Assembly (NCBI RefSeq): GCF_000685865.1 | Contig: NZ_JMKS01000003.1 | Location: forward strand, 1,054,001-1,118,000 | Source of the DNA: Exiguobacterium antarcticum DSM 14480 | GTDB taxonomy: Bacteria; Bacillota; Bacilli; Exiguobacteriales; Exiguobacteriaceae | Length of the DNA stretch: 64,000 nt | Direction: 5' to 3' | Shown: one piece after another, positions 1 to 64,000 of the stretch | Position numbering within the stretch: position 1 is the stretch's first letter | How the letters are laid out: every line of letters starts with the position of its first letter | The notes under the pieces: model-generated | The model's database searches: none | Seen by the model: only the letters and a program-made list of their open reading frames with translations | What the model was told of the DNA's origin: nothing | Program-made: the position numbers and the translations under genes

Positions 1-85
1 CGTCTTCTATCGTCTGGTCATTACACCCTGCCAGTCCAATCGTTGCTGTGAGGAGCCCGACTGTCACCCACCTTGTCTTCTTCAC
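1..85 (-). CDS. Lipoprotein, N-terminal part only
   Basis: Only the first 28 codons lie in the window. The reverse strand shows AAAGGAGG, then ATG and GTG; the GTG at 85 has the better spacing and is taken as start. The peptide has a KKTR n-region, a hydrophobic stretch and the lipobox LAGC, so the mature protein should be lipid-anchored on the outer face of the membrane. Nothing more can be said about function because the rest is outside the window. It is divergent from the alkaline phosphatase gene. Confidence 0.6.
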   Translation of the reverse strand, partial: MKKTRWVTVGLLTATIGLAGCNDQTIED

Positions 86-228
86 CGTCATTCCTCCTTT
101 AAGCAGATTATCTTTCTTTACGACCTGTCACTGGAAAATGTTTCAAACCCATTTCCTACTCTATTACCGTTCTGACTCTTTTTTACTCATGGAACTTACT
201 GTCCAACGTAAAGTCTTCTGTTTGATTC

Positions 229-266
229 TTAACAAAACTTTACATCCCTCAAATGTTCGTTTTACA
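229..266 (+). promoter_or_regulatory. PhoP-box-like direct repeats upstream of phoA
   Basis: TTAACA (229-234), TTTACA (239-244) and TTTACA (261-266) are spaced at about 10-11 bp intervals, with a degenerate unit CAAATG at 250-255. Bacillus PhoP binds repeated TT(A/C/T)ACA hexamers spaced in this way. Position ahead of phoA fits activation under phosphate starvation. The rest of 86-342 shows no gene. Confidence 0.5.
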
Positions 267-342
267 CTCCAGCGCTAAAGTTAGTCCTGTAGATTTGATA
301 CGATACTAAACAATATTTATGTTCCTTAAGGAGGACCCATCC

Positions 343-1701
343 ATGAAGTTAAAACGAATCATTCCTATTCTTGCGTTATCCACACTGTCCCTCAGCACGA
401 TGGTCTCGATGAACGAGGCCGAGGCGAAGACGAAACAACCCAAATCACCTGAAATCCGCAACGTCATCTTCTTGATCGGGGACGGAATGGGCGTCTCGTA
501 TACGTCTGCCCACCGCTACTTAAAAAATGATCCTTCGACGCCACTCGCTGAAAAAACAGCATTTGATCAATATCTCGTCGGACAACAGATGACCTATCCG
601 GAAGACCCGGAGCAAAATGTCACCGACTCGGCGTCTGCCGCGACGGCAATGTCGTCCGGTGTCAAAACATATAATGCGGCGATTGCTGTCGACAACGATA
701 AATCAGAAGTCAAGACGGTCCTTGAAGCGGCGAAAGAGCGCGGGAAATCAACGGGTCTCGTCGCAACATCCGAAATCACGCATGCGACACCGGCCTCGTT
801 CGGTGCGCATGATGAGAACCGCAAGAACATGAACGCCATCGCTGACGATTATTTTAAGGAGCGGGTCAACGGCAAACACAAAATTGACGTCCTCCTTGGC
901 GGCGGGAAATCGAACTTCGTCCGTCCGGATGTCGATTTGACGAAATCGTTCAAGAAAGATGGTTACAGCTACGTCACGGATCTTGATCAAATGCAGGCGG
1001 ATAAGAACAAACAAGTTCTGGGTCTGTTCGCGGACGGCGGACTGCCAAAACGAATCGACCGCGAGAACACCGTCCCGTCTCTCGAGCAGATGACGAACTC
1101 GGCCATCAAACGTCTCGATTCGAACAAAAAAGGCTTCTTCCTGATGGTCGAAGGAAGCCAAATCGACTGGGCGGGTCACGATAACGACATCGTCGGAGCA
1201 ATGAGTGAGATGGAAGACTTCGAACGTGCCTTCAAAGCAGCGATCGCTTTCGCGAAAAAAGATAAACACACGCTCGTCGTCGCGACAGCCGATCACTCGA
1301 CCGGTGGTTACTCAATCGGAGCAGACGGCATCTACAACTGGTTCGCCGAGCCGATCAAGGCAGCGAAAAAGACGCCGGACTTCATGGCAGCGAAAATCGT
1401 TGGTGGAGCGGATGTCCGTCAGACGTTAACGACGTACATCGACCAAAACCGACTCGCCTTGACGGAGGAAGAGATCCAGTCGGTCTCACGTGCCGCGGAA
1501 TCAAAGAAAGTCCTCGACGTCGATAATGCGATCGAAGCCATCTTCAATGAACGGTCGCACACGGGCTGGACGACAGGTGGTCACACCGGTGAAGACGTCC
1601 CTGTTTATGCCTTCGGTCCAGCGAAAGAACGATTCGCCGGTCAAGTCGATAATACGGATCACGCGAAAATCATCTTCGACCTGTTGAAATCGAAGAAATA
1701 A
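343..1701 (+). CDS. phoA: Alkaline phosphatase, secreted
   Basis: Phosphomonoesterase that releases inorganic phosphate from organic esters outside the cell. The start at 343 is chosen because AAGGAGG sits 9 bases upstream and it gives a clean signal peptide (residues 1 to about 29, ending AEA). Metal and catalytic motifs are present: IGDGMG (Asp47), TDSASAATAMSSG with the likely nucleophile Ser96, EGSQIDWAGHDND, ATADHSTGGYS and the distal GGHTGED. Length of 452 residues and sequence are close to Bacillus subtilis PhoA as I remember it. A lipoprotein gene follows after 11 bases, probably in the same transcript. PhoP-like boxes lie upstream. Confidence 0.95.
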   Translation: MKLKRIIPILALSTLSLSTMVSMNEAEAKTKQPKSPEIRNVIFLIGDGMGVSYTSAHRYLKNDPSTPLAEKTAFDQYLVGQQMTYPEDPEQNVTDSASAATAMSSGVKTYNAAIAVDNDKSEVKTVLEAAKERGKSTGLVATSEITHATPASFGAHDENRKNMNAIADDYFKERVNGKHKIDVLLGGGKSNFVRPDVDLTKSFKKDGYSYVTDLDQMQADKNKQVLGLFADGGLPKRIDRENTVPSLEQMTNSAIKRLDSNKKGFFLMVEGSQIDWAGHDNDIVGAMSEMEDFERAFKAAIAFAKKDKHTLVVATADHSTGGYSIGADGIYNWFAEPIKAAKKTPDFMAAKIVGGADVRQTLTTYIDQNRLALTEEEIQSVSRAAESKKVLDVDNAIEAIFNERSHTGWTTGGHTGEDVPVYAFGPAKERFAGQVDNTDHAKIIFDLLKSKK

Positions 1702-1712
1702 GGAGACTTTCC

Positions 1713-2357
1713 ATGAAACAGCTACTTGCTGCCTTGATGCTCGGGACGATCCTTTCCGGTTGTGGCAATGCGCCAGATGTCACACAAGAGAAGTCGTCCC
1801 CGAAACAGGAGACGCAGACGCCGGTATCGATTGAAAAAACTGCCGCTTACGTTCCGAATCCACAATTACCAGATGATCGCCAACTGACGTCCGTCAACCA
1901 ATCGGTCTCCGACGACAAAGGGGAATTGACGTTAAAACAGATCGTCCGTCCCGACGTGACACGCACCATCGGACCGATTCAGATGAAAATCGAAGAAATC
2001 AAAGTCTTCCATGCCCGTCCGAGCTACGGGATGATCGACTTTTTCCACGGTTTCACACACGACGAGTCATTTGATCTCGTCAAGACACGGGTGACGATCA
2101 CGAATACGGGTGAGGAACCGGTCACGTTCAATCCGGTCGCTCACTTCAAGCTTGGTGCCAAGACTGAGAAAACACTTGAGGACGATGTCTATCTCGAATC
2201 ACTTGCGACGACATATGCTCCGTCCGAAACACGAAGGGGTAACTTTGGCTTCATCCTCGAACAACCGCTCACGTCGGTTGAACTGTTGACGAGTGACGTC
2301 TTGAACGAAAATCGTGACGTCGTCGAAAAAGGAATCTCTTTCTCGACGGACCTCTAA
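1713..2357 (+). CDS. Lipoprotein with DUF4352-like domain
   Basis: A 214-residue protein with a lipoprotein signal peptide ending in LSGC (Cys17) and a Thr/Gln/Pro-rich linker. The C-terminal half (about 70-210) has the alternating beta pattern, including VKTRVTITNTGEEPVTFNP, of the immunoglobulin-like DUF4352 family. Such proteins are extracytoplasmic and mostly of unknown role. It starts 11 bases after phoA with an AAGGAGAC site and ends at a shared terminator, so it is probably co-expressed with the phosphatase. A role in phosphate scavenging is inference from position only. Confidence 0.7.
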   Translation: MKQLLAALMLGTILSGCGNAPDVTQEKSSPKQETQTPVSIEKTAAYVPNPQLPDDRQLTSVNQSVSDDKGELTLKQIVRPDVTRTIGPIQMKIEEIKVFHARPSYGMIDFFHGFTHDESFDLVKTRVTITNTGEEPVTFNPVAHFKLGAKTEKTLEDDVYLESLATTYAPSETRRGNFGFILEQPLTSVELLTSDVLNENRDVVEKGISFSTDL

Positions 2358-2370
2358 CGGAAGATCGACA

Positions 2371-2419
2371 AAAAATAAGCGATTCATTCCCACTGCCACG
2401 GGATGAATCGCTTATTTTT
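2371..2419. terminator. Bidirectional terminator between convergent genes
   Basis: A long inverted repeat (AAAAATAAGCGATTCAT and its complement) with A and T runs on both sides. It serves the phosphatase operon and the opposing GGDEF-EAL gene, whose stop codon lies in the 3' arm. Confidence 0.85.
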
Positions 2420-4955
2420 GGTACAGAGCCGGAATATGTTCTGCCGGCATCGGACGACCGAAGTAGTAGCCTTGCATCCGTGAACATTCCAACCAGTTCA
2501 ACACATTCACCTGCTCTAACGTCTCGACCCCTTCGGCGATGACTTCGAGCTCAAGCGATTTCGCCAAATGAATGATCGACGAGATCATCGAATACCCGGT
2601 CGTCGCCGGTTGAATTTTTTCGACGAACTCACGTGGAATCTTGAGTGTATCAATCGGGAAATCGGCTAAGCGCGACAACGAAGAGTACCCGGTCCCGAAG
2701 TCATCGATGGAAATCGTAAAACCGAGCTCCTTCAGTCGGTTCATCGTCTCGACCGTCTCTTCGATATCTTCAACCGCCGAGACTTCCGTGATCTCGAGGT
2801 CGATTCGGTTCGGATTAACCTTCGTTTCTTCCACTAATCGGATCAGTGTCAGGACAAACGTCGGATGATGGAACTGTTGCATCGAGACGTTCAATCCGAC
2901 CTTTAAGAGGAGCCCCTCCTCTTCCCAGCGTTTGGCTTGTAAAAAACCTTCGCGTAACACCCATTCTCCGAGACGAATGATCATTCCCGCTTCTTCCGCC
3001 ATCGGAATGAAATCATTGGGTGCAATCATCCCGAGTTCCGGATGATTCCAACGAACCAGTCCTTCGACCCCGACCATCTGATACGTCAGAGTATCGACTT
3101 GCGGTTGGTAATACAAAATCAATTGGTCCGTTTCGATTGCAATCGGCAACTCTGACTCCAACCGCAGGCGGTATGACGCCTTCTCGGCAATGTCTTCGAA
3201 AAAGACGATCGATTTACCGCCGCTTGACTTGGCTTGATACATCGCGAGGTCCGCCTGTTTCAGCAAGGTCACGACATGTTTACCGGTAGTCCGTGGACAG
3301 CTGACGGCTCCGATGCTCGGATTTGAGATCAGTTCGATCCCGTCAAGCGAATATGTCTTCTTTAAGCAGTCGAGCAACCGGGCCGTTCGATCTCGTCCCT
3401 GTTCGTCTGACGTGACCTTCCGCAGGATGACGGTAAACTCATCGCCGCCTTGACGAGCGACGATGTCCTCCGGATCGACGGTCTCTGTCAGCCGCTGCAC
3501 GACTTGGATCAACAGCTGATCACCCACATGGTGTCCAAATGAATCATTGACGAGCTTAAAATCATCAAGGTCGATAAAGCAGAGAATGATCGTTTCATCG
3601 TCTTGTTCCCCTTCAACCAAATGGTGTAAGACTTCCTCAAAGTACGTCCGGTTGATCGCTCCGGTCAAATGATCGTAATAGGCAAGACGGCGGATCTTTA
3701 ATTCATTTTCGCGGACGGTCGTAATGTCCTGACCAATCCCGTACATGCCGACGAAGCGGTCCCGGACACGAATCGGGATGTTCGTCACGTTCAGCAACAC
3801 GTCCATCCCGCCCGATTTCCGAAAAATCGTTTCAAATTGATGGGCGGTCGTCTTATCGGTCGCCGCCTGTTGTTCCATCAACTGACGGTACGACTGACCG
3901 ACTAACTCGTTTGCACTTTGCTCCGTTAATTTTTCAAACGACGGATTGGCACTCTCGATCCGTCCTGTCAGGTCAAGCGAATACACCGCGTCCGGATGAT
4001 ACGTGAACAAGGACTTGTAACGTTCTTCGCTCACTTCCAGTTCGTCCGCCTTATGATGAATTTCTTCTATTAACTCGTGATTGCTCAAAATCATCAAAAT
4101 CTGCCGGATCAAAATCAAAAGAATCGTGATCGCACAACCGAGCATCAATCCTGTTAAGCCCTCATCCCGTCGCGCATACAACGCCATCGTCGAAAACAGG
4201 AGAATCACCAATACATACGGTAGAAACAACTTTCCTAATTGCATCGTCCCACTCGAAAATCTTTCCTGCTGTGGCTCTTCAGCGACCGGACTACCGATGT
4301 GCCCTGCGACACCTATCATCAACAACCCAAGGATGAATAACGGATCAATCAGCCGGACGGCTTCATTGCCGCTGACCGTCGTCATGTAGACGAACAGTGT
4401 ATCCGCTCCGACCTGAAGCAACAGACCGATAAACAGAAATTGAAACAACCGGAGACGTTGCTGCCACTCCCGTTTCTCAAACAGATAATAGATACTGATC
4501 ATACAAAACAGCAACACGATGTCACACATCGGATACGCAAACGCTAAGATCACTTCCCCGCGTGACACAAACGGTGTATCAAATAGAGGACGGATCAAGA
4601 AAAACCAGCTGTAGGTGACCGCAACCGTCATGACGATCGCAATATCAAAAATAAAACTGATCAACCGGTTTTTCGTGACATGTCTGCGGATCAGATGTAA
4701 AAACGCCGCTAAAAACCAAACGGATTGAAAAACATAAAAAATATCTGACACTCCCGGAAACGGGACCTCGACTTGACGGATATTCTCATACGACATCCAA
4801 ATCAATTCGGCAATCAGATAACTTCCTGTCCCACATGCCAAATAAAGAAAAAACCGTCCTTCGTGTTGACGGAATTTTTGATGTGCCTGCAATAACAGGA
4901 CAGTTGCGATGATACAACCGAAGATGGAAAATACATTATTGCCCCAAGCGGACAC
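2412..4955 (-). CDS. Membrane GGDEF-EAL protein (c-di-GMP turnover)
   Basis: An 847-residue protein: about eight membrane segments in residues 1-280, a PAS domain (about 300-420), GGDEF domain with intact GGDEF near residue 503, and EAL domain in which the signature is EGL near residue 631, followed by DDFGTGYSS and AEGVET. The GGDEF motif and EAL metal-ligand regions look intact, so both cyclase and phosphodiesterase activity are possible. The only available start here is a GTG with no good ribosome binding site, and an in-frame TAA lies 9 bases upstream. Across that stop the same frame encodes a missing first membrane helix (see 4965-5051). The gene is therefore probably a nonsense-interrupted form of a longer protein, or is translated by reinitiation. 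Confidence 0.8.
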   Translation of the reverse strand: MSAWGNNVFSIFGCIIATVLLLQAHQKFRQHEGRFFLYLACGTGSYLIAELIWMSYENIRQVEVPFPGVSDIFYVFQSVWFLAAFLHLIRRHVTKNRLISFIFDIAIVMTVAVTYSWFFLIRPLFDTPFVSRGEVILAFAYPMCDIVLLFCMISIYYLFEKREWQQRLRLFQFLFIGLLLQVGADTLFVYMTTVSGNEAVRLIDPLFILGLLMIGVAGHIGSPVAEEPQQERFSSGTMQLGKLFLPYVLVILLFSTMALYARRDEGLTGLMLGCAITILLILIRQILMILSNHELIEEIHHKADELEVSEERYKSLFTYHPDAVYSLDLTGRIESANPSFEKLTEQSANELVGQSYRQLMEQQAATDKTTAHQFETIFRKSGGMDVLLNVTNIPIRVRDRFVGMYGIGQDITTVRENELKIRRLAYYDHLTGAINRTYFEEVLHHLVEGEQDDETIILCFIDLDDFKLVNDSFGHHVGDQLLIQVVQRLTETVDPEDIVARQGGDEFTVILRKVTSDEQGRDRTARLLDCLKKTYSLDGIELISNPSIGAVSCPRTTGKHVVTLLKQADLAMYQAKSSGGKSIVFFEDIAEKASYRLRLESELPIAIETDQLILYYQPQVDTLTYQMVGVEGLVRWNHPELGMIAPNDFIPMAEEAGMIIRLGEWVLREGFLQAKRWEEEGLLLKVGLNVSMQQFHHPTFVLTLIRLVEETKVNPNRIDLEITEVSAVEDIEETVETMNRLKELGFTISIDDFGTGYSSLSRLADFPIDTLKIPREFVEKIQPATTGYSMISSIIHLAKSLELEVIAEGVETLEQVNVLNWLECSRMQGYYFGRPMPAEHIPALYQK

Positions 4956-4964
4956 GACGGGTTG

Positions 4965-5051
4965 TTATTCAAAAAGGATGATCCAAATATAATAGCCCAT
5001 GATGAATAAAAGAATACCTGGTACATAATACGATTTTTTGAGACTGATCAT
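4965..5051 (-). CDS. 28-residue membrane segment, severed N-terminus of the GGDEF-EAL protein
   Basis: ATG at 5051 has an excellent AAGGAGG site upstream. The 28-codon frame encodes one hydrophobic helix (GILLFIMGYYIWIILF) and ends at TAA (4967-4965). The same frame continues into the GTG start at 4955, so stop removal would fuse this helix to the GGDEF-EAL protein. DUF4084-type membrane domains, as I recall them, begin with such a helix. It could alternatively be a short coupled leader peptide. Confidence 0.6.
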   Translation of the reverse strand: MISLKKSYYVPGILLFIMGYYIWIILFE

Positions 5052-5123
5052 GGTTCTTCCTCCTTCATGAAAAAGTCCTTCCCTTTCCATTAGGGATGGA
5101 GCCTTCAAAGTCCTGCGCAACAA

Positions 5124-5160
5124 CAAAAAAAGAGACCTGTTTTCGATTGAAACAGGTCTC
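5124..5160 (-). terminator. Terminator of the riboflavin operon
   Basis: GAGACCTGTTTC and its complement form a stem around a short loop, followed on the reverse strand by seven T residues. It lies directly after the ribH stop. Confidence 0.85.
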
Positions 5161-5182
5161 AAGTCTCACTTGTCGTACGTAT

Positions 5183-5641
5183 TTAAATCGTCCGTAACAG
5201 ATTTGCCATCTCAATCGCTGAAACGGCCGCTTCATATCCTTTGTTGCCTGCCTTCGTCCCAGCCCGTTCAACAGCTTGTTCAATCGAATCGGTCGTCAGG
5301 ACGCCGAAGATGATCGGAACGCCTGTCTCACGTGACGCAGTGGCAACCCCTTTCGCGACTTCATTGCAAACATAATCGTAGTGTGACGTCGCTCCGCGAA
5401 TGACGGCACCAAGCGTGATGACGGCGTCGTAGTTGCCGCTTTTCGCAAGCTTCTCCGCGACGAGCGGAATTTCAAACGCCCCCGGCACCCACGCCGTATC
5501 GACCGCGTCAGCTGCGACACCGTGTCGACGGAAGGCATCGTTTGCGCCTCCGACTAATTTTGATGTAATCAATTCATTGAAACGTGCCGCGACGATTGCG
5601 ACACGTAGTCCCTCACCTGTTAAAAATCCTTCGAATACCAT
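5183..5641 (-). CDS. ribH: 6,7-dimethyl-8-ribityllumazine synthase
   Basis: Condenses the pyrimidine intermediate with 3,4-dihydroxy-2-butanone 4-phosphate to give lumazine, the penultimate riboflavin step. The start at 5641 has GGAGG upstream and gives 152 residues, the usual size. Motifs include [28 protein letters not shown] with the catalytic His, and [11 protein letters not shown]. It is the last gene of the operon, starting 1 base after the ribBA stop codon, and is followed by a strong terminator. Confidence 0.95.
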
Positions 5642-5642
5642 G

Positions 5643-6827
5643 TTATTGTCCTCCTTGGATGTCGAGCAAGTGCCCGAGTTTCGTTTGTTTGGTTTGCAGA
5701 TAATTTTTATTTTCCGGAACCGGTGCGATTTCAAGCGGCACCCGTTCGAGCACCGTGATGCCATGTTGTTCAAGGGCTTGTTGCTTATCCGGGTTATTCG
5801 TCATCAAGCGGATCTTCGTCACACCTAAATCCTGCAACATCGCGGCTGCGACTTTGTAGTCGCGTAAGTCCGTCGCATATCCGAGCGCGTGATTCGCTTC
5901 GACCGTATCAAGTCCCTGCTCCTGCAACTCATACGCTTTGAGTTTCGCCATCAAACCGATGCCTCGCCCTTCCTGTCGCAAATACAGGACGGCGCCTCCT
6001 TCTTGACCGATTCGTTCGAGGGCGGCGTCGAGTTGTGGTCCACAATCACAGCGTTTGGAGCCAAAGACGTCTCCCGTCAGACATTCCGAATGAAGCCGGA
6101 CGAGCATGCCATCCTCTGCCTCACCGGACAAGACGGTGACATGTTCCTTTGCATCCGGAGTCGTGTAACCAAGCATACGAAATGCCCCATGCGTCGCCGG
6201 CAGCAAGACGTCCGCTTCACGCCGAACGGGACGTTCGAGGTACGTGACGAGGGCATCGATCGTAATCATCTTCAATCCGTGGACTTCTTTATATGCCAGC
6301 AAGTCGTCAACACGCGCCATTGTCCCATCTTCTAAGATGATTTCACAAATGACGGCCGCTTCTGCGCTTCCGGCAAGGCGCGCCAGATCAACACCCGCTT
6401 CCGTATGACCACGTCGTTCCCGGACACCGCCTTCTTTCGCGATCAAGGGGAAGATATGCCCCGGACGCTTAAATTGTTTCGCCCCGTCCGTCAGCATCCG
6501 TTGGATCGTCAACGCGCGCTCCGCCGCGCTGATACCGGTCTTCGCCTCTTCGTGGTCAATACTGATGGTAAAGGCTGTTCCGTGCGGATCAGTGTTGACG
6601 TCCGTCATCGGGTTCAGTTCCAATCGTTTTGCCAGTTGCGGGCTGACCGGGACACAGACAAGTCCTTTCCCGTAAGTGATCATGAAGTTGATTTGTTCCG
6701 GTGTCGCGTGTTCCGCAAGAAGGATCAAATCGCCTTCGTTTTCCCGATTTTCGTCGTCACAGACGATGATCGGACGTCCTTGCTTTAACTCTTCAATGGC
6801 TTCTTCTATGAGATCAAATCCGTTCAT
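5643..6827 (-). CDS. ribBA: Bifunctional DHBP synthase / GTP cyclohydrolase II
   Basis: Two fused enzymes that start both branches of riboflavin synthesis. The N-terminal half (1 to about 200) is dihydroxybutanone-phosphate synthase with [27 protein letters not shown] and neighbouring acidic metal ligands. The C-terminal half is GTP cyclohydrolase II with [18 protein letters not shown], the zinc cysteines and [11 protein letters not shown]. The start at 6827 is preferred over upstream codons because GGAGG lies just upstream and it overlaps the ribE stop by 4 bases (ATGA), implying translational coupling. Confidence 0.95.
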
Positions 6828-7453
6828 CCTGCTCCGCCTCCTAAAAATGCCGACCAATCCGTTTTCTGTTCCTGTTGCGTAAAGTGATACAAGTGTTTTG
6901 CCATCAAGTCACACTCAATGTTGACGAGGGTTCCGCTTTGCAGACGATCAAACGTCGTCACTTGGCGCGAATGTGGAATCAGCGAAATCGTCAGACTGTC
7001 CGCTTGGACGTGTTGAATCGTCAAGCTGGTTCCGTTGATCGCAATCGACCCTTTCGGAATACAGTATTTGCGCCAGTCAGCGGTCTCAAACCGATATTCC
7101 ATCGCTTCACCGTCCGGTCGACGGCTTAACAACCGGGCTGTCCCGTCAATGTGGCCACTAACGAAATGACCGCCGAATCGTCCGTTCGCCGGCATCGCCC
7201 GTTCGAGTTGGACCGGTGTGCCGACGCGCAATGTTTGAAGTGCCGTCGCCCGAATCGTTTCATGGACCGCATCCGCCGTGAATCCCGCCGCCGTCATCGC
7301 CGTAACGGTCAAACAAATGCCGTCGACCGCGATACTGTCACCGATTTTGGTTCCGTGAAGAACATGTCGCGCTTCGATTTCCAGCGCCAGACCGTTCGGA
7401 CGCGGGACTTTCCGTTTAATCGTCCCGACTTCTTCAATCAATCCTGTGAACAT
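6824..7453 (-). CDS. ribE: Riboflavin synthase, alpha subunit
   Basis: Dismutates two lumazine molecules to riboflavin. The 209-residue protein begins [11 protein letters not shown], typical of the family, and consists of two lumazine-binding repeats (about 1-95 and 96-190), each with a G-D-S/T-I-A-V/I-N/D-G motif ([13 protein letters not shown] and [11 protein letters not shown]). It overlaps ribD by 16 bases and ribBA by 4, consistent with one tightly packed operon. Confidence 0.95.
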
Positions 7454-8484
7454 GAGCCGTCTCCTTTCCGCGTATAGCCTAGATGAACATCCTGTCCAAT
7501 TTGCGCGACGTCCGTTAAATCGAACCGGTCTTCAACCTCGATTGTACTCGTCAATCCGGTCGTGCCTTGTAAGACAGACGGTGCTTGATAGATCTCAAGA
7601 CGATCGACAAGGTCCGCTTCTAAAAACGCCGACTGAATCGTTGGTCCACCTTCAATCAACAAACTGCGGATACCCTGGTCATACAATGTGTCTAAAATCT
7701 GATTTGGTGTTGCATACGTACCGACGAGAACCGTGACGTTCGATTGATCTGAGACACGTGGTTGTTCCGTCAGCCAGTACGTCGGATTCAAGCCGTCCCG
7801 AAAGACTTGGGCGGTTTCCGTCAAACGTCCGCGACGGTCGACGACGACCCGAATCGGTTCAGCTCCCGTTTCCGATCGTGACGTCAGTGCCGGATCATCA
7901 ATCAAAACCGTCTCACTTCCGACCAGGATTGCATCGTGTGTTGCCCGTAGCTCACGCCCCGCCGCTCGCGCGGCAACTGACGTAATCCAGCGTTGCTCAC
8001 CTGTCGTCACGATCCCGTTTAAACTTTGAGCGACTTTCACGGTGACATTCGGTCGTTTTCGCTTGAGACTTTGCCAAAACGGTGTATAAAAACGAACTGC
8101 TTCGTCTTCCAGTAATCCGACTTCGACCGTCAGTCCGGATTCACGGAGACGCACAATTCCCTGGCCCGCGACGATCGCATGACGGTCTTCCGTCGCGACG
8201 AACACCCGTTTGATGCCGGCAGCAATGATTGCTTCCGTGCAGGGTGGTGTCTTCCCGTGATGGTTACACGGTTCAAGCGTGACATACAGATCGGCGCCGC
8301 GTGCCGCTTCTCCGGCCATCCGTAACGCCTCGACTTCGGCATGGGGACCCCCGGCAAACCGATGCGCGCCAAAGCCGATGATCCGTCCGTGCTTCGTGAT
8401 CACACAGCCGACACTTGGATTTGGACTCGTTTGTCCGTCTAACATCTCTGCCAATTGCATCGCCTGATGCATTCTATTATTCAT
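7438..8484 (-). CDS. ribD: Riboflavin deaminase/reductase
   Basis: Bifunctional enzyme performing the pyrimidine deamination and ribosyl reduction steps. The deaminase domain (1 to about 145) carries the zinc motifs HAEVEAL and EPCNHHGKTPPC. The reductase domain (about 146-348) contains RVVVDRRGRL and the LLIEGGPTIQSAFL nucleotide-binding segment. It is the first gene of the operon; AAAGGAGC precedes the ATG at 8484. An intrinsic terminator and an FMN aptamer lie upstream, so flavin should repress this gene and the three that follow. Confidence 0.95.
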   Translation of the reverse strand: MNNRMHQAMQLAEMLDGQTSPNPSVGCVITKHGRIIGFGAHRFAGGPHAEVEALRMAGEAARGADLYVTLEPCNHHGKTPPCTEAIIAAGIKRVFVATEDRHAIVAGQGIVRLRESGLTVEVGLLEDEAVRFYTPFWQSLKRKRPNVTVKVAQSLNGIVTTGEQRWITSVAARAAGRELRATHDAILVGSETVLIDDPALTSRSETGAEPIRVVVDRRGRLTETAQVFRDGLNPTYWLTEQPRVSDQSNVTVLVGTYATPNQILDTLYDQGIRSLLIEGGPTIQSAFLEADLVDRLEIYQAPSVLQGTTGLTSTIEVEDRFDLTDVAQIGQDVHLGYTRKGDGSCSQD

Positions 8485-8499
8485 GTTTTCGCTCCTTTC

Positions 8500-8534
8500 A
8501 AAAGAAAAAGACGCCGCTGCATTTGCAGGGCGTC
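8500..8534 (-). terminator. Riboswitch-controlled terminator before ribD
   Basis: On the reverse strand GACGCC...GGCGTC forms a stem with CTGCA/TGCAG inside, followed by TTTTTCTTTT. It lies between the FMN aptamer and the ribD ribosome binding site, as expected for transcriptional attenuation. Confidence 0.8.
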
Positions 8535-8644
8535 ATGATTGAAGGGTCACGAAAGAAACGTCTTGTTTTTCTGTTTTGAAGCATACAGAAATAGACCTTT
8601 CTCTGAATGTATTTTTCAGAAAATGGTTTCAAGCACATTTTTTC

Positions 8645-8782
8645 GTTCTTCTCCCATCCGGACTTTACCGTCGGCCTTGGAATCACACCAAGTCAGCCAT
8701 AGTGCGTACACTATGGGTCGCGGGCTCGTCGATTCGAAAATCGCATCACCGCCGGTTGGGATTTTCACCCTACCCCGAAGAA
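8645..8782 (-). promoter_or_regulatory. FMN riboswitch (RFN element)
   Basis: The reverse strand contains the canonical RFN segments in order: CTTCGGGGTAGGGTGAAAAT, CCGGCGGTGAT, the GAGCCCGCGA junction, TGACTTGGTGTGATTCC, and GCCGACGGTAAAGTCCGGATG. The variable arm holds the short palindrome CATAGTGTACGCACTATG. FMN binding should favour the downstream terminator and shut down ribDE-BA-H. The remaining upstream part, 8783-8937, holds only likely promoter sequence. Confidence 0.95.
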
Positions 8783-8937
8783 CTGGTTATTCAGTTGTGC
8801 AGTTCAAGACTAGCACAGGTTATTTTAAAATACAAAAAAGAATTTGTTTTTACATCCATTTCCGAAAAAATATGCCCCATTCAGCGGACTATCAAAGCAA
8901 CATCTGCCGGATGGACACATACTTTTTATTTTGACTG

Positions 8938-10149
8938 TTACGCCAAATAACCGTTTTTCCGGTCATGGAACTCTTGTTTGACCGTCCCGAGCAACTGTCC
9001 GTCCGTCAACAGACGTAACGCCGTCCGAGCCAGGATTTTTGCGCCGGTGATCAAGGCTTCGTCGCCTTGTTCCGACCGAGCCGCTTCCCGGAAACTTTCC
9101 GTGTGGGCGACCAAATCGTCCGCTCCGATCTTGATGTACGGATGGATGGTCGGCAGGACCTGGCTGATATTGCCGGCGTCGGTCGAACCGAGACCCGGGC
9201 GTTCATCCGTCTTGACGTCTTCCCCAAGCGCCACTGCTTCCTCCCGGAAAATCTCGTCAAACGTCCGGTTGAACAGCAGATTGTCGACCTCATTTTGGAA
9301 CGCGATGATCTCAAGCGTCGCCCCGGTCGCAAGCGCTGCCCCTTCGGCAACGGCCTTAACCTTCTTCGTCACGGCATTCAGCCGGTCGCGCGTCGTCGCC
9401 CGGATGAAGAAGCGTGCTTTGGCGTATTCCGGAATGATGTTCGGCGCATCACCGCCATCCGTGATGATGCCGTGAATCCGGACGTCGCTCGGCAATTGCT
9501 GACGCAAGGCATTGATGCCGTTAAACAGTTGGATGACGGCGTCGAGTGCATTGATGCCCTCTTCCGGTGACGCTGCCGCGTGAGCCGGCTTGCCGGTAAA
9601 GGCAAAGTCCAGTGGATCAACAGCAAGCGAGGAACCGGTGATCCGCGTTTGTCCGGACGGATGAATCATCAGTGCCGCATCAATCCCCGTCAGGAGATCA
9701 TGTTTGACGAAGCTGCCTTTCGCACTGCCGTTTGGTCCACCTTCCTCTGCCGGTGTTCCGAGCACGACGACACTGCCCCCGACTTCATCGATGATTTTAC
9801 TGAGCGCGATCGCCGCTGCGACACTCGTCGTGCCGATGATGTTGTGACCGCAGGCGTGACCAATCCCCGGCAAAGCATCGTATTCAGCGAGGAAGGCAAC
9901 CGTCGCCCCCGGTTTATCCGAAGTCTTCCGGGCCAGGAACGCCGTGTCATGTCCCGCGACCCCGAGCTCAACCGCGAACCCTTCTGCCGTCAGGCGTTCC
10001 GCATGATGGCGCGAGGCAAAATATTCCTCGTTCCCAATCTCGGGTGTCGCATGAATCCGGTGACTCGTCTCGAGATACGACTCGCGTTTTTGTTCAATAT
10101 CCTGCTCAATCGTTTGAATCAAGTTTTCCCGTCTTGTCTGAACCGTCAT
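8938..10149 (-). CDS. M20 family amidohydrolase
   Basis: Metal-dependent hydrolase of N-acyl amino acids or small peptides. The 403-residue protein carries the family motifs AEYDALPGIGHACGHN (metal ligands Asp and His), GTPAEEGGPNGSAKGSF with the catalytic Glu, the dimerisation domain GKPAHAAASPEEG, and GSTDAGNISQVLP. The start at 10149 is chosen over a GTG 9 bases earlier because the latter overlaps the AAAGGAGC site. It follows metQ by 27 bases and has no own terminator before it, so it belongs to the SAM-riboswitch-controlled methionine uptake operon. Release of methionine from an acylated or peptide form is a plausible but unproven role. Confidence 0.85.
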   Translation of the reverse strand: MTVQTRRENLIQTIEQDIEQKRESYLETSHRIHATPEIGNEEYFASRHHAERLTAEGFAVELGVAGHDTAFLARKTSDKPGATVAFLAEYDALPGIGHACGHNIIGTTSVAAAIALSKIIDEVGGSVVVLGTPAEEGGPNGSAKGSFVKHDLLTGIDAALMIHPSGQTRITGSSLAVDPLDFAFTGKPAHAAASPEEGINALDAVIQLFNGINALRQQLPSDVRIHGIITDGGDAPNIIPEYAKARFFIRATTRDRLNAVTKKVKAVAEGAALATGATLEIIAFQNEVDNLLFNRTFDEIFREEAVALGEDVKTDERPGLGSTDAGNISQVLPTIHPYIKIGADDLVAHTESFREAARSEQGDEALITGAKILARTALRLLTDGQLLGTVKQEFHDRKNGYLA

Positions 10150-10176
10150 TTGGGTCACGCTCCTTTGGATGTTTAA

Positions 10177-10998
10177 TTATTCGCCAATGTCACTGAGTGG
10201 GACGAACGTCGGAATCGTGCTTCCTTTGTACTCTTTTTTGATGAAGGCCGCGACATCATCCTGTTGGTAAAGTGAAGCAATTTTCTTCAACGTCTTTTTG
10301 TCTTTGTCTTCCGTTCGTGTCGCGATGATGTTGATATAGGGTTTCGCTGTTGCATTTTCATGGAGAATCGAGTCTTTGATCGGATTAAAGCCGGCATCCA
10401 CGGCGATCCCGTTATTGATGATTGATGCCGATACATCCGGCAGAACACGTGGCGTCTGCCCGGCGACGACTGGGACAATCTTCAGCTTTTTCGGATTCTC
10501 GACGATTTTGTCGACGGCTCCGTTTCCGTCAAAGTCGTCCGGTAGCTTGATCAAGCCGGCTTCCTGCAGCAACAGGAGTGCCCGTCCCATGTTCGTCGCC
10601 TCGTTCGGGACGGCAATCTTTCCACCGACCGGGATATCTTTGACGTCCTTGACTTTATCCGAATAGATCCCCATCGGTGCGATGACGGTCGTCGCAATCG
10701 GCGATAGCTTTAAGTTATGTTCTTTTTTAAAGGCATTGAAGTACGAAATCGTCTGGAACGAATTGGCATCGATTTCGCCTTCTGCGAGTGCCAGGTTCGG
10801 TTGCACATAATCGGAGAATTTGACGAGTTCAATCGTGATGCCCTCTTTTTTCGCTTTTTTCGCGACGTATTCCCAAACTTGCGTATCCGAGCTGCTGACG
10901 CCGAGCTTGACCGTATTTTGATCCTCTTCCCCGGACGCCGCACACCCTGCAAATAATACCATCGTTAATGCTGCACCAATCGCTAATCCTTTTTTCAT
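10177..10998 (-). CDS. metQ: Methionine-binding lipoprotein of ABC importer
   Basis: Substrate-binding protein of the NlpA/MetQ family. It has a lipoprotein signal peptide ending FAGC (Cys19), then the family pattern: TVKLGVSSSDTQVWEYVAKKA, LVKFSDYVQPNLALAEGEID, NSFQTISYFNAF, and a conserved PNEATNMGRALLLLQ segment. Length of 273 residues is usual. It captures D- or L-methionine outside the cell and delivers it to MetI/MetN encoded just upstream. Confidence 0.93.
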   Translation of the reverse strand: MKKGLAIGAALTMVLFAGCAASGEEDQNTVKLGVSSSDTQVWEYVAKKAKKEGITIELVKFSDYVQPNLALAEGEIDANSFQTISYFNAFKKEHNLKLSPIATTVIAPMGIYSDKVKDVKDIPVGGKIAVPNEATNMGRALLLLQEAGLIKLPDDFDGNGAVDKIVENPKKLKIVPVVAGQTPRVLPDVSASIINNGIAVDAGFNPIKDSILHENATAKPYINIIATRTEDKDKKTLKKIASLYQQDDVAAFIKKEYKGSTIPTFVPLSDIGE

Positions 10999-11030
10999 CG
11001 TTCATCTCTCCCTTATCTTCTCTATGTTTT

Positions 11031-11681
11031 TTAGTGTCTGCGAATTTTTCGTGCCAACAGGTTGCCCATCGTCTGTAAACCTTGGACGAGGATGACGAGT
11101 ATCCCGACCGTGATGAGCATGACGGTCGTATCAAACCGTTGGTAGCCGTAGGTGATCGCCAAGTCCCCGAGGCCTCCGCCGCCGATCGCACCGGCCATCG
11201 CCGACGCTCCGATCAAGCCGATCGTCGCAATCGTCAAGTTCAGGACCAATGAACTGAGTGCTTCCGGCAATAAGAAACGGAAAATCGTCTGCAACGGTGT
11301 CGCTCCCATTGCCTTTGCTGCCTCGAGGACCCCCGTGTCGACTTCAAGCAACGAACTTTCGATCAATCGGGCGATGTACGGCGCCGCATAAAAGACGAGT
11401 GGAACGATTGCCGCCTGTGTCCCGATCGATGAACCGACAATCAGACGGGTCAACGGGATGATCGCGACGAGTAAGATGATGAACGGCACCGACCGGAAGA
11501 TATTGACGATACTGCTCAAGACGTTGAAGAACGGGACTTGTTCGAGCAACGCCCCTTTTCGTGTGACGACGAGCAAAATCCCAAGCGGTAAACCAATCAA
11601 GGTCGAAAAGAGTAATGACAGACCGACCATCGTCAAGGTCTGCAGGAAGGCGGTCCAAATATCCGTGTAGTTAACCAGCAT
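11031..11681 (-). CDS. metI: Methionine ABC transporter permease
   Basis: A 216-residue inner-membrane permease with five predicted hydrophobic segments and the EAA loop EAAKAMGATPLQTIFRFLLP, which contacts the ATPase. The start at 11681 follows GAGGAGGTG and lies inside the end of metN (11-base overlap); an upstream in-frame start would lie deep in metN. The C-terminal region with IGGGGLGDLAITYGYQRF is characteristic of MetI. In some Bacillales the same gene is called metP. Confidence 0.93.
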   Translation of the reverse strand: MLVNYTDIWTAFLQTLTMVGLSLLFSTLIGLPLGILLVVTRKGALLEQVPFFNVLSSIVNIFRSVPFIILLVAIIPLTRLIVGSSIGTQAAIVPLVFYAAPYIARLIESSLLEVDTGVLEAAKAMGATPLQTIFRFLLPEALSSLVLNLTIATIGLIGASAMAGAIGGGGLGDLAITYGYQRFDTTVMLITVGILVILVQGLQTMGNLLARKIRRH

Positions 11682-12702
11682 CTGCGAGCACCTCCTCGAC
11701 CGTGACTTGGGCTTCGTCGATGTATTGCAAGGCCCGGCTGATTTCTGCCGTTTCACCAATCAGTTCGACGAGCAGACTGCCAAACGGGATGTTTTGCAGT
11801 TCCGTGATACTCCCGTGCAGGATGTTAAGATCGATGTCAAACCGTTTTGCGACTTGTGACAACAGCGGTTGCCCGGTATGTGCTCCGAGAAAGTTGATCT
11901 TATAAATATGATGGTTGGCTTCACGTCGTTCGATCAACTGTTGAACGGACGCCGGAATTTCATCCTGCATGACGGACCGGACGAAGTTTTTCGCCGTCGC
12001 CGTCTGCGGGTTCGAGAAGACATCGAACACGGTACCCGACTCAATCAGCTTGCCGGCTTCGATGACGGCGACCCGGTCACAAATCTCCCGGATGACGCCC
12101 ATCTCGTGTGTAATCAGTAAAATCGTGATGCCGTATTCCTCGTTGATCTGTTTCAGTAAACGCAGGATATGTTGTGTCGTCTGCGGATCAAGCGCCGATG
12201 TCGCTTCGTCACATAACAGAACCGACGGCTGGGTCGCGAGTGCCCGGGCGATTCCGACCCGTTGTTTCTGTCCACCCGACAACTGATCCGGATAATGATC
12301 GGCTTTATCGGCCAGGTCGACGAACGCGAGGAGTTCATGGACACGCCGATGGATTTCAGCCTTTTTGACACCTGTCAGGACAAGTGGTTTCGCGACGTTC
12401 GCAAAGACGGTATTCGAATCCAGCAAGTTGAAATGTTGAAAAATCATCCCGATCTGTTGCTTGGCTTCGCGGAGTTGTTTTGCCGAGAGGCTCGTCAATT
12501 CTTGCCCATCGACTGTCACGCTGCCGGATGTTGGACGTTCGAGAAGGTTGACACAGCGTAACAACGAACTTTTTCCGGCCCCACTAAATCCGATGACCCC
12601 GAAGATTTCACCTTTTTTAATTTCAAGATCGACACCGTCTAGTGCAGCGATTGACTGATCTTGTGTCTGATAGATTTTTTTTACATTTTTGAATGTAATC
12701 AC
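11671..12702 (-). CDS. metN: Methionine ABC transporter ATP-binding protein
   Basis: ABC ATPase with Walker A GFSGAGKSSL, Q-loop region GMIFQHFNLL, signature LSGGQKQRVGIARAL, Walker B VLLCDEATSALDP and the H-loop ITHE. The C-terminal 90 residues form the NIL ligand-sensing domain typical of MetN, used for feedback inhibition by methionine. The second of two adjacent GTG codons (12702) is chosen because AAGGGGGG lies 7 bases upstream; the long open frame further upstream runs through the riboswitch and is not coding. Confidence 0.93.
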   Translation of the reverse strand: MITFKNVKKIYQTQDQSIAALDGVDLEIKKGEIFGVIGFSGAGKSSLLRCVNLLERPTSGSVTVDGQELTSLSAKQLREAKQQIGMIFQHFNLLDSNTVFANVAKPLVLTGVKKAEIHRRVHELLAFVDLADKADHYPDQLSGGQKQRVGIARALATQPSVLLCDEATSALDPQTTQHILRLLKQINEEYGITILLITHEMGVIREICDRVAVIEAGKLIESGTVFDVFSNPQTATAKNFVRSVMQDEIPASVQQLIERREANHHIYKINFLGAHTGQPLLSQVAKRFDIDLNILHGSITELQNIPFGSLLVELIGETAEISRALQYIDEAQVTVEEVLADAG

Positions 12703-12720
12703 CACGTTTCCCCCCTTAAA

Positions 12721-12759
12721 AATACAAAAAGGCCTCTTCTTAAGAAACAAGAAGAGACC
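12721..12759 (-). terminator. S-box terminator before metN
   Basis: On the reverse strand GGTCTCTTCTTGTTTCTTAA pairs with the following AGAAGAGGCC, then TTTTTGTATTTTT. It lies between the SAM aptamer and the metN ribosome binding site. Confidence 0.85.
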
Positions 12760-12789
12760 TGGATCCGCACAAAGGCAGAATCCACTCGA

Positions 12790-12893
12790 CTCATCTCTCA
12801 GACAACTGTCTGATGGAATTGGCACAGTGCTCATAATGAGTCTGTTGCCGAGGTTTCGTAGGGCCAGTCCCTCCACCTCTCTGGATAAGTGTT
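12790..12893 (-). promoter_or_regulatory. SAM-I riboswitch (S-box) of the metNIQ operon
   Basis: The reverse strand matches the SAM-I core closely: ACTTATCCAGAGAGGTGGAG, GGACTGGCCC, GAAACCTCGGCAACA, GTGCCAATTCC, and closing AGAGATGAGT, which re-pairs with the 5' ACTTATC to form P1. SAM binding is expected to promote the adjacent terminator and lower methionine uptake when SAM is abundant. Confidence 0.95.
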
Positions 12894-12954
12894 GCAGTAT
12901 GAAATTCATATGTGTGTTGTTTCGAATCAAGCTTATGTCGTAAAACTAATTTTT

Positions 12955-12983
12955 ACATTACAGGTATATCTTTTAAAGGTCAA
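12955..12983 (-). promoter_or_regulatory. Promoter of the metNIQ operon
   Basis: Reverse-strand TTGACC (12983-12978), 17-base spacer, TAATGT (12960-12955). The predicted start near 12948 lies about 55 bases before the aptamer. Confidence 0.5.
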
Positions 12984-13078
12984 CCATATTTTCAAAAATA
13001 AACCATATGACCCATATCGATTGAGATCCTGGGTTGTGCGTCATCATAGAAGCGTTCCGGATAGCGGTCAAAGACGAA

Positions 13079-13108
13079 TTGACAACTCTTTCGCGTCAGT
13101 GCTATTAT
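13079..13108 (+). promoter_or_regulatory. Promoter of the alpha/beta hydrolase leader
   Basis: TTGACA (13079-13084), 18-base spacer, TATTAT (13103-13108). It is divergent from the met promoter and places transcription start about 25 bases before the SAM-I-like leader. Confidence 0.6.
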
Positions 13109-13138
13109 CTTCACAATGATTAATCCGACAATTCCTAT

Positions 13139-13245
13139 ACGATATATCAAGAGTGGACGAGAGAACTGGCTCTAGGACTCCACGGCAACCTGCAATTCGC
13201 AAGGTGCTCCGACCAGCAAAGCAACCGCTTTGGATGATACATACG
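13139..13245 (+). promoter_or_regulatory. Diverged SAM-I-like riboswitch candidate
   Basis: The RNA keeps the SAM-I layout with changed details: ATCAAGAGTGGA, a kink-turn with tandem G-A pairs between GUGGA and UCCAC, loop ACTGG pairing with CCAG (pseudoknot), GGCAACC, AGGTGC, and a P4 hairpin CAAAGC/GCTTTG. The AAUU of the canonical GUGCCAAUUCC is CCGA here, and P1 is short. The segment GCTTTGGA (13227-13234) can instead pair perfectly with TCCAAAGC (13262-13269) in the loop of the next terminator. That gives a competing antiterminator, so ligand binding would favour termination. Ligand identity is unproven: SAM or a related molecule. Confidence 0.7.
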
Positions 13246-13247
13246 AG

Positions 13248-13290
13248 AAACTCGTTTGCCGTCCAAAGCCAAACGAGTTTTTTTATTTTT
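13248..13290 (+). terminator. Terminator between the leader and the hydrolase gene
   Basis: AAACTCGTTTG (13248-13258) pairs with CAAACGAGTTT-type sequence ending at 13280, followed by a T-rich run. It is placed before the ribosome binding site, so it should control the gene rather than end it. Confidence 0.85.
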
Positions 13291-13308
13291 GAAATGGAGG
13301 ACACCTTG

Positions 13309-14067
13309 ATGAGTATGCTTTATCCTGTTTTACCAGGGGCTGATGCCTTTTTATTAGAACGTGGATCCGTCGGGATTCTGTTGTGTCATGGTTTTAACGC
13401 AACACCACAAAGTGTTCGTGCTGTAGGCGAACGCTTCGCAGAACATGGTTTCACCGTCCATGCACCTCGCTTAGCGGGTCACGGAACCGACCTCCGTGAC
13501 TTTGCCGCTTCGACTGCTGAAGACTGGAAACAAAGTGTCCGCGAAGGATTTGACCTGTTAGCCAAACAGTGTCCATCCATCTTCATCGTCGGTCAATCGA
13601 TGGGGGCGACGCTCGCCTTAGCACTCGCCACCGAAGGATTGCCGGTCGATGGCATCATCACGATCAACGCAGCCCTGTCCGTCCCAGCGTACGAAGCGTT
13701 ATCGTTCGATGATTGTCCGGACCAACTGCCTGAAAGCGCCCCCGATATCAAACGTCCGGCTTTTGAAATCATTTATGATTTCGTCCCGACCACGTGTGCA
13801 GCAGAACTGTTACGCTTGATCCGGGACACGGTTCCCGACTTACCTACACTTCAAATTCCCACCCTTATTTTATATTCTGTGGAAGATCACGTCGTCCCAT
13901 CCAGTTGCTCCGATTACCTGCACCGGACAATCAGCTCTGTCGACAAACGTACGTATTGTCTGCTCAATTCGTATCATGTCGCGACGCTCGATTACGATCA
14001 AGAGGCAATTGTGGAGGAGACGATCCGATTCGTCGAACAGTTCAGCCGGTTGACCGAGACGGGTTGA
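13309..14067 (+). CDS. Alpha/beta hydrolase (carboxylesterase family)
   Basis: A 252-residue cytoplasmic hydrolase resembling Est30-type carboxylesterases. Seen motifs: LLCHGFNATP (oxyanion region), nucleophile elbow GQSMG, acid in YSVEDHVVP, and catalytic His in NSYHVATLD. The start at 13309 has GGAGG 8 bases upstream. It is a single-gene unit under a SAM-I-like leader, which is unusual for this family and suggests a substrate linked to sulfur or methyl metabolism. That link is inference only; a general esterase remains possible. Confidence 0.85.
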   Translation: MSMLYPVLPGADAFLLERGSVGILLCHGFNATPQSVRAVGERFAEHGFTVHAPRLAGHGTDLRDFAASTAEDWKQSVREGFDLLAKQCPSIFIVGQSMGATLALALATEGLPVDGIITINAALSVPAYEALSFDDCPDQLPESAPDIKRPAFEIIYDFVPTTCAAELLRLIRDTVPDLPTLQIPTLILYSVEDHVVPSSCSDYLHRTISSVDKRTYCLLNSYHVATLDYDQEAIVEETIRFVEQFSRLTETG

Positions 14068-14080
14068 ACGTTCAGCTAAC

Positions 14081-14116
14081 AAAAAAACAAAGCTAACAGT
14101 CCTGTCAGCTTTGTTG
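14081..14116. terminator. Terminator between hydrolase and tdk
   Basis: AACAAAGCT(A/G)ACAG inverted repeat with a seven-residue A run on the left, giving a proper T run for tdk on the reverse strand. It is weaker in the forward direction. Confidence 0.75.
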
Positions 14117-14138
14117 CGCTATCCTTTTTAAGAAAGGA

Positions 14139-14759
14139 TTAGTTTTGTTGTTGTTTTTTCCACTCTTGTAACGGTTGGGGTTTACCCGGCACTTGATGAC
14201 AATGACGGCAACGTGGTTCATAAGACTCAGAAGCACCGACTAAGATGATCGGATCATGATAGTTTGCCGGTTGACCGTCAATCAGGCGTTGGGTCCGCGA
14301 AGCCGGATCACCACACGATAAACAAATCGCCTGCAATTTCGTCACGAACTCGGCGCGGGCGAGCAACTCTGGCATCTTCCCGAACGGTTCCGCCCGGAAA
14401 TCCTGATCGAGCCCCGCACAAATGACGCGTTTGCCGTCTTGCGCAAGCGCCTCGATGACGGAGACGATCTCATCGTCAAAAAACTGAACCTCATCAATTG
14501 CAACAACTTGCGTCTCTTCTGCTACCGCCACGTACACGTCACGGCTCGTCGCCATCGGAATCGCGATGACAGAATTGCCACCATGCGACACGACATGTTC
14601 TTCGTGGTAGCGGTCATCAATCGCCGGTTTAAAGACCTGGACCGGTAACTTGCCGTACTGTGCCCGTCGGACACGACGGATCAACTCTTCTGATTTTCCG
14701 GAAAACATACTCCCGCAAATCACTTCGATCCAACCATATTGATTGATCACATGCATCAT
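14139..14759 (-). CDS. tdk: Thymidine kinase
   Basis: Phosphorylates thymidine to dTMP for salvage. Motifs: P-loop [18 protein letters not shown] Walker B region, and two zinc-binding cysteine pairs (CLSC and CRHC). The ATG at 14759 is preferred; an in-frame GTG 9 bases upstream is too close to the AGAGGA site. It sits upstream of rpmE2 and rho as in other Bacillales. Confidence 0.93.
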
Positions 14760-14936
14760 CGAAAACACCGTCCTCTAAATTAGTCACTTTAACGAGTATA
14801 GCCCGAATCTAAATTGAGAAAAAGAGTTGACTTCTCAAAATCAAAAACCTATTTCCGATTTCCCTCATTCTTCATCTTGTCATTTCAACTGGTATCTCTT
14901 TCCTGTACAATAAAAGAGAAGTTTCTTTGAAGGAAG

Positions 14937-15587
14937 GTGACTCCGATTCATCACATGCTACATGAAGTCCTCCATCAATATGGAGCGTTCGGACTCGCCG
15001 TTCTACTCGCTGGTGGTATCGTTGGTTTACCTGTTCCTGATGAGACGTTACTCGTCATGTCTGGTTTTTGGATGCATCGCGGTGATTTACCTCTGATCGG
15101 AACGATTCTCGCAGCCTATGCCGGGAGTTGTATCGGTATGACGATCAGCTATTTGTTAGGTCTGAAACTTGGTATGCCGTTGCTGCACCGGGTTGCCCCT
15201 AAATTACGAATTTCCGAAAAACATATCTTTCAAGCAGAGGCCGGATTTTTACGTTATGGAAAATCCGTTTTGATCATCGGCTATTACATACCCGGATTAC
15301 GTCAGCTGTCTGCTTTTTTCGCCGGTGTCTCGAAGATGCCGTTTCAAGTTTTCGCGACCTATGCCTACACAGGCGCCTTGATCTGGATCAGTCTCTTTTT
15401 AGGAGCTGGTTATTTTCTGGGTCGTCACTTTTCTTTCGGTTTGCTGGTTGCACATTTTGCGAACAACCCGGATATGTTGCCGTACCTCGTTGGGGCTGCT
15501 GGAGCAATCGGTCTGTCCTTTGTGCTTAAAACCTATCTCGCTTACCGTGCTCAATTCAGCCTATACAAAAACAGCCTGCTCCAGTGA
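14937..15587 (+). CDS. DedA family membrane protein
   Basis: A 216-residue polytopic protein with the DedA/SNARE-associated signatures: PVPDETLLVMSGF near the N-terminus, GSCIGMTISYLLGLKLG and the basic-glycine segment FLRYGKSVLIIGYYIPGLRQL. DedA proteins act as envelope lipid or undecaprenyl-phosphate transporters, with roles in proton-motive-force and antimicrobial tolerance. The start is uncertain: GTG at 14937 overlaps the AAGGAAGG site, while ATG at 14955 is 17 bases downstream of it. The gene stands alone and ends in a terminator. Confidence 0.85.
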   Translation: MTPIHHMLHEVLHQYGAFGLAVLLAGGIVGLPVPDETLLVMSGFWMHRGDLPLIGTILAAYAGSCIGMTISYLLGLKLGMPLLHRVAPKLRISEKHIFQAEAGFLRYGKSVLIIGYYIPGLRQLSAFFAGVSKMPFQVFATYAYTGALIWISLFLGAGYFLGRHFSFGLLVAHFANNPDMLPYLVGAAGAIGLSFVLKTYLAYRAQFSLYKNSLLQ

Positions 15588-15606
15588 TGGAGACAGGCTG
15601 TTTTTG
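15568..15606. terminator. Terminator overlapping the end of the DedA gene
   Basis: AAAAACAGCCTG...CAGGCTGTTTTT stem with TCCA/TGGA inside and A/T runs on both sides. The 5' arm lies inside the DedA coding end. It serves both DedA and the opposing rpmE2. Confidence 0.85.
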
Positions 15607-15622
15607 TATACAGAAGTCGCAA

Positions 15623-15868
15623 TTACTTGCGGCCGTATTTTTTGTTGAAGCGATCGACACGACCGTCTGCAGCGTTGAACTTTTGACGACCAGTGTAGAA
15701 TGGGTGCGAGTCCGAAGACACATCCACGCGGATGAGTGGGTACTCGTTTCCATCTTCCCAAGTGATTGTCTCGTTCGAAGAACGTGTAGAACCAGTCAAG
15801 AATTTGTACTCAGTAGTTGAATCCATAAACACAACTTTGTTGTATTTTGGGTGAATTCCTTGTTTCAT
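15623..15868 (-). CDS. rpmE2: Ribosomal protein bL31, type B
   Basis: An 81-residue ribosomal protein beginning [14 protein letters not shown] and ending with the YTGRQKF...[11 protein letters not shown] signature. It lacks the CxxC zinc cysteines of the zinc-dependent type, so it is the C-minus form. It lies just downstream of rho, and a zinc-containing paralogue may exist elsewhere. AAGGAGAG precedes the ATG. Confidence 0.95.
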
Positions 15869-15965
15869 GGTTGTTTTCTCTCCTTCCGCCCTGGTTCATT
15901 TGCTGAGCCAGAGTAAGTTACCTTCCTATACTAAACGATTTTTTGACGACCCGCAATACCTATTT

Positions 15966-17330
15966 TCATGTCGTTGTGTCTGTTTTCGTCACACGCGGTT
16001 TGACAGGTGCGCGTCGGACCGGTTTCTTCTTTTCTTTGTTCAGTTCCACAAAAAATTCTTCATTGTTTTTTGTGTCACGAATCTTCCGTAAGAAGCTGTC
16101 AACAAACTCGTTTGATTCGTTCATCGTCCGACGAATCGTCCACAAGGCATCGAGTTGATCTTGCGGTAACAACAACTCTTCTTTCCGTGTTCCGGATTTC
16201 CGAATATCGATGGCCGGGAAAATCCGACGCTCGGATAGTTTCCGGTCTAGATGAAGTTCCATGTTACCGGTCCCTTTAAACTCTTCATAGATGACATCAT
16301 CCATGCGTGAGCCCGTCTCGACGAGCGCGGTCGCAAGAATCGTCAAACTGCCACCATGCTCAATGTTACGCGCGGCACCGAAAAAGCGTTTTGGTTTATG
16401 GAAAGCAGCAGGATCGATCCCACCTGATAACGTCCGACCGCTTTGCGGGACGGTTAAGTTATAGGCGCGCGTCAAACGTGTGATGGAGTCCATTAAGATG
16501 ACGACGTCCTTTTTATGTTCCACAAGACGCATCGCTCGTTCAAGTACGAGCTCTGAAATCCGAACGTGATTATCCGGTGTTTCGTCAAACGTCGAACTGA
16601 CGACGTCTGCTCCCGGTACGGACCGTTCGATGTCCGTCACTTCTTCCGGTCTTTCATCAATTAAAAGAACAATCAGCTCGACGTCCGGATGATTGACTTG
16701 AATCGAATTGGCGATTTCCTTCAATAGAGATGTCTTACCTGCCTTAGGCGGCGCGACAATCAATCCCCGTTGTCCGAATCCAACCGGCGCAATCATATCC
16801 ATGACACGAACGGACAGATGACGTGGTTCAGTTTCGAGTCGCATCAGACGATCCGGATAGATCGGTGTCAATGCCGGGAAAAATAACCGATTTCGTGCCG
16901 TATCCGGTGCTTCTCCATTAACGGCTTCCACACTTAAAAGACCTTGGAACCGCTCATTTTCTTTTGGCGGACGAACTTTTCCGGTCACGACGTCTCCATT
17001 ACGGAGGTTAAAACGGCGAATTTGTGAGGCGGCAATGTAGATGTCTTCAGAGGATTGCGAATAGTTGATAGGACGAAGGAAGCCGAAGCCACCATCATTT
17101 TGCATCTGTGGGTTACCGGGGATGACTTCTAATACCCCTTCGAGGAAATAAAGACCTGTCGATTCCGCTTGCGCTTTCAGAATCTTGAACATCAATTCAC
17201 GTTTACGGGCTTCTCGGTACTGTGGCACATTTTTTGCTTTTGCGATTTCATATAAGTCTTTTAATGTCAGGTTACTCAATTGAGCAAGTGTATAGGAACG
17301 TTCTGGTTTGTCGGTTTTTTCAGTTGGCAT
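15966..17330 (-). CDS. rho: Transcription termination factor Rho
   Basis: Hexameric RNA helicase. Order of elements: N-terminal helix bundle, RNA-binding OSB domain with GGFGFLRP and SSEDIYI, then ATPase with Walker [23 protein letters not shown], Walker [15 protein letters not shown] and the Q/R-loop region [20 protein letters not shown]. Two ATG codons lie 6 bases apart; the second (17330) is better spaced from AGGTGA. Length of 454 residues is usual, with a short basic tail. Confidence 0.95.
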
Positions 17331-17691
17331 ATGCATTCACCTATTCTTCATATAAATTCAGTTGCAAAGATCTCGCTGTTTATTTTACAAGTGTAGCTTA
17401 ATAATTTCTTCGTGCATTAAAGGTATCACATTTGCACCTCTTTCGTCGTGATTTAAAGAATGGGAATTTCTTCTTTGTAATATTCGAGCATATTATTGCA
17501 GTTATGTTACAAAAACGTCATGTTTTGTAGCGGAACTGAAAAAACGTTTTCATGTCTCCGCATGCTAAGATAATCGTGCAGAGAAAAACTTACACAGTTG
17601 TAAGGCAAACTGCTTAAACAAACACTTAATGAGATTGATCATATAACCCGGTTTTCAAAACTACTTTAAAATGACATGGAGGATTTCACAT

Positions 17692-18375
17692 ATGAAACGT
17701 TTTCTAGCATCGGTCGCGGCAGCAGCATTAGTGGTTTCAGGATTTGCATCAGTGGGAACAGGTAAAGTTGAGGCAGCTTCGACAGTAACGAAAGTCAAGA
17801 TCACAGATAGCGGATTACGCGTTCGTACAGCTCCTTCTACAAAAGCAAGCATCGTCGGTAAAGTAAACGCAGGCCAATCATTTACATACAAAGGTAAATC
17901 AGGCAGCTGGACAAAAATTTCATACGGCGGAAAAACACGTTATGTGTCTACGCAGTACACGAAAACATACAAAGCTTCTACTGCAACAGCTAAAAAATCA
18001 ACGACTTCTTCATCAACACGTACACGCCTTCTAAGCGAAGCTGCTAAACATAAAGGAACTCCTTATGTTTGGGGCGGAACAACGACTCGTGGATTTGACT
18101 GCTCTGGCTTCACAAGCTATGTCTATAAAAAAGCAACAGGTAAAACATTACCACGTACGTCTTCTTCACAATACGCATCGTCTAAAAAAGTCAGTGTTTC
18201 TAGCGTACAACCAGGAGATCTTGTCTTCTTCTCACACGGTAACGGCATCCAGCACGTCGGAATGGCAACAAACAAAACAAGTATGGTCAACTCGGAAACG
18301 GGTGGCGTTAAATACTCAAGCTTCAAATCAGGTTACTGGGGTTCACGCCTTGTCGGCGCGGGTTCATACCTATAA
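17692..18375 (+). CDS. Secreted NlpC/P60 cell-wall endopeptidase with SH3 domain
   Basis: Peptidoglycan stem-peptide hydrolase of 227 residues. Signal peptide (1 to about 29, ending EAA), one bacterial SH3b domain (GLRVRTAPSTKASIVGKV, about 37-95), a Ser/Thr/Lys linker, and an NlpC/P60 domain with catalytic Cys in FDCSGFTSYVYKK and His in QHVGMATN. GGAGG precedes the ATG at 17692. The 354-base upstream gap (17338-17691) holds no gene. It contains a weak WalR-like site TGTTAC-N5-CGTCAT (17505-17521), a palindrome CTTACA-CAGT-TGTAAG near 17590 and a cre-like TGAAAAAACGTTTTCA (17537-17552), all unverified. Confidence 0.93.
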   Translation: MKRFLASVAAAALVVSGFASVGTGKVEAASTVTKVKITDSGLRVRTAPSTKASIVGKVNAGQSFTYKGKSGSWTKISYGGKTRYVSTQYTKTYKASTATAKKSTTSSSTRTRLLSEAAKHKGTPYVWGGTTTRGFDCSGFTSYVYKKATGKTLPRTSSSQYASSKKVSVSSVQPGDLVFFSHGNGIQHVGMATNKTSMVNSETGGVKYSSFKSGYWGSRLVGAGSYL

Positions 18376-18386
18376 TTCAAATGACC

Positions 18387-18419
18387 AAGCGGTTGAGCAT
18401 CGGCTCAATCGCTTTTTTT
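18387..18419 (+). terminator. Terminator after the NlpC/P60 gene
   Basis: AAGCGGTTGAGC pairs with GCTCAATCGCTT, followed by seven T residues. Confidence 0.85.
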
Positions 18420-18443
18420 CTACACAAAAAGGAGGATTTGATC

Positions 18444-19214
18444 ATGAATGTATTGATTACCGGAGCTTCCGCCGGAATTGGGCGGGAACTGGCTTATCTC
18501 CACGCAAAACAAGGACACCACCTGTTACTTGTCGGACGAAACGTCGAACAGCTGTTTGAAACCAAACACTTCGTCGAACAACGCGGTGGTTCGGCAACAG
18601 TTTTTCCATATGACATTGGTCAAACACTTCACATCCAAGCCTTGTTACGTGCTACCGAACACCTCCAAATCGATATCTTGATCAACAATGCAGGATTTGG
18701 GCTTTACGGTGAATTTCTCGAAACGGATCTCTCGCGTGAATTGAACATGATCGATGTTAATATTCGTGCGCTGACGTATCTCACTAAAATGTTCGCCCAG
18801 CGGATGACAATACAAGGTGGAGGTCGCATCATTCAGATTGCTTCAACGTCCTCTTTTCATGGTGGTCCTTTGATGACTGTCTATTATGCGACAAAAGCCT
18901 ACGTGCTCAGTTTTTCAGAGGCACTCGCCGAAGAACTCGCACCATACAACATCCAAGTGACAGCGGTTTGTCCCGGTGCAACCCATACCGACTTCGCCGC
19001 GACGGCCGATCTTGCGACGTCTGGTCTGTTCAAACGACCGGGTATCATGGACGCACCGACCGTTGCTCAGCTGTCGTTCACCGGGTATATGCAAGGAAAA
19101 ACGCTTGTCATACCCGGTCGCAGCAATGCGATGTATGTCTTCATGACACGCTTTTTCACACGTCGTAAACTCGTCCAGATGACACATCAGCTACAAGCTC
19201 CGACAGATCGCTAA
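18444..19214 (+). CDS. Short-chain dehydrogenase/reductase
   Basis: A 256-residue classical SDR oxidoreductase. NAD(P)-binding GASAGIGRELA, NNAGFG, catalytic Ser in IASTSSFHGG and YxxxK in YYATKAYVLSFSEAL are all present. AAAGGAGG lies ahead of the ATG at 18444. Substrate cannot be told. No terminator of its own is seen before the repeat that begins 45 bases downstream. Confidence 0.88.
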   Translation: MNVLITGASAGIGRELAYLHAKQGHHLLLVGRNVEQLFETKHFVEQRGGSATVFPYDIGQTLHIQALLRATEHLQIDILINNAGFGLYGEFLETDLSRELNMIDVNIRALTYLTKMFAQRMTIQGGGRIIQIASTSSFHGGPLMTVYYATKAYVLSFSEALAEELAPYNIQVTAVCPGATHTDFAATADLATSGLFKRPGIMDAPTVAQLSFTGYMQGKTLVIPGRSNAMYVFMTRFFTRRKLVQMTHQLQAPTDR

Positions 19215-19484
19215 TAGAGTTTCTTGCAACGAACGGTTCTGGTATCCATTAATCAAACAGGGTTGACTCAAAAAGAGATCACTCGTCTTTTCACGCCCTT
19301 TCCTCAGGCGAGACACAAGCCAGTTTTCCTGCCTTCATTCAGGCAGGAAACCGGGTCTTGTTTGTCTCTGGCAGCGCAAGCCTACTTGCGCTTTTTCCTG
19401 TAGGAGTTGCGTGAAGTGATATGCTCCCCAATAGGTAGACAGATGAAATAAACAATCTGTTTTTCTATTAGGGGGGTCTTTTTT

Positions 19485-20162
19485 ATGACAAGAACTAAGC
19501 ATTCCGTTGAACAAAAATTAGAGGCACTCCGAATGCTTGCATCCAATAAGTATACGGTCCAGGAAGTGTGTAAGACCCATCGGGTCTCTAGGAGTACGTT
19601 AGAGCGTTGGAAGGCACGGTTGCATTCAGGTGGAGTGGCTTCTTTCGAGGAATCTTCTTCATTGAAAATCTATACGAAAGAGCTAAAGCAAGCAGCTGTC
19701 CGTGATTATCTCGAACACGGGTTTACAGCGCTTGAAGTCCTCTCAAAATATCAAATTAGTAGCACATCTGTTTTTTATGGATGGATCAAAAAGTATACTA
19801 GTCATAGCGAATTAAAAGACTCTAGAAAAGAGGCGGTTAAAGCTATGACAAAAGGCAGACAGACAACTTTAGAGGAACGGATTGAAATAATCGAATATTG
19901 TCTCCAAAACGGACGAAACTACAAACAGACATCCGTGATATTTGATGTCGCCTATCATCAAGTCTATGGATGGATGAAAAAATATGATGTCGACGGTATG
20001 GAGGGGCTCGAAGATCGACGCGGGCGGACGAAGCAGGAGGAAGAGCTGACTGAGGCGGAACGATTAACGCGTCGTCTCCAGCAGATGGAACGGGAGATCG
20101 AACGTCTTCGTATTGAAAATCTGTTCCTAAAAAAGTTGAAGGAGATCGAGAGGAGGAATTAA
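19485..20162 (+). CDS. IS3-family OrfA (DNA-binding)
   Basis: A 225-residue protein with two helix-turn-helix units (about 10-55 and 120-165; VCKTHRVSRSTLERWKARL and a second similar stretch) and a C-terminal leucine-zipper coiled coil (about 185-220). It binds the element ends. Near its end the heptamer AAAAAAG (20129-20135), followed by a GGAG, should allow -1 frameshifting into OrfB. Confidence 0.9.
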   Translation: MTRTKHSVEQKLEALRMLASNKYTVQEVCKTHRVSRSTLERWKARLHSGGVASFEESSSLKIYTKELKQAAVRDYLEHGFTALEVLSKYQISSTSVFYGWIKKYTSHSELKDSRKEAVKAMTKGRQTTLEERIEIIEYCLQNGRNYKQTSVIFDVAYHQVYGWMKKYDVDGMEGLEDRRGRTKQEEELTEAERLTRRLQQMEREIERLRIENLFLKKLKEIERRN

Positions 20163-21058
20163 TCAGTCAGATTCGGCTACAACGACGATATGTCGCCATC
20201 TACGAACTAGCGATAGAAGAAGCATCATCCATCGTGTTACTCTGTGAAATCGCACAGGTCTCACGTGCCGCTTATTATAAATGGTTGAAACGCACCGTGT
20301 CGGTGCGTGACCGAGAGAACCAGACCCTCCTAGAGGATATCCGAGTACTGTACGATCAAGTGAGAGGGATCTACGGATACCGTCGGATCACGATGACAAT
20401 CAATCGCCGCCGCCGAGAAGATAATCTTCCTGTCTACAACGAAAAACGGATCCATCGTTTGATGCGTATTCATGACATCAAGTCGATCATCCGACAGAAG
20501 CGAAAGGGTCATAAGAAATCTACACCACAACATACAGCAGAGAACTTGATGAATCGTGATTTTAGTGCTTCTAGGCGAGATGAAAAATGGTGTACGGATA
20601 TCACCGAGTTCAAATATGGAGTTGGAAAAAAGGCCTATTTGAGTGCCATTATCGATTTGTATGACGGTTCCATTGTCTCCTATCGGATTGGAAAGTCCAA
20701 CAACAGTATACTCGTCTTTCAGACGTTGATTCCAGCGATCACCCAACTCCCGCCAGGGGCAATTCCAATGATTCATAGCGATCGTGGCAATCAATATACA
20801 TCACGAGGATTTAAGACAATGATTGAAGACGCAAATCTGACACATAGCATGTCCCGAGTGGGACGTTGTCTCGACAATGCCCCAATCGAGAGTTTTTGGG
20901 GTACGTTGAAGTCAGAGATGTATTATTTGCGTGATTTTCAAGCCTACGAAGAGCTGAAATCGTACATCGAAGCTTATATATATTTCTATAACAACGAGCG
21001 TTTCCAAAAACGATTAAACGGCTTGAGTCCTATTGAATTCAGGACAAAAGCCGCTTGA
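20135..21058 (+). CDS. IS3-family OrfB (DDE transposase)
   Basis: The integrase-core half of the transposase. The frame is open from the slippery site at 20129-20135, and GDREEELISQIRLQRRYVAI continues directly into the recognisable OrfB, which supports production as an OrfAB fusion by -1 frameshift. A free OrfB could start at the GTG at 20234. The DDE triad is visible: Asp in CTDITEF, Asp in IHSDRGNQYTS and Glu in ESFWGTLKSE, followed by the YxFYNNERFQKRL tail. Confidence 0.88.
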   Translation, partial: VEGDREEELISQIRLQRRYVAIYELAIEEASSIVLLCEIAQVSRAAYYKWLKRTVSVRDRENQTLLEDIRVLYDQVRGIYGYRRITMTINRRRREDNLPVYNEKRIHRLMRIHDIKSIIRQKRKGHKKSTPQHTAENLMNRDFSASRRDEKWCTDITEFKYGVGKKAYLSAIIDLYDGSIVSYRIGKSNNSILVFQTLIPAITQLPPGAIPMIHSDRGNQYTSRGFKTMIEDANLTHSMSRVGRCLDNAPIESFWGTLKSEMYYLRDFQAYEELKSYIEAYIYFYNNERFQKRLNGLSPIEFRTKAA

Positions 21059-21261
21059 GTGAGTTTTAATTATTTACACTGTCTACTTGACGGGGAGCAG
21101 TTCAAAGCGAGTGATCCTTTTATAAACGTCATGAGGGTGGCAGATTATAATTCTGCCACCCTCATCTTTGTAGAGACTGACATTTGAGTCAACTCCATTT
21201 GTCTGTTCATGTTTCCCGTTCATGAAAGTTTAATGCGCAATCAATTCCCTTACTCTCTGTA

Positions 21262-21482
21262 TGCAAAAAAGGGAGGCAGATTTTCGAATCACCAAAAATC
21301 TGCCTCCTTTGAGCAATGCATGATCGATTTAAAAGAATTACGTTTTTCACTCGACTCCTACGGGAAAAAGCGCGGTGTTCCGCGCTGTCAGAGACAAACA
21401 AGACCCGACTACTTGTCCAAGCGGACAAAGTAGGCACGGCTTGTGTCTCGTCCGAGGAAAGCGAGTGAAGAAAACGTAACTT
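21262..21482 (+). repeat. Composite hairpin repeat, copy B
   Basis: Left part is a GGAGGCAGATTTT hairpin (about 21268-21302). Right part (21337-21482) is a long hairpin: TTACGTTTTTCACTCG pairs with CGAGTG..AAAACGTAA; within it GACTCCTACGGGAAA, an AGCGCGG/CCGCGCT hairpin, GAGACAAACAAGACCC, a CTACTTGTCC/GGACAAAGTAG hairpin and GGCTTGTGTCTC. It fills most of the 448-base gap before glpX and may also end glpX transcription. Confidence 0.75.
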
Positions 21483-21506
21483 CTTTCTGTAAGACTGTTA
21501 TGCCAA

Positions 21507-22472
21507 TTACTTAATAACGAGTTTTGGTTTTTTCTTGAACGAGTGAATTCCTTCTACAAAACGAACCGTTCCCGACTTCGCACGCATGACGACAGAATGT
21601 GTTTGACCGCCTTGGGCTGTAAACTGAACACCCTTCATCAACTCGCTGTCCGTAACGCCTGTTGCGGCAAAGATACAATCATCGCCCGTGACAAGATCAT
21701 CCATCATCAGGATTTTCGACGGGTCTTCGATCCCCATCTTTTTGCATCGTGCGACTTCTGCTTCATCTGCCGGCAAGAGTCGTCCTTGGAGTTCTCCACC
21801 TAAACATTTCAACGCAACCGCTGCAAGTACACCTTCTGGTGCCCCACCTGAACCAAGCAAGATATCGATTCCCGTATGCGGAAAAGCCGTATTGATGGCT
21901 GCTGCGACGTCACCGTCACCAATCAGACGAATTCGTGCCCCTGTTGCACGGATTCGTTGAATCATTTCTTCATGACGTTCCCGGTCCAAAATCGAAACGA
22001 CGACGTCTTCGATTTCTTTGTTTTTTGCTTTGGCGACAGCAGCGATGTTTTCTTCAATCGTCGCGTCCAAGCTGACGTGCCCTGCTGCTTCCGGTCCGAC
22101 GGCAATTTTATCCATGTACATGTCCGGGGCATGTAACAAATCTCCGGCATCGGCTACGGCAAGAACCGCAAGTGCGCCCCATGTCCCTTTGGCGACGATG
22201 TTCGTCCCTTCGAGTGGATCGACGGCGACGTCAAGACGTGGTCCGTATCCATTTCCGAGTTTTTCCCCGATATAAAGCATCGGTGCCTCATCCATTTCCC
22301 CTTCGCCGATGACGACCGTCCCTTTCATCGGGATCGTATCAAACACATCACGCATGGCGCTTGTTGCTGCGTCATCCGCCTCGTTTTTCATGCCCTTCCC
22401 CATCCAGCGCGCAGAAGCAAGTGCTGCTGCTTCCGTCACCCGTACGAGTTCCATTGATAAACTTCTTTCCAT
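21507..22472 (-). CDS. glpX: Fructose-1,6-bisphosphatase, class II
   Basis: Gluconeogenic enzyme hydrolysing fructose 1,6-bisphosphate. The 321-residue protein has the GlpX motifs [22 protein letters not shown] (metal and phosphate binding), [14 protein letters not shown] and [15 protein letters not shown]. It lies next to murA, transaldolase and fbaA as in Bacillus, so the block groups central carbon enzymes. Confidence 0.95.
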
Positions 22473-22503
22473 GTGTATAATCCCCTCTCCCTAGCTGAAG
22501 ATC

Positions 22504-23751
22504 TTAAACCGTTTCACGCCATACAAGAGCCCCTAGTTCTTTTAACTTCTCGACGAATCGTTCATAACTTTGATCGAGTATTTCCGCATGATGCAACAGG
22601 GTTTCGCCTGAAGCAAGCATTCCACTTAAAACGAGTGCTGCTCCACCACGCGGATCATGTGCTTCGATCTCGGTTCCGCGCAAGGCTTCACCACCACGAA
22701 TGATGATGGACGCGTCTTCATGGGTGATGCGTGCGTTGAGTCGCCGCATTTCCTGAACATGCCGGAACCGTTGTGGATACAGTTTATCGACGACGACACT
22801 CGCTCCTTTCGGTTTGAGCAAGGCAGCCGAGATGATCGGTTGAAGATCACTCGGGAAACCACCGTAATGAAACACACGAATGTCGATCGGCTTCGCCATA
22901 TCGACGGAAGCCGTGACTGAATCGTCAGCAATGTCGATTTTCGCACCAAACCGTTCCAGCTTTTGAATGATACTTTCAAGGTGTAACGGAATGACGTTGT
23001 CGACCGTCACTCGACCAAGGACAGCGCCCATCGCCAGGAACGTCCCGGCTTCCATCCGGTCCGGAATCAACGTATGCCGACATCCTTGAAGCGTCTTGAT
23101 TCCTTTGATTCGAATCTCATCGGTCCCTGCACCTTTGACACTCGCACCCATGTTCGTCAACATCGTACTGACATCGACGACTTCTGGATCACATGCCGCG
23201 TTTTCGATGACGGTCGTCCCTTCCGCCATGACAGCGACAAGTAACGCACTGATGGTTGCACCGAAGGAAGGAAGATCCAAATAAACCCGGTTCCCCTTCA
23301 ACTCTTCGACATGCATGTAGTAAACCCCTTGTTCGTTTCGCATCGAGACCCCTAACCGTTCCAGTGCCTTGATGTGTAAATCAATCGGTCGAGGACCGAT
23401 GGCATAACCACCGGGCAGACCAACGACCCCCTGTTTGAACCGTGCCGCAAGAACGCTCATCAGGTAAATCGATCCACGTAATTTTCGTGTATCCGTCCCT
23501 GTAAGTGGCATCGGCTCGACATGACTCGGGTCAATCGTCACCATATCGCCTTGACGTGTCACGACAGCTCCAAGCATCTCAATGATCTGGATCATCGTCG
23601 CGACGTCGCCAATGTCCGGCACCCCCTCAAGAATAACCTGTTGGTCGGTCAGTAATGCTGCCGCGAGACACGGAATCGCACTCTGTTTCGATCCACTGAT
23701 CATGACGGTCCCTTCAAGACGTTGTTGTCCTACGATATGCAAAATGTCCAC
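22504..23751 (-). CDS. MurA-family enolpyruvyl transferase with altered active site
   Basis: Homologue of UDP-GlcNAc 1-carboxyvinyltransferase, the first committed step of peptidoglycan synthesis. Full length (415 residues) with two inside-out alpha/beta domains and retained features: Lys in SGSK, RPIDLH with the arginine, and GGFPSDLQP with the catalytic Asp. The residue at the catalytic cysteine of the GG-C-x-I/L-G-x-RP loop is Tyr (GLPGGYAIGPRP, codon TAT), and the Asn after the active-site Lys is Gln (SGSKQSA). It holds the murAB/murZ position. Activity is therefore doubtful or altered, and another MurA is expected elsewhere. GTG start at 23751. Confidence 0.88.
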   Translation of the reverse strand: MDILHIVGQQRLEGTVMISGSKQSAIPCLAAALLTDQQVILEGVPDIGDVATMIQIIEMLGAVVTRQGDMVTIDPSHVEPMPLTGTDTRKLRGSIYLMSVLAARFKQGVVGLPGGYAIGPRPIDLHIKALERLGVSMRNEQGVYYMHVEELKGNRVYLDLPSFGATISALLVAVMAEGTTVIENAACDPEVVDVSTMLTNMGASVKGAGTDEIRIKGIKTLQGCRHTLIPDRMEAGTFLAMGAVLGRVTVDNVIPLHLESIIQKLERFGAKIDIADDSVTASVDMAKPIDIRVFHYGGFPSDLQPIISAALLKPKGASVVVDKLYPQRFRHVQEMRRLNARITHEDASIIIRGGEALRGTEIEAHDPRGGAALVLSGMLASGETLLHHAEILDQSYERFVEKLKELGALVWRETV

Positions 23752-23778
23752 ATTCCATCAACCTTTCTGTACAATCTG

Positions 23779-24426
23779 TTATTGCTGCGCTTTTTCCCAG
23801 TCAGCAAGGAATCGCTCGATGCCTTGGGTCGTCAGCGGATGTTGCGTCAGTGATTCGATGACATTCAGCGGAATCGTCGCGATGTCAGCACCAGCGAGGG
23901 CTGCATTCGTGACGTGAACTGGATTACGGACAGACGCCGCAATGATTTGTGTCGGAATGTCATGGATGACGAAGATTTGGGCAATCGTCTCGACGAGTCC
24001 CATACCATCTTGACCGATATCATCCAAACGTCCGAGGAACGGTGATACGTATGTCGCCCCAGCACGTGCTGCGAGCAAGGCCTGGTTCGGATTGAAGATC
24101 AATGTGACGTTCGTCGTGATGTTTTCTTTTGAAAGTGCTGCGACAGCTTCTAGACCAGCTGGTGTCATCGGAACCTTTACAGTAATGTTCGGTGCAATCT
24201 GGGCGAGTTCCTTCCCTTCCCGAATCATTCCTTCTGCATCCAGTGCGATGACTTCAGCACTGACGGAAACATCTCCGACGATCTCACAAATCTCGCGTAG
24301 TCGGGTATGGAAATCGACGCCTTCTTTCGCGACGAGTGACGGATTCGTCGTGACCCCGTCTAAAATCCCCATTTTATGTGCTTTTTTAATGTCCTCTACG
24401 TTGGCTGTGTCGATAAAAAATCTCAT
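23779..24426 (-). CDS. Transaldolase / fructose-6-phosphate aldolase family protein
   Basis: A 215-residue TIM-barrel aldolase of the small transaldolase group (ywjH position). It begins [16 protein letters not shown], has [13 protein letters not shown], the Schiff-base lysine in [10 protein letters not shown], and the family C-terminal segment [15 protein letters not shown]. It interconverts sugar phosphates in the pentose phosphate route, or cleaves fructose 6-phosphate. Sequence alone does not decide between the two. Confidence 0.92.
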
Positions 24427-24535
24427 TTTTCTCTTTCCCCTTTCATCCCTAAAGATATCCCTTGAAAACGCTTACTCTTCCATTATAAATTTTTTCAACG
24501 AGAAGTCCTAACGTTTTCCGAAACATTCTGGTGAT

Positions 24536-24578
24536 TTGGATGAAAAAAAGCACGATAGACGAGTGTCTACCGTGCTTT
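24536..24578 (-). terminator. Terminator after fbaA
   Basis: On the reverse strand AAAGCACGGTAGACAC pairs with GTCTATCGTGCTTT, followed by a T run. Confidence 0.85.
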
Positions 24579-24590
24579 GGACATACAAAA

Positions 24591-25445
24591 TTAAGCTTTG
24601 TTGCTTGAACCAAACTCACGCATCTTACCGATGACTGTTTGTTTGATTGCTTCGCGACCTGGTGCGATGAATACACGTGGGTCATATGCTTCTGGTTTTT
24701 CAGCCAAGACTTCACGAACTACTTTCGCGAATGTGATTTGGTTCTCTGTGTTGACGTTGATTTTCGAAGTACCAAGCGAAATCGCTTTTTCGATATCATG
24801 TGTCGGGATTCCTGTTCCACCGTGAAGAACGAGTGGAAGGTCTGTTGCGTTACGGATTTCTTCCATTTCAGCGAAACCAAGGTTTGGTTCACCTTTGTAT
24901 GGTCCGTGGACAGAACCGAGTGCAGGAGCAAGCGTGTCGATTCCAGTTTCTTTGACGATACGAACACATTCGTCAAGTTTCGCGTACATGACATCACCAA
25001 CGACGTCATCTTCTTGTCCGCCAACTGTACCAACTTCTGCTTCAACTGAAACACCTTTAGAATGAGCATACTCAACAACAGCTTTTGTTGTTTCGATGTT
25101 CGTGTCGATCGGGCTATGTGAATCGTCGATCATTACAGATGTAAATCCAGCATCGATTGCTTCTTTACATTTTTCAATGCTAGAACCGTGGTCGAGGTGG
25201 ATTGCAACAGGAACTGTTACTTTCATGTCATGAACGAGACCTTCTACCATTTTAACAACTGTGTAGAATCCGCCCATATGACGTGCTGCACCTTCAGATA
25301 CTCCAAGAATGACTGGTGACTGCTCTTCTTGAGCCGCACCGAGTACTGCTTGAGTCCACTCGAGGTTGTTGATGTTGAATTGACCTACTGCGTACTTACC
25401 TTCGAGAGCTTTGTTTAACATGTCTGTCATAGATACTAATGGCAT
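24591..25445 (-). CDS. fbaA: Fructose-bisphosphate aldolase, class II
   Basis: Zinc-dependent glycolytic aldolase of 284 residues. Motifs: [16 protein letters not shown] (Asp and zinc His), [30 protein letters not shown] (zinc His and phosphate loop) and KINVNTE. AGGAGG precedes the ATG. Codon use is noticeably more biased than in neighbours, as expected for a highly expressed gene. It has its own promoter with an extended -10 (TGTTATAAT) and its own terminator. Confidence 0.96.
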
Positions 25446-25503
25446 AATGACATCCTCCTCTGTTTTGATCGCTGCTTACACGTAGACGTGCATTTTCAGA
25501 CTG

Positions 25504-25513
25504 ATTATAACAC
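25504..25513 (-). promoter_or_regulatory. Extended -10 promoter of fbaA
   Basis: Reverse-strand TGTTATAAT has the TGn extension and a perfect -10 hexamer. No good -35 is seen, which is acceptable for extended -10 promoters. Confidence 0.5.
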
Positions 25514-25577
25514 ACTGATTCGCTTGAACGTACAGCATTTCACTCCGAATTTAGGATTGTGACGACGACGTGAAGGA

Positions 25578-25952
25578 TTAACCGCTTACATCGCTCGAAA
25601 TTTGCACAGTCACTTCTTTTTTTAATTCAAAGATGTCAAACGGCTTTCCGAAGAAGGCGACGACACCCAGTCGTTTCGCTTCTTCCATCGCCTCTTTTTC
25701 CCCGAGGGCTGTCATCAAAATCGTCCGAACCCGTCGTCCGACCTCATCTTGATGACGCAAGACTTCCAGACCGGTCCGTCCCGGCATATTGACATCCATC
25801 AATAATAAATCGTAATCTGCCTTTTTCAGTCGTTCAATCGTTTCCAAGCCATCAACGGCAACGTCAGTCGTATAGCCTTGCGCGCGAAACAATTGCGCCA
25901 ATAAATTGCGAATCCCCGGTTCATCTTCCGCGATCAGTAATCTCCCTTTCAT
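25578..25952 (-). CDS. spo0F: Spo0F-like single-domain response regulator
   Basis: A 124-residue receiver domain without output domain. Acidic pocket IAEDEP, phospho-acceptor Asp in LLLMDVNMPG, Thr in ILMTALGE and Lys in FFGKPFD are all present. Both the sequence pattern GIRNLLAQLFRAQGY and the place between fbaA and DUF2529/pyrG match Spo0F. In Bacillus it relays phosphate from kinases to Spo0B. In a genus not known to sporulate it presumably serves another relay. GAGGAGG is upstream of the ATG at 25952. Confidence 0.85.
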   Translation of the reverse strand: MKGRLLIAEDEPGIRNLLAQLFRAQGYTTDVAVDGLETIERLKKADYDLLLMDVNMPGRTGLEVLRHQDEVGRRVRTILMTALGEKEAMEEAKRLGVVAFFGKPFDIFELKKEVTVQISSDVSG

Positions 25953-26047
25953 CTCCCACACTCCTCCTCTAGTTATTTCCATTCTACATGAAAGCAAAAC
26001 TTGCTTTATACTATCCTTGAGAGAAATTTAGAAAGGATGTTCTTTTT

Positions 26048-26557
26048 ATGATGAAAATATTAGCGACGCAATTCAACGGAAAATTACAAACGCTTACAAA
26101 ACAGGAAGACGAATTATTTGACGTCGTCCGTCTGCTCGCCCAAGCACTTGTCGGGCAAGGGAAAGTCTATCTTGATGCCTACGGTGAATTCGAAGGGCTC
26201 TATCCGATGCTGTCCGATGGTCCGGATCAAATGAAACGGGTCACGAAGATCAAGGATCATAAAACGTTACATGCCGTCGACCGTGTCTTGATCTTCACAC
26301 CGGACACAGAACGCTCCGACCTGCTTGCGTCTCTCGCCCGTTATGATGCGTGGCATACCCCCTACTCCATCATTACGCTTGGTGACGTGACGGAGACACT
26401 CGAACGTTCCATCGCGCCGCTTGCCCTTAAATTCAACAAAGGACTGCTTCCGGCTGAAGACGGCTCCCGTCACGGTTTACCGAGTCTCGCCTTAGGTGCG
26501 TTCCTGTTGACGCACATCTTGACGCAGTTACAGGAGATGACGGAAGAGTGGGAATGA
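26048..26557 (+). CDS. DUF2529 family protein (YwjG-like)
   Basis: A 169-residue cytoplasmic protein matching in place and general character the YwjG protein found between spo0F and pyrG in Bacillus. It contains a predicted alternating alpha/beta core (VYLDAYGEFEGLYPML, RVLIFTPDTERSDLL, SIITLGDV), reminiscent of SIS-type sugar-binding folds. No catalytic motif is recognised and the function is unknown. Confidence 0.8.
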   Translation: MMKILATQFNGKLQTLTKQEDELFDVVRLLAQALVGQGKVYLDAYGEFEGLYPMLSDGPDQMKRVTKIKDHKTLHAVDRVLIFTPDTERSDLLASLARYDAWHTPYSIITLGDVTETLERSIAPLALKFNKGLLPAEDGSRHGLPSLALGAFLLTHILTQLQEMTEEWE

Positions 26558-26615
26558 CTCTTTTCTTCTATAATAATTAGTAATACAACAACCTCGACTC
26601 CACCGCCTTCAACCA

Positions 26616-26661
26616 AAAACCGAGTGACTTCCCTCCACATGAGAGAAATCACTCGGTTTTG
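26616..26661. terminator. Bidirectional terminator
   Basis: AAAACCGAGTGA...TCACTCGGTTTT with TTC/GAA inside and A/T runs at both ends. It separates the DUF2529 gene from the opposing PTS operon. Confidence 0.85.
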
Positions 26662-26687
26662 TTTTGAATCGATAGCTCTTTTGACGA

Positions 26688-28010
26688 TTAAGCTGACGCT
26701 TGATCTTCTTGTGCTTTTACTTCTTCCCCATACGAAAGCTGATCTTGCATCCGGACGAACGGCAGGTAAATCGCAACCGACATGGCAATCGTCGCAATCT
26801 GTAAGAGTGCCGCGCGCCATCCGCCGATCAAGAAACCGGAGATGATCGGTGGTGTCGTCCACGGGACCTGCAAGGCATTAAACGGTTCGACCCAGCCCCA
26901 CAGAATCGTGAAGTAGACCATGAACGAAGCAATTGCAGGAACGATGACGAACGGGATGAACATGATCGGATTGAAGACGATCGGCATTCCGAAGATGACC
27001 GGTTCGTTGATGTTAAACAGACTAGGTGCAAGCGACAGTTTACCCAGCTGCTTCAAGTGCGCCGACCGGGCAACCATCAACGTTGCGATGATGAAACCGA
27101 TCGTGATTCCGGTTCCGCCGAGTTTTGTAAAGACATCAAGGAATTGAATCGTGACGATGTTCGCATTCCCACCGACGACAAGTTCCTTCCCTGAGTCGAT
27201 GATTGCTTGGTTTTGCAGTGCGTTGGCTGTCAACAGTGGTCCCATGATGCCCATGATGATCGCAGCACCATGAATCCCGCACCACCACATGACGGACATG
27301 AGGACCATGATGAGGACAGCGCCAGCCAGCGTATCGGTCAAGTTTTGAATCGGCGCTTGGAGAACGTCATAGATGACTTCCGTGAATGTCCGGTCCGCAA
27401 AGGCTTGGAACACGGCGAACGTCACGACAGACAGCGTGATGACGGCTAATCCCGGTACGAGTGCCGAAAATGAGTTCGCAACACCTGGTGGAACACCAGC
27501 CGGCATCTTGATGCTGATACCGCGTTTGATGAACTGCGAATAGATGAAGCCGACGACTAAGCCGACGACGATCGACGCCATGACCCCTTGTCCACCCGTC
27601 CAGACTTTCGGGATGACGCCTTTGACGACCTCTCCGGATTCCGATAGGACGGAAGCTTGTGTAATGATCAAAAACGAGATGATCCCAAGGATGCCAGCCG
27701 GTACCCCTTCGATTTTTTCATTTTTGACGTAGGAATAGGCAATGCCGAAGACCCCAATCAAGGCGAGAATATCAAACGTCGCTCCGACGACTTGCGTCAG
27801 TGGTAACGTCCAGTCGGCTCCAAAGAGACCTGACATGAACTTCTCCCACCCTGGAATCGGTAAGGCTAAGATCAGTAGAAATAACGAACCGATGATCGTC
27901 ATCGGCATCGTCAAGATGAATCCATCTTTAATGGCGAGAACAGGCTTGGCATTCGCAAAACGGGCAAATGCCGGTGTAACTTTTTCGAATACGGTTTCTA
28001 GGCGACTCAT
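26688..28010 (-). CDS. PTS permease EIIC, cellobiose/beta-glucoside type
   Basis: A 440-residue integral membrane sugar channel of the lactose/cellobiose (Lac) PTS family, with about ten hydrophobic segments, an N-terminal MSRLETVFEKVTPAFARFAN typical of CelB-like proteins, and the conserved cytoplasmic loop NINEPVIFGMPIVFNPIMFI containing the sugar-binding Asn-Glu. It works with the separate IIA and IIB proteins of the same operon and precedes a terminator. AAGGAGG is upstream. Confidence 0.92.
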   Translation of the reverse strand: MSRLETVFEKVTPAFARFANAKPVLAIKDGFILTMPMTIIGSLFLLILALPIPGWEKFMSGLFGADWTLPLTQVVGATFDILALIGVFGIAYSYVKNEKIEGVPAGILGIISFLIITQASVLSESGEVVKGVIPKVWTGGQGVMASIVVGLVVGFIYSQFIKRGISIKMPAGVPPGVANSFSALVPGLAVITLSVVTFAVFQAFADRTFTEVIYDVLQAPIQNLTDTLAGAVLIMVLMSVMWWCGIHGAAIIMGIMGPLLTANALQNQAIIDSGKELVVGGNANIVTIQFLDVFTKLGGTGITIGFIIATLMVARSAHLKQLGKLSLAPSLFNINEPVIFGMPIVFNPIMFIPFVIVPAIASFMVYFTILWGWVEPFNALQVPWTTPPIISGFLIGGWRAALLQIATIAMSVAIYLPFVRMQDQLSYGEEVKAQEDQASA

Positions 28011-28022
28011 TCGGAAACCTCC

Positions 28023-29429
28023 TTACAGGTCTTCAGCGCGCGTGGCGATGATCTCTTGATACCAATAGAACGACTGTTTCTTTTTACGGGCAAGACCGTT
28101 CGCATGGTCGACATAGATGAAACCGTACTGTTTTTTGTAACCATTGAGCCAGCTGAGGAGATCGATGACGGACCACGCATAATAACCGGAGACGTTGATG
28201 CCTTCCTGGACCGCATGTTTAACGGCACGTAGGTGGCTTTCAATGTACTCGATTCGTGGTGTATCCTGGATTTCTTCGCCGACGATCGGATCGACATCAC
28301 CAAGACCGTTTTCTGTAATGTAGATTTTGACATCACCATAACGGGCTTTGAGCATCCGCATGCCTTCGAGGAACGCATCCGGTGCAATCTCCCAGCCCCA
28401 CTTCGTATAGACTTTATCGTCCATCAAGACCGTCTTGTAGACACCATCAAACGATGGATTCCCCGGACGTCCCGTCGAATTCTCACGACCACCCGCCATG
28501 ACGAGTGCTGTATCGTTTTTCATGACACGTTGGGGACAATAGTAATTGAGACCAATGAAGTCGTTCATCGGAGCCGTTCGTTTGAGCAAATCAAGTTCGT
28601 CTTCCGTCCAGTCCGGCAGGAGACCTTGTCGTTCGAGCTGCGTAACGACATATTCCGGATACGTCCCTTTTAAGATCGGGTCATAAAACCAGTGTGTCGC
28701 AAATTCGTTCGCATGCATCTCGGCAAATTTGTTGTCCGCCTCATCATCGATGCTGAATGCCGGGTTAAAGACGTGTGTGATGCCGATTTCACCTTCATAC
28801 TTCGCTTTTTTGAACAGTTCAACCGAACGGGCATGGGCGACGAACACGTTGTGGGTCGTCTGGAAGTAGGCTTTTGCATCCCCTTCGATTCCTGGTGGAT
28901 GAGCACCTGACAAGTAGCCGAGCGAACAGAAGATGACGGTCTCATTAAACGTGATCCAGTTGCGGACCCGGTCGCCAAACGCTTCGAAACACGTTTCTGC
29001 AAAACGGACGAAGGCGTCGACTGTCGCCTGACTTCGCCAGCCTCCTTGTTCTTCGAGTACTTGTGGAAGATCCCAGTGGTAGAGTGTGACGAACGGAATG
29101 ATGTTGTGTTTTAAACACTCGTCGATGACGTTGTTGTAAAATTCAAGACCTTTCTGATTCACTTCACCTGTCCCGTTCGGAAAGATACGTGGCCATGAGA
29201 TGGAGAAGCGATATGATTCAAGCCCCATCTCCGCCATCAGCCCGATATCTTCTTTATACCGGTGATAATGGTCGATCGCGACATCACCGTTTGTATCTTC
29301 AAACGTTTTTCCCGGAATTTTCGAGAAGACGTCCCAGTTCGAGACGCCCTTCCCGTCCTCATTCCATGCACCCTCGACTTGATAAGAAGCGGAAGCCGCA
29401 CCGAACAAGAAATTTTTAGGCATTTTCAA
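28023..29429 (-). CDS. 6-phospho-beta-glucosidase, GH1
   Basis: Hydrolyses phosphorylated beta-glucosides delivered by the PTS. Family 1 hallmarks: FLFGAASASYQVEGA near the N-terminus, acid/base Glu in ITFNETVIF and nucleophile Glu in YITENGLGD. The start is taken at a TTG (29429), 6 bases after GGGGTG; a GTG at 29438 overlaps that site. It lies between the IIB and IIC genes in one operon. Confidence 0.92.
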   Translation of the reverse strand: MKMPKNFLFGAASASYQVEGAWNEDGKGVSNWDVFSKIPGKTFEDTNGDVAIDHYHRYKEDIGLMAEMGLESYRFSISWPRIFPNGTGEVNQKGLEFYNNVIDECLKHNIIPFVTLYHWDLPQVLEEQGGWRSQATVDAFVRFAETCFEAFGDRVRNWITFNETVIFCSLGYLSGAHPPGIEGDAKAYFQTTHNVFVAHARSVELFKKAKYEGEIGITHVFNPAFSIDDEADNKFAEMHANEFATHWFYDPILKGTYPEYVVTQLERQGLLPDWTEDELDLLKRTAPMNDFIGLNYYCPQRVMKNDTALVMAGGRENSTGRPGNPSFDGVYKTVLMDDKVYTKWGWEIAPDAFLEGMRMLKARYGDVKIYITENGLGDVDPIVGEEIQDTPRIEYIESHLRAVKHAVQEGINVSGYYAWSVIDLLSWLNGYKKQYGFIYVDHANGLARKKKQSFYWYQEIIATRAEDL

Positions 29430-29444
29430 AGTCGTCACCCCGTT

Positions 29445-29753
29445 TTATTTATTTGCGAGCTTCAGTGCGTGGTCGAGTACTTTCGTTCCGTTCATCATGC
29501 CGTAATCCATCGTGTTGATGACATCGATCGGAACACCCTTTGGTTCACAGATCTGTTTGCCTTTTGCAAGTAAGTATTTGACTTGTGGTCCGAGCAGCGC
29601 GACATCCAAGTTGTCGACGTACGTTTCCATTTCCGATTCCGGGTAGGCTGCAATTTCCGTTTCAAGACCGCGTTCAGCGGCAACCGCTTTCATTTTTTCC
29701 ACTAACATACTCGTTGACATACCTGCCGCACAGAAAAGTCCGATTTTCATCAT
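29445..29753 (-). CDS. PTS EIIB, lactose/cellobiose family
   Basis: A 102-residue phosphocarrier with the active-site cysteine in the P-loop LFCAAGMSTSMLV (Cys8). It transfers phosphate from IIA to the incoming sugar. Its ATG overlaps the stop of the IIA gene by 4 bases, indicating coupled translation. Confidence 0.93.
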   Translation of the reverse strand: MMKIGLFCAAGMSTSMLVEKMKAVAAERGLETEIAAYPESEMETYVDNLDVALLGPQVKYLLAKGKQICEPKGVPIDVINTMDYGMMNGTKVLDHALKLANK

Positions 29754-30097
29754 TTTTGATCCATTCCCTTCAATTGGTTGATTTCGTTTTGCATGTTCAT
29801 CATGTATCCAAGCAATTCCTTAACAAGAATCGTATTCATCAAATGGTCTTGCGCATGTACCATCAGGACACCGACTGTCGCCGTTTTCCCCTGTGCTTCG
29901 AGTGTGACGAATTTGGTTTGGATGCTGTGCGCTTCTTTTAACGTCGCATCGCCTGCCTTGACGGCCGCATCCGCTTCCTCGACCTTACCTTCTTGCATTA
30001 ACAGGATGGCCTGGTGATAACTTGCTTTGGCGTCACCCGAGAGGGCAATCAAACCAAAGATATCTTCTGGTGTAATTTCAATCGTTTCAGAAACCAT
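29750..30097 (-). CDS. PTS EIIA, lactose/cellobiose family
   Basis: A 115-residue, all-helical trimeric IIA. The phosphorylation site is the His of LMVHAQDHLMN (His81). It is the first gene of the operon IIA-IIB-GH1-IIC, with GGAGAGAG upstream and a promoter, GntR-type operator and cre-like site further upstream. Confidence 0.93.
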   Translation of the reverse strand: MVSETIEITPEDIFGLIALSGDAKASYHQAILLMQEGKVEEADAAVKAGDATLKEAHSIQTKFVTLEAQGKTATVGVLMVHAQDHLMNTILVKELLGYMMNMQNEINQLKGMDQK

Positions 30098-30128
30098 AAT
30101 CTCTCTCCTTTTTTGTATGGATAACTAA

Positions 30129-30146
30129 AATTCATAGGTACAAATT
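30129..30146 (-). promoter_or_regulatory. Operator of the PTS operon (GntR-type)
   Basis: Reverse strand AATTTGTACCTATGAATT, an imperfect palindrome of AATTYRTA half-sites, lies 10 bases downstream of the -10. The same sequence with three internal changes occurs in front of the gntR gene, so it is the likely binding site of that regulator. Confidence 0.65.
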
Positions 30147-30156
30147 CCATGAGTTG

Positions 30157-30193
30157 ATAATAGCATGCACGAAAACGGATGTAAACCCTTTCT
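30157..30193 (-). promoter_or_regulatory. Promoter and overlapping cre-like site of the PTS operon
   Basis: TTTACA (30185-30180), 17-base spacer, TATTAT (30162-30157). The 14-mer AGAAAGGGTTTACA (30193-30180) matches 12 of 14 positions of the CcpA consensus TGWAANCGNTNWCA and overlaps the -35. This suggests catabolite repression of beta-glucoside use. Confidence 0.6.
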
Positions 30194-30204
30194 TCTTAAC
30201 GAAA

Positions 30205-30250
30205 ATGTGAACAAAAAAAACGCAGGTGAGAGAATCCTCCCGCCTGCGTT
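30205..30250 (-). terminator. Terminator of the gntR gene
   Basis: Reverse strand AACGCAGGCGGGAGG pairs with CTCTCACCTGCGTT, followed by eight T residues. Confidence 0.85.
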
Positions 30251-30960
30251 CAAGATTTAATATTCGAGACTTTCAACATCTTGACGTGCCGGAAATGATG
30301 GGTCGCCCGCGAGACGTCAAAGATTTGACCGTTCGTCAGATAAACCGTATTATCGACGAGCAACGCCGGATCGTTTTCTTTTAACTCGAGTAAAACCGCA
30401 TCTTCCGCATTCAAAAAGTCCGCATAGATGACACGATCGGCAAAGCCGATCGCAAGCTTCTGGTCATTACGTAAATAGTTGTAAATTGACTTTTGAATGA
30501 TGTTCTCATCCAGATAGACGACAAGATTTTTACGGAAGTACGAATCCTCGACCGAAAACGGATGATCGTCGACCAACCGTAGACGCTTGACGTAATAGAC
30601 AGGCGTTCCGACCGGACACTTCATGCGTTCCGCCACTTCTTCATTTGCCGTCGTCTGCTCAAATGCAAGCGCACGGGTCTCGACCTTACGACCACTGAAG
30701 TCACTCGTCAATCCTTGTAGCTTCTCCAGATTGACGTAATCACTGTTATAGTGGTCACGGACAAAGACACCACTGCCCTGCACTTGATACACATACCCTT
30801 TGTTGACAAGAATTTCGATTGCCTTTCGTACGGTGTTCCGACTGATCTCATATTTCGTTGCGTACTCATCTTCTGTTAGCAACTTGTTTGTATGTTGATA
30901 GACGTGATTTATGATATCCGCCTCGATTTGTTCTGCCACTTGTTTATACTTAGGAGCCAT
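30250..30960 (-). CDS. GntR/HutC-family regulator of the beta-glucoside operon
   Basis: A 236-residue repressor. The N-terminal winged helix (about 1-70) has LLTEDEYATKYEISRNTVRK and GYVYQVQGSGVFV; the C-terminal UTRA domain (about 90-230) binds a phosphosugar. ATG at 30960 is chosen over an adjacent TTG by spacing from GAAGGTG. It sits upstream of the PTS operon in the same direction with its own promoter and terminator. An identical operator type occurs in both promoters, so it probably represses both, with relief by phosphorylated beta-glucoside. Confidence 0.88.
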   Translation of the reverse strand: MAPKYKQVAEQIEADIINHVYQHTNKLLTEDEYATKYEISRNTVRKAIEILVNKGYVYQVQGSGVFVRDHYNSDYVNLEKLQGLTSDFSGRKVETRALAFEQTTANEEVAERMKCPVGTPVYYVKRLRLVDDHPFSVEDSYFRKNLVVYLDENIIQKSIYNYLRNDQKLAIGFADRVIYADFLNAEDAVLLELKENDPALLVDNTVYLTNGQIFDVSRATHHFRHVKMLKVSNIKS

Positions 30961-30983
30961 CAAGATCTACACCTTCCACGAAA

Positions 30984-31014
30984 AATTTGTAGGAATGAAT
31001 TCGCTATCATTATA
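30984..31014 (-). promoter_or_regulatory. gntR promoter -10 and operator
   Basis: TATAAT on the reverse strand (31014-31009) is followed 7 bases later by the operator 30984-31001, which reads AATTTGTAGGAATGAATT on the forward strand. The same half-sites occur before the PTS operon, which points to autoregulation. Confidence 0.6.
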
Positions 31015-31170
31015 GCAGATAAGTTTTTAAAACGTCTTTGAATTCTACAATCCTTGAAGAGACAGCATTTTGTACCTGCTTTATTCTGCATTCGTCACTT
31101 CTATCAATCAAACAGACAAAAAAACCCATCTCCACACGGGAGACGGGTTTTCGATTCCAATCACTGACGT

Positions 31171-32861
<1,691 letters not shown>

Positions 32862-32886
32862 GAAATTAAGCACGTTGCTTAAAGAA

Positions 32887-32925
32887 GCCCATGACTAACT
32901 TACGTCATTCCGAAAACTTCGTCAA
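32887..32925 (-). promoter_or_regulatory. pyrG promoter with GGGC start
   Basis: TTGACG (32925-32920), 17-base spacer, TAAGTT (32902-32897), then after 6 bases GGGC with the first G at 32890. Bacillus pyrG also starts with GGGC, where low CTP causes reiterative G addition. Confidence 0.65.
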
Positions 32926-32975
32926 GCAGATTTTTTAGAGACAAAAATCAAGTGTGCTATCGTCAGCCGTCAACG

Positions 32976-33007
32976 AAAAAACTACCATTTTCATGTTCAA
33001 AAATGGC
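32976..33007 (-). terminator. Terminator of rpoE
   Basis: Reverse strand GCCATTTT pairs with AAAATGGT, followed by TTTTTT. The stem is short. Confidence 0.6.
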
Positions 33008-33019
33008 AGGTTGCGGTTG

Positions 33020-33544
33020 TTAAACTTCTTCTTCATCTTCCTCGAAATCTTCGAGGTCTTCTTCATCCAAATCGTCTTCGAGGTCATCAATGACCGCCAC
33101 TTTTTTGAATGTATCATCTTCGGTATCATCAGCTGCATCGTAATCGGCTGTTTTCGCGAATGTATCAAGATCATCTTCGATCGTCTCGAATTCATCTTCT
33201 TCCGCATCGTAGTTGAACTCTTCTTCGAATTCGTCGAGTTCTCCGCGCTGACGTGCTTCGATGACCAAATCTTCATCTGATTTGTCAAACGGATACCATG
33301 CACGAAGGGACCAACGGTTAGCTCCGACGTTAACGAAGTTGCCATCGATGTTCATGTCTGTATAAAGTTGGGCAAGTTTCTCGAACTTGTCCTCTTCATT
33401 TGTAAACGTATGAAATTTTTCGATTTCTTTTATGATGTCATCGAAAGTGATAGGCTGTTCGCCCGCTTCTTGTAACATTTCATTGACGAAGTTAATCAGT
33501 GAAAGATCAGTAATTTCTTCTTTACTTAAACGGCTGAGGCTCAT
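33020..33544 (-). CDS. rpoE: RNA polymerase delta subunit
   Basis: Accessory subunit of Gram-positive RNA polymerase that speeds recycling and raises initiating-nucleotide selectivity. The 174-residue protein has an ordered N-terminal domain (about 1-95, with the conserved RWSLRAWYPFDKSDED) and a long, almost purely acidic C-terminal tail of Glu and Asp. ATG at 33544 is used; an upstream GTG abuts the AAAGGAAG site. Position beside pyrG is conserved. Confidence 0.95.
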   Translation of the reverse strand: MSLSRLSKEEITDLSLINFVNEMLQEAGEQPITFDDIIKEIEKFHTFTNEEDKFEKLAQLYTDMNIDGNFVNVGANRWSLRAWYPFDKSDEDLVIEARQRGELDEFEEEFNYDAEEDEFETIEDDLDTFAKTADYDAADDTEDDTFKKVAVIDDLEDDLDEEDLEDFEEDEEEV

Positions 33545-33713
33545 TGTGACGGCCACTTCCTTTCATTTGCGTTCAATCCATTACTTCTCATTATACGCAA
33601 AATGGCTTTTAAAAATCCAGTCCCTTGCTAAAAAAAATTATTTACAAAGGAAATCGGGTTTTTCGTGACGCTGAAAAAGGAATACTGCAAAAGAGAAGAA
33701 GGAGGAATCACGG

Positions 33714-34163
33714 ATGGAAATGACAATCGAACGGGTGAACGATTTTGACGGCTACAACTGGCTTCCTCTACTCGCCAAAAGTTCGCAGGAAGGGTTTATG
33801 TTCGTTGAACACATGTTACGAAATCGCCGGCAAGAAACATTTCAAGCAACCGGTGAAGCGATGTTCGTCGTCTTGTCGACGACCAATCAAGTCCTCGCTT
33901 GCGGGGGATATATGAAACAAGTGGGGCAACCGGCAACCGGCCGGATTCGCCATGTCTATGTCTTACCGGAAGTCCGGTCGCAGGGCATCGGGACGGCCTT
34001 GCTCGAAAAAATCATCTCAGAAGCCTTCTTGTCGTATGAAAAGTTGGTGCTCTACAGCGAACAGGCGGATCCGTTTTATCAAGGTCTCGGTTTCGTGCCT
34101 GCTTCTGGTGAAAAAGTAACCCATATGCTGGACAAAACACCCTTTTCACATGCAACGCAATGA
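33714..34163 (+). CDS. GNAT family N-acetyltransferase
   Basis: A 149-residue acetyl-CoA-dependent transferase. The acetyl-CoA loop is visible as VYVLPEVRSQGIGTALLEKI, followed by a LVLYSEQADPFYQGLGF strand-helix typical of the fold. AGAAGGAGG lies ahead of the ATG. Substrate is unknown. It is followed after 36 bases by the separately promoted ArsR gene. Confidence 0.87.
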   Translation: MEMTIERVNDFDGYNWLPLLAKSSQEGFMFVEHMLRNRRQETFQATGEAMFVVLSTTNQVLACGGYMKQVGQPATGRIRHVYVLPEVRSQGIGTALLEKIISEAFLSYEKLVLYSEQADPFYQGLGFVPASGEKVTHMLDKTPFSHATQ

Positions 34164-34164
34164 A

Positions 34165-34193
34165 TTGACATATCGAGAATTATCGATTAGATT
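34165..34193 (+). promoter_or_regulatory. arsR-type promoter with embedded operator
   Basis: TTGACA (34165-34170), 17-base spacer, TAGATT (34188-34193). The spacer consists of the palindrome ATCGA-N6-TCGAT (34172-34187). The coding ATG at 34200 falls at the expected transcription start, so the mRNA may be leaderless. Confidence 0.65.
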
Positions 34194-34199
34194 GATGGC

Positions 34200-34517
34200 A
34201 TGACACATCAAGTTGATCTTTTTAAAGCTCTGTCGAACGAAGTACGGCTCGACATCTTACGTTGGCTCAAAGATCCGCAAACTCATTTCAACAAACCGGC
34301 TGCCCACTTGTCAACGAATTCTGCTGAAAAAGGAGGCGTCTGCGTCGGTGATATCCAAGAGAAGGCAAATTTGTCCCAATCTACGGTATCCCAGTATTTA
34401 GCGATGCTACAAAAAGTCGGATTACTTGAATCCGAACGTCATGGCAAATGGACGTATTACCGTCGAAATGAACAGAAGATCAAAGAGTTGACAGAATACC
34501 TACAAGGAGAACTCTAA
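34200..34517 (+). CDS. ArsR-family winged-helix repressor
   Basis: A 105-residue regulator beginning VDLFKALSNEVRLDILRWL, with the recognition helix in LSQSTVSQYLAMLQKVGLL and wing HGKWTYYRRN. No metal-binding ELCVCDL motif is seen; a single Cys lies in GGVCVGDIQ, so the inducer may not be a metal. Both its own promoter and that of the following transporter pair contain ATCGA-N6-TCGAT. It probably represses both. Confidence 0.88.
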   Translation: MTHQVDLFKALSNEVRLDILRWLKDPQTHFNKPAAHLSTNSAEKGGVCVGDIQEKANLSQSTVSQYLAMLQKVGLLESERHGKWTYYRRNEQKIKELTEYLQGEL

Positions 34518-34538
34518 CGGGTTTTCCTTTGTTCATGT

Positions 34539-34554
34539 ATCGACATTTCTCGAT
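34539..34554 (+). promoter_or_regulatory. Second ArsR operator, before the YdcZ pair
   Basis: ATCGACATTTCTCGAT, the same ATCGA-N6-TCGAT palindrome as before the regulator gene, lies between a weak -35 (TTCATG) and a TATA-rich -10. Confidence 0.6.
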
Positions 34555-34587
34555 ATATAGATTTATCAAAGAAAGAAGTGACGGATT

Positions 34588-35016
34588 TTGAAATTCATTT
34601 ATTACCTGTTGGCTTTACTTGCCGGGATTTCCCTGAGTATCGAAGGTGCGATTTATGGGGAGCTTGGCAACAGTATCGGTAAACTCGAAAGTAGTTTTTA
34701 TAACTTCTTTGCCGGAACGATCATCATCGGCATCATTACACTGTTTTTCGGAAAAGGTTCGCTTGGTTATACGTTCAAGGCACCGAAGTGGACGTTACTT
34801 GGTGGACTGCTTGGGAGTATCTACTTAACGATCCTGATCATCAGCATTCCGCTTGTTGGTGTCGGACTTGCCATGATCAGCGTCATCATCGGTCAGATGG
34901 TCGCCAGTATGATCATCGAACACAAAGGATGGCTCGGAAGTCCCCGGATTGCCATCAATAAGGACAAACTGATCGCATCCGGTCTGATGGTCATTGCCCT
35001 ATTTTTGATTTTTTAA
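34588..35016 (+). CDS. YdcZ-type (DMT superfamily) membrane protein 1
   Basis: A 142-residue protein with four to five hydrophobic helices and the YdcZ/DUF606 pattern: Gly-rich start SIEGAIYGELGNSIG, FYNFFAGTIIIG, and a GVGLAMISVIIGQMVASMI repeat. Such half-size transporters probably act as hetero-pairs. TTG start at 34588 with a weak site. A homologous gene follows after 12 bases. Confidence 0.8.
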   Translation: MKFIYYLLALLAGISLSIEGAIYGELGNSIGKLESSFYNFFAGTIIIGIITLFFGKGSLGYTFKAPKWTLLGGLLGSIYLTILIISIPLVGVGLAMISVIIGQMVASMIIEHKGWLGSPRIAINKDKLIASGLMVIALFLIF

Positions 35017-35028
35017 GGAGGAACATCG

Positions 35029-35508
35029 ATGAATATCGCATTACTCGGAATGACACTGCTTGGAGGCGTTCTCCTCAGTGCCCAGTCTTCGATCAACGGC
35101 GCTTTTGGTCAAAAAGCAGGCGCCCTCGAAAGTACATTTTCAACCTTTTTCACCGGCATGCTCTTACTCGCACTCGCCGTCCTCTTTTTCGGACAAGGCG
35201 ATGTGCTGTTGATTCTCGACGCACCACGTTGGCAGCTCAGTGCCGTCTGGTTCGGTGTCAGCTATCTGTTTCTGACCATTCTTGCCGTTCCAAAAATTGG
35301 CGTCACTGCTGCCAGTATCGCAACCGTCATCGGACAGTTGTCAGCCGGAATGGTACTTGATCACTTCGGGACATTTGGTGGCGTCGAAGTGGCTTTTGAT
35401 GTCAAACGATTTGCCGGTCTCTTGTTTATGCTTGCTGCCTTGTTCTTTATTTACCGGGGCAACAAACGACGTGTCGAGACACCTGCCTCCGACTCGATCG
35501 CTTCCTGA
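35029..35508 (+). CDS. YdcZ-type (DMT superfamily) membrane protein 2
   Basis: A 159-residue paralogue of the preceding gene with the same pattern (SSINGAFGQKAGALESTFSTF and GVTAASIATVIGQLSAGMVL). AAGGAGG precedes the ATG. Tandem YdcZ genes are usual and the two probably assemble into one exporter or importer of a small compound under the upstream ArsR regulator. The C-terminus ends in a short basic tail. Confidence 0.85.
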   Translation: MNIALLGMTLLGGVLLSAQSSINGAFGQKAGALESTFSTFFTGMLLLALAVLFFGQGDVLLILDAPRWQLSAVWFGVSYLFLTILAVPKIGVTAASIATVIGQLSAGMVLDHFGTFGGVEVAFDVKRFAGLLFMLAALFFIYRGNKRRVETPASDSIAS

Positions 35509-35520
35509 TTATGAAAATGG

Positions 35521-35670
35521 TTGGTTAACCAAGTCGATAAGGAAGCACGCTTTCTTTCACGCACTTTCCTCAGGCGAGCGTCGCGTGAAGCGAGTGCTTC
35601 CTTTAAATGAGACAAACAAGGGAGGCAGAATATAATCTGCCTCCCTTGTTTGTATAGAAATCGATTTTTG
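35521..35670 (+). repeat. Composite hairpin repeat, copy D (collapsed)
   Basis: AAGGAAGCAC pairs with GTGCTTCCTT, with TTTCACGC/GCGTGAA inside and the TTTCCTCAGGCGAG segment of the family (35541-35614). The middle hairpins found in copies A-C are missing. It is followed by ACAAACAAGGGAGGCAGA and its complement (35615-35655) and a TTTTTGAGCC end. It may act as terminator for the genes on both sides. Confidence 0.65.
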
Positions 35671-35682
35671 AGCCTATCCTGT

Positions 35683-36144
35683 TTACTTGTATTGCACGTT
35701 CAAATACGTCAAGGCATCAACCGCCAGCTGATGATCCGCTTCCTGCGACAAGCCGGATATGGTGATGGTTCCCACCACTCCGACTCCTGTGACGCGGATT
35801 GGGAATGAACCACCGGCATCGGCATAGTCGGTCGGATCGACAGCATACATCGTGTGGTACGACCGGTTTTTACCTTCGTTGTACAGCCGCATATAAAGTG
35901 AGCTGTGGCCATGCCGGAGGACGACGTTCGATTTTCGTCGGATCCATTCTTCCTGATCCGGTGCCGTCCCGTCCAGTGCCGCATAAAACAGCCGTTGTCC
36001 GTTCCGTTTCAGTTCGACGGCGACGCTGAGTTGCTCTTGCATAGCCCGATTAATGACATATTGTCCGGCTTGCAGTGCTTCCTGATTCGTAAAACTTTTT
36101 AACGTCAACGTCTGCTCTTGTGCCAACAATTCCGTCAGTTCCAT
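35683..36144 (-). CDS. UPF0303 / heme-degrading-domain family protein
   Basis: A 153-residue protein of the UPF0303 group (DUF336-like). Typical stretches are QEALQAGQYVINRA, VAVELKRNGQRLFYAAL, and the highly conserved VVLRHGHSSLYMRLYNE. Related proteins have been linked to heme or small-ligand binding; the true role is unclear. ATG at 36144 is spaced 8 bases from AAGGAG and overlaps the preceding gene by 10 bases, so it is part of that operon. Confidence 0.8.
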   Translation of the reverse strand: MELTELLAQEQTLTLKSFTNQEALQAGQYVINRAMQEQLSVAVELKRNGQRLFYAALDGTAPDQEEWIRRKSNVVLRHGHSSLYMRLYNEGKNRSYHTMYAVDPTDYADAGGSFPIRVTGVGVVGTITISGLSQEADHQLAVDALTYLNVQYK

Positions 36145-37181
36145 CCATCCCACTCCTTGCGCATGACTTTCCGCCCCGTCTCACTACTGAGACGGACCGC
36201 GTTGAGCACCTGCATCGTTCTCAATGCGTCCGTCAAATCAACCGGTAACGCTCCCGTCACTAACCCTGCTGCCAGTGCCTCATAAAAACCGAGATAGCTC
36301 CCTGGAAGTGTCGCCAACCGTTCAGCCGGATGATCGGCAATTTGCAGATATCCATAATCAGCGGTTTCCTCTTGACCGATCGATGCATCGACGGGATGCC
36401 CGGAGGCCAGGCGCGCTTCCTGCGGATCCATCCCGTATTTGATATAACTTCCGCGTGTAGCATGCAACTCAAATCGCGGGGATAATCCTTGAATGAAGGA
36501 ATTGGACCGTAAGATGACCCGGCGCTTGCCGTAACATAACGTGACGTGGAATCCGTCATCCGTCTCCGCTCCGTCACGCTGGAACAAGACATCTCCAACG
36601 ACGGCATCCGGTTCACCGAATAGAGCAAGCGCCTGGTCAATCAAATGCGAGCCGAGATCAAATAAAATGCCCGAGCCCGGTCCTTTCTGTTCACGCCACC
36701 GGTTTCGAACGACCGGTCGATACCGGTCAAACCGTGATTCGAGCAATTGCCAATCCCCAATCTCGTTCATCTCAATCAGCTGTTCGATCGTCAGGAAATC
36801 GCCATCAAAACGGCGGTTTTGATAAACTGCGACTTGAACACCATGCCGGTCTGCAAGACGAATCAGTTCTTCTGCTTCGTCAATCGTCACGACAGCCGGC
36901 TTCTCAAGTAATACATGTTTTTTTGCTTCGATGGCTAGTTTCGCCATCTCGAAATGTAAGGCCGTCGGTGTCGTGATGATGACGAGTTCCGTCTGTTCGT
37001 CTTGTAATGCCTCTTCGAGTGTCCCGATCACCTTTGCTTCCGGAAAAACGGTCGCGACTTTATCCTGTTGGCTCGACACGACTTGACGGACCGTAAATTG
37101 TGGTAAGGCTTGTAAAAGGGGCGCATGAAACGTCACTGCTGAAAATCCGAATCCGACAAGCATCGTTTGAATCGTTGTCAT
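36135..37181 (-). CDS. Gfo/Idh/MocA family oxidoreductase
   Basis: A 348-residue NAD(P)-dependent sugar or inositol dehydrogenase type. N-terminal Rossmann motif VGFGFSAVTFHAPLLQ, conserved E-K-P in LLEKPAVVT, and C-terminal substrate domain with GSGILFDLGSHLIDQAL, the His-containing catalytic segment. AGGAGG precedes the ATG. It follows the DeoR regulator gene by 2 bases. Confidence 0.9.
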   Translation of the reverse strand: MTTIQTMLVGFGFSAVTFHAPLLQALPQFTVRQVVSSQQDKVATVFPEAKVIGTLEEALQDEQTELVIITTPTALHFEMAKLAIEAKKHVLLEKPAVVTIDEAEELIRLADRHGVQVAVYQNRRFDGDFLTIEQLIEMNEIGDWQLLESRFDRYRPVVRNRWREQKGPGSGILFDLGSHLIDQALALFGEPDAVVGDVLFQRDGAETDDGFHVTLCYGKRRVILRSNSFIQGLSPRFELHATRGSYIKYGMDPQEARLASGHPVDASIGQEETADYGYLQIADHPAERLATLPGSYLGFYEALAAGLVTGALPVDLTDALRTMQVLNAVRLSSETGRKVMRKEWDGWN

Positions 37182-37183
37182 TG

Positions 37184-37939
37184 TTATTCCTCCTCTGCTG
37201 TTTCAAGCAGGACGTCTGCTTGAGTCAACCAATCGTGCCACGTGCCATCGGGTGTTTGATCTGTGATTAAGACGTCGATTTGATCGAGATCACAGACTTT
37301 GTGCAGAAAACGTTTTTCGAACTTCGTATGATCCGCAAGGACAATGATTTCCGCGCTACTGCGGATCATCGCTTTTTTGACGATGGCTTCCTCGAGATTT
37401 TCTGCAAAGACCCCTTGCTCGGTCAGTCCGCACGCACCAAGAAACACACGGTCGACTTGATAATTCAGGATATCGTCCGCCGTCTTAATCCCGACTAAAC
37501 TCCGGGCATGACGATCGAGCTTCCCGCCGGTCACATATAGTTCGATCTCCGGTCGTGCTTCCAACTGCTCTACGACCGCAAGTGAGTTCGTAATGACTTG
37601 AACCGGTTGAACCGGTAAATGGACGGTCATCCGTGCAACCGTCGTCGCAGCATCCAAAATGATTTTTTGATGTGGAGTGATATAGGTGATCGCACGTTGT
37701 GCAATCCGATCTTTTTCCGGCTGCTCCGTCCGCCGGTCATACTGGACGGTCGTGTTCGTACCGACACGGATCAATCCGTTTTTGACACGGATGATTTTCC
37801 CTTCCTGCTCCAATTGAATCAAATCACGCCGGGCCGTATCCCTCGAAATCCGGTACTCTTCCATCAACTGATCAAGTGAAATTTCGGGCGTCGTCTTGAT
37901 CCACTCCCGCATCTGTTGCAATCGTTCGTGTTGTGCCAT
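37184..37939 (-). CDS. DeoR-family transcriptional regulator
   Basis: A 251-residue repressor with an N-terminal helix-turn-helix (ISLDQLMEEYRISRDTARRDL) and a C-terminal phosphosugar-binding domain (ILDAATTVARM, LYVTGGKLDRHARSLVG, FLGACGLTEQGVF, VLADHTKFEKR). ATG at 37939 follows AAGGGGG. It heads a three-gene operon with the oxidoreductase and the UPF0303 protein, pointing to regulation by a phosphorylated sugar, not identified. Confidence 0.9.
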   Translation of the reverse strand: MAQHERLQQMREWIKTTPEISLDQLMEEYRISRDTARRDLIQLEQEGKIIRVKNGLIRVGTNTTVQYDRRTEQPEKDRIAQRAITYITPHQKIILDAATTVARMTVHLPVQPVQVITNSLAVVEQLEARPEIELYVTGGKLDRHARSLVGIKTADDILNYQVDRVFLGACGLTEQGVFAENLEEAIVKKAMIRSSAEIIVLADHTKFEKRFLHKVCDLDQIDVLITDQTPDGTWHDWLTQADVLLETAEEE

Positions 37940-38072
37940 GTCGGATTCCCCCTTGTCTCTCCCTTCCACTTTAAGTTTTTTAATTAATATATGCAATTTT
38001 AATGCAAAATAACTTTAGGAGATTCGGGTAAAGAATGAGAAAGACCCGACTTTCATTAAGGAGGAATCTATC

Positions 38073-38912
38073 ATGCGGACGATTTTCATTACTGGTGCTT
38101 CATCCGGAATTGGTCTTGCGACGGCGACTCGTTTTGCCGATGAAGGATGGACCGTTTATGCCGGGATTCGACAAGTGACACCTGAACTCGAGCAGCATAC
38201 TTTACCTCATTTACATTTTCTTGAAGTTGATGTGACGGACCTGACGAGTCTGAAGCAAGCCGTCTCTGTGATTGAACAGGAAGCCGGACACTTAAACGCT
38301 TTATTTTGTAATGCCGGTCAAGGTCTGTTGCGGGCGCTTGGACAAGCGACAAGTTATGAGATCAAGCAACTGTTTGACACCAATGTCTTTGGTGTCATGC
38401 GAACGATTGAATGTTGTTTACCGCTTCTAAAAGCCGCTCCGCAGGGGAGTCATCTGCTCGCAACATCAAGTATCAGCGGACTGGTCGGTCAGCCGATGAA
38501 CGAAATTTATTGTGCCAGTAAATTCGCACTCGAAGGACTGTTCGAGAGTCTCGCGACCTATTACAAACCGTTTTTCTCGATTGATGTCACACTGATTGAA
38601 CCGGCTGCCGTCGAAACGAATTTTACGGCAAACGTCCTTGATCGCCTGGAACAGACAGGCGGATTACACGACGATGACTTCAAACCAATCGTCGAACGGT
38701 ATTTGAAGACGTACCGGATCCGTCATAAAAACCGGCAAGCCGCCAGTGAGATTGCCGAACTGATTTTTGACTTGGTCCAGTCTGATGAGAAACCGTTACG
38801 CGTCCGGACGGCTCCGGAAGACGAGGCGTTTGTCGCCCATAAAACAGCGAACGATCCATCCGGTCTCGTCGGGACACTCAAAACCCGGCAACTGACATTA
38901 AATTTAGATTGA
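38073..38912 (+). CDS. Short-chain dehydrogenase/reductase
   Basis: A 279-residue classical SDR: GASSGIGLATATRF cofactor loop, CNAGQGLL, Ser in TSSISGLVGQP and YxxxK in IYCASKFALEGLFESLA. The extended C-terminal part resembles retinol or ketosteroid dehydrogenase-like SDRs, but the substrate is unknown. AAGGAGG precedes the ATG. Not obviously part of an operon. Confidence 0.88.
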   Translation: MRTIFITGASSGIGLATATRFADEGWTVYAGIRQVTPELEQHTLPHLHFLEVDVTDLTSLKQAVSVIEQEAGHLNALFCNAGQGLLRALGQATSYEIKQLFDTNVFGVMRTIECCLPLLKAAPQGSHLLATSSISGLVGQPMNEIYCASKFALEGLFESLATYYKPFFSIDVTLIEPAAVETNFTANVLDRLEQTGGLHDDDFKPIVERYLKTYRIRHKNRQAASEIAELIFDLVQSDEKPLRVRTAPEDEAFVAHKTANDPSGLVGTLKTRQLTLNLD

Positions 38913-39002
38913 CTCCCCTCTTGTTCAAAATAAAATAGATTCATCCTTTTCTTCTTCTTATAATGGGACTATCACTCAATCTATTAAGAAGGACGGGTTT
39001 TC

Positions 39003-40586
39003 ATGAGGTCTTTATTTTTGTACGCTGCTGTCTATCTGATCCCGACATTCATAATGTTTTACATGGCCGTCGATATCTTTTTACGGAATCCGAGACGTTC
39101 GCAACACCGGTTGTTGAGCTTGTTTACCTTTGCCTACGGAATGTTGTTCCTCGGTGAGTTTTTCCGAAATACAGCTCCGGTTTCGATGAGTCCCGCTTTT
39201 GTGACGTATTGGTTCGGAAATGCCGGCTTACTTGTCTTTAGTACATCCCTGCATTTCATCTTCCGCATCTCGAATCTTTGGAAAAAGATGCCCCGCCTGC
39301 TTTATCCGGGCATCTTTTACCTGCCGATGGTCATCGTCTTGTTCACCTATGTCTTTCAGACGAACGTCATCAACAGTCAACAGTTCAACCAGATCGGGCT
39401 GTTCATCTATCCGGAGTTCAATACGTCCTATTTGATCACGATGACATTCGGGAACGTCTTCCATGTGCTCGTGATTGTTCTCTTGGTGTATGCCCGAACG
39501 CAACTGCGTGACGCACGACGTGGCATCATCAACGTCTTGCTTGGTGTTGCGCTGATCGTCCTCGCTTGGGACATTATATTCGGCTACAACTCGTTTTATG
39601 GTGTCATGCCACCGTATGCTTATATATACGGGGGTCTGTTTTGGGCAGCAGCCTTGACGATCGCAATGCGTCGGTTTGATTATTTGGCGTCCTATCAAAA
39701 ACGGTTTGCGACCCTCTATGACTTGAATCCGTCCGCAATTTTGTTACTCGATCGTCACGGACGGATTGAAAGTGCGAATCCTGCCGCTTTTACGTTACTG
39801 AAGGAACAAAACTTGTTGGGTCACCCGTTCGCCGATTATCTGCCGGAGAAAAAACAGCAGGACTGGACGGCTCATTACGAGGTCCATTTCCAGTCTCAGC
39901 GCAAATTCAATGAGTACGAAACGAAAGTCGTCACACGGGAACAGCAGGAACGGTATGTCGTGATGGACGCTGACTTCGTTTTCATCGAACAGGAACTTCA
40001 TGGCATGTTACTGATCCGGGACATTCAGTCCTTCAAAGAAGCCGAGCAGACGATCCGCTTTTTCGCCTACCATGATCCGTTAACCAAAATTGCCAATCGT
40101 CGAAGTTTTTACGAAAAAGCCGGACAGGAAATCTTAGAACGGGACAGCATCACAATTGTTGTCGTTGATCTCGATGGTTTCAAAGGGATCAATGATACGT
40201 ACGGACACCAGATTGGTGATGCCTTTTTGATTCATTTGGCACGTCTGCTCGAGCAGGAGGTCGAATCGCTCGGGTTTGCGGCACGGGTCGGTGGCGACGA
40301 ATTCTTTTTACTGTTGTATGACCAGACACCTGATCAGCTCCATCGGTTCACGACGTCCCTCTTAACGACCTTCCAAAACAATCCGTTTGTTTTAGCCGAA
40401 GAGTTGATTGAGATTCGGACGAGTATCGGATTGAGTTATTCACCCGATCATGGAATCAGCCTCGATACATTGATTCATCATGCTGATCAGGCGATGTATC
40501 ACATTAAGTACAACGGTAAAAACGGCTATCGTATTCATGATACGCTGGACCCGGTCCAACGACCGTATGAAGGAGGAACCCGATGA
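39003..40586 (+). CDS. Membrane-bound diguanylate cyclase with PAS domain
   Basis: A 527-residue protein with about seven N-terminal hydrophobic helices (1-225), a PAS domain (LYDLNPSAILLLDRHGRIES) and a GGDEF domain with intact motif RVGGDEFFLLL near residue 429. It should make c-di-GMP in response to a membrane signal. The C-terminal end overlaps the next gene by 4 bases, coupling it to an ion-channel-like protein. Confidence 0.88.
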   Translation: MRSLFLYAAVYLIPTFIMFYMAVDIFLRNPRRSQHRLLSLFTFAYGMLFLGEFFRNTAPVSMSPAFVTYWFGNAGLLVFSTSLHFIFRISNLWKKMPRLLYPGIFYLPMVIVLFTYVFQTNVINSQQFNQIGLFIYPEFNTSYLITMTFGNVFHVLVIVLLVYARTQLRDARRGIINVLLGVALIVLAWDIIFGYNSFYGVMPPYAYIYGGLFWAAALTIAMRRFDYLASYQKRFATLYDLNPSAILLLDRHGRIESANPAAFTLLKEQNLLGHPFADYLPEKKQQDWTAHYEVHFQSQRKFNEYETKVVTREQQERYVVMDADFVFIEQELHGMLLIRDIQSFKEAEQTIRFFAYHDPLTKIANRRSFYEKAGQEILERDSITIVVVDLDGFKGINDTYGHQIGDAFLIHLARLLEQEVESLGFAARVGGDEFFLLLYDQTPDQLHRFTTSLLTTFQNNPFVLAEELIEIRTSIGLSYSPDHGISLDTLIHHADQAMYHIKYNGKNGYRIHDTLDPVQRPYEGGTR

Positions 40587-40909
40587 TTTCCATGCTTGCG
40601 ATTTTTTCACGTTTATTCAAAGGATTACGGCACGCGTTTCAGTTATCTTATTTCCGCGGCTTATTGATTCTTTGTCTGTTGACGTTACTGTCCGGAACGA
40701 TTTTTTACAGCACTCAAGAAAATTTAACTGTCGTAGACGCGCTTTATTTCTGTATCACGACGCTGAGCACGGTCGGTCATCCGACGTTCGCTCCCGTCAC
40801 GACACTCGGAAAAGTCTTTACGATGGCCTACATCACAATCGGATGTGGTTTATTCCTGACGTTGATTGCCACACTAGCCTATGTCTTGATTAAGGAACAA
40901 GAAGATTGA
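40583..40909 (+). CDS. Two-helix potassium-channel-like protein with unusual filter
   Basis: A 108-residue protein with two membrane helices (about 27-45 and 82-103) flanking a pore loop. The pore reads TTLSTVGHPTFAP, where canonical potassium channels have TVGYGD. The fold is that of the Ion_trans_2 family, but the filter Tyr-Gly-Asp is replaced by His-Pro-Thr, so ion selectivity is uncertain. GGAGG lies upstream. It overlaps the cyclase gene by 4 bases. Confidence 0.8.
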   Translation: MISMLAIFSRLFKGLRHAFQLSYFRGLLILCLLTLLSGTIFYSTQENLTVVDALYFCITTLSTVGHPTFAPVTTLGKVFTMAYITIGCGLFLTLIATLAYVLIKEQED

Positions 40910-40923
40910 AAGGAGATGGCGGG

Positions 40924-41562
40924 ATGCGGCAAGCAGCCATTCAAAATAATTTCGATTGGTGTCGTCTGATTTGCGAACTAAACGGATGTACCGTCACGGA
41001 AACACACGACAGCTGGAAAGCGACAGGTAACGTTCCGCCTCTTTATCCGGAAATGATGGTCCGCTCTCACCAGCAACAACTGGACCTGTCCGGGATTACG
41101 AGCGTCAAGGATTGTACCGCCAGTTACGATTTTTCACGCGCTGGACTGACACACCTGTTCACGGCGGAATGGATTACGCGCCGCCCGATCCTTGATCGCC
41201 GGGCACTCCCCGTCGATTGGACCGTCGTGACCGACTTGAAGGAATCGACACGTTTTTTCAACATCATCGATACGGATGATGTCCCGAAGACGTTGTTTGA
41301 ACGCTCCGATGTCCGGCTGTTTTTTTCCGAGCCTCAACAGGCGGGTTTTATCGCCTACTCGAACGGACAGACGACCGGTCTGTCCCACCTGACATCAAAC
41401 TATCTCGATGAACGACTTTGGGATGACGTCATTCGTCTCAGTTCCGCCCACTTTCCGGGACAGCCGCTCGTCGGGTATGAATACGGTGATCAGCTGATTA
41501 CTGCCCTTGAAGCCGGGTTTGATGATATCGGTCCGCTTGCGGTGTGGATAAGATCAATCTAA
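40924..41562 (+). CDS. Hypothetical protein, possibly acetyltransferase-like
   Basis: A 212-residue soluble protein. The start at 40924 is set by AAAGGAG 8 bases upstream. I do not recognise the family. The last third (GFIAYSNGQTTGLSHL and later GYEYGDQLITALEAGFDDIG) resembles the end of GNAT acetyltransferases, where a G-Y-E..GF pattern is common, but no clear acetyl-CoA loop is seen. It is close behind the channel gene and probably co-transcribed. Confidence 0.6.
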   Translation: MRQAAIQNNFDWCRLICELNGCTVTETHDSWKATGNVPPLYPEMMVRSHQQQLDLSGITSVKDCTASYDFSRAGLTHLFTAEWITRRPILDRRALPVDWTVVTDLKESTRFFNIIDTDDVPKTLFERSDVRLFFSEPQQAGFIAYSNGQTTGLSHLTSNYLDERLWDDVIRLSSAHFPGQPLVGYEYGDQLITALEAGFDDIGPLAVWIRSI

Positions 41563-41713
41563 ATCGATTCCATTTTGAGAGTATATGTAGGAACCCTTAT
41601 TTCCTTGTCTTCGATAGATGTGCTAAGGTTGGCATCACTCAAAAAGACAAACAGGAGGTGAGGGTTGTCTTTTATCCCACTAAAAAATATTGTTTATCCG
41701 ACAACCAAAATTC

Positions 41714-43285
41714 ATGAAAAGAACAACTTTTTTCACTTTAAATACGTTAGGGGCGAAACGCGGTGGTCTGGTCAAAGCCGTCATCAAACGAGCAAATGCG
41801 GTTGCCGCCGCTGAACCAGACCGGGCTGTCCATCTTCTGACACTTGGTCTCCAGACTCAGATCGATAGTGTCCGAGAAGAGATGATACAGCTTGATCTTC
41901 TGAATCCGCGTGTTCAGGTCACGAACTTGATCCATACGTTAGGACAACAGAAGGCAAACGAGAAGCAGACAAAATCCCGATTCTTGAAACGGTTAAATCG
42001 GCACTTCATCGTCTTTGATGACGTAAGCCGGTCGGAAAATGATTCCTACCGTGTCTTTGACAATGGCGTCTACGTCCAATATGTCCGTTTTGATGCAATG
42101 GATCGTCTTGTTTTCATCGACTATTTTTCAGATACACGTCATCGACTAAAACGGGAAGAATATCTTGAAAACGGACAACTGTTCCAGATCATTCATTATT
42201 CCACGACGACGAACAAACCCGTTTCACGCCAGTTTCTTCACGGCAACGGCACCTGTTATTTAACGCTTTGGCACAAGATGAATTCCGTGGACTGGAGTCA
42301 TCTGTTTTATTTCGGAAAAAACGAACAGCTCCAATTCAATGACCCTGCTGCTTTTTATACGTTTGCGCTCAATCAATTGTTGGCACAGTATCCGGCCGTC
42401 TTGTTGTCCTCCGAATTCAGGGATCGTCTACCAAACCTTCCTAAACGAAATCTGGATGCAGTCGTATTAGATGTCTCACACTCTGACATTCGGAAAATCG
42501 CATTCGGACACAGCAATCATTTTGTTGCGCCTTTTGATGAGACGACTTCCATCAGTGGTGTTTGGAATACCTTGTTTGAACGACTCGGTGAATGGAGCGC
42601 CATCATCACGGCGACGACACGACAAGCGACTCACATGACTCAAAAGTTTGGACACGATTCCCTGTTTCACTCGATTCCGCACGCTTTTACGAATCGGGTA
42701 GCAGGCAACATCGTGTCGGATGCGGTGAACCCAAATCGGTTTGTTGTCGTCTCACGGATTCAAGTCAAAAAAGATGTCGCGGAAAGTATCCGGGTCATGC
42801 GGCAGATCGTTGACCGTAATCCGCATGCGTTCCTGGACTTTTATGGCTTTGGATACAATGATCCGCTCGAAAAAGAACTGCATGCGTTGATCAAAGAACT
42901 GAAATTAACGGAACATATCCATTTTAAAGGCTTTGTGACCGACATGCAGGAAGCGTATGCAGGTGCAGTCGCAACACTCTTCACTTCCCAATCGGAAGGG
43001 TTCGGTATGGCGATTCTCGAAAGCATGAGCTACGGGATTCCCGTCATTGCTTACGATATTTGTTATGGTCCGGCAGAAATCATCGAAGATGGCGTGACCG
43101 GACGCCTGATTCCAAAACGGGAGACACAACAGTTGGCTGAAGCCGCCATCGACTTGATGGAGCATCCTGAAACACGACGAACGATGGGATTACGCGCAGT
43201 TGGAGCACTTGAACCGTTCTCCGATCAACAGTACGAAACCAACTGGGTGAACCTGTTAGACAAACTCGACTCATCCATGGTCTGA
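41714..43285 (+). CDS. Glycosyltransferase family 4-type enzyme
   Basis: A glycosyltransferase of about 523 residues resembling poly(glycerol-phosphate) or accessory Sec-type glucosyltransferases. The GT-B C-terminal half shows VVVSRIQVKKDVAESIRVMR, FYGFGYNDPLEKEL, HFKGFVTD and the donor-site SEGFGMAILESMSYGIPVIAYD. No ribosome binding site fits the ATG at 41714 or TTG at 41690. A good AGGAGGTGA at 41653 serves a TTG at 41665 in the wrong frame; losing one A from the A6 run at 41682-41687 would join the two. The N-terminus is therefore uncertain and the gene may be frameshifted. Confidence 0.8.
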   Translation: MKRTTFFTLNTLGAKRGGLVKAVIKRANAVAAAEPDRAVHLLTLGLQTQIDSVREEMIQLDLLNPRVQVTNLIHTLGQQKANEKQTKSRFLKRLNRHFIVFDDVSRSENDSYRVFDNGVYVQYVRFDAMDRLVFIDYFSDTRHRLKREEYLENGQLFQIIHYSTTTNKPVSRQFLHGNGTCYLTLWHKMNSVDWSHLFYFGKNEQLQFNDPAAFYTFALNQLLAQYPAVLLSSEFRDRLPNLPKRNLDAVVLDVSHSDIRKIAFGHSNHFVAPFDETTSISGVWNTLFERLGEWSAIITATTRQATHMTQKFGHDSLFHSIPHAFTNRVAGNIVSDAVNPNRFVVVSRIQVKKDVAESIRVMRQIVDRNPHAFLDFYGFGYNDPLEKELHALIKELKLTEHIHFKGFVTDMQEAYAGAVATLFTSQSEGFGMAILESMSYGIPVIAYDICYGPAEIIEDGVTGRLIPKRETQQLAEAAIDLMEHPETRRTMGLRAVGALEPFSDQQYETNWVNLLDKLDSSMV

Positions 43286-43313
43286 TGCTTTACGTTCCCC
43301 TATATAATTGTTC

Positions 43314-43370
43314 AAAAAAAGTATCGTCTCGCCGTATCTCAACAGATTCGGCAGAACGATACTTTTTTTT
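43314..43370. terminator. Bidirectional terminator
   Basis: AAAAAAAGTATCGT...ACGATACTTTTTTTT with CTGCCGAA-type pairing inside. Serves the glycosyltransferase gene and the opposing mgtE. Confidence 0.85.
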
Positions 43371-44721
43371 ACATCAAGCGACTGATAAACGCCGTCGCGA
43401 TTCCAAAATAGACGAGTAACGATAAGATATCATTTAATGTCGTAATGAGTGGACCCGACGCAATCGCCGGGTCGATGTTCAGACGGTGCAGAATCAGCGG
43501 GATGATCGTTCCGGCAAGCGTTCCAAAAATCAGTGTGATGATCAGTGAACTGCCGACGACGAGACCGAGAATCGGATCGCCTTGCCAGACATAGGCGATG
43601 ATGGCAATCAAAATCCCACATGTCACACCGATGATCAGACCGACACGCAGTTCCCGCATGATCAGTCGGGTGACGACCTTCTTATCGACTTCGCGCGTGA
43701 TCAATCCGCGAACGACGACTGCAAGCGACTGTGTCCCCGTATTCCCTGTCATACCGGCGATCATCGGCATGAAAAAGGCTAACGCCACAACTTTTGATAA
43801 CGTCTCTTCAAATTGACTGATGATCGATCCCGAGACCAGTCCGATGAATAACAGCAAAATCAGCCAGGGCAAACGACGTGTCGCCGCCGTCCAGGGTTTT
43901 GTATCAAAATCAATCGATTTACCGGACGCCGATAATTTTTCGATGTCTTCGTTTGCTTCTTCCCGCAAGACGTCAAGAGCATCATCCACGGTAATCAGCC
44001 CAACCAGGACTTGACCTTCGACGACCGGTAACGACACCAAGTCGTAACGCTCGAACATCTTCGCGACATCTTCCTGATCGGTCTCAGACGAGACACTGAT
44101 GACTTTCCGGTCCATCACGTCCGCAATCCGTTCCTCGTTACTCGCGAGAATCAAATCACGGTACGAGATGACTCCGACGAGTTGACTCAGCTGATTGACG
44201 ACATAGACGTAATTGATCGTCTCCGAGTATTCGATATAGTCCCGCATCTTCTCAACCGTTTCGCCGATCGTCGACTCATCCGTTACCCAAATGAAACGGT
44301 TTGTCATCAAGCGGCCTGCCGTCTCTGCCGGGTACGTCAGTAAGTTTCGAACAATCAATGCCTCGTCCTGACGCATACCGGACAGTAACCGATCGACTTC
44401 TTCTTTTGGTAATTCTTCCAGTATGTCCGCCAAATCATCATTTTCCATCAAGTCCATGACGTGACCTGCATGTTCGACGTCAAGACGTCGCAACACTTCA
44501 AGTTGCTGCTCCAGTTCTAACTCCTCGATGACGTCCGCGAGACGTTCATGATCGAGATAACGCAGCAGACGTTCTTGTTCGGTCGGTCCCAGTTCACCGT
44601 ACCAGTTTGCTAAGTCATATGGATAGACTTCTTCAATCACTTGCTGCGCCTCTTCACGCCGCTCTTTCATTAATGCCTCAAGTAACAGCAACTTCCATTG
44701 TTGTTCCTCTGACTGACTCAT
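43369..44721 (-). CDS. mgtE: Magnesium transporter MgtE
   Basis: A 450-residue magnesium channel. N-terminal superhelical domain with alternating acidic helices (LADVIEELELEQQLEVLRRL), a CBS pair (about 135-255) that senses magnesium, then five membrane helices with the pore-helix region FFMPMIAGMTGNTGTQSLAV and a C-terminal NDILSLLVYFGIA. ATG at 44721 follows a GGGGGTGGTAGG purine run. Divergent from the manganese transporter operon. Confidence 0.93.
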   Translation of the reverse strand: MSQSEEQQWKLLLLEALMKERREEAQQVIEEVYPYDLANWYGELGPTEQERLLRYLDHERLADVIEELELEQQLEVLRRLDVEHAGHVMDLMENDDLADILEELPKEEVDRLLSGMRQDEALIVRNLLTYPAETAGRLMTNRFIWVTDESTIGETVEKMRDYIEYSETINYVYVVNQLSQLVGVISYRDLILASNEERIADVMDRKVISVSSETDQEDVAKMFERYDLVSLPVVEGQVLVGLITVDDALDVLREEANEDIEKLSASGKSIDFDTKPWTAATRRLPWLILLLFIGLVSGSIISQFEETLSKVVALAFFMPMIAGMTGNTGTQSLAVVVRGLITREVDKKVVTRLIMRELRVGLIIGVTCGILIAIIAYVWQGDPILGLVVGSSLIITLIFGTLAGTIIPLILHRLNIDPAIASGPLITTLNDILSLLVYFGIATAFISRLM

Positions 44722-44791
44722 CCTACCACCCCCACGTTTTCTCCTCTTCCATCTTAGCACGATGCTTTCAAAAGCACTTCTACGAAAGCAG

Positions 44792-44820
44792 TTGACATTT
44801 CTTTCGTTGCACCTTAAAAT
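44792..44820 (+). promoter_or_regulatory. Promoter of the manganese transporter operon
   Basis: TTGACA (44792-44797), 17-base spacer, TAAAAT (44815-44820). The first MntR-type box begins at the end of the -10. Confidence 0.65.
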
Positions 44821-44835
44821 TTGCCTTAAGGAAAC
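44820..44835 (+). promoter_or_regulatory. MntR-type box 1
   Basis: TTTGCCTTAAGGAAAC, a near palindrome matching the DtxR/MntR operator pattern TTTGCCTTRRGGRAAC. It overlaps the predicted start of transcription, so Mn(II)-bound regulator would block initiation. Confidence 0.65.
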
Positions 44836-44893
44836 ATTATTAGTCGGAAGAATAATCCGTGACAATAGACAAACTATTTTTTTAGTCTTTTTC

Positions 44894-44909
44894 TTGCCTT
44901 AGGGAAACA
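44894..44909 (+). promoter_or_regulatory. MntR-type box 2
   Basis: TTGCCTTAGGGAAACA repeats the same palindrome 74 bases downstream within the leader. The region 44836-44952 otherwise holds only the ribosome binding site GAAAGGAG. Confidence 0.55.
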
Positions 44910-44952
44910 TTTGTTTTCCCACTAAAATTCACGAAGGAAAGGAGCTTTTTGT

Positions 44953-45693
44953 ATGTATGCAGTAGAAGTAGAAGGATTATCCGTTTCGTATTTCGAGACG
45001 ACCGCACTCGAACAGCTCTCCGCCCGCTTCACGATGGGACAACTCGTAGGGATCATCGGTCCGAACGGTGCCGGAAAATCAACCTTCATCAAAGCCATCA
45101 TGGGATTGATTCCGTCAGAGGCTACCACCATCACCTTGCTTGGTTTATCGACCAAAGAGGCTCGAACGCGTGTCGCTTATGTACCACAACGAAGTGCCAT
45201 CGACTGGGATTTCCCGATTCGTGTCCTCGATGCCGTCCTGATTGGCTGTTATCCGAAACTGGGGCTGTTCAAACGACCACGTAAGCAACACCGGCAACTC
45301 GCCATGTCTTGCCTCGAACGGGTCGGAATGCAAGATTATGCGAACCGTCAAATCGGAGAATTGTCGGGTGGCCAACAACAACGCGTCTTTTTAGCCCGCG
45401 CCTTAGCACAAGAAGCAGAACTCTTACTGCTCGACGAACCATTTGTCGGTGTCGATGCCGGTAGCGAACGGGTCATCATCGACTTGTTACGCACGTTGCG
45501 TGACGAAGGCAAAACGATTGTCGTCGTCCACCACGATTTAAGTAAGGCTGCCGATTACTTTGATACCCTGTTGCTCCTCAATCGACGAATGATTGCCGTC
45601 GGATCACCCACTGATGTCTTACAGGCCAAAACGATTGAAGGCGCGTATGGAAACCCGCTCGCCTTCCTTCAGAAAGTCGAGGTCTCCTCATGA
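44953..45693 (+). CDS. mntB: Manganese/zinc ABC transporter ATP-binding protein
   Basis: A 246-residue ABC ATPase: Walker A GPNGAGKSTF, Q-loop VAYVPQRSAIDWDFPI (typical of the metal-ion family), signature LSGGQQQRVFLARAL, Walker B LLLLDEPFVGVD and HHD. Its stop overlaps the permease start by 4 bases. The upstream MntR-type boxes point to manganese as main substrate. Confidence 0.9.
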   Translation: MYAVEVEGLSVSYFETTALEQLSARFTMGQLVGIIGPNGAGKSTFIKAIMGLIPSEATTITLLGLSTKEARTRVAYVPQRSAIDWDFPIRVLDAVLIGCYPKLGLFKRPRKQHRQLAMSCLERVGMQDYANRQIGELSGGQQQRVFLARALAQEAELLLLDEPFVGVDAGSERVIIDLLRTLRDEGKTIVVVHHDLSKAADYFDTLLLLNRRMIAVGSPTDVLQAKTIEGAYGNPLAFLQKVEVSS

Positions 45694-46550
45694 ATTTCAT
45701 CGATTTCATCCAAGCCATCACCGAATATGACTTTTTACAAAAAGCCCTCGTGACCTCGGTCATGGTCGGCATCATCTGCGGCGTCATCGGCTGCTTCATC
45801 ATCCTGCGTGGTATGTCCTTGATGGGGGACGCGATCTCGCATGCGGTCTTACCCGGTGTCGCGATTTCTTATTTACTCGGCATCAACTTCTTTATCGGTG
45901 CCGTCGCGACAGGATTGTTGACGGCGCTCGGAATCGGATTCGTCAGTCAAAACAGCCGGATCAAAAACGATACCGCCATCGGGATTTTGTTTACGTCGGC
46001 CTTCGCCCTCGGCATCATTCTGATTTCGTTTCTGCGGAGCAGCAGCGATCTGTACCATATCCTATTCGGAAACGTCCTTGCGGTCCGCCCGAGTGACATG
46101 TGGATGACACTCGTCATCGGCATCATCGTCCTTGGTGCAATCTATCTGTTTTATAAAGAATTATTGGTCACCTCGTTTGATCCGACGATGGCAGCGGCCT
46201 ACGGCTTATCGACACGATTGGTCCATTACCTGCTGATGACGATGCTGACGCTCGTGACGGTCGCATCGCTCCAGACGGTTGGTATCATCCTCGTCGTCGC
46301 CATGCTGATTACACCGGCTGCGACCGCGTATCTGTTAACGAATCGTCTATCCCGAATGATTTTCCTGTCGGCTGGTTTCGGGACGCTTTCTTCAATCATT
46401 GGTCTATATTTCAGTTTTACCTATAACCTCTCTTCCGGCGCCTCGATCGTCCTGGTCGCAACTGCCCTGTTTGCAGTTGTGTTCATCTTTTCCCCACGCC
46501 ACGGGTTGCTTCGGAAGTGGAAATCACCTAAAAAGGAGCTTACGACATGA
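45690..46550 (+). CDS. mntC: Manganese/zinc ABC transporter permease
   Basis: A 286-residue permease of the ABC-3 family with eight to nine hydrophobic helices. Signatures: IICGVIGCFIILRGMSLMGD, AISHAVLPGVAISYLLG and GIILVVAMLITPAATAYLL. Overlaps both neighbours by 4 bases, so translation is coupled through the operon. The gene names follow Bacillus mntABCD use and could differ. Confidence 0.9.
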   Translation: MNFIDFIQAITEYDFLQKALVTSVMVGIICGVIGCFIILRGMSLMGDAISHAVLPGVAISYLLGINFFIGAVATGLLTALGIGFVSQNSRIKNDTAIGILFTSAFALGIILISFLRSSSDLYHILFGNVLAVRPSDMWMTLVIGIIVLGAIYLFYKELLVTSFDPTMAAAYGLSTRLVHYLLMTMLTLVTVASLQTVGIILVVAMLITPAATAYLLTNRLSRMIFLSAGFGTLSSIIGLYFSFTYNLSSGASIVLVATALFAVVFIFSPRHGLLRKWKSPKKELTT

Positions 46551-47464
46551 CGTTTACACGATTCATCCCCTTGGCTGGTCTCGCCGTCTTACTGGCCGGC
46601 TGTTCTCCGGATTCTGCGGACGATGGAAAACTGCAGGTCGTCACGACTTATTCGATTTTAGAAGATATGGCACGTGTCGTCGGCGGTGAGCACGTCGACG
46701 TCCACAGCATGGTCAAGATCGGTGCCAATCCACATGAATACGATCCGCTTCCGACGGACGTCCGGAAGATGGCGGACGCCGATGTCGTCTTTTATAATGG
46801 CTTGAACCTCGAAGCCGGTGGATCGTGGTTCAACAAACTACGTTCGAGTACTAATAAAGACGGGAAAGACGCTCCGGTCTATCAACTGAGTAAAGGGGTC
46901 GATCCGAAATATCTGACGGCGGCAGGGAAAGAACAAGAAACCGATCCGCACGCTTGGCTTGATCTGAGCAACGGCATCCAGTACGTCGAAAACGTCAAAG
47001 ACGGATTGATCAAAGAGGACCCAGCAAATAAAGCGGACTATGAAAAAAATGCATCCACTTATATCGAAGAACTCAAAACACTGGATACAAAAGCGAAAAA
47101 ACGTTTTGCTGACATCCCGAAAGAACAACGGCATCTGATCACGAGTGAAGGCGCCTTTAAGTATTTCAGTGCCGCCTATGACTTTAAAGCCGATTATATC
47201 TGGGAAATCAATTCTGATAATCAAGGAACACCGGACCAAGTCCGGCGCATCGTCGATCTGATCAACCAACAGGACATCCCGGTTCTGTTCGTCGAGACAA
47301 GCGTTGACCGACGGAGCATGGAGACCGTCTCCCGTGAAACCGGTGTCCCGATTGGCGGCACACTCTACACGGATTCCCTTGGTGCAAAAGGAAAGGACGG
47401 CTCGACGTACTTGACGATGATGGAAGCCAATTTCGATACGATCGAACAACAATTGACACGCTGA
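46547..47464 (+). CDS. mntA: Metal-binding lipoprotein of the ABC transporter
   Basis: A 305-residue cluster A-I binding protein. Lipoprotein signal ending LAGC (Cys19), then the metal ligands in NPHEYDPLP (His), DPHAWLD (His), TSEGAFKYFSAAY (Glu) and YTDSLGAKG (Asp). The His-His-Glu-Asp set favours manganese over zinc. It delivers metal to the permease encoded just upstream. Confidence 0.93.
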   Translation: MTFTRFIPLAGLAVLLAGCSPDSADDGKLQVVTTYSILEDMARVVGGEHVDVHSMVKIGANPHEYDPLPTDVRKMADADVVFYNGLNLEAGGSWFNKLRSSTNKDGKDAPVYQLSKGVDPKYLTAAGKEQETDPHAWLDLSNGIQYVENVKDGLIKEDPANKADYEKNASTYIEELKTLDTKAKKRFADIPKEQRHLITSEGAFKYFSAAYDFKADYIWEINSDNQGTPDQVRRIVDLINQQDIPVLFVETSVDRRSMETVSRETGVPIGGTLYTDSLGAKGKDGSTYLTMMEANFDTIEQQLTR

Positions 47465-47561
47465 GAACTGTCATCGAATCGCCATTCGTTTCTTTTCGAT
47501 TCCCCCCTACTCCGACGTATACTAAAAGAACGACATCAAACGACGAGGGTGAGGAATGGCT

Positions 47562-48059
47562 ATGCCAAGAAAAACAGGATGGATGATCGTCACGCTTTCA
47601 GCCAGTCTTGCGCTTGCTGCCTGCGGACAGGCGGAGCAAAAAACGGCATCACACACCGATCATGCAAAACATACGACACATGCGGGTACCGATCAGTTGG
47701 AACAGACAAGCTCCCCAACGCTTGCCCCGTCGTTCTTAAAAGAAACAGATTCTTCGACCCAGACGATTTATCTGTCTGTCGCAAAACATCAGGATCTTCT
47801 CGAGAAGATGCCCTGTTACTGTGGCTGTGGCGAGTCAGCTGGACATACGAGTAACTATGACTGTTTCATCGCGGACCAGACGGAAAGTGGCCAGACGACG
47901 TGGACGACTCACGGCATCACGTGCGGAACATGCCTCGATATTGCCGCGCAATCCATCGTCGCCTATCAACAAGGCACACCAATCAAACAGATTCGGGATG
48001 ACATCGATACGGCGTATGCCAAGACGGGTGCGACACCAACTCCCACTCCCGCTCTCTGA
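47562..48059 (+). CDS. PCYCGCG-motif lipoprotein
   Basis: A 165-residue lipoprotein (lipobox LAAC) with a His-rich stretch after the cysteine and the motif MPCYCGCGESAGHTSNYDC, followed by GITCGTCLDIAAQ. The family (PCYCGCG) is found in Bacillales and probably binds metal by its clustered cysteines. ATG at 47562 is better spaced from GGTGAGG than the one 6 bases earlier. It follows the manganese transporter genes by 97 bases and could be a metal chaperone, but this is inference. Confidence 0.85.
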   Translation: MPRKTGWMIVTLSASLALAACGQAEQKTASHTDHAKHTTHAGTDQLEQTSSPTLAPSFLKETDSSTQTIYLSVAKHQDLLEKMPCYCGCGESAGHTSNYDCFIADQTESGQTTWTTHGITCGTCLDIAAQSIVAYQQGTPIKQIRDDIDTAYAKTGATPTPTPAL

Positions 48060-48069
48060 TTCAAAAAGC

Positions 48070-48319
48070 GGGGCTGACTCAAAAGTGAGGACCGTCTCTC
48101 GATTAAAAGGAATGAAGGGAGGTGCCCCCGTAAAAAGATGGGATCATCGGCCATTTGATTGATGGAGGACGGAAACGTTCATCCTCGACTCCTAGGGGAA
48201 AAGGAAGCGCGATTAGCGCTTCCGTCAGGAATAGGTAAGACCCGGCATGACCGCATGGAATGCAGGCTGCCGCGGCTTACCTTCCGCCCATGGAAAGCGA
48301 GGATGTCGAACCGTCCGTC
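48070..48319 (+). repeat. Composite hairpin repeat, copy C
   Basis: Begins with GGGGCTGACTCAAAA (48070-48084), like the left end of copy A. The core (48167-48319) is a long hairpin: GACGG..GTTCATCCTCG pairs with CGAGGATG..AACCGTCCGTC; inside are GACTCCTAGGGGAAAA, a GGAAGCGC/GCGCTTCC hairpin, GGAATAGGTAAGACCC and GGCTTACCTTCC. The last pair replaces GAGACAAACAAG/CTTGTGTCTC of copies A and B with compensating changes. It fills the gap to the next gene. Confidence 0.75.
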
Positions 48320-48341
48320 ACAAAGATTGATTTGGTCAGAC

Positions 48342-48779
48342 TTATTTGCGGGAACGAGCTGTCGCATGAAGGACAAGTGGTTTCCCAGAAAGCAATTCCT
48401 CGAGTTGATAATACGTATGCGAACGGATCGGTTGACTCGTTCGAGGAAGATGGCGCAATTCATATGCCACTTCCAAAAGATAAAACTTATAGGTCTCGGC
48501 TTCTTCAAAACCAAAGCTGATCCGCCGTGCTTCTATGTAGCCCAGCAAACGTCGTTGTTGTTCGAGCGACAAGCGTTGCACTTGCGGGGCGATCAATTCA
48601 CCCGGATGAAGGATCAGTTCCCGTTCTGTTCGATAAAGTCGATTCATGACCCCGTGTTCCCGTCGTAAGGCAATCAACTTGGCGGGTTGGTAGGAGCGGG
48701 GATAGGGATGCGCGTGGACCAGGTACCGTTCAATGATTGATTGGGTCGGGGCGGCCGGAAAAGAAATGATATCATGCAT
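48342..48779 (-). CDS. Hypothetical protein
   Basis: A 145-residue soluble protein with no signal peptide or membrane segment; family not recognised. ATG at 48779 is set by AAAAGGAG 9 bases upstream. It is rich in Arg, Leu and Tyr, with a predicted helical middle (LSLEQQRRLLGYIEARRISF). Proximity of its stop to repeat copy C suggests the repeat acts as its terminator. No clear link with its neighbours. Confidence 0.65.
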   Translation of the reverse strand: MHDIISFPAAPTQSIIERYLVHAHPYPRSYQPAKLIALRREHGVMNRLYRTERELILHPGELIAPQVQRLSLEQQRRLLGYIEARRISFGFEEAETYKFYLLEVAYELRHLPRTSQPIRSHTYYQLEELLSGKPLVLHATARSRK

Positions 48780-48952
48780 ACGTTTCGACTCCTTTTTCAT
48801 AGAATATACGCAATCTAGTTTACTACAATTTCCCAACTGGATTTTCGTATGCCTCAGGAAGGAAATCAGTTTTCAAGTTTTAGACCGGGTTTCGTTTTTG
48901 TTGGCGCGTGGAACAGTTTCAAAGATACTTATTTTTGAAAGGATGATGATCC

Positions 48953-49975
48953 GTGTCGCAAATGAAAGCAATCGGTTTCCAGCAACATTTACCCATCAAA
49001 GAAGCCAACAGTTTAATCGATCTCGAAATCGAGCGTCCCGTTGCACAAGGACAAGATGTACTGGTCGAAGTCAAAGCCGTCTCAATCAATCCGGTCGATA
49101 CGAAAGTCCGTGCTCATGGTTCGGATGAGAGCGAACCTAAAATCATCGGCTACGACGCAGCCGGTATCGTCGTCGAAGTCGGCGATCAGGCTTCGCTTTT
49201 TTCCGTTGGTGACGAAGTCTATTATGCCGGTGCGATCAACCGCCCTGGTTCGAACAGTGATTTTCAACTCGTTGATGAACGCATCGTCGCGAAAAAACCA
49301 GGCCGTCTGACATTTAGTGAGGCAGCAGCCCTTCCACTGACGGCCTTGACGGCGTATGAAGCATTGACGGATCGTCTCCACCTGACGTTTGATGCCAAAT
49401 CAAATCTCGAGAAGACGATGCTGATCATCGGGGCAGCAGGCGGTGTCGGATCGATTGCGACACAACTCGCGAACAAGGCCGGTCTGACCATCATCGGGAC
49501 GGCTTCCCGACCGGAAACCATCGACTGGGCAAAAGCCCATGGAGCTCATCACACGATCAATCACCACGAAGACTTCCGCCAGCAACTCGAGCAGCTCGGG
49601 TATCATCATGTCGACTATATCTTTTGTCTGAACGCGACCGATCAGCATTTTGAGGCGATGGTCGATGTCATCGCACCGCAAGGCATGATTTGCAGTATCG
49701 TCGAAACGGACCAGAAACTCGACTTGAGTGCGTTGCAACAAAAAAGTGCGACATTTGTTTGGGAGTTCATGTTCACCCGCTCCTTGTTCGAGACACCGGA
49801 CATGATCCGGCAACATGAAATTCTGACACAAGTCGCGACCTGGCTTGATGAAGAAACCCTTGAGACGACCGTCACCCAGACATTAATCGGTCTGAATGCA
49901 GCCAACTTAAAAGAAGCCCACCGACTTGTCGAGAGTGGCAAGACAATCGGGAAAATCGTCGTCGAGCAACAGTAA
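48953..49975 (+). CDS. Zinc-type alcohol dehydrogenase family / quinone oxidoreductase
   Basis: A 340-residue medium-chain dehydrogenase/reductase. GroES-like N-terminal domain (VSINPVDTKVRAHG, IGYDAAGIVVEVG, VGDEVYYAG) and Rossmann domain with GAAGGVGSIATQLANKAG. The zinc-ligand cysteines are absent, so it belongs to the zinc-independent quinone reductase branch. GTG at 48953 is taken as start; ATG at 48962 is possible. Followed by a strong terminator. Confidence 0.9.
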   Translation: MSQMKAIGFQQHLPIKEANSLIDLEIERPVAQGQDVLVEVKAVSINPVDTKVRAHGSDESEPKIIGYDAAGIVVEVGDQASLFSVGDEVYYAGAINRPGSNSDFQLVDERIVAKKPGRLTFSEAAALPLTALTAYEALTDRLHLTFDAKSNLEKTMLIIGAAGGVGSIATQLANKAGLTIIGTASRPETIDWAKAHGAHHTINHHEDFRQQLEQLGYHHVDYIFCLNATDQHFEAMVDVIAPQGMICSIVETDQKLDLSALQQKSATFVWEFMFTRSLFETPDMIRQHEILTQVATWLDEETLETTVTQTLIGLNAANLKEAHRLVESGKTIGKIVVEQQ

Positions 49976-49978
49976 CTA

Positions 49979-50028
49979 AAAACAGTTCTTCCTTCGATGA
50001 ATACATCAGAAGGAAGAACTGTTTTTTA
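49979..50028. terminator. Bidirectional terminator
   Basis: AAAAACAGTTCTTCCTTC...GAAGGAAGAACTGTTTTTT, an 18-base perfect stem with A and T runs. Confidence 0.9.
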
Positions 50029-50030
50029 AG

Positions 50031-50204
50031 TTAACGGGTGTTTCGGCGTTTCATTGAAAAAACGATTGCTGCAAACAAGGACAATAACCCTCCCGCCCAA
50101 CCGATCAGTGGCGCATATGAAAACGTATCCCGCAACAACATCCCACCGACAATCAGGATCGCAGCATCCGCTGCAAACAATACGGCTAAAAACCGAAAGT
50201 TCAT
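50031..50204 (-). CDS. Small membrane protein, 57 residues
   Basis: ATG at 50204 has AAAGGGGG 8 bases upstream and opens a 57-codon frame with two hydrophobic helices (LAVLFAADAAILIVGGMLL and PLIGWAGGLLSLFAAIVF) and a basic end KRRNTR. It is distinct from the longer overlapping frame that starts at a TTG. Length, strong ribosome binding site and hydrophobicity support it as a real gene. Function is unknown. Confidence 0.7.
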   Translation of the reverse strand: MNFRFLAVLFAADAAILIVGGMLLRDTFSYAPLIGWAGGLLSLFAAIVFSMKRRNTR

Positions 50205-50369
50205 TCAAATTTCCCCCTTTGAATATTTTTCTTCTTTCTTATTTCCCCTGATTTCTTACCACTCACACTCTGACGACATTTATTCATGAAACACATGGAG
50301 CAATTTTTGGTATGAATTTCTTGTATTTAAGATAATTTTCTAATAACGCTGTATTTTTAAGTGACGGTT

Positions 50370-51408
50370 TGTCAAATTAAGTGCAACACTTCTTCCGAGA
50401 AGACCTCGTATGCAGTTTTCCAGTTGAGACATTTCCGTGGTCTCCCATTGATCCAGGCGAGCGCTTGAGCGAGTTCAGAACGACTGACCTTTCCGAAATC
50501 CGTCCCCTTCGGGAAAAATTCACGGAGAAGACCATTGGCGTTCTCGTTACTTCCACGTTGCCAAGAAGAATACGGATCCGCAAAATACATCGGTACGCCT
50601 AACGTTTCACGAATTCGTTCATGACAGCTAAACTCTTTTCCACGATCTGTCGTCGCGGTTTGAAACGTTCCCGACGGGAAGTAGAGATGCAATGCTTTAA
50701 TCGCTGACTCCATCGAGGCAGCGGACCGATCCTCCATCGGCACAGCGAGATAGAAACGGCTCTTTCGCTCGACGAACGTTGCGACACATGCCTTGGATTT
50801 CCCTCTGGCTGAGACGACAGTATCCAGCTCCCAATGTCCAAACGTTTGGCGCCCTTTGACGTCGGCTGGACGTTTACTGATTGGTAATCCGACATTGAAG
50901 CGTCCACGCGTCTCACGTGGTTTCTGACGCTTTCCCTTTTGGCGAAGAAAACTAGAATTGGTCTCGACGAGGCCCGTATAGATCCAGCGATAAATTGTCT
51001 TGAAGGATAGTCCTTCTTCTTGGAATAAACGTCCGGCAATCTGTTCAGGCGACCATGTCTCGCGTAACTTTTCGAGGATACGAACTCCTTTTTCTAGCGT
51101 GAACTTCGTCCGTGCACCGCACTTCTTTTTGCGCTCAACATAACGCTGGTCAGCACAAGAAGCATCATAGTAAGGGTTTCGTTTTAATTCTCGTGAAATC
51201 GTAGAAGGTTGACGCCCCAGGCGTCCCGCAATCTTTCGGACGGATAAACCTAAATCGAGATACGTTTCTATTTTGACTCTTTCTGATGTGGTAAGATGAA
51301 TATAGCTCATAACAAATCCTCCGTTGAATGTGGTGTGGTAACTCCATTCTACACGAGGCCGTTATGGGCTTTTTGTGTTTTCCGTCAGGTGTTGCACTTA
51401 ATATTACA
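50370..51408 (-). mobile_element. IS30-family insertion sequence
   Basis: About 1039 bp, bounded by inverted repeats with core TTAAGTGCAACAC (TGTMAWATTAAGTGCAACAC at each end). One transposase gene fills it, with its stop codon in the right-hand repeat. The ends are approximate and the 2-3 bp target duplication could not be confirmed. Confidence 0.88.
50372..51310 (-). CDS. IS30-family transposase
   Basis: A 312-residue transposase. N-terminal helix-turn-helix YLDLGLSVRKIAGRLGRQPST and a second HTH (TWSPEQIAGRLFQEEG), then the DDE core: GHWELDTV (Asp), TTDRGKEFSCH (Asp) and SNENANGLLREFFPKG (Glu). The frame is complete, so the element may be active. GGAGG precedes the ATG. Confidence 0.93.
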   Translation of the reverse strand: MSYIHLTTSERVKIETYLDLGLSVRKIAGRLGRQPSTISRELKRNPYYDASCADQRYVERKKKCGARTKFTLEKGVRILEKLRETWSPEQIAGRLFQEEGLSFKTIYRWIYTGLVETNSSFLRQKGKRQKPRETRGRFNVGLPISKRPADVKGRQTFGHWELDTVVSARGKSKACVATFVERKSRFYLAVPMEDRSAASMESAIKALHLYFPSGTFQTATTDRGKEFSCHERIRETLGVPMYFADPYSSWQRGSNENANGLLREFFPKGTDFGKVSRSELAQALAWINGRPRKCLNWKTAYEVFSEEVLHLI

Positions 51409-51508
51409 ATTCGTCAAGTCTAAAAAATGTACGATTACGGTAAGAAATAGGTATAGTACTTACATCTATTATTGAGCACGCTGAAGCAAAGGGGTATCCA
51501 TAATTTAT

Positions 51509-53947
51509 ATGAGAAAATGGTTTAATCAAAAAATAAGTCGACAAATCATGTCTGCTTTCTACCTAATACTGATTACGCTTTCTGTTTCTTCGATCGCAGC
51601 ATACTTTTATACGAATCATCAAGTAATGGATGCCAAAAAAAGTTTAGATGCCATCAGCGAACGACAAGAACGCGCTACGACCTTATGGGATAACTGGCAG
51701 TCCTTACAATATGAGATGCGTGGGTACATCGTCTTTGGTGACGATGCCGTGCTTGATCTCGTTGAGGAAAAAACGGCGGCTCTTGAAAAAGAAACGAAGT
51801 GGTTCGAACAAAATGGTACTTACCGGGCCGATCAACTCTATGCGTCCGATGTCCGTGCACTTTATACGTCCTACACGACGTTCGTGATGCCAAGCTTGAT
51901 CAAATATGTCAAAGCCAAGCAAGACGGGACCGTCGACGAAGCATTCCTGCAAATGCCTAGTCTGACCTCGATGATGCCACAAGTGAAACGCGATCCGAAT
52001 CGAAAGTTTAAGATGAATGCGTCCGATAGTGAGACGATGCGCCAAAACGTCAATACGATGGAGAGTGTGTTTACGAATTATCGGACTGATCTGCAAGCAA
52101 AAGAAATGATGGCTAAGGACAAGCTGGTCAAACAAACGAAATATGCGGAATGGATTTGGCTCATCAACCTCCTGGTCCTTTTCTTCGTCATCCTGTTGAT
52201 CATCCGTCCGTTCATCGAGCGAACGACACGTCAAATCCAACTCCTTAGCAAGGAAAGTAAATTATTAGCGCAAGGACAACATACGGCTCCATTGATTCCG
52301 ATTAGTCGAACAGACGAAATCGGAGAACTGAGTAAATCATTCCATCAGATGGCAACAGCCCTGACCGACAACAAACACCGGTTGATGTCGTCGAATGATA
52401 ATCTGGAACAAGCCCTGCAGTTGACGTTACGCAACGAGGCACATTTAAAAATCCGGAATCAACTGACCGAGACACTTGCATCCCGTGATACCGTGACGGC
52501 TTACCCGGCCGTCATCGAAAAAATGGTCGAAATCACCGACTCGACGAATGGGTCGTTGATCTTTAAAGAAGGTACGACGGTCACGAATATCATTTCACAT
52601 GCAATGACGGAACAGGAACAGGATGAACTGATTTCTACGATTGAACCCGTGATCCGTAAAGCACGAAAAGACAGAGTGCCGCACACCGCACAATTTGCGG
52701 AACGATCGTTTGCCGTCACACCCGTGCTTGACGCCAGTACGGATGAAATCATTGCGTATATTTATCTGATGCGTCTCCATCGTCCGTTTGACCGTCAAGA
52801 ACAGGAAGAATTGGCCGCCTTCGCGCGGCAGCTTGCGTTATCATTACTGCGGATGCGGACGTTTGACGAGATTGGCCGGGAACGTGAAAAATCGGCTCGT
52901 CTGTTAAACTCCATCCGGGAGTCCATCCTCTATATCGAACCGGACGGACCGATGCAACTGATCAATCGTCCTCTGCTCGATTTATTTAATCATCCTTCTG
53001 CAACGGACTCCAAAGCAGATTGGTTGATTGAAGTCGACGACTCCATTACGAGTTTAAAATATCAAGTCGATCAACTGCCTGAGTTCGAACGCTATTTACG
53101 TCAAACCTTTGTCCATCGGGAAACAGGGGAAGGCATTACGTTTTCGATTGATCATGAAACACGGTTCATCAAGACCTATTCGGAAGAAATCCACTACGGC
53201 GGAAAATTCCGAGGCATTCTCCTTGTCTTGCGTGATGTGACAAATGAAGTCGAAATCGATCGCATCAAAAATGAACTCGTCTCGACGATTTCGCATGAAT
53301 TGCGGACACCTCTTTCCTCGATTTACGGATTCACGGAACTGATGATCCAGCGTGATTTACCAGCAAATCGGCAAAAGAAATATTTAGCAGCCGTCCATTC
53401 GGAAACGGAACGATTATCACTTTTGATCAACGATTTCCTTGACCTCCAACGCATGGAGGCGAATCACCAAAAATATACGTTCGAATCCTTTGACTTGATT
53501 CCGATGATGCAGGACTTGAGACAACTCCATAGCCTGTCTTCGTCCGATCATGACATCCAGATTTCCTCAGATATCCCGGTCCAGATCCTCCAGGGGGACT
53601 CGAAGAAAATCCGGCAGATGTTCGGAAACCTGATCAACAATGCCATTAAATATTCGCCGGCAGGAGGTCCGATTGAGATTCGATTGGAAGAACATCATGA
53701 TCGTATGACAGTCGCCATCACCGATCATGGAATCGGGATTCCCGCTTCCGCGATGAGCGAACTGTTCCAGAAGTTTTATCGGGTTGATAATTCCGATACC
53801 CGTAAGATTGGCGGGACAGGACTTGGTCTCTCGATCTGTCGTGAAATCGCCCGGGCCCACGACGGCGAGATTCATGTTGAATCCATCGAAGGACAAGGAT
53901 CGACGTTTACGGTTGAGTTGCCTCTGAATCCTCCACCACCGCTATAA
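51509..53947 (+). CDS. Membrane sensor histidine kinase with HAMP, GAF and PAS domains
   Basis: An 812-residue orphan kinase. Two membrane helices (about 12-32 and 215-232) enclose a CHASE3-like extracytoplasmic helical domain. HAMP (about 235-285), coiled coil, GAF (about 315-460), PAS (about 465-580) follow. The HisKA site STISHELRTPLSSIYGF has its His near residue 594. HATPase has NLINNAIKYSPAGGP, DHGIGIP and GGTGLGLSI. No response regulator gene is adjacent. The AAAGGGG site is 14 bases from the ATG, a long spacing, so the start is somewhat uncertain. Confidence 0.9.
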   Translation: MRKWFNQKISRQIMSAFYLILITLSVSSIAAYFYTNHQVMDAKKSLDAISERQERATTLWDNWQSLQYEMRGYIVFGDDAVLDLVEEKTAALEKETKWFEQNGTYRADQLYASDVRALYTSYTTFVMPSLIKYVKAKQDGTVDEAFLQMPSLTSMMPQVKRDPNRKFKMNASDSETMRQNVNTMESVFTNYRTDLQAKEMMAKDKLVKQTKYAEWIWLINLLVLFFVILLIIRPFIERTTRQIQLLSKESKLLAQGQHTAPLIPISRTDEIGELSKSFHQMATALTDNKHRLMSSNDNLEQALQLTLRNEAHLKIRNQLTETLASRDTVTAYPAVIEKMVEITDSTNGSLIFKEGTTVTNIISHAMTEQEQDELISTIEPVIRKARKDRVPHTAQFAERSFAVTPVLDASTDEIIAYIYLMRLHRPFDRQEQEELAAFARQLALSLLRMRTFDEIGREREKSARLLNSIRESILYIEPDGPMQLINRPLLDLFNHPSATDSKADWLIEVDDSITSLKYQVDQLPEFERYLRQTFVHRETGEGITFSIDHETRFIKTYSEEIHYGGKFRGILLVLRDVTNEVEIDRIKNELVSTISHELRTPLSSIYGFTELMIQRDLPANRQKKYLAAVHSETERLSLLINDFLDLQRMEANHQKYTFESFDLIPMMQDLRQLHSLSSSDHDIQISSDIPVQILQGDSKKIRQMFGNLINNAIKYSPAGGPIEIRLEEHHDRMTVAITDHGIGIPASAMSELFQKFYRVDNSDTRKIGGTGLGLSICREIARAHDGEIHVESIEGQGSTFTVELPLNPPPPL

Positions 53948-53949
53948 GC

Positions 53950-53989
53950 AAAACCGCGCCAGTTCCTGATGGGACTGACGCGTTTTTTT
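53950..53989 (+). terminator. Terminator after the sensor kinase
   Basis: CGCGCCAGTTCC pairs with GGGACTGACGCG, followed by seven T residues. Confidence 0.85.
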
Positions 53990-54172
53990 GATTGCAATCT
54001 ACCATGAATTATCACTACTAAAAACATCATTACTATACGTTGAAAAAATTAAAATTATCTTCAAAGTCAAATTATCTCAAAAAACGATTCCCTTTATATG
54101 TAAACGTCAAAAATATTTATTCTCATTTTCGTTATACTTAAACACGATAGAAAAACGAAGGAGGATATGAAC

Positions 54173-55531
54173 ATGAAGCCAGCTATTCAATACATGATGA
54201 AAATAATGACAATAATTTGTCTATTGGTAATAGGGTTAATCCTGCCGTCGAATTCCGTTAACGCAGAAAGTAAATTACCGTTGAATGGAACCACGAACGG
54301 AAAACTCACAGCACATCAAGAACTGGTTTACGCATTTACCTTGTCGAAATCCGGGAAATTGACACTCGATCTGAAATCATTCAGTGAAGAAGCAGACTTT
54401 CAATTGATTGATGATCAGGAAAACGAGATCATGGATTTGACTCTGCAAAGCGATGGGAAAACAGCGACACGGGAAGTGAAGAATTATCATTTGGAACCAC
54501 GCAATTACCGTTTATTCATTAAAGATGATTCCTATTCAGGCCGTACAGGAAGTTTTGTGATTACAACCACTTTTAAAGAATCTAACGCAAGCGACATCGA
54601 GCCGAACAATGGAACAAGTGAAGCCCAGTTGCTGACATTCGGAAAGAAAACACGCGGCTTTATTTCCGAACAGGATGATCGTGATGTTTATAAGATCAGT
54701 GTACCGCGCGGAGGAAGACTGACTCTAGATACTTCTTCATACGTCAAAGAAGGTGCAAATCTTAGCTTAGTGGATGCTTACAATGAAGAGATTTGGAATA
54801 AATACTTAAGAAGTACCGAGTTGACTCCCGGAAAAGAGAATCAATCCATTTACTTGGAAAAAGGAGACTACTATTTCTTCGTTGATCGCGGTTATCCTGG
54901 CTATACCGGAATATACGAGGTGAATGCAACCTTTAAAGCCGCAAATAATAACGAGGTAGAACCAAACAACGGGAGTATCGAAGCAAAAAATCTCGCATTT
55001 TATAAAAAAATAACAGGATTGCTCTCATGGAATGACACGGACGATTATTACAAAATTACGATTCCTAAAAAGAGTAATGTCACATTGGATTTTTCGTCCT
55101 ATATTGATGTAAATGCTACCGTTGAATTAATAAACGCCAAGAATGAAAATATATTCTACAAAGATGTCTGGGGAAAAATCAACACACCCGGACGGTTGAT
55201 TCAGACATGGTCTCTGAATAAAGGAACTTATTATCTACGTGTTCATAACAATTATTATAATGGAATCTATCAGTTCCAAGTCAAATCCAGCCATTTACTG
55301 CCGACGCTATCCGTTAAGCCTGTTAAAACAAGTTCAACGACTGTCAGTGGAGCAACTGAAAAAAATGCTTCTGTGACAACTAAGATCGGTAAAAAGACGT
55401 ATAAAACAAAGGCGAATGCAAAGGGACAATTTAATATTAAAATCAGTAAACAAAAAGCCGGCACTCAGATTAAAATTTATTCTACAAACCAATATGGTAC
55501 AACATACAAAACAACAAAAGTCACAAAATAA
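54173..55531 (+). CDS. Secreted protein with three PPC-type domains
   Basis: A 452-residue exported protein. Signal peptide to about residue 35 (VNAES). Three repeats of the bacterial pre-peptidase C-terminal type (about 36-135, 140-255, 260-375), two introduced by EPNNGT/S linkers, and a Lys- and Thr-rich Ig-like end ([20 protein letters not shown]). No catalytic motif, so it is probably a surface-binding protein. ATG at 54173 is 8 bases from GGAGG. The gene is AT-richer than its neighbours and lies between IS elements, which suggests acquisition. Confidence 0.8.
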   Translation: MKPAIQYMMKIMTIICLLVIGLILPSNSVNAESKLPLNGTTNGKLTAHQELVYAFTLSKSGKLTLDLKSFSEEADFQLIDDQENEIMDLTLQSDGKTATREVKNYHLEPRNYRLFIKDDSYSGRTGSFVITTTFKESNASDIEPNNGTSEAQLLTFGKKTRGFISEQDDRDVYKISVPRGGRLTLDTSSYVKEGANLSLVDAYNEEIWNKYLRSTELTPGKENQSIYLEKGDYYFFVDRGYPGYTGIYEVNATFKAANNNEVEPNNGSIEAKNLAFYKKITGLLSWNDTDDYYKITIPKKSNVTLDFSSYIDVNATVELINAKNENIFYKDVWGKINTPGRLIQTWSLNKGTYYLRVHNNYYNGIYQFQVKSSHLLPTLSVKPVKTSSTTVSGATEKNASVTTKIGKKTYKTKANAKGQFNIKISKQKAGTQIKIYSTNQYGTTYKTTKVTK

Positions 55532-55568
55532 AATCTTTTGATGACCAAAAAACCGCGCTGTTTAGACT

Positions 55569-55935
55569 GACCTAGCAATATGAGACACATATAAAACACC
55601 TTGATTAGGCTGCCAGTACACCGTATTTTTTAGGTGTCAGGTAGCCTAATTTTTCTTGGATTCGTTCTTCGTTATAGTAATTTAAGTAATTCATAACTCG
55701 TTCATAGACCTCGTGGTCTCTTAGCGAATTGAATTTGACGTACTGGAACTCCTCGGACTTCAAATTTGAGTGGAACGATTCGATGACTGCGTTGTCCCAA
55801 CAGTTTCCTCTACGAGACATGCTGCTTGTTAGATGGTTCTTCTGGACGAAATCTTGAAAGGCATATGACGTATAGACACTTCCTTGGTCCGAATGAATGA
55901 TGACCCCTTTAACGTTCCTTATTCCATATCCCCTA
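55569..55935 (-). pseudogene. IS3-family OrfB remnant
   Basis: Only the C-terminal part of an IS3 transposase remains. On the reverse strand the frame reads IIHSDQGSVYTSYAFQDFV, then SMSRRGNCWDNAVIESFHSN and NYYNEERIQEKLGYLTP, ending at 55605. The second Asp and the Glu of the DDE set are present but the first Asp, OrfA and the other end are missing. The right end begins near TGACCTAGCAATATGAG (55569). It is closer to IS3 than to the intact element at 19.4 kb. Confidence 0.8.
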
Positions 55936-55962
55936 AATTATTCCAAACTCCTGTTTTCCCCA

Positions 55963-55998
55963 TCAAAAAACTCTTCCGCCTGAAACAGGGGAAGAGTT
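55963..55998 (-). terminator. Terminator after the acyltransferase
   Basis: Reverse strand GAACTCTTCCCC pairs with GGCGGAAGAGTT-type sequence, followed by TTTTTTG. Confidence 0.75.
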
Positions 55999-56008
55999 CG
56001 TCTGACAA

Positions 56009-58042
56009 TTAATCGGCTTGTTTTTTCTTAAGAATATCCGTCACGACTTCATTCAGTTTCTGTTTGAAGACCGGTCCAAAGCTTTCGGCATACGTATTCG
56101 TCATATGACTGACGTCACGGTAGATGACGACATTTCCGATGACCGGACGGAATTCACCGTCGACGCGGAAGTAATCCGTCAAGTCGAGTTTGTAGAGCGA
56201 CTTGTTCGTTTTTTCGAAGTTTTTCCAGTACGCTTCATCACGCTGGTTGACTTCGGCATTCATCTTCTTCGTCGTTTCTTCGATGCTCGTCGTTTCGAGC
56301 GACTCGAGGACGTTAAAGCTGTAACGGGGATTATCCCGTAGAGCCAAGCCGTCGATGCCGTACTCATCTTTGACGTACTGCATTTGATCGACCATCTGTT
56401 GGTGAATCTTATCTTTCGTCGCATCCGCCGCCGTGACGTGCGAGATGATGAGATCAATATCGGCATCCTTCAAATAGTCGAGGACGTTTTGATTCCAGAT
56501 GCCTTTTAAGACATTATCATCATAGCCGGTCGAGAAGCGTGTCCCGGAACGGGTGATGTTTAGGATACGATATTTCTCACCTTTTGCGGCTTCGTGAATC
56601 GCTCCGAACCATTGCTCCGAATGCGAGCTGCCAACGAGAGCAATCGTTGCGATATAGTCTTTCGTTTCACCGTACTCACCGACTTTAACATCACTTTTAC
56701 TCAATCCTTGGTTGCTGCCGTCGACATGGACGAGCGGCAAGTCGTCAAAAACGTTCGCATAGGACGGGAACGGATCGTGCTCCGGCATTTTGTCCGGATT
56801 CTTGACAGCCATTGCTCCCGGATAATCGCTTGCGCTGACCCCGTTCTTTAATTCCTGTTCTTCGAAATATTTCAGTCCGAAGAGTGACCCGATCAACAAG
56901 ACATTGATGCTCATCATGAGACCGAGCTTCTTGAAGGCCGACCGGTCGACTTTCGCACTGCGGATCGGTTTTTCGATGTATTCCGTCATCAGGTAAGACA
57001 ACAGAATCGACGACAGGATGATCAACGTACCCATCCAGAAACCTGGTGTTTGCTGGACGTTGTAGCGGTAAAACTCGAGCAGGACCCAGTGCCAGAGATA
57101 AATCCCGAACGCGATTCCACCGAGCTTGACCATCGGTTTCGAACCTAAGAAACGTTTGATGCCGAACGTCGTCTCGCGTGTTCCTGACAAGACGATAAAC
57201 AACGCACACGTCATCGGCCACAGGGCGATGTAGCCCGGGAACATTTGAGAGACGTTAAAGAGAATACCGGTCAGGACAAGACCGATTAATCCGAGCCAGC
57301 CCATCAAAGTCGCCATCCATTTCGGAATATAAATCGACGACAAGTTGATGCAGAGCAGGCTACCTAAGGCAAATTCCCAAACACGCGTCATCGTGATGAA
57401 ATAGGCCCACGGCTGATTCACTTCTGTTAAATAGATCGAATAGCTTAACGACGTAACGAACAACACTCCTAAAATCGTGTTGATCATCGGTTTGACGTTT
57501 TTGATCGTATACTTCTTGACCATCCATAAGATGAATGAGAACAGAACAAACCAAATCATATAGAACTGACCTTGAATCGACAGTGCCCAGAAATGTTCGA
57601 CCGGCGACTTCATTTGACTCGCATCCAAGTAATCCGTACTCGAAATCGCCAGTTGCCAGTTTTGGTAGAAGAACATCGAGGCAACGACTTCACGAATCGT
57701 CTTCTCTAAAATCGACTGCGGTAATAAAAATGAGCTTAAAACAAGCACGACGGACAAAATGAACAAGACCGACGGCAGTAACCGTTTGATCAACTTCGTG
57801 ACGTACGGTAAGAAACGAAACTCACCGGTCCGGTTGATTGTCGAGATGATCGATGTCGTAATCAGGAAACCGGAGATGACGAAGAAGACATCGACGCCGC
57901 CTGAGACACGATTGAACCAGATATGATAAACCGCGACGAGTAACGCGGCGACGACACGTAACCCTTCGATTTCCGGTCGAAACTGACTTTTGGTGTTGAT
58001 GAGTTTTTGAGGCGGTGCTTCTTTTTGATTCAGTTGATTCAT
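56009..58042 (-). CDS. OatA-like membrane acyltransferase with SGNH domain
   Basis: A 677-residue protein: acyltransferase-3 membrane domain (about 25-390; RPEIEGLRVVAALLVAVYHI and GGVDVFFVISGFLI) and an extracytoplasmic SGNH-like domain (about 440-670) with ALVGSSHSEQWFGAI. These enzymes O-acetylate peptidoglycan or surface polysaccharide. The nucleophile block is GSSHSEQW rather than GDS, as in many OatA-type proteins. AGGAGC precedes the ATG. It lies in a cell-surface region together with the LtaS-like gene. Confidence 0.88.
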   Translation of the reverse strand: MNQLNQKEAPPQKLINTKSQFRPEIEGLRVVAALLVAVYHIWFNRVSGGVDVFFVISGFLITTSIISTINRTGEFRFLPYVTKLIKRLLPSVLFILSVVLVLSSFLLPQSILEKTIREVVASMFFYQNWQLAISSTDYLDASQMKSPVEHFWALSIQGQFYMIWFVLFSFILWMVKKYTIKNVKPMINTILGVLFVTSLSYSIYLTEVNQPWAYFITMTRVWEFALGSLLCINLSSIYIPKWMATLMGWLGLIGLVLTGILFNVSQMFPGYIALWPMTCALFIVLSGTRETTFGIKRFLGSKPMVKLGGIAFGIYLWHWVLLEFYRYNVQQTPGFWMGTLIILSSILLSYLMTEYIEKPIRSAKVDRSAFKKLGLMMSINVLLIGSLFGLKYFEEQELKNGVSASDYPGAMAVKNPDKMPEHDPFPSYANVFDDLPLVHVDGSNQGLSKSDVKVGEYGETKDYIATIALVGSSHSEQWFGAIHEAAKGEKYRILNITRSGTRFSTGYDDNVLKGIWNQNVLDYLKDADIDLIISHVTAADATKDKIHQQMVDQMQYVKDEYGIDGLALRDNPRYSFNVLESLETTSIEETTKKMNAEVNQRDEAYWKNFEKTNKSLYKLDLTDYFRVDGEFRPVIGNVVIYRDVSHMTNTYAESFGPVFKQKLNEVVTDILKKKQAD

Positions 58043-58202
58043 TTTACGTTAGCTCCTATACTATTTTTCTCACGACGAGACGAATGGAATTGAAAAAAAT
58101 TCCTCCAACATTAAACACACACCAATTCATCCTAAAGTAAAATACTAATAAAATCCATCATAATAGTAATTACTTTTGCGTTTCTTTTATCATCGGCCAC
58201 GA

Positions 58203-58240
58203 CAAACACGACTCTTCTGACAACGAAGGGTCGTGTTTGC
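58203..58240. terminator. Hairpin between the acyltransferase and the secreted protein gene
   Basis: AAACACGACTCTT pairs with AAGGGTCGTGTTT. The T run is short, so termination strength is uncertain. The remainder of 58043-58247 shows no gene. Confidence 0.5.
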
Positions 58241-58247
58241 ATATAGC

Positions 58248-60404
58248 TCATTTCACGGTTAACGTAAACGTCTTGCTCTTACGTAGTTTGATGGATTCCG
58301 CATGGACCGTCACACGTGTTCCCCGTTTTTGTTTCGGGAACGTCATCGTCTGTGTTTTTCCGGTTGCGATTTTCGTATACCGCTTCTTGTTGATCGTCAC
58401 GACAATCGTCTTGCCCTTGGTCGCTTTGACTTTCCATGCCGTGCTTGCCGGACTTAACGCCGTCGTGTACGACTTTAGTGTCGGATTACTAGCAGCGACG
58501 ACCCGTTGCTCGGAAACTTGCAGTTGCGTTCCTTTCCGCGTCACCAGCTTGACGACTTGACCGACTTTTAACGGTTTCGTCGGGATGGCGAACATCCGTG
58601 TTTTCTTCCGGTCGATATACGCTGTGTATTTGCCGTCGATGTAGAGTTTTCCGTAGGAAGCGCCCCAATCGAGTGCACCGTCAATCGTCTTCTGTTCGTC
58701 ATTTAACGGGTTATTTAATGTACTAAATAACATCACGCTGTCTTTTAAAGAAAGTGATTTCGAGACGTAACTGCCGGAGCGGACAATCCGGTACTCCGCC
58801 AGTTGATCTGTATAGGGAATCGTTATTTCTGTTTTCTTGATTGCCGGCACGGCTGTGATTTTTTTCTTTCCGTAGTAGACGGTATACGTTCCGCCGTCAG
58901 TTTTACTCTCCAAACGGTACGTGAAGGTTTTGAAATTCGTATTTGTCGATTGGGTCACACGCGGTACTTCGTATCCGACGACCGTCCGTTGTACCGTCAT
59001 TTCCTTATCAAATACATTGCCGCCACCGATTGTAAACGAGATTGGTTGCCCGAGCAGTCCCGTCGTGCCAAGTGGAAGGGTCAGCATCCCTTTCTCATCC
59101 GATACCACACCGTTGATGCGTGTTCCGTCCTTGCGGAAGACACTGACTGGCACATCGGCCTGCCCAAGATCAATCCGGTACGTATAGAGACCTTCTTTGA
59201 CTTCTTTCAGTTGATTGAGTGTTGCCGTCAGGTATCGTTTGTGTTGATAACGCGTCGTATCTTTCAGTACGACACCTGTTTCTGTCGTATAAGCGACGGT
59301 ATACTCCGTATTATAAATCCGCTTTTGACTTGTCGGAATCCGGACACCGTTCTCCTGGTCAACGTCTCCCGTAAACGTAACATTCTGAAGCGCAAGCGGC
59401 TCCGTCGTCCCGTCGATTCTTGTCAGCTGAATATCCGGCGTCAACGGCGTCTTCTCCAGAAACACGGTATCCGCTTTCGTCCGATCATCAATCGCGATCG
59501 GTTGGCGTAAGTACTCTTTAAAGTCGAGTAGCGTCGTTTGTCCGTTCGCCCGGTAAATGGCACGTCCGTCGGTCAGGACTTCTTGTGCTAACTCATCGGA
59601 ATAGTCGACCAGTGTCTTGACTTGTCCTGTTTGCTTGTCCAGATAATACAGGGAAGACGAACGGTTATCGTCTTTCGTCTCATCTTCTTCCGTTAGTTGC
59701 ATATACAAACCGTCTGCCGTCTCATAGGCTCCATGGACAAATTGATCCGTCCGTTTATTCGGTAAGGCATACGTCTGACTGGTTTCCACATTCCGGATCA
59801 CGGCTGTCTTGCTGACATCAAGCATCCAGTCCCCTGTCAGCGGATAAAATTCAATTACATCGATGGACCGAACTTTCGTAAACGTTCCATCTGCCTGCAC
59901 ATCATACCAGTCCGCGACACCTTCCCGTATCAAGGAAAAGCGGTTTGGACCAACCCACTGAACGGACGGATTGCGTTCATCCTTCAACGTATCACGGATG
60001 ACGAATTGGTCTCCCTGTCGCTCCAGTACATGAAACGTATCCCAGCCTGACCGTGCCACGAGATGATCTTGATCGAGAACCCGTAAATACTCCAGATCTT
60101 TCGGGATATCCATCTGTTCTGATGTCCCGGTTTTGGCGTTCATGAAGTAATATGGCTTAATGTTTTCATTGTAATAGTCTTGGAATAAGAACAACGTCTT
60201 GTCAGCAGAGTTCGCCCGAAGGAACATATACGGCGATACACCACTTGGATACGGCGTCGTTTGTTTCGTTTCCAAATCATAAAATCCGATGATCGCCTGA
60301 TCATTCTTTTTGATGTCATACGGGGCAGCTTCAGTCAGTGTCGTCAGCGTCAACCAGGTTCCGCAGACCAGTGCGGCACTCCCCATCCAATGTTTCCAGT
60401 TCAT
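58248..60404 (-). CDS. Large secreted protein with beta-propeller-like and Ig-like parts
   Basis: A 718-residue protein with a signal peptide (to about residue 26, TEA). The N-terminal half (30-310) has repeated short beta stretches with Asp/Trp/Tyr positions suggestive of a propeller (IIGFYDLETKQTTPYP, YYLDKQTGQVKTLVDYS). The C-terminal end (about 640-718) is a Lys/Thr-rich Ig-like unit, broadly similar to the end of the PPC-domain protein. No catalytic motif or sorting signal was seen. AAAGGATG precedes the ATG. Function unknown; a surface-exposed binding role is likely. Confidence 0.7.
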   Translation of the reverse strand: MNWKHWMGSAALVCGTWLTLTTLTEAAPYDIKKNDQAIIGFYDLETKQTTPYPSGVSPYMFLRANSADKTLFLFQDYYNENIKPYYFMNAKTGTSEQMDIPKDLEYLRVLDQDHLVARSGWDTFHVLERQGDQFVIRDTLKDERNPSVQWVGPNRFSLIREGVADWYDVQADGTFTKVRSIDVIEFYPLTGDWMLDVSKTAVIRNVETSQTYALPNKRTDQFVHGAYETADGLYMQLTEEDETKDDNRSSSLYYLDKQTGQVKTLVDYSDELAQEVLTDGRAIYRANGQTTLLDFKEYLRQPIAIDDRTKADTVFLEKTPLTPDIQLTRIDGTTEPLALQNVTFTGDVDQENGVRIPTSQKRIYNTEYTVAYTTETGVVLKDTTRYQHKRYLTATLNQLKEVKEGLYTYRIDLGQADVPVSVFRKDGTRINGVVSDEKGMLTLPLGTTGLLGQPISFTIGGGNVFDKEMTVQRTVVGYEVPRVTQSTNTNFKTFTYRLESKTDGGTYTVYYGKKKITAVPAIKKTEITIPYTDQLAEYRIVRSGSYVSKSLSLKDSVMLFSTLNNPLNDEQKTIDGALDWGASYGKLYIDGKYTAYIDRKKTRMFAIPTKPLKVGQVVKLVTRKGTQLQVSEQRVVAASNPTLKSYTTALSPASTAWKVKATKGKTIVVTINKKRYTKIATGKTQTMTFPKQKRGTRVTVHAESIKLRKSKTFTLTVK

Positions 60405-60589
60405 CTATGTAGAACATCCTTTCAAAATGCAGTGATTAATTCTATTTTATTCCATTTATTTTAACTGTTCAGATGTTTTTTGATACATCAGGTCAATGAC
60501 AAACACATCCTAACCGATTCAAACGTTCGTTCTCATTTAGTTGAGGGTATAGACTACTTCACAACAATGACGAACGTTAGGAGAATATT

Positions 60590-62389
60590 ATGATCGTATT
60601 TGGTTACGCCCTCTACTTATTGTTAGGCACGTTAAAATTCGTGCTGTTCAGCTTTTATACCAACACCGCTTTTCCGGTTGACCTCTTTTTGATGAACCTC
60701 GGCGGGATGTTCGTGCTGTCGAGTTGGACACTGTTGATCCAGTGGAAAAAACGCCGTTGGATTTGGCTCGGTCTTTTAATCGCCCACAGTTTTCTCTTGA
60801 TTTCCGATCTGTGGTACTACCGCTACTTCGAAGATTTCCTGTCAGTCTCGTTGATGTCGCAGATGTTGCAGATGGGTGATGTCAGCAGCGGTTTCGCCGC
60901 TTTGATCGTGCCGACCGACTTCCTGTTGTTTGCGGACAGTCTGATCTTCTTAGCGATTCTTTTCTTTACGCGTAACAAGACGTTTGCCGTCACGAAAAGC
61001 AAACGCCAAAAGACAGCAGGTCTTGTCTTCCTCACGGGTGTGATCCTGTTTGCTGCGCCAGTCACCTACAGCGTCGTCAAAGAAGACCAACGGCTCAGCC
61101 AGTCAGTCTCTGACATGCGGGACTATTATCAGCTCGGTTTCTGGGGGTACCATGGACTCGATCTGCTCCGCGGAATCCAAAAGGCAATCGCTCCGGACGA
61201 AGCCTTGACCGCGTCTGAGCGTCAACGAATCGAGGACAACTCGACTTCAGCCGCAAACGGCGTCACGAAAAAACCGAACATCATTCTCGTCCAACTGGAA
61301 TCGTTCCAAGAATCGGTCATCGACCAAACCGTGAACGGTCAAACGTTGACACCGAACCTGAATAAGTTGAAACAAGAATCGCTGTACTTCCCGTCGTTTT
61401 ATCATCAGACCCATGAAGGGCGGACTTCGGACGCGGAATTCATCACGAACACGTCTCTCTATCCGTTGAAATCGGGTTCGGTCTACACCCGGTTCCCCGA
61501 TAATGAATTCGGAGCGTTGCCTGAATTGTTGCGCGACAACGGATACGATACCGCTGCCATGCACGCCTATGAAAAAGGATTCTGGAATCGGGATCAAGTG
61601 TATCAGAATCTGGGCTTTGATCACTTCTTCAGCCAAAAGGATTATCCCGATCAACAAGAAATCGGGATGGCGTTAAACGATAAACAGTTTTTGACGACAT
61701 CGATCGAGCATATGGAAACACTCAAGGAACCGTACTTCTCGTTCCTCGTCGCCCTGACAAGTCACACCCCGTATGAGATTCCAAAAGACAAACGGGAGCT
61801 TGATCTGTCCGGTTACGAGGATCCCATGTTGAAACGTTATTACCAGACCGTCCATTATGTCGACGAAGCCGTCGGACAGATGGTCAAGGAGTTGAAGGCA
61901 AAAGATATGTGGGACGAGACACTCGTCATCTTTTACGGGGATCATGATAGCGGCTTGACGAACGAAGGCAGTGAGATGCAACGGGAACTCGGTGTCGATA
62001 GTGCCGTGGAATCCTTTGCACTCGACCGCCAAGTCCCGTTGTTCATCAAAAAACCAAATCAAGATACGGGACAAGTCATTCAGGAGAACGGCGGACAAAT
62101 CGATATCGCCCCGACGATCGTCGATTTACTCAATCTCGAGTCCCCGTATATGATGGGCAACTCCCTGCTTGATGACGAACCGAATCTGACCGCTTTCCGC
62201 GACGGTTCGTTCCGTTACAAGGACTACTATTACGAAGCGAACCTGACGGAAAAAGCCGGCAACGGTATCTGTTATGACGTCTCGACGAAAAAACAGGTCG
62301 ACCGTAAGATGTGCCAGTCGCAAACGAAACAAGTACGAAAAGATTTGCGTCTGTCGGATGCGATCATTGAAAAGAACGGATTGGAGTAA
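60590..62389 (+). CDS. LtaS-like phosphoglycerol transferase / sulfatase-fold membrane enzyme
   Basis: A 599-residue protein with five N-terminal membrane helices and an extracellular sulfatase-type domain (about 225-560). Active-site segments of lipoteichoic acid synthases are present: VQLESFQ (metal Glu), HEGRTSDAEF with the catalytic Thr near residue 278, AMHAYEKGFWNRD and YGDHDSGL. It should transfer glycerol-phosphate from phosphatidylglycerol to a lipid anchor. It may be a paralogue of a housekeeping LtaS. TAGGAG precedes the ATG. Confidence 0.9.
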   Translation: MIVFGYALYLLLGTLKFVLFSFYTNTAFPVDLFLMNLGGMFVLSSWTLLIQWKKRRWIWLGLLIAHSFLLISDLWYYRYFEDFLSVSLMSQMLQMGDVSSGFAALIVPTDFLLFADSLIFLAILFFTRNKTFAVTKSKRQKTAGLVFLTGVILFAAPVTYSVVKEDQRLSQSVSDMRDYYQLGFWGYHGLDLLRGIQKAIAPDEALTASERQRIEDNSTSAANGVTKKPNIILVQLESFQESVIDQTVNGQTLTPNLNKLKQESLYFPSFYHQTHEGRTSDAEFITNTSLYPLKSGSVYTRFPDNEFGALPELLRDNGYDTAAMHAYEKGFWNRDQVYQNLGFDHFFSQKDYPDQQEIGMALNDKQFLTTSIEHMETLKEPYFSFLVALTSHTPYEIPKDKRELDLSGYEDPMLKRYYQTVHYVDEAVGQMVKELKAKDMWDETLVIFYGDHDSGLTNEGSEMQRELGVDSAVESFALDRQVPLFIKKPNQDTGQVIQENGGQIDIAPTIVDLLNLESPYMMGNSLLDDEPNLTAFRDGSFRYKDYYYEANLTEKAGNGICYDVSTKKQVDRKMCQSQTKQVRKDLRLSDAIIEKNGLE

Positions 62390-62434
62390 AAAAAGACGGA
62401 ACCGGATTAAAGTCCGGCTCCGTCTTTCTTTTGA
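62390..62434 (+). terminator. Terminator after the LtaS-like gene
   Basis: AAAGACGGAACCGGA pairs with TCCGGCTCCGTCTTT, followed by CTTTT. The next 150 bases (62435-62584) show no gene. Confidence 0.85.
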
Positions 62435-62584
62435 CTGTTGATGCATTTGAATTGTACAGATCAAACGCCAAATTCGAGATGCTCATCTAACCACTGCGTT
62501 TTTTTGTTAAACAGGACACTGCACCTCGACTAAATGACACAATTGAATAGTCCAGTGAAAAAATTGCTCTGTCTACCATTTCTC

Positions 62585-62992
62585 TTATTGATAAGCGATA
62601 ATTGCCACTATGACAAGGATTAAAATCGGCGAGTAGAACAAAGCCAAAGTCTTCGATAAAAATACCGACTTTATGCCCTCAGTTTCCGTTTCATATTGGC
62701 GGGCATTTAACGAAAAATTAATTTCTTCATTGTTGAGTCTGGCCACTCGTTCGTACATTTTGACATATTTTCGTTCCTCATGAAGATAAAATGCGTCCAG
62801 AACCCAAAAGAATAGAGCTGATACCAGAGGCAGGAGCATAAAATCGATGTTCATATCCTTGACGTTAGCAAAAGCCAATAATCCAACTACAAGCGTCACT
62901 GTCCATCCTTTCAGTAAGAACGAATTCGATGCCATGCGTGTTATGACGTTTTGAATCATTTCAAGATGCTTCATTTTCTCTTCCATTTGCAT
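62585..62992 (-). CDS. Small membrane protein paired with the TIR gene
   Basis: A 135-residue protein with three to four hydrophobic helices (about 24-42, 48-66, 112-133). The N-terminal KMKHLEMIQNVITRMASNSF and LKGWTVTLV, and LDAFYLHEERKYVKMYERVA after the second helix, are typical of a widespread family I remember from defence-gene neighbourhoods; no formal name is assigned here. It lies 16 bases after the TIR gene. AGGAG precedes two close ATGs; 62992 is used. It could be the membrane effector or partner of the TIR protein. Confidence 0.75.
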   Translation of the reverse strand: MQMEEKMKHLEMIQNVITRMASNSFLLKGWTVTLVVGLLAFANVKDMNIDFMLLPLVSALFFWVLDAFYLHEERKYVKMYERVARLNNEEINFSLNARQYETETEGIKSVFLSKTLALFYSPILILVIVAIIAYQ

Positions 62993-63008
62993 TCATCTCC
63001 TGTGATAG

Positions 63009-63821
63009 TTATTTATGATAAGTCTTAAATTTTAGCAAATCCTTAATCTCGTATAAGCTATCGAGTGGATAATGATTTGGTTGATTACGGAACGCAAACA
63101 GTATCCGGTTTTCACTGTACTTTTTTTCCCAATCCAGAAGGTCATCCGTGGATAGCGGTGTCAGGTGGTCGAGGTCTGCATCATAAACGATGTTCAATTT
63201 ATTACGAGAGGCTTCAAACTCCCGAGACTTCTTTATCTCCTCAGATCGCACTAGTTTCTTCTTCCGTAACATTTGCGATATCACAATCTCATTATAGATC
63301 CATGGCGATTTCGTTTTGTCCTCGACAGCATCACGAGTTGTGATAGAGTTTGGTGTATTAACGAAGATAAGGCACTCAGCTTTATCCATCATTTTTGTCA
63401 ATGCAGATGATAGCATCATATGCACATGGCTGGTCGAAAAATTCCTCTGATTGTAATTGTACGTATCACCTGTTTCATTTTTACAGTACTTATCATCAAT
63501 TTTTTTCAGAAGTTCATCGGCATATCCCCAAACACACGAGTCGATAAAAGAAGTCAGTCCGAATTTATCCTCTAACATGGCCGCAAATGCCATGATGAGC
63601 TTTCGATCCCCATGGGAGTGAGAAAGAAATATATCTGCTTTTATCTCTGGAAACCAATCATCTTGTAACGCCGATCCGTCCAGACTCCCGTCATCTAGTA
63701 CAAAACAATCCAATTTCTTTTGGACTTGCTTCTTTTGAATATTAAAATTCGCTTCTCCTGCGCCCTTATAGACCGAAAGAATTTTATCGTCCAACCCCTG
63801 CAAGTTAAACCCAACAAACAT
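63009..63821 (-). CDS. TIR-domain protein
   Basis: A 270-residue soluble protein. The TIR-like core runs from about 60 to 185: ADIFLSHSHGDRKLI (strand A and loop), LTSFIDSCVWGYADELL, then a divergent insert with YNYNQRNFSTSHVHMML, AECLIFVNTPNSIT and SPWIYNEIVISQML. The SxWxxxE pattern puts the likely catalytic Glu at residue 178, so NADase or cyclase activity is plausible. N-terminal 60 residues and the C-terminal 85 are unassigned. AAGGGGG lies upstream. First gene of a two-gene unit with the small membrane protein. Confidence 0.82.
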   Translation of the reverse strand: MFVGFNLQGLDDKILSVYKGAGEANFNIQKKQVQKKLDCFVLDDGSLDGSALQDDWFPEIKADIFLSHSHGDRKLIMAFAAMLEDKFGLTSFIDSCVWGYADELLKKIDDKYCKNETGDTYNYNQRNFSTSHVHMMLSSALTKMMDKAECLIFVNTPNSITTRDAVEDKTKSPWIYNEIVISQMLRKKKLVRSEEIKKSREFEASRNKLNIVYDADLDHLTPLSTDDLLDWEKKYSENRILFAFRNQPNHYPLDSLYEIKDLLKFKTYHK

Positions 63822-63862
63822 GGTGATTCCCCCTTTTATGAACTATTGTAATTTGCACGTAA

Positions 63863-63892
63863 AACGTATCCTTTTGAATTCATAATTGTCAA
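63863..63892 (-). promoter_or_regulatory. Candidate promoter of the TIR operon
   Basis: TTGACA (63892-63887), 18-base spacer, TACGTT (63868-63863) on the reverse strand. The remaining bases to 64000 are AT-rich with no gene seen. Confidence 0.45.
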
Positions 63893-64000
63893 TAAATCCA
63901 CCACCTATTTTTATACTTTTTATGGATTTAATTAGTTCAAGAAAATCCACGTTTCTTTTTGGGTCAAAACTATTTAACTTGTTAAAATGAATACGCTAAT

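Follow-up and report, generated by a model that had tools for sequence, protein, structure and literature searches.

SAM-I riboswitches (S box, RF00162) combine a four-way junction, a kink-turn (K-turn), a CUGG/CCAG pseudoknot and a ligand pocket built from J1/2 and P3 with a terminator-based expression platform. In the crystallographic account, the SAM pocket comprises A6-C8, A46-C47, G56-G58 and G89; positions 64 and 85 lie in a triple with A24, (A85-U64)-A24, and A61-62 touch P2 (PMC9580860). Covariation of what we take to be the 64-85 pair is already on record in an earlier study (PMC2258182), and work on yitJ places a P1 strand in the antiterminator (PMC3656099). SAM-I variants with a new ligand also exist: a spermidine-sensing class, found among Bacillus and its relatives, acts through termination (PMC10853860). 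On the protein side, the nearest solved structures to the enzyme discussed here are monoacylglycerol lipases, among them the Bacillus enzyme bMGL (PDB 4lhe, 3rm3, 4ke6 and relatives), whose activity is reported to fall when the gatekeeper Ile-145 is changed to Gly or Ser (PMC3829422).

Here we compare with these systems a leader in Exiguobacterium antarcticum DSM 14480 that lies in a 64,000-nucleotide stretch, which we call the window. The leader is a full-length match to RF00162 (model positions 1-108, window 13141-13243, + strand) at 66.9 bits against a cut-off of 44.4 (cmscan, Rfam); the covariance scan keeps only the best clan member, and RF00162 was the one kept for 13141-13243. It shares with SAM-I the elements named above, and differs in its J3/4, in a 64-85 pair swapped to A-U, in an extra P2-loop nucleotide and in a very short P1. 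Aptamer membership, conservation, alternative pairings and gene association are computed results, and the ligand, the direction of control and the enzyme's substrate are inferred: this is probably a SAM-sensing SAM-I riboswitch with a variant scaffold, which switches the hydrolase off by transcription termination within a methionine uptake and salvage regulon. The features of the locus are as follows.

8938-12705 (- strand): metN, metI, metQ and an M20-type amidohydrolase, under the SAM-I riboswitch at 12788-12891
12788-12891 (- strand): canonical SAM-I riboswitch of the divergent metNIQ-M20 operon, 91.0 bits
13079-13108 (+ strand): promoter, TTGACA, 18 nt, TATTAT, with TG before the -10; 11 of 12 matches
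13142-13148 (+ strand): P1 5′ strand, partner 13236-13242, one A-C mismatch
13149-13152 (+ strand): J1/2 (AAGA of AAGAG), canonical, invariant in 23 of 23 leaders
13153-13183 (+ strand): P2 arm with K-turn; loop AACUGG, the canonical ACUGG plus one nucleotide
13166-13169 (+ strand): pseudoknot 5′ side, CUGG
13184-13208 (+ strand): P3 arm with the SAM-binding internal loop, GGCAACC / GGUGC
13208-13212 (+ strand): J3/4, UCCGA where the consensus is CAAUU
13212 and 13235 (+ strand): A13212 (position 64) paired with U13235 (position 85)
13213-13216 (+ strand): pseudoknot 3′ side, CCAG
13217-13232 (+ strand): P4 hairpin, CAAAGC/GCUUUG; the switch runs through its 3′ strand
13233-13242 (+ strand): J4/1 (GAU) and P1 3′ strand
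13227-13269 (+ strand): antiterminator, 13227-13236 with 13260-13269 (10 bp), inner hairpin 13243-13247/13251-13255
13249-13290 (+ strand): intrinsic terminator, arms 13249-13258 and 13270-13279, U tract to 13290
13296-13300 (+ strand): ribosome-binding site, GGAGG
13309-14067 (+ strand): alpha/beta hydrolase of the monoacylglycerol-lipase family, 252 amino acids, triad S97-D193-H223

Positions 64 and 85 are in T. tengcongensis numbering, which we mapped through the Rfam structure line. The preliminary description of this stretch had proposed a SAM-I variant in front of an alpha/beta hydrolase, with the class architecture, an altered CAAUU element, a weak P1 and a clear expression platform in which P4 alternates with a perfect 8-bp pairing. 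All of this is borne out: AAGAG, the K-turn positions, CUGG/CCAG, GGCAACC and GGUGC are in the sequence; scoring with the Rfam SAM clan gave RF00162 above its cut-off over the full model; J3/4 does depart from the consensus; P1 has only four solid pairs over 23 hydrolase leaders; homologous leaders precede the hydrolase in every same-genus locus compared and recur in other lineages; and the perfect pairing is part of the minimum-energy fold that precedes the terminator.

The positions that contact SAM in J1/2, P1 and the P3 internal loop are canonical in the window; position 89 is A, and both A and G occur there among the other SAM-I leaders of this genome. The G-A positions of the K-turn are present in the window and invariant across 23 leaders, and the fold of the leader beats 200 of 200 shuffles (z = -2.95). 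J3/4 does not match the AAUU of the consensus, and it varies in other copies of this genome too; we do not count this departure alone as defining, since the RF00162 score stays above the cut-off. The Rfam consensus writes A61-62 in upper case and 63-64 in lower case, and the CC found at 61-62 in the window counts against a SAM-responsive OFF switch. Just 5′ of P1, all 19 same-genus leaders share the unchanged element CCGACAATTCC (13125-13135); a search by eye for a pairing partner for it found none, and the 15-mer CCGACAATTCCNATA has one exact occurrence in the genome plus two places with one mismatch. The TTGAC and TGnTA columns of the promoter are likewise invariant across the 19 same-genus leaders.

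By aligning 23 distinct hydrolase leaders, a consistent pattern of retained and altered interactions emerges. The pseudoknot (four of four pairs invariant), P2, outer P3 and P4 are paired in 100% of cells, and P1 in 72.7%, with only four reliable pairs, which counts against the OFF-switch reading. The 64-85 pair is A-U in 18 leaders, G-U in two and unpaired in three, where the Rfam consensus is U-A. The P2 loop reads AnCUGG with its one extra nucleotide, and J3/4 is mostly UCCn(A); a six-base P2 loop is also found in two other leaders of the E. antarcticum genome (L004, L008). Exceptions at SAM-contacting positions are confined to an A at position 8 in 2 of 23 leaders and a G at position 46 in 2 of 23; the latter substitution, GCAGCC for GCAACC, is seen in hydrolase leaders L162 and L163 and falls inside the SAM pocket. 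Both substitutions count against the OFF-switch reading. Because covariation of 64-85 has been reported before, the swap in itself has precedent, and the notable point is its combination with the other changes.

The expression platform differs from that of yitJ in using the P4 3′ strand and J4/1 in place of a P1 strand. GCTTTGGA (13227-13234) is perfectly complementary to TCCAAAGC (13262-13269) in the terminator loop, and this helix grows to 10 bp with one G-U pair between GCUUUGGAUG (13227-13236) and CGUCCAAAGC (13260-13269). Before the terminator 3′ arm exists, the minimum-energy fold is the antiterminator with an ACGAG/CUCGU hairpin inside it; with the terminator complete, it is the aptamer plus the terminator. 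Our terminator scan was limited to loops of 3-8 nucleotides, and the hairpin at 13249-13290 was not among its hits. The terminator and its complement are retained in diverged same-genus leaders. Among the first 17 hydrolase leaders listed, reading of the pairings places the antiterminator on the P4 strand in ten; the best complement lies at or past P1 in five (L162, L199, L201, L203, L204), and a clear complement was not found in two (L091, L163). The P4-type antiterminator is thus not shared by all hydrolase leaders, a further point against the OFF-switch reading.

The pairing of riboswitch and hydrolase is widespread in one genus and scattered outside it. Each of the 19 Exiguobacterium hydrolase loci (L012-L030) has a SAM-I match directly before the hydrolase, and the divergent SAM-I element is present in 18 of them. 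In the sister genus, where 18 genomes with a hydrolase match yielded 11 loci, no locus (0/11) has SAM-I before the hydrolase. A class-wide sample of 398 genomes gave a hydrolase match at E ≤ 1e-45 in 69, and 3 of 35 loci outside Exiguobacterium and the sister genus carry a SAM-I leader, all three from one genus. Within the family of that genus, 37 of 80 genomes have a hydrolase match at E ≤ 1e-60; among 30 loci examined there, ten carry the leader as judged by a variant model, R1 (including the same three genomes as in the class sample), and the remaining 20 gave no Rfam match. Hydrolases with a SAM-I leader are found in Bacillus sp. EB01 (L042), Bacillus sp. cl95 (L070) and Metabacillus lacus (L091, whose hydrolase protein is identical to that of L211), so the pairing recurs in several other Bacillaceae lineages.

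In some of these loci the hydrolase is divergent from methionine-uptake genes, as in the window: from metNIQ-M20 in L070 and from metN in L162-L164, with further SAM-I elements on the opposite strand. Proximity to metN was considered as the sole reason for the riboswitch and rejected, since five loci have the pairing with no recognised metN: L042 and L091 have other SAM-I elements and no metN hit within their 8 kb stretches (tblastn), and L204, L211 and L225 have no recognised metN in 1.5 kb flanks (ORFs read by eye). These five loci also count against the OFF-switch reading. We found no earlier report of an association between a SAM riboswitch and this hydrolase in the open-access literature, which is weak evidence of novelty. 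The hydrolase is an unusual but recurrent SAM-I target.

The same combination of changes occurs in front of other genes. A pattern scan of a species-genome collection for the swapped 64-85 pair returned at least 118 stretches. R1 was built from hydrolase leaders and hence measures closeness to them; at E ≤ 0.001 it matches 95 of the 118 stretches listed and has no match in 23. Among the matches listed its scores fall into two sets separated by a gap: the upper set, 50 stretches scoring at least 84.8 bits, is what we take as the subtype, and no other stretch exceeds 74.2 bits. This places L044, L058, L100, L107 and L139 inside by score and L122 (54.3 bits) outside; a looser regular-expression filter, which called 46 of 98 rows subtype, wrongly took L122 and missed the other five. 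What results is a SAM-I subtype that recurs and that combines the additional P2-loop nucleotide with the A64-U85 swap and an antiterminator that often lies on the P4 3′ strand. Among the matches listed, the swapped pair without the P2-loop change often stands before metK in Synergistaceae and Clostridia.

The use of P4 by the subtype was compared with shuffled sequences. Among the matches listed, 30 of 50 subtype leaders have their best downstream complement across J4/1 and the 3′ end of P4, compared with a mean of 16.1 and a maximum of 24 in dinucleotide-shuffled leaders (0 of 60 shuffles reached 30); other SAM-I leaders of the same scan use this register in 7 of 44 cases, with a shuffled mean of 9.4 and 54 of 60 shuffles as high. 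The two groups differ with a Fisher p of 1.7e-5, in which related leaders are counted separately and are not independent. These dinucleotide counts replace earlier ones from the looser set with single-base shuffles (28/46 vs 14.1 and 10/51 vs 12.8). In a single leader the P4 complement is often not significant, reaching p ≤ 0.05 in 19 of 56, and 15 of these 19 are in the P4/J4-1 register.

The first genes behind the subtype, some of which were left nameless, include hydrolases, msrA, a Cys/Met PLP enzyme, nitronate monooxygenase, metK and small proteins. Hydrolases of the monoacylglycerol-lipase family follow L042, L063 (Exiguobacterium sp. RIT594), L070, L091 and L140 (Exiguobacterium indicum); L044 and L107, subtype members by R1 score, precede metK (named by eye). 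The E. antarcticum genome has a second high-scoring member, L010, at 87.7 bits, upstream of msrA. A family of about 107 residues stands behind L058, L062, L094, L096, L109, L118, L124, L126, L134, L137 and L147, among others, and two further small-protein groups behind L060, L069, L085, L113 and L159, and behind L089, L119, L138 and L150. The small proteins of 67-87 amino acids mostly have an MKxFIIENGxV-like sequence, and those of 80-102 amino acids a LETFYEIVV-like stretch; six N-terminal pieces of small proteins (about 107 and 67-100 residues) gave no Pfam match above the cut-off.

Such targets bear on the idea that the variant core has changed its ligand, with SAH, methionine, MTA or homocysteine in place of SAM. 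The changes in J3/4, J4/1 and the P2 loop come as a set and are conserved, the subtype often precedes small uncharacterised proteins, and a change of ligand has a precedent in SAM-I variants (PMC10853860). However, the altered positions coincide with scaffold contacts, namely the (A85-U64)-A24 triple and the contact of A61-62 with P2 (PMC9580860); the SAM-holding positions of J1/2 and the P3 internal loop are canonical; and msrA, the Cys/Met PLP enzyme and metK lie behind members of the same subtype. The preliminary description had likewise suggested weak SAM sensing or a related ligand, and the comparison does not support this: the changes lie in the tertiary scaffold (J3/4, J4/1 and the P2 loop), and the J1/2 and P3 pocket is canonical. 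A new ligand is therefore unlikely, because the SAM-contacting positions are canonical in nearly all copies. We hold it similarly improbable that the subtype (CCN/ACN J3/4, extra P2-loop nucleotide, A64-U85, P4-strand antiterminator) represents a riboswitch lineage of its own, adapted to a different metabolite of the methionine cycle, with its targets forming an undescribed salvage or repair pathway for that metabolite; if this were true, the pathway would include the hydrolase subfamily and the protein families of about 107 and of 70-100 residues.

It is also improbable that the leader represents a SAM-I copy in decay that now regulates little. Its P1 is weak and its score is 66.9 bits against 91.0 for the divergent copy, the third lowest of 11 in the genome, but the completely paired pseudoknot, P2, outer P3 and P4 of the 23 leaders and the terminator and complement kept in diverged same-genus leaders argue against decay. 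That the GTG-started frame 13153-14067 runs through the aptamer as an N-terminal extension of the hydrolase is very unlikely: the stop-to-stop frame spans 313-315 codons in 7 of 19 same-genus genomes but only 257-265 in the other 12, a good ribosome-binding site precedes the ATG at 13309, and conservation tracks RNA structure; we reject the extension on the ground that the frame is closed earlier in those 12. Membership in the spermidine-sensing class, with which the leader shares SAM-I architecture with local changes, a Gram-positive host and a termination OFF switch (a direction of control that we infer here), has hardly any probability and is rejected, since the changes that define that class in the Figure 1 legend of its description lie in J1/2 and the P3 internal loop, both canonical here (PMC10853860), and the polyamine genes expected of it were not recognised among the subtype's listed first genes, some of them nameless.

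The enzyme itself scores above the cut-off for Pfam Hydrolase_4 and is 45% identical to 4lhe over 244 residues. It shares with bMGL the catalytic triad and the glycerol-contacting Glu-156 (E153 here), and differs in the loss of the Ile-145 gatekeeper and in GQSMG for GLSMG. In a midpoint-rooted tree of 95 hydrolase homologues, which omits duplicates and L070 (its gene runs off the stretch), a single supported group of 66 contains all 32 riboswitch-linked proteins, and the second group, of 29, has none of them; five changes of the riboswitch label are needed, at least three of them forced by starred branches, compared with a shuffled mean of 27.1. Thirty-four hydrolases of the same subfamily lack SAM-I; the enzyme thus does not need SAM-I control, which counts against the OFF-switch reading. 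S97, D193, H223 and E153 are present in 32 of 32 riboswitch-linked proteins and kept in the group of 66. In the gatekeeper column, every one of the 66 subfamily members has Gly, Ser or Asp, and 28 of the 29 proteins in the other group have Ile or Leu; in the alignment of the 32 riboswitch-linked proteins it is Gly in 22, Ser in nine and Asp in one, so that a hydrophobic gatekeeper is absent. Together with the lowered activity of the bMGL mutants, this hints that the substrate is not long-chain monoacylglycerol; homocysteine thiolactone and amino-acid esters are no more than guesses.

The genome has 11 SAM-I matches, whose first genes read as metN (three copies), an SfnG-like sulfur monooxygenase, an S-methylmethionine-permease-like transporter, an NhaC-type transporter, mtnW, mtnK, metK, msrA and the alpha/beta hydrolase, which thus sits among uptake, salvage and repair genes. 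Family scans covered the window metN, the monooxygenase, the permease and MsrA only, and the other names were read from sequences; the SfnG-like monooxygenase and permease pieces score under their family cut-offs. In the divergent operon, MetI and the amidohydrolase are over their NCBIfam cut-offs, and MetN and MetQ are best hits yet under theirs. The metK leader of this genome (L011) is unusual in its J3/4 (GGTGCTCTCCTGAAG) and, at 57.2 bits, scores lower against RF00162 than any other of the 11. Two further elements of the window, an FMN riboswitch (8642-8786, - strand) and an L31 leader (15880-15913, - strand), are ordinary.

Judged from its sequence, the leader is most likely an ordinary SAM-responsive OFF switch, a new ligand being unlikely. 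We predict that bound SAM would lock P1, P4, the pseudoknot and the A64-U85 pair, which would put the P4 3′ strand out of reach and let the downstream hairpin end transcription. With little SAM, GCUUUGGAUG would pair with the terminator loop (CGUCCAAAGC), the small ACGAG/CUCGU hairpin would take the terminator 5′ arm, and the gene would be read. The hydrolase probably cuts a small or polar ester, thioester or lactone, the product of which may help to restore methionine.

These results have implications for both the RNA and the enzyme. With the subtype, nature provides a way to tell the SAM-I core contacts that SAM recognition requires from those that serve only to maintain the fold, and in it the scaffold and the expression platform share nucleotides, with the P4 3′ strand and J4/1 serving both aptamer and antiterminator. 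As far as we found in the literature, the hydrolase had no prior tie to methionine metabolism; under a SAM-controlled OFF switch it would belong to the regulon for methionine uptake and salvage. A lipase-like hydrolase subfamily would thus join the methionine/SAM regulon in several lineages, which would provide a direct handle on its substrate.
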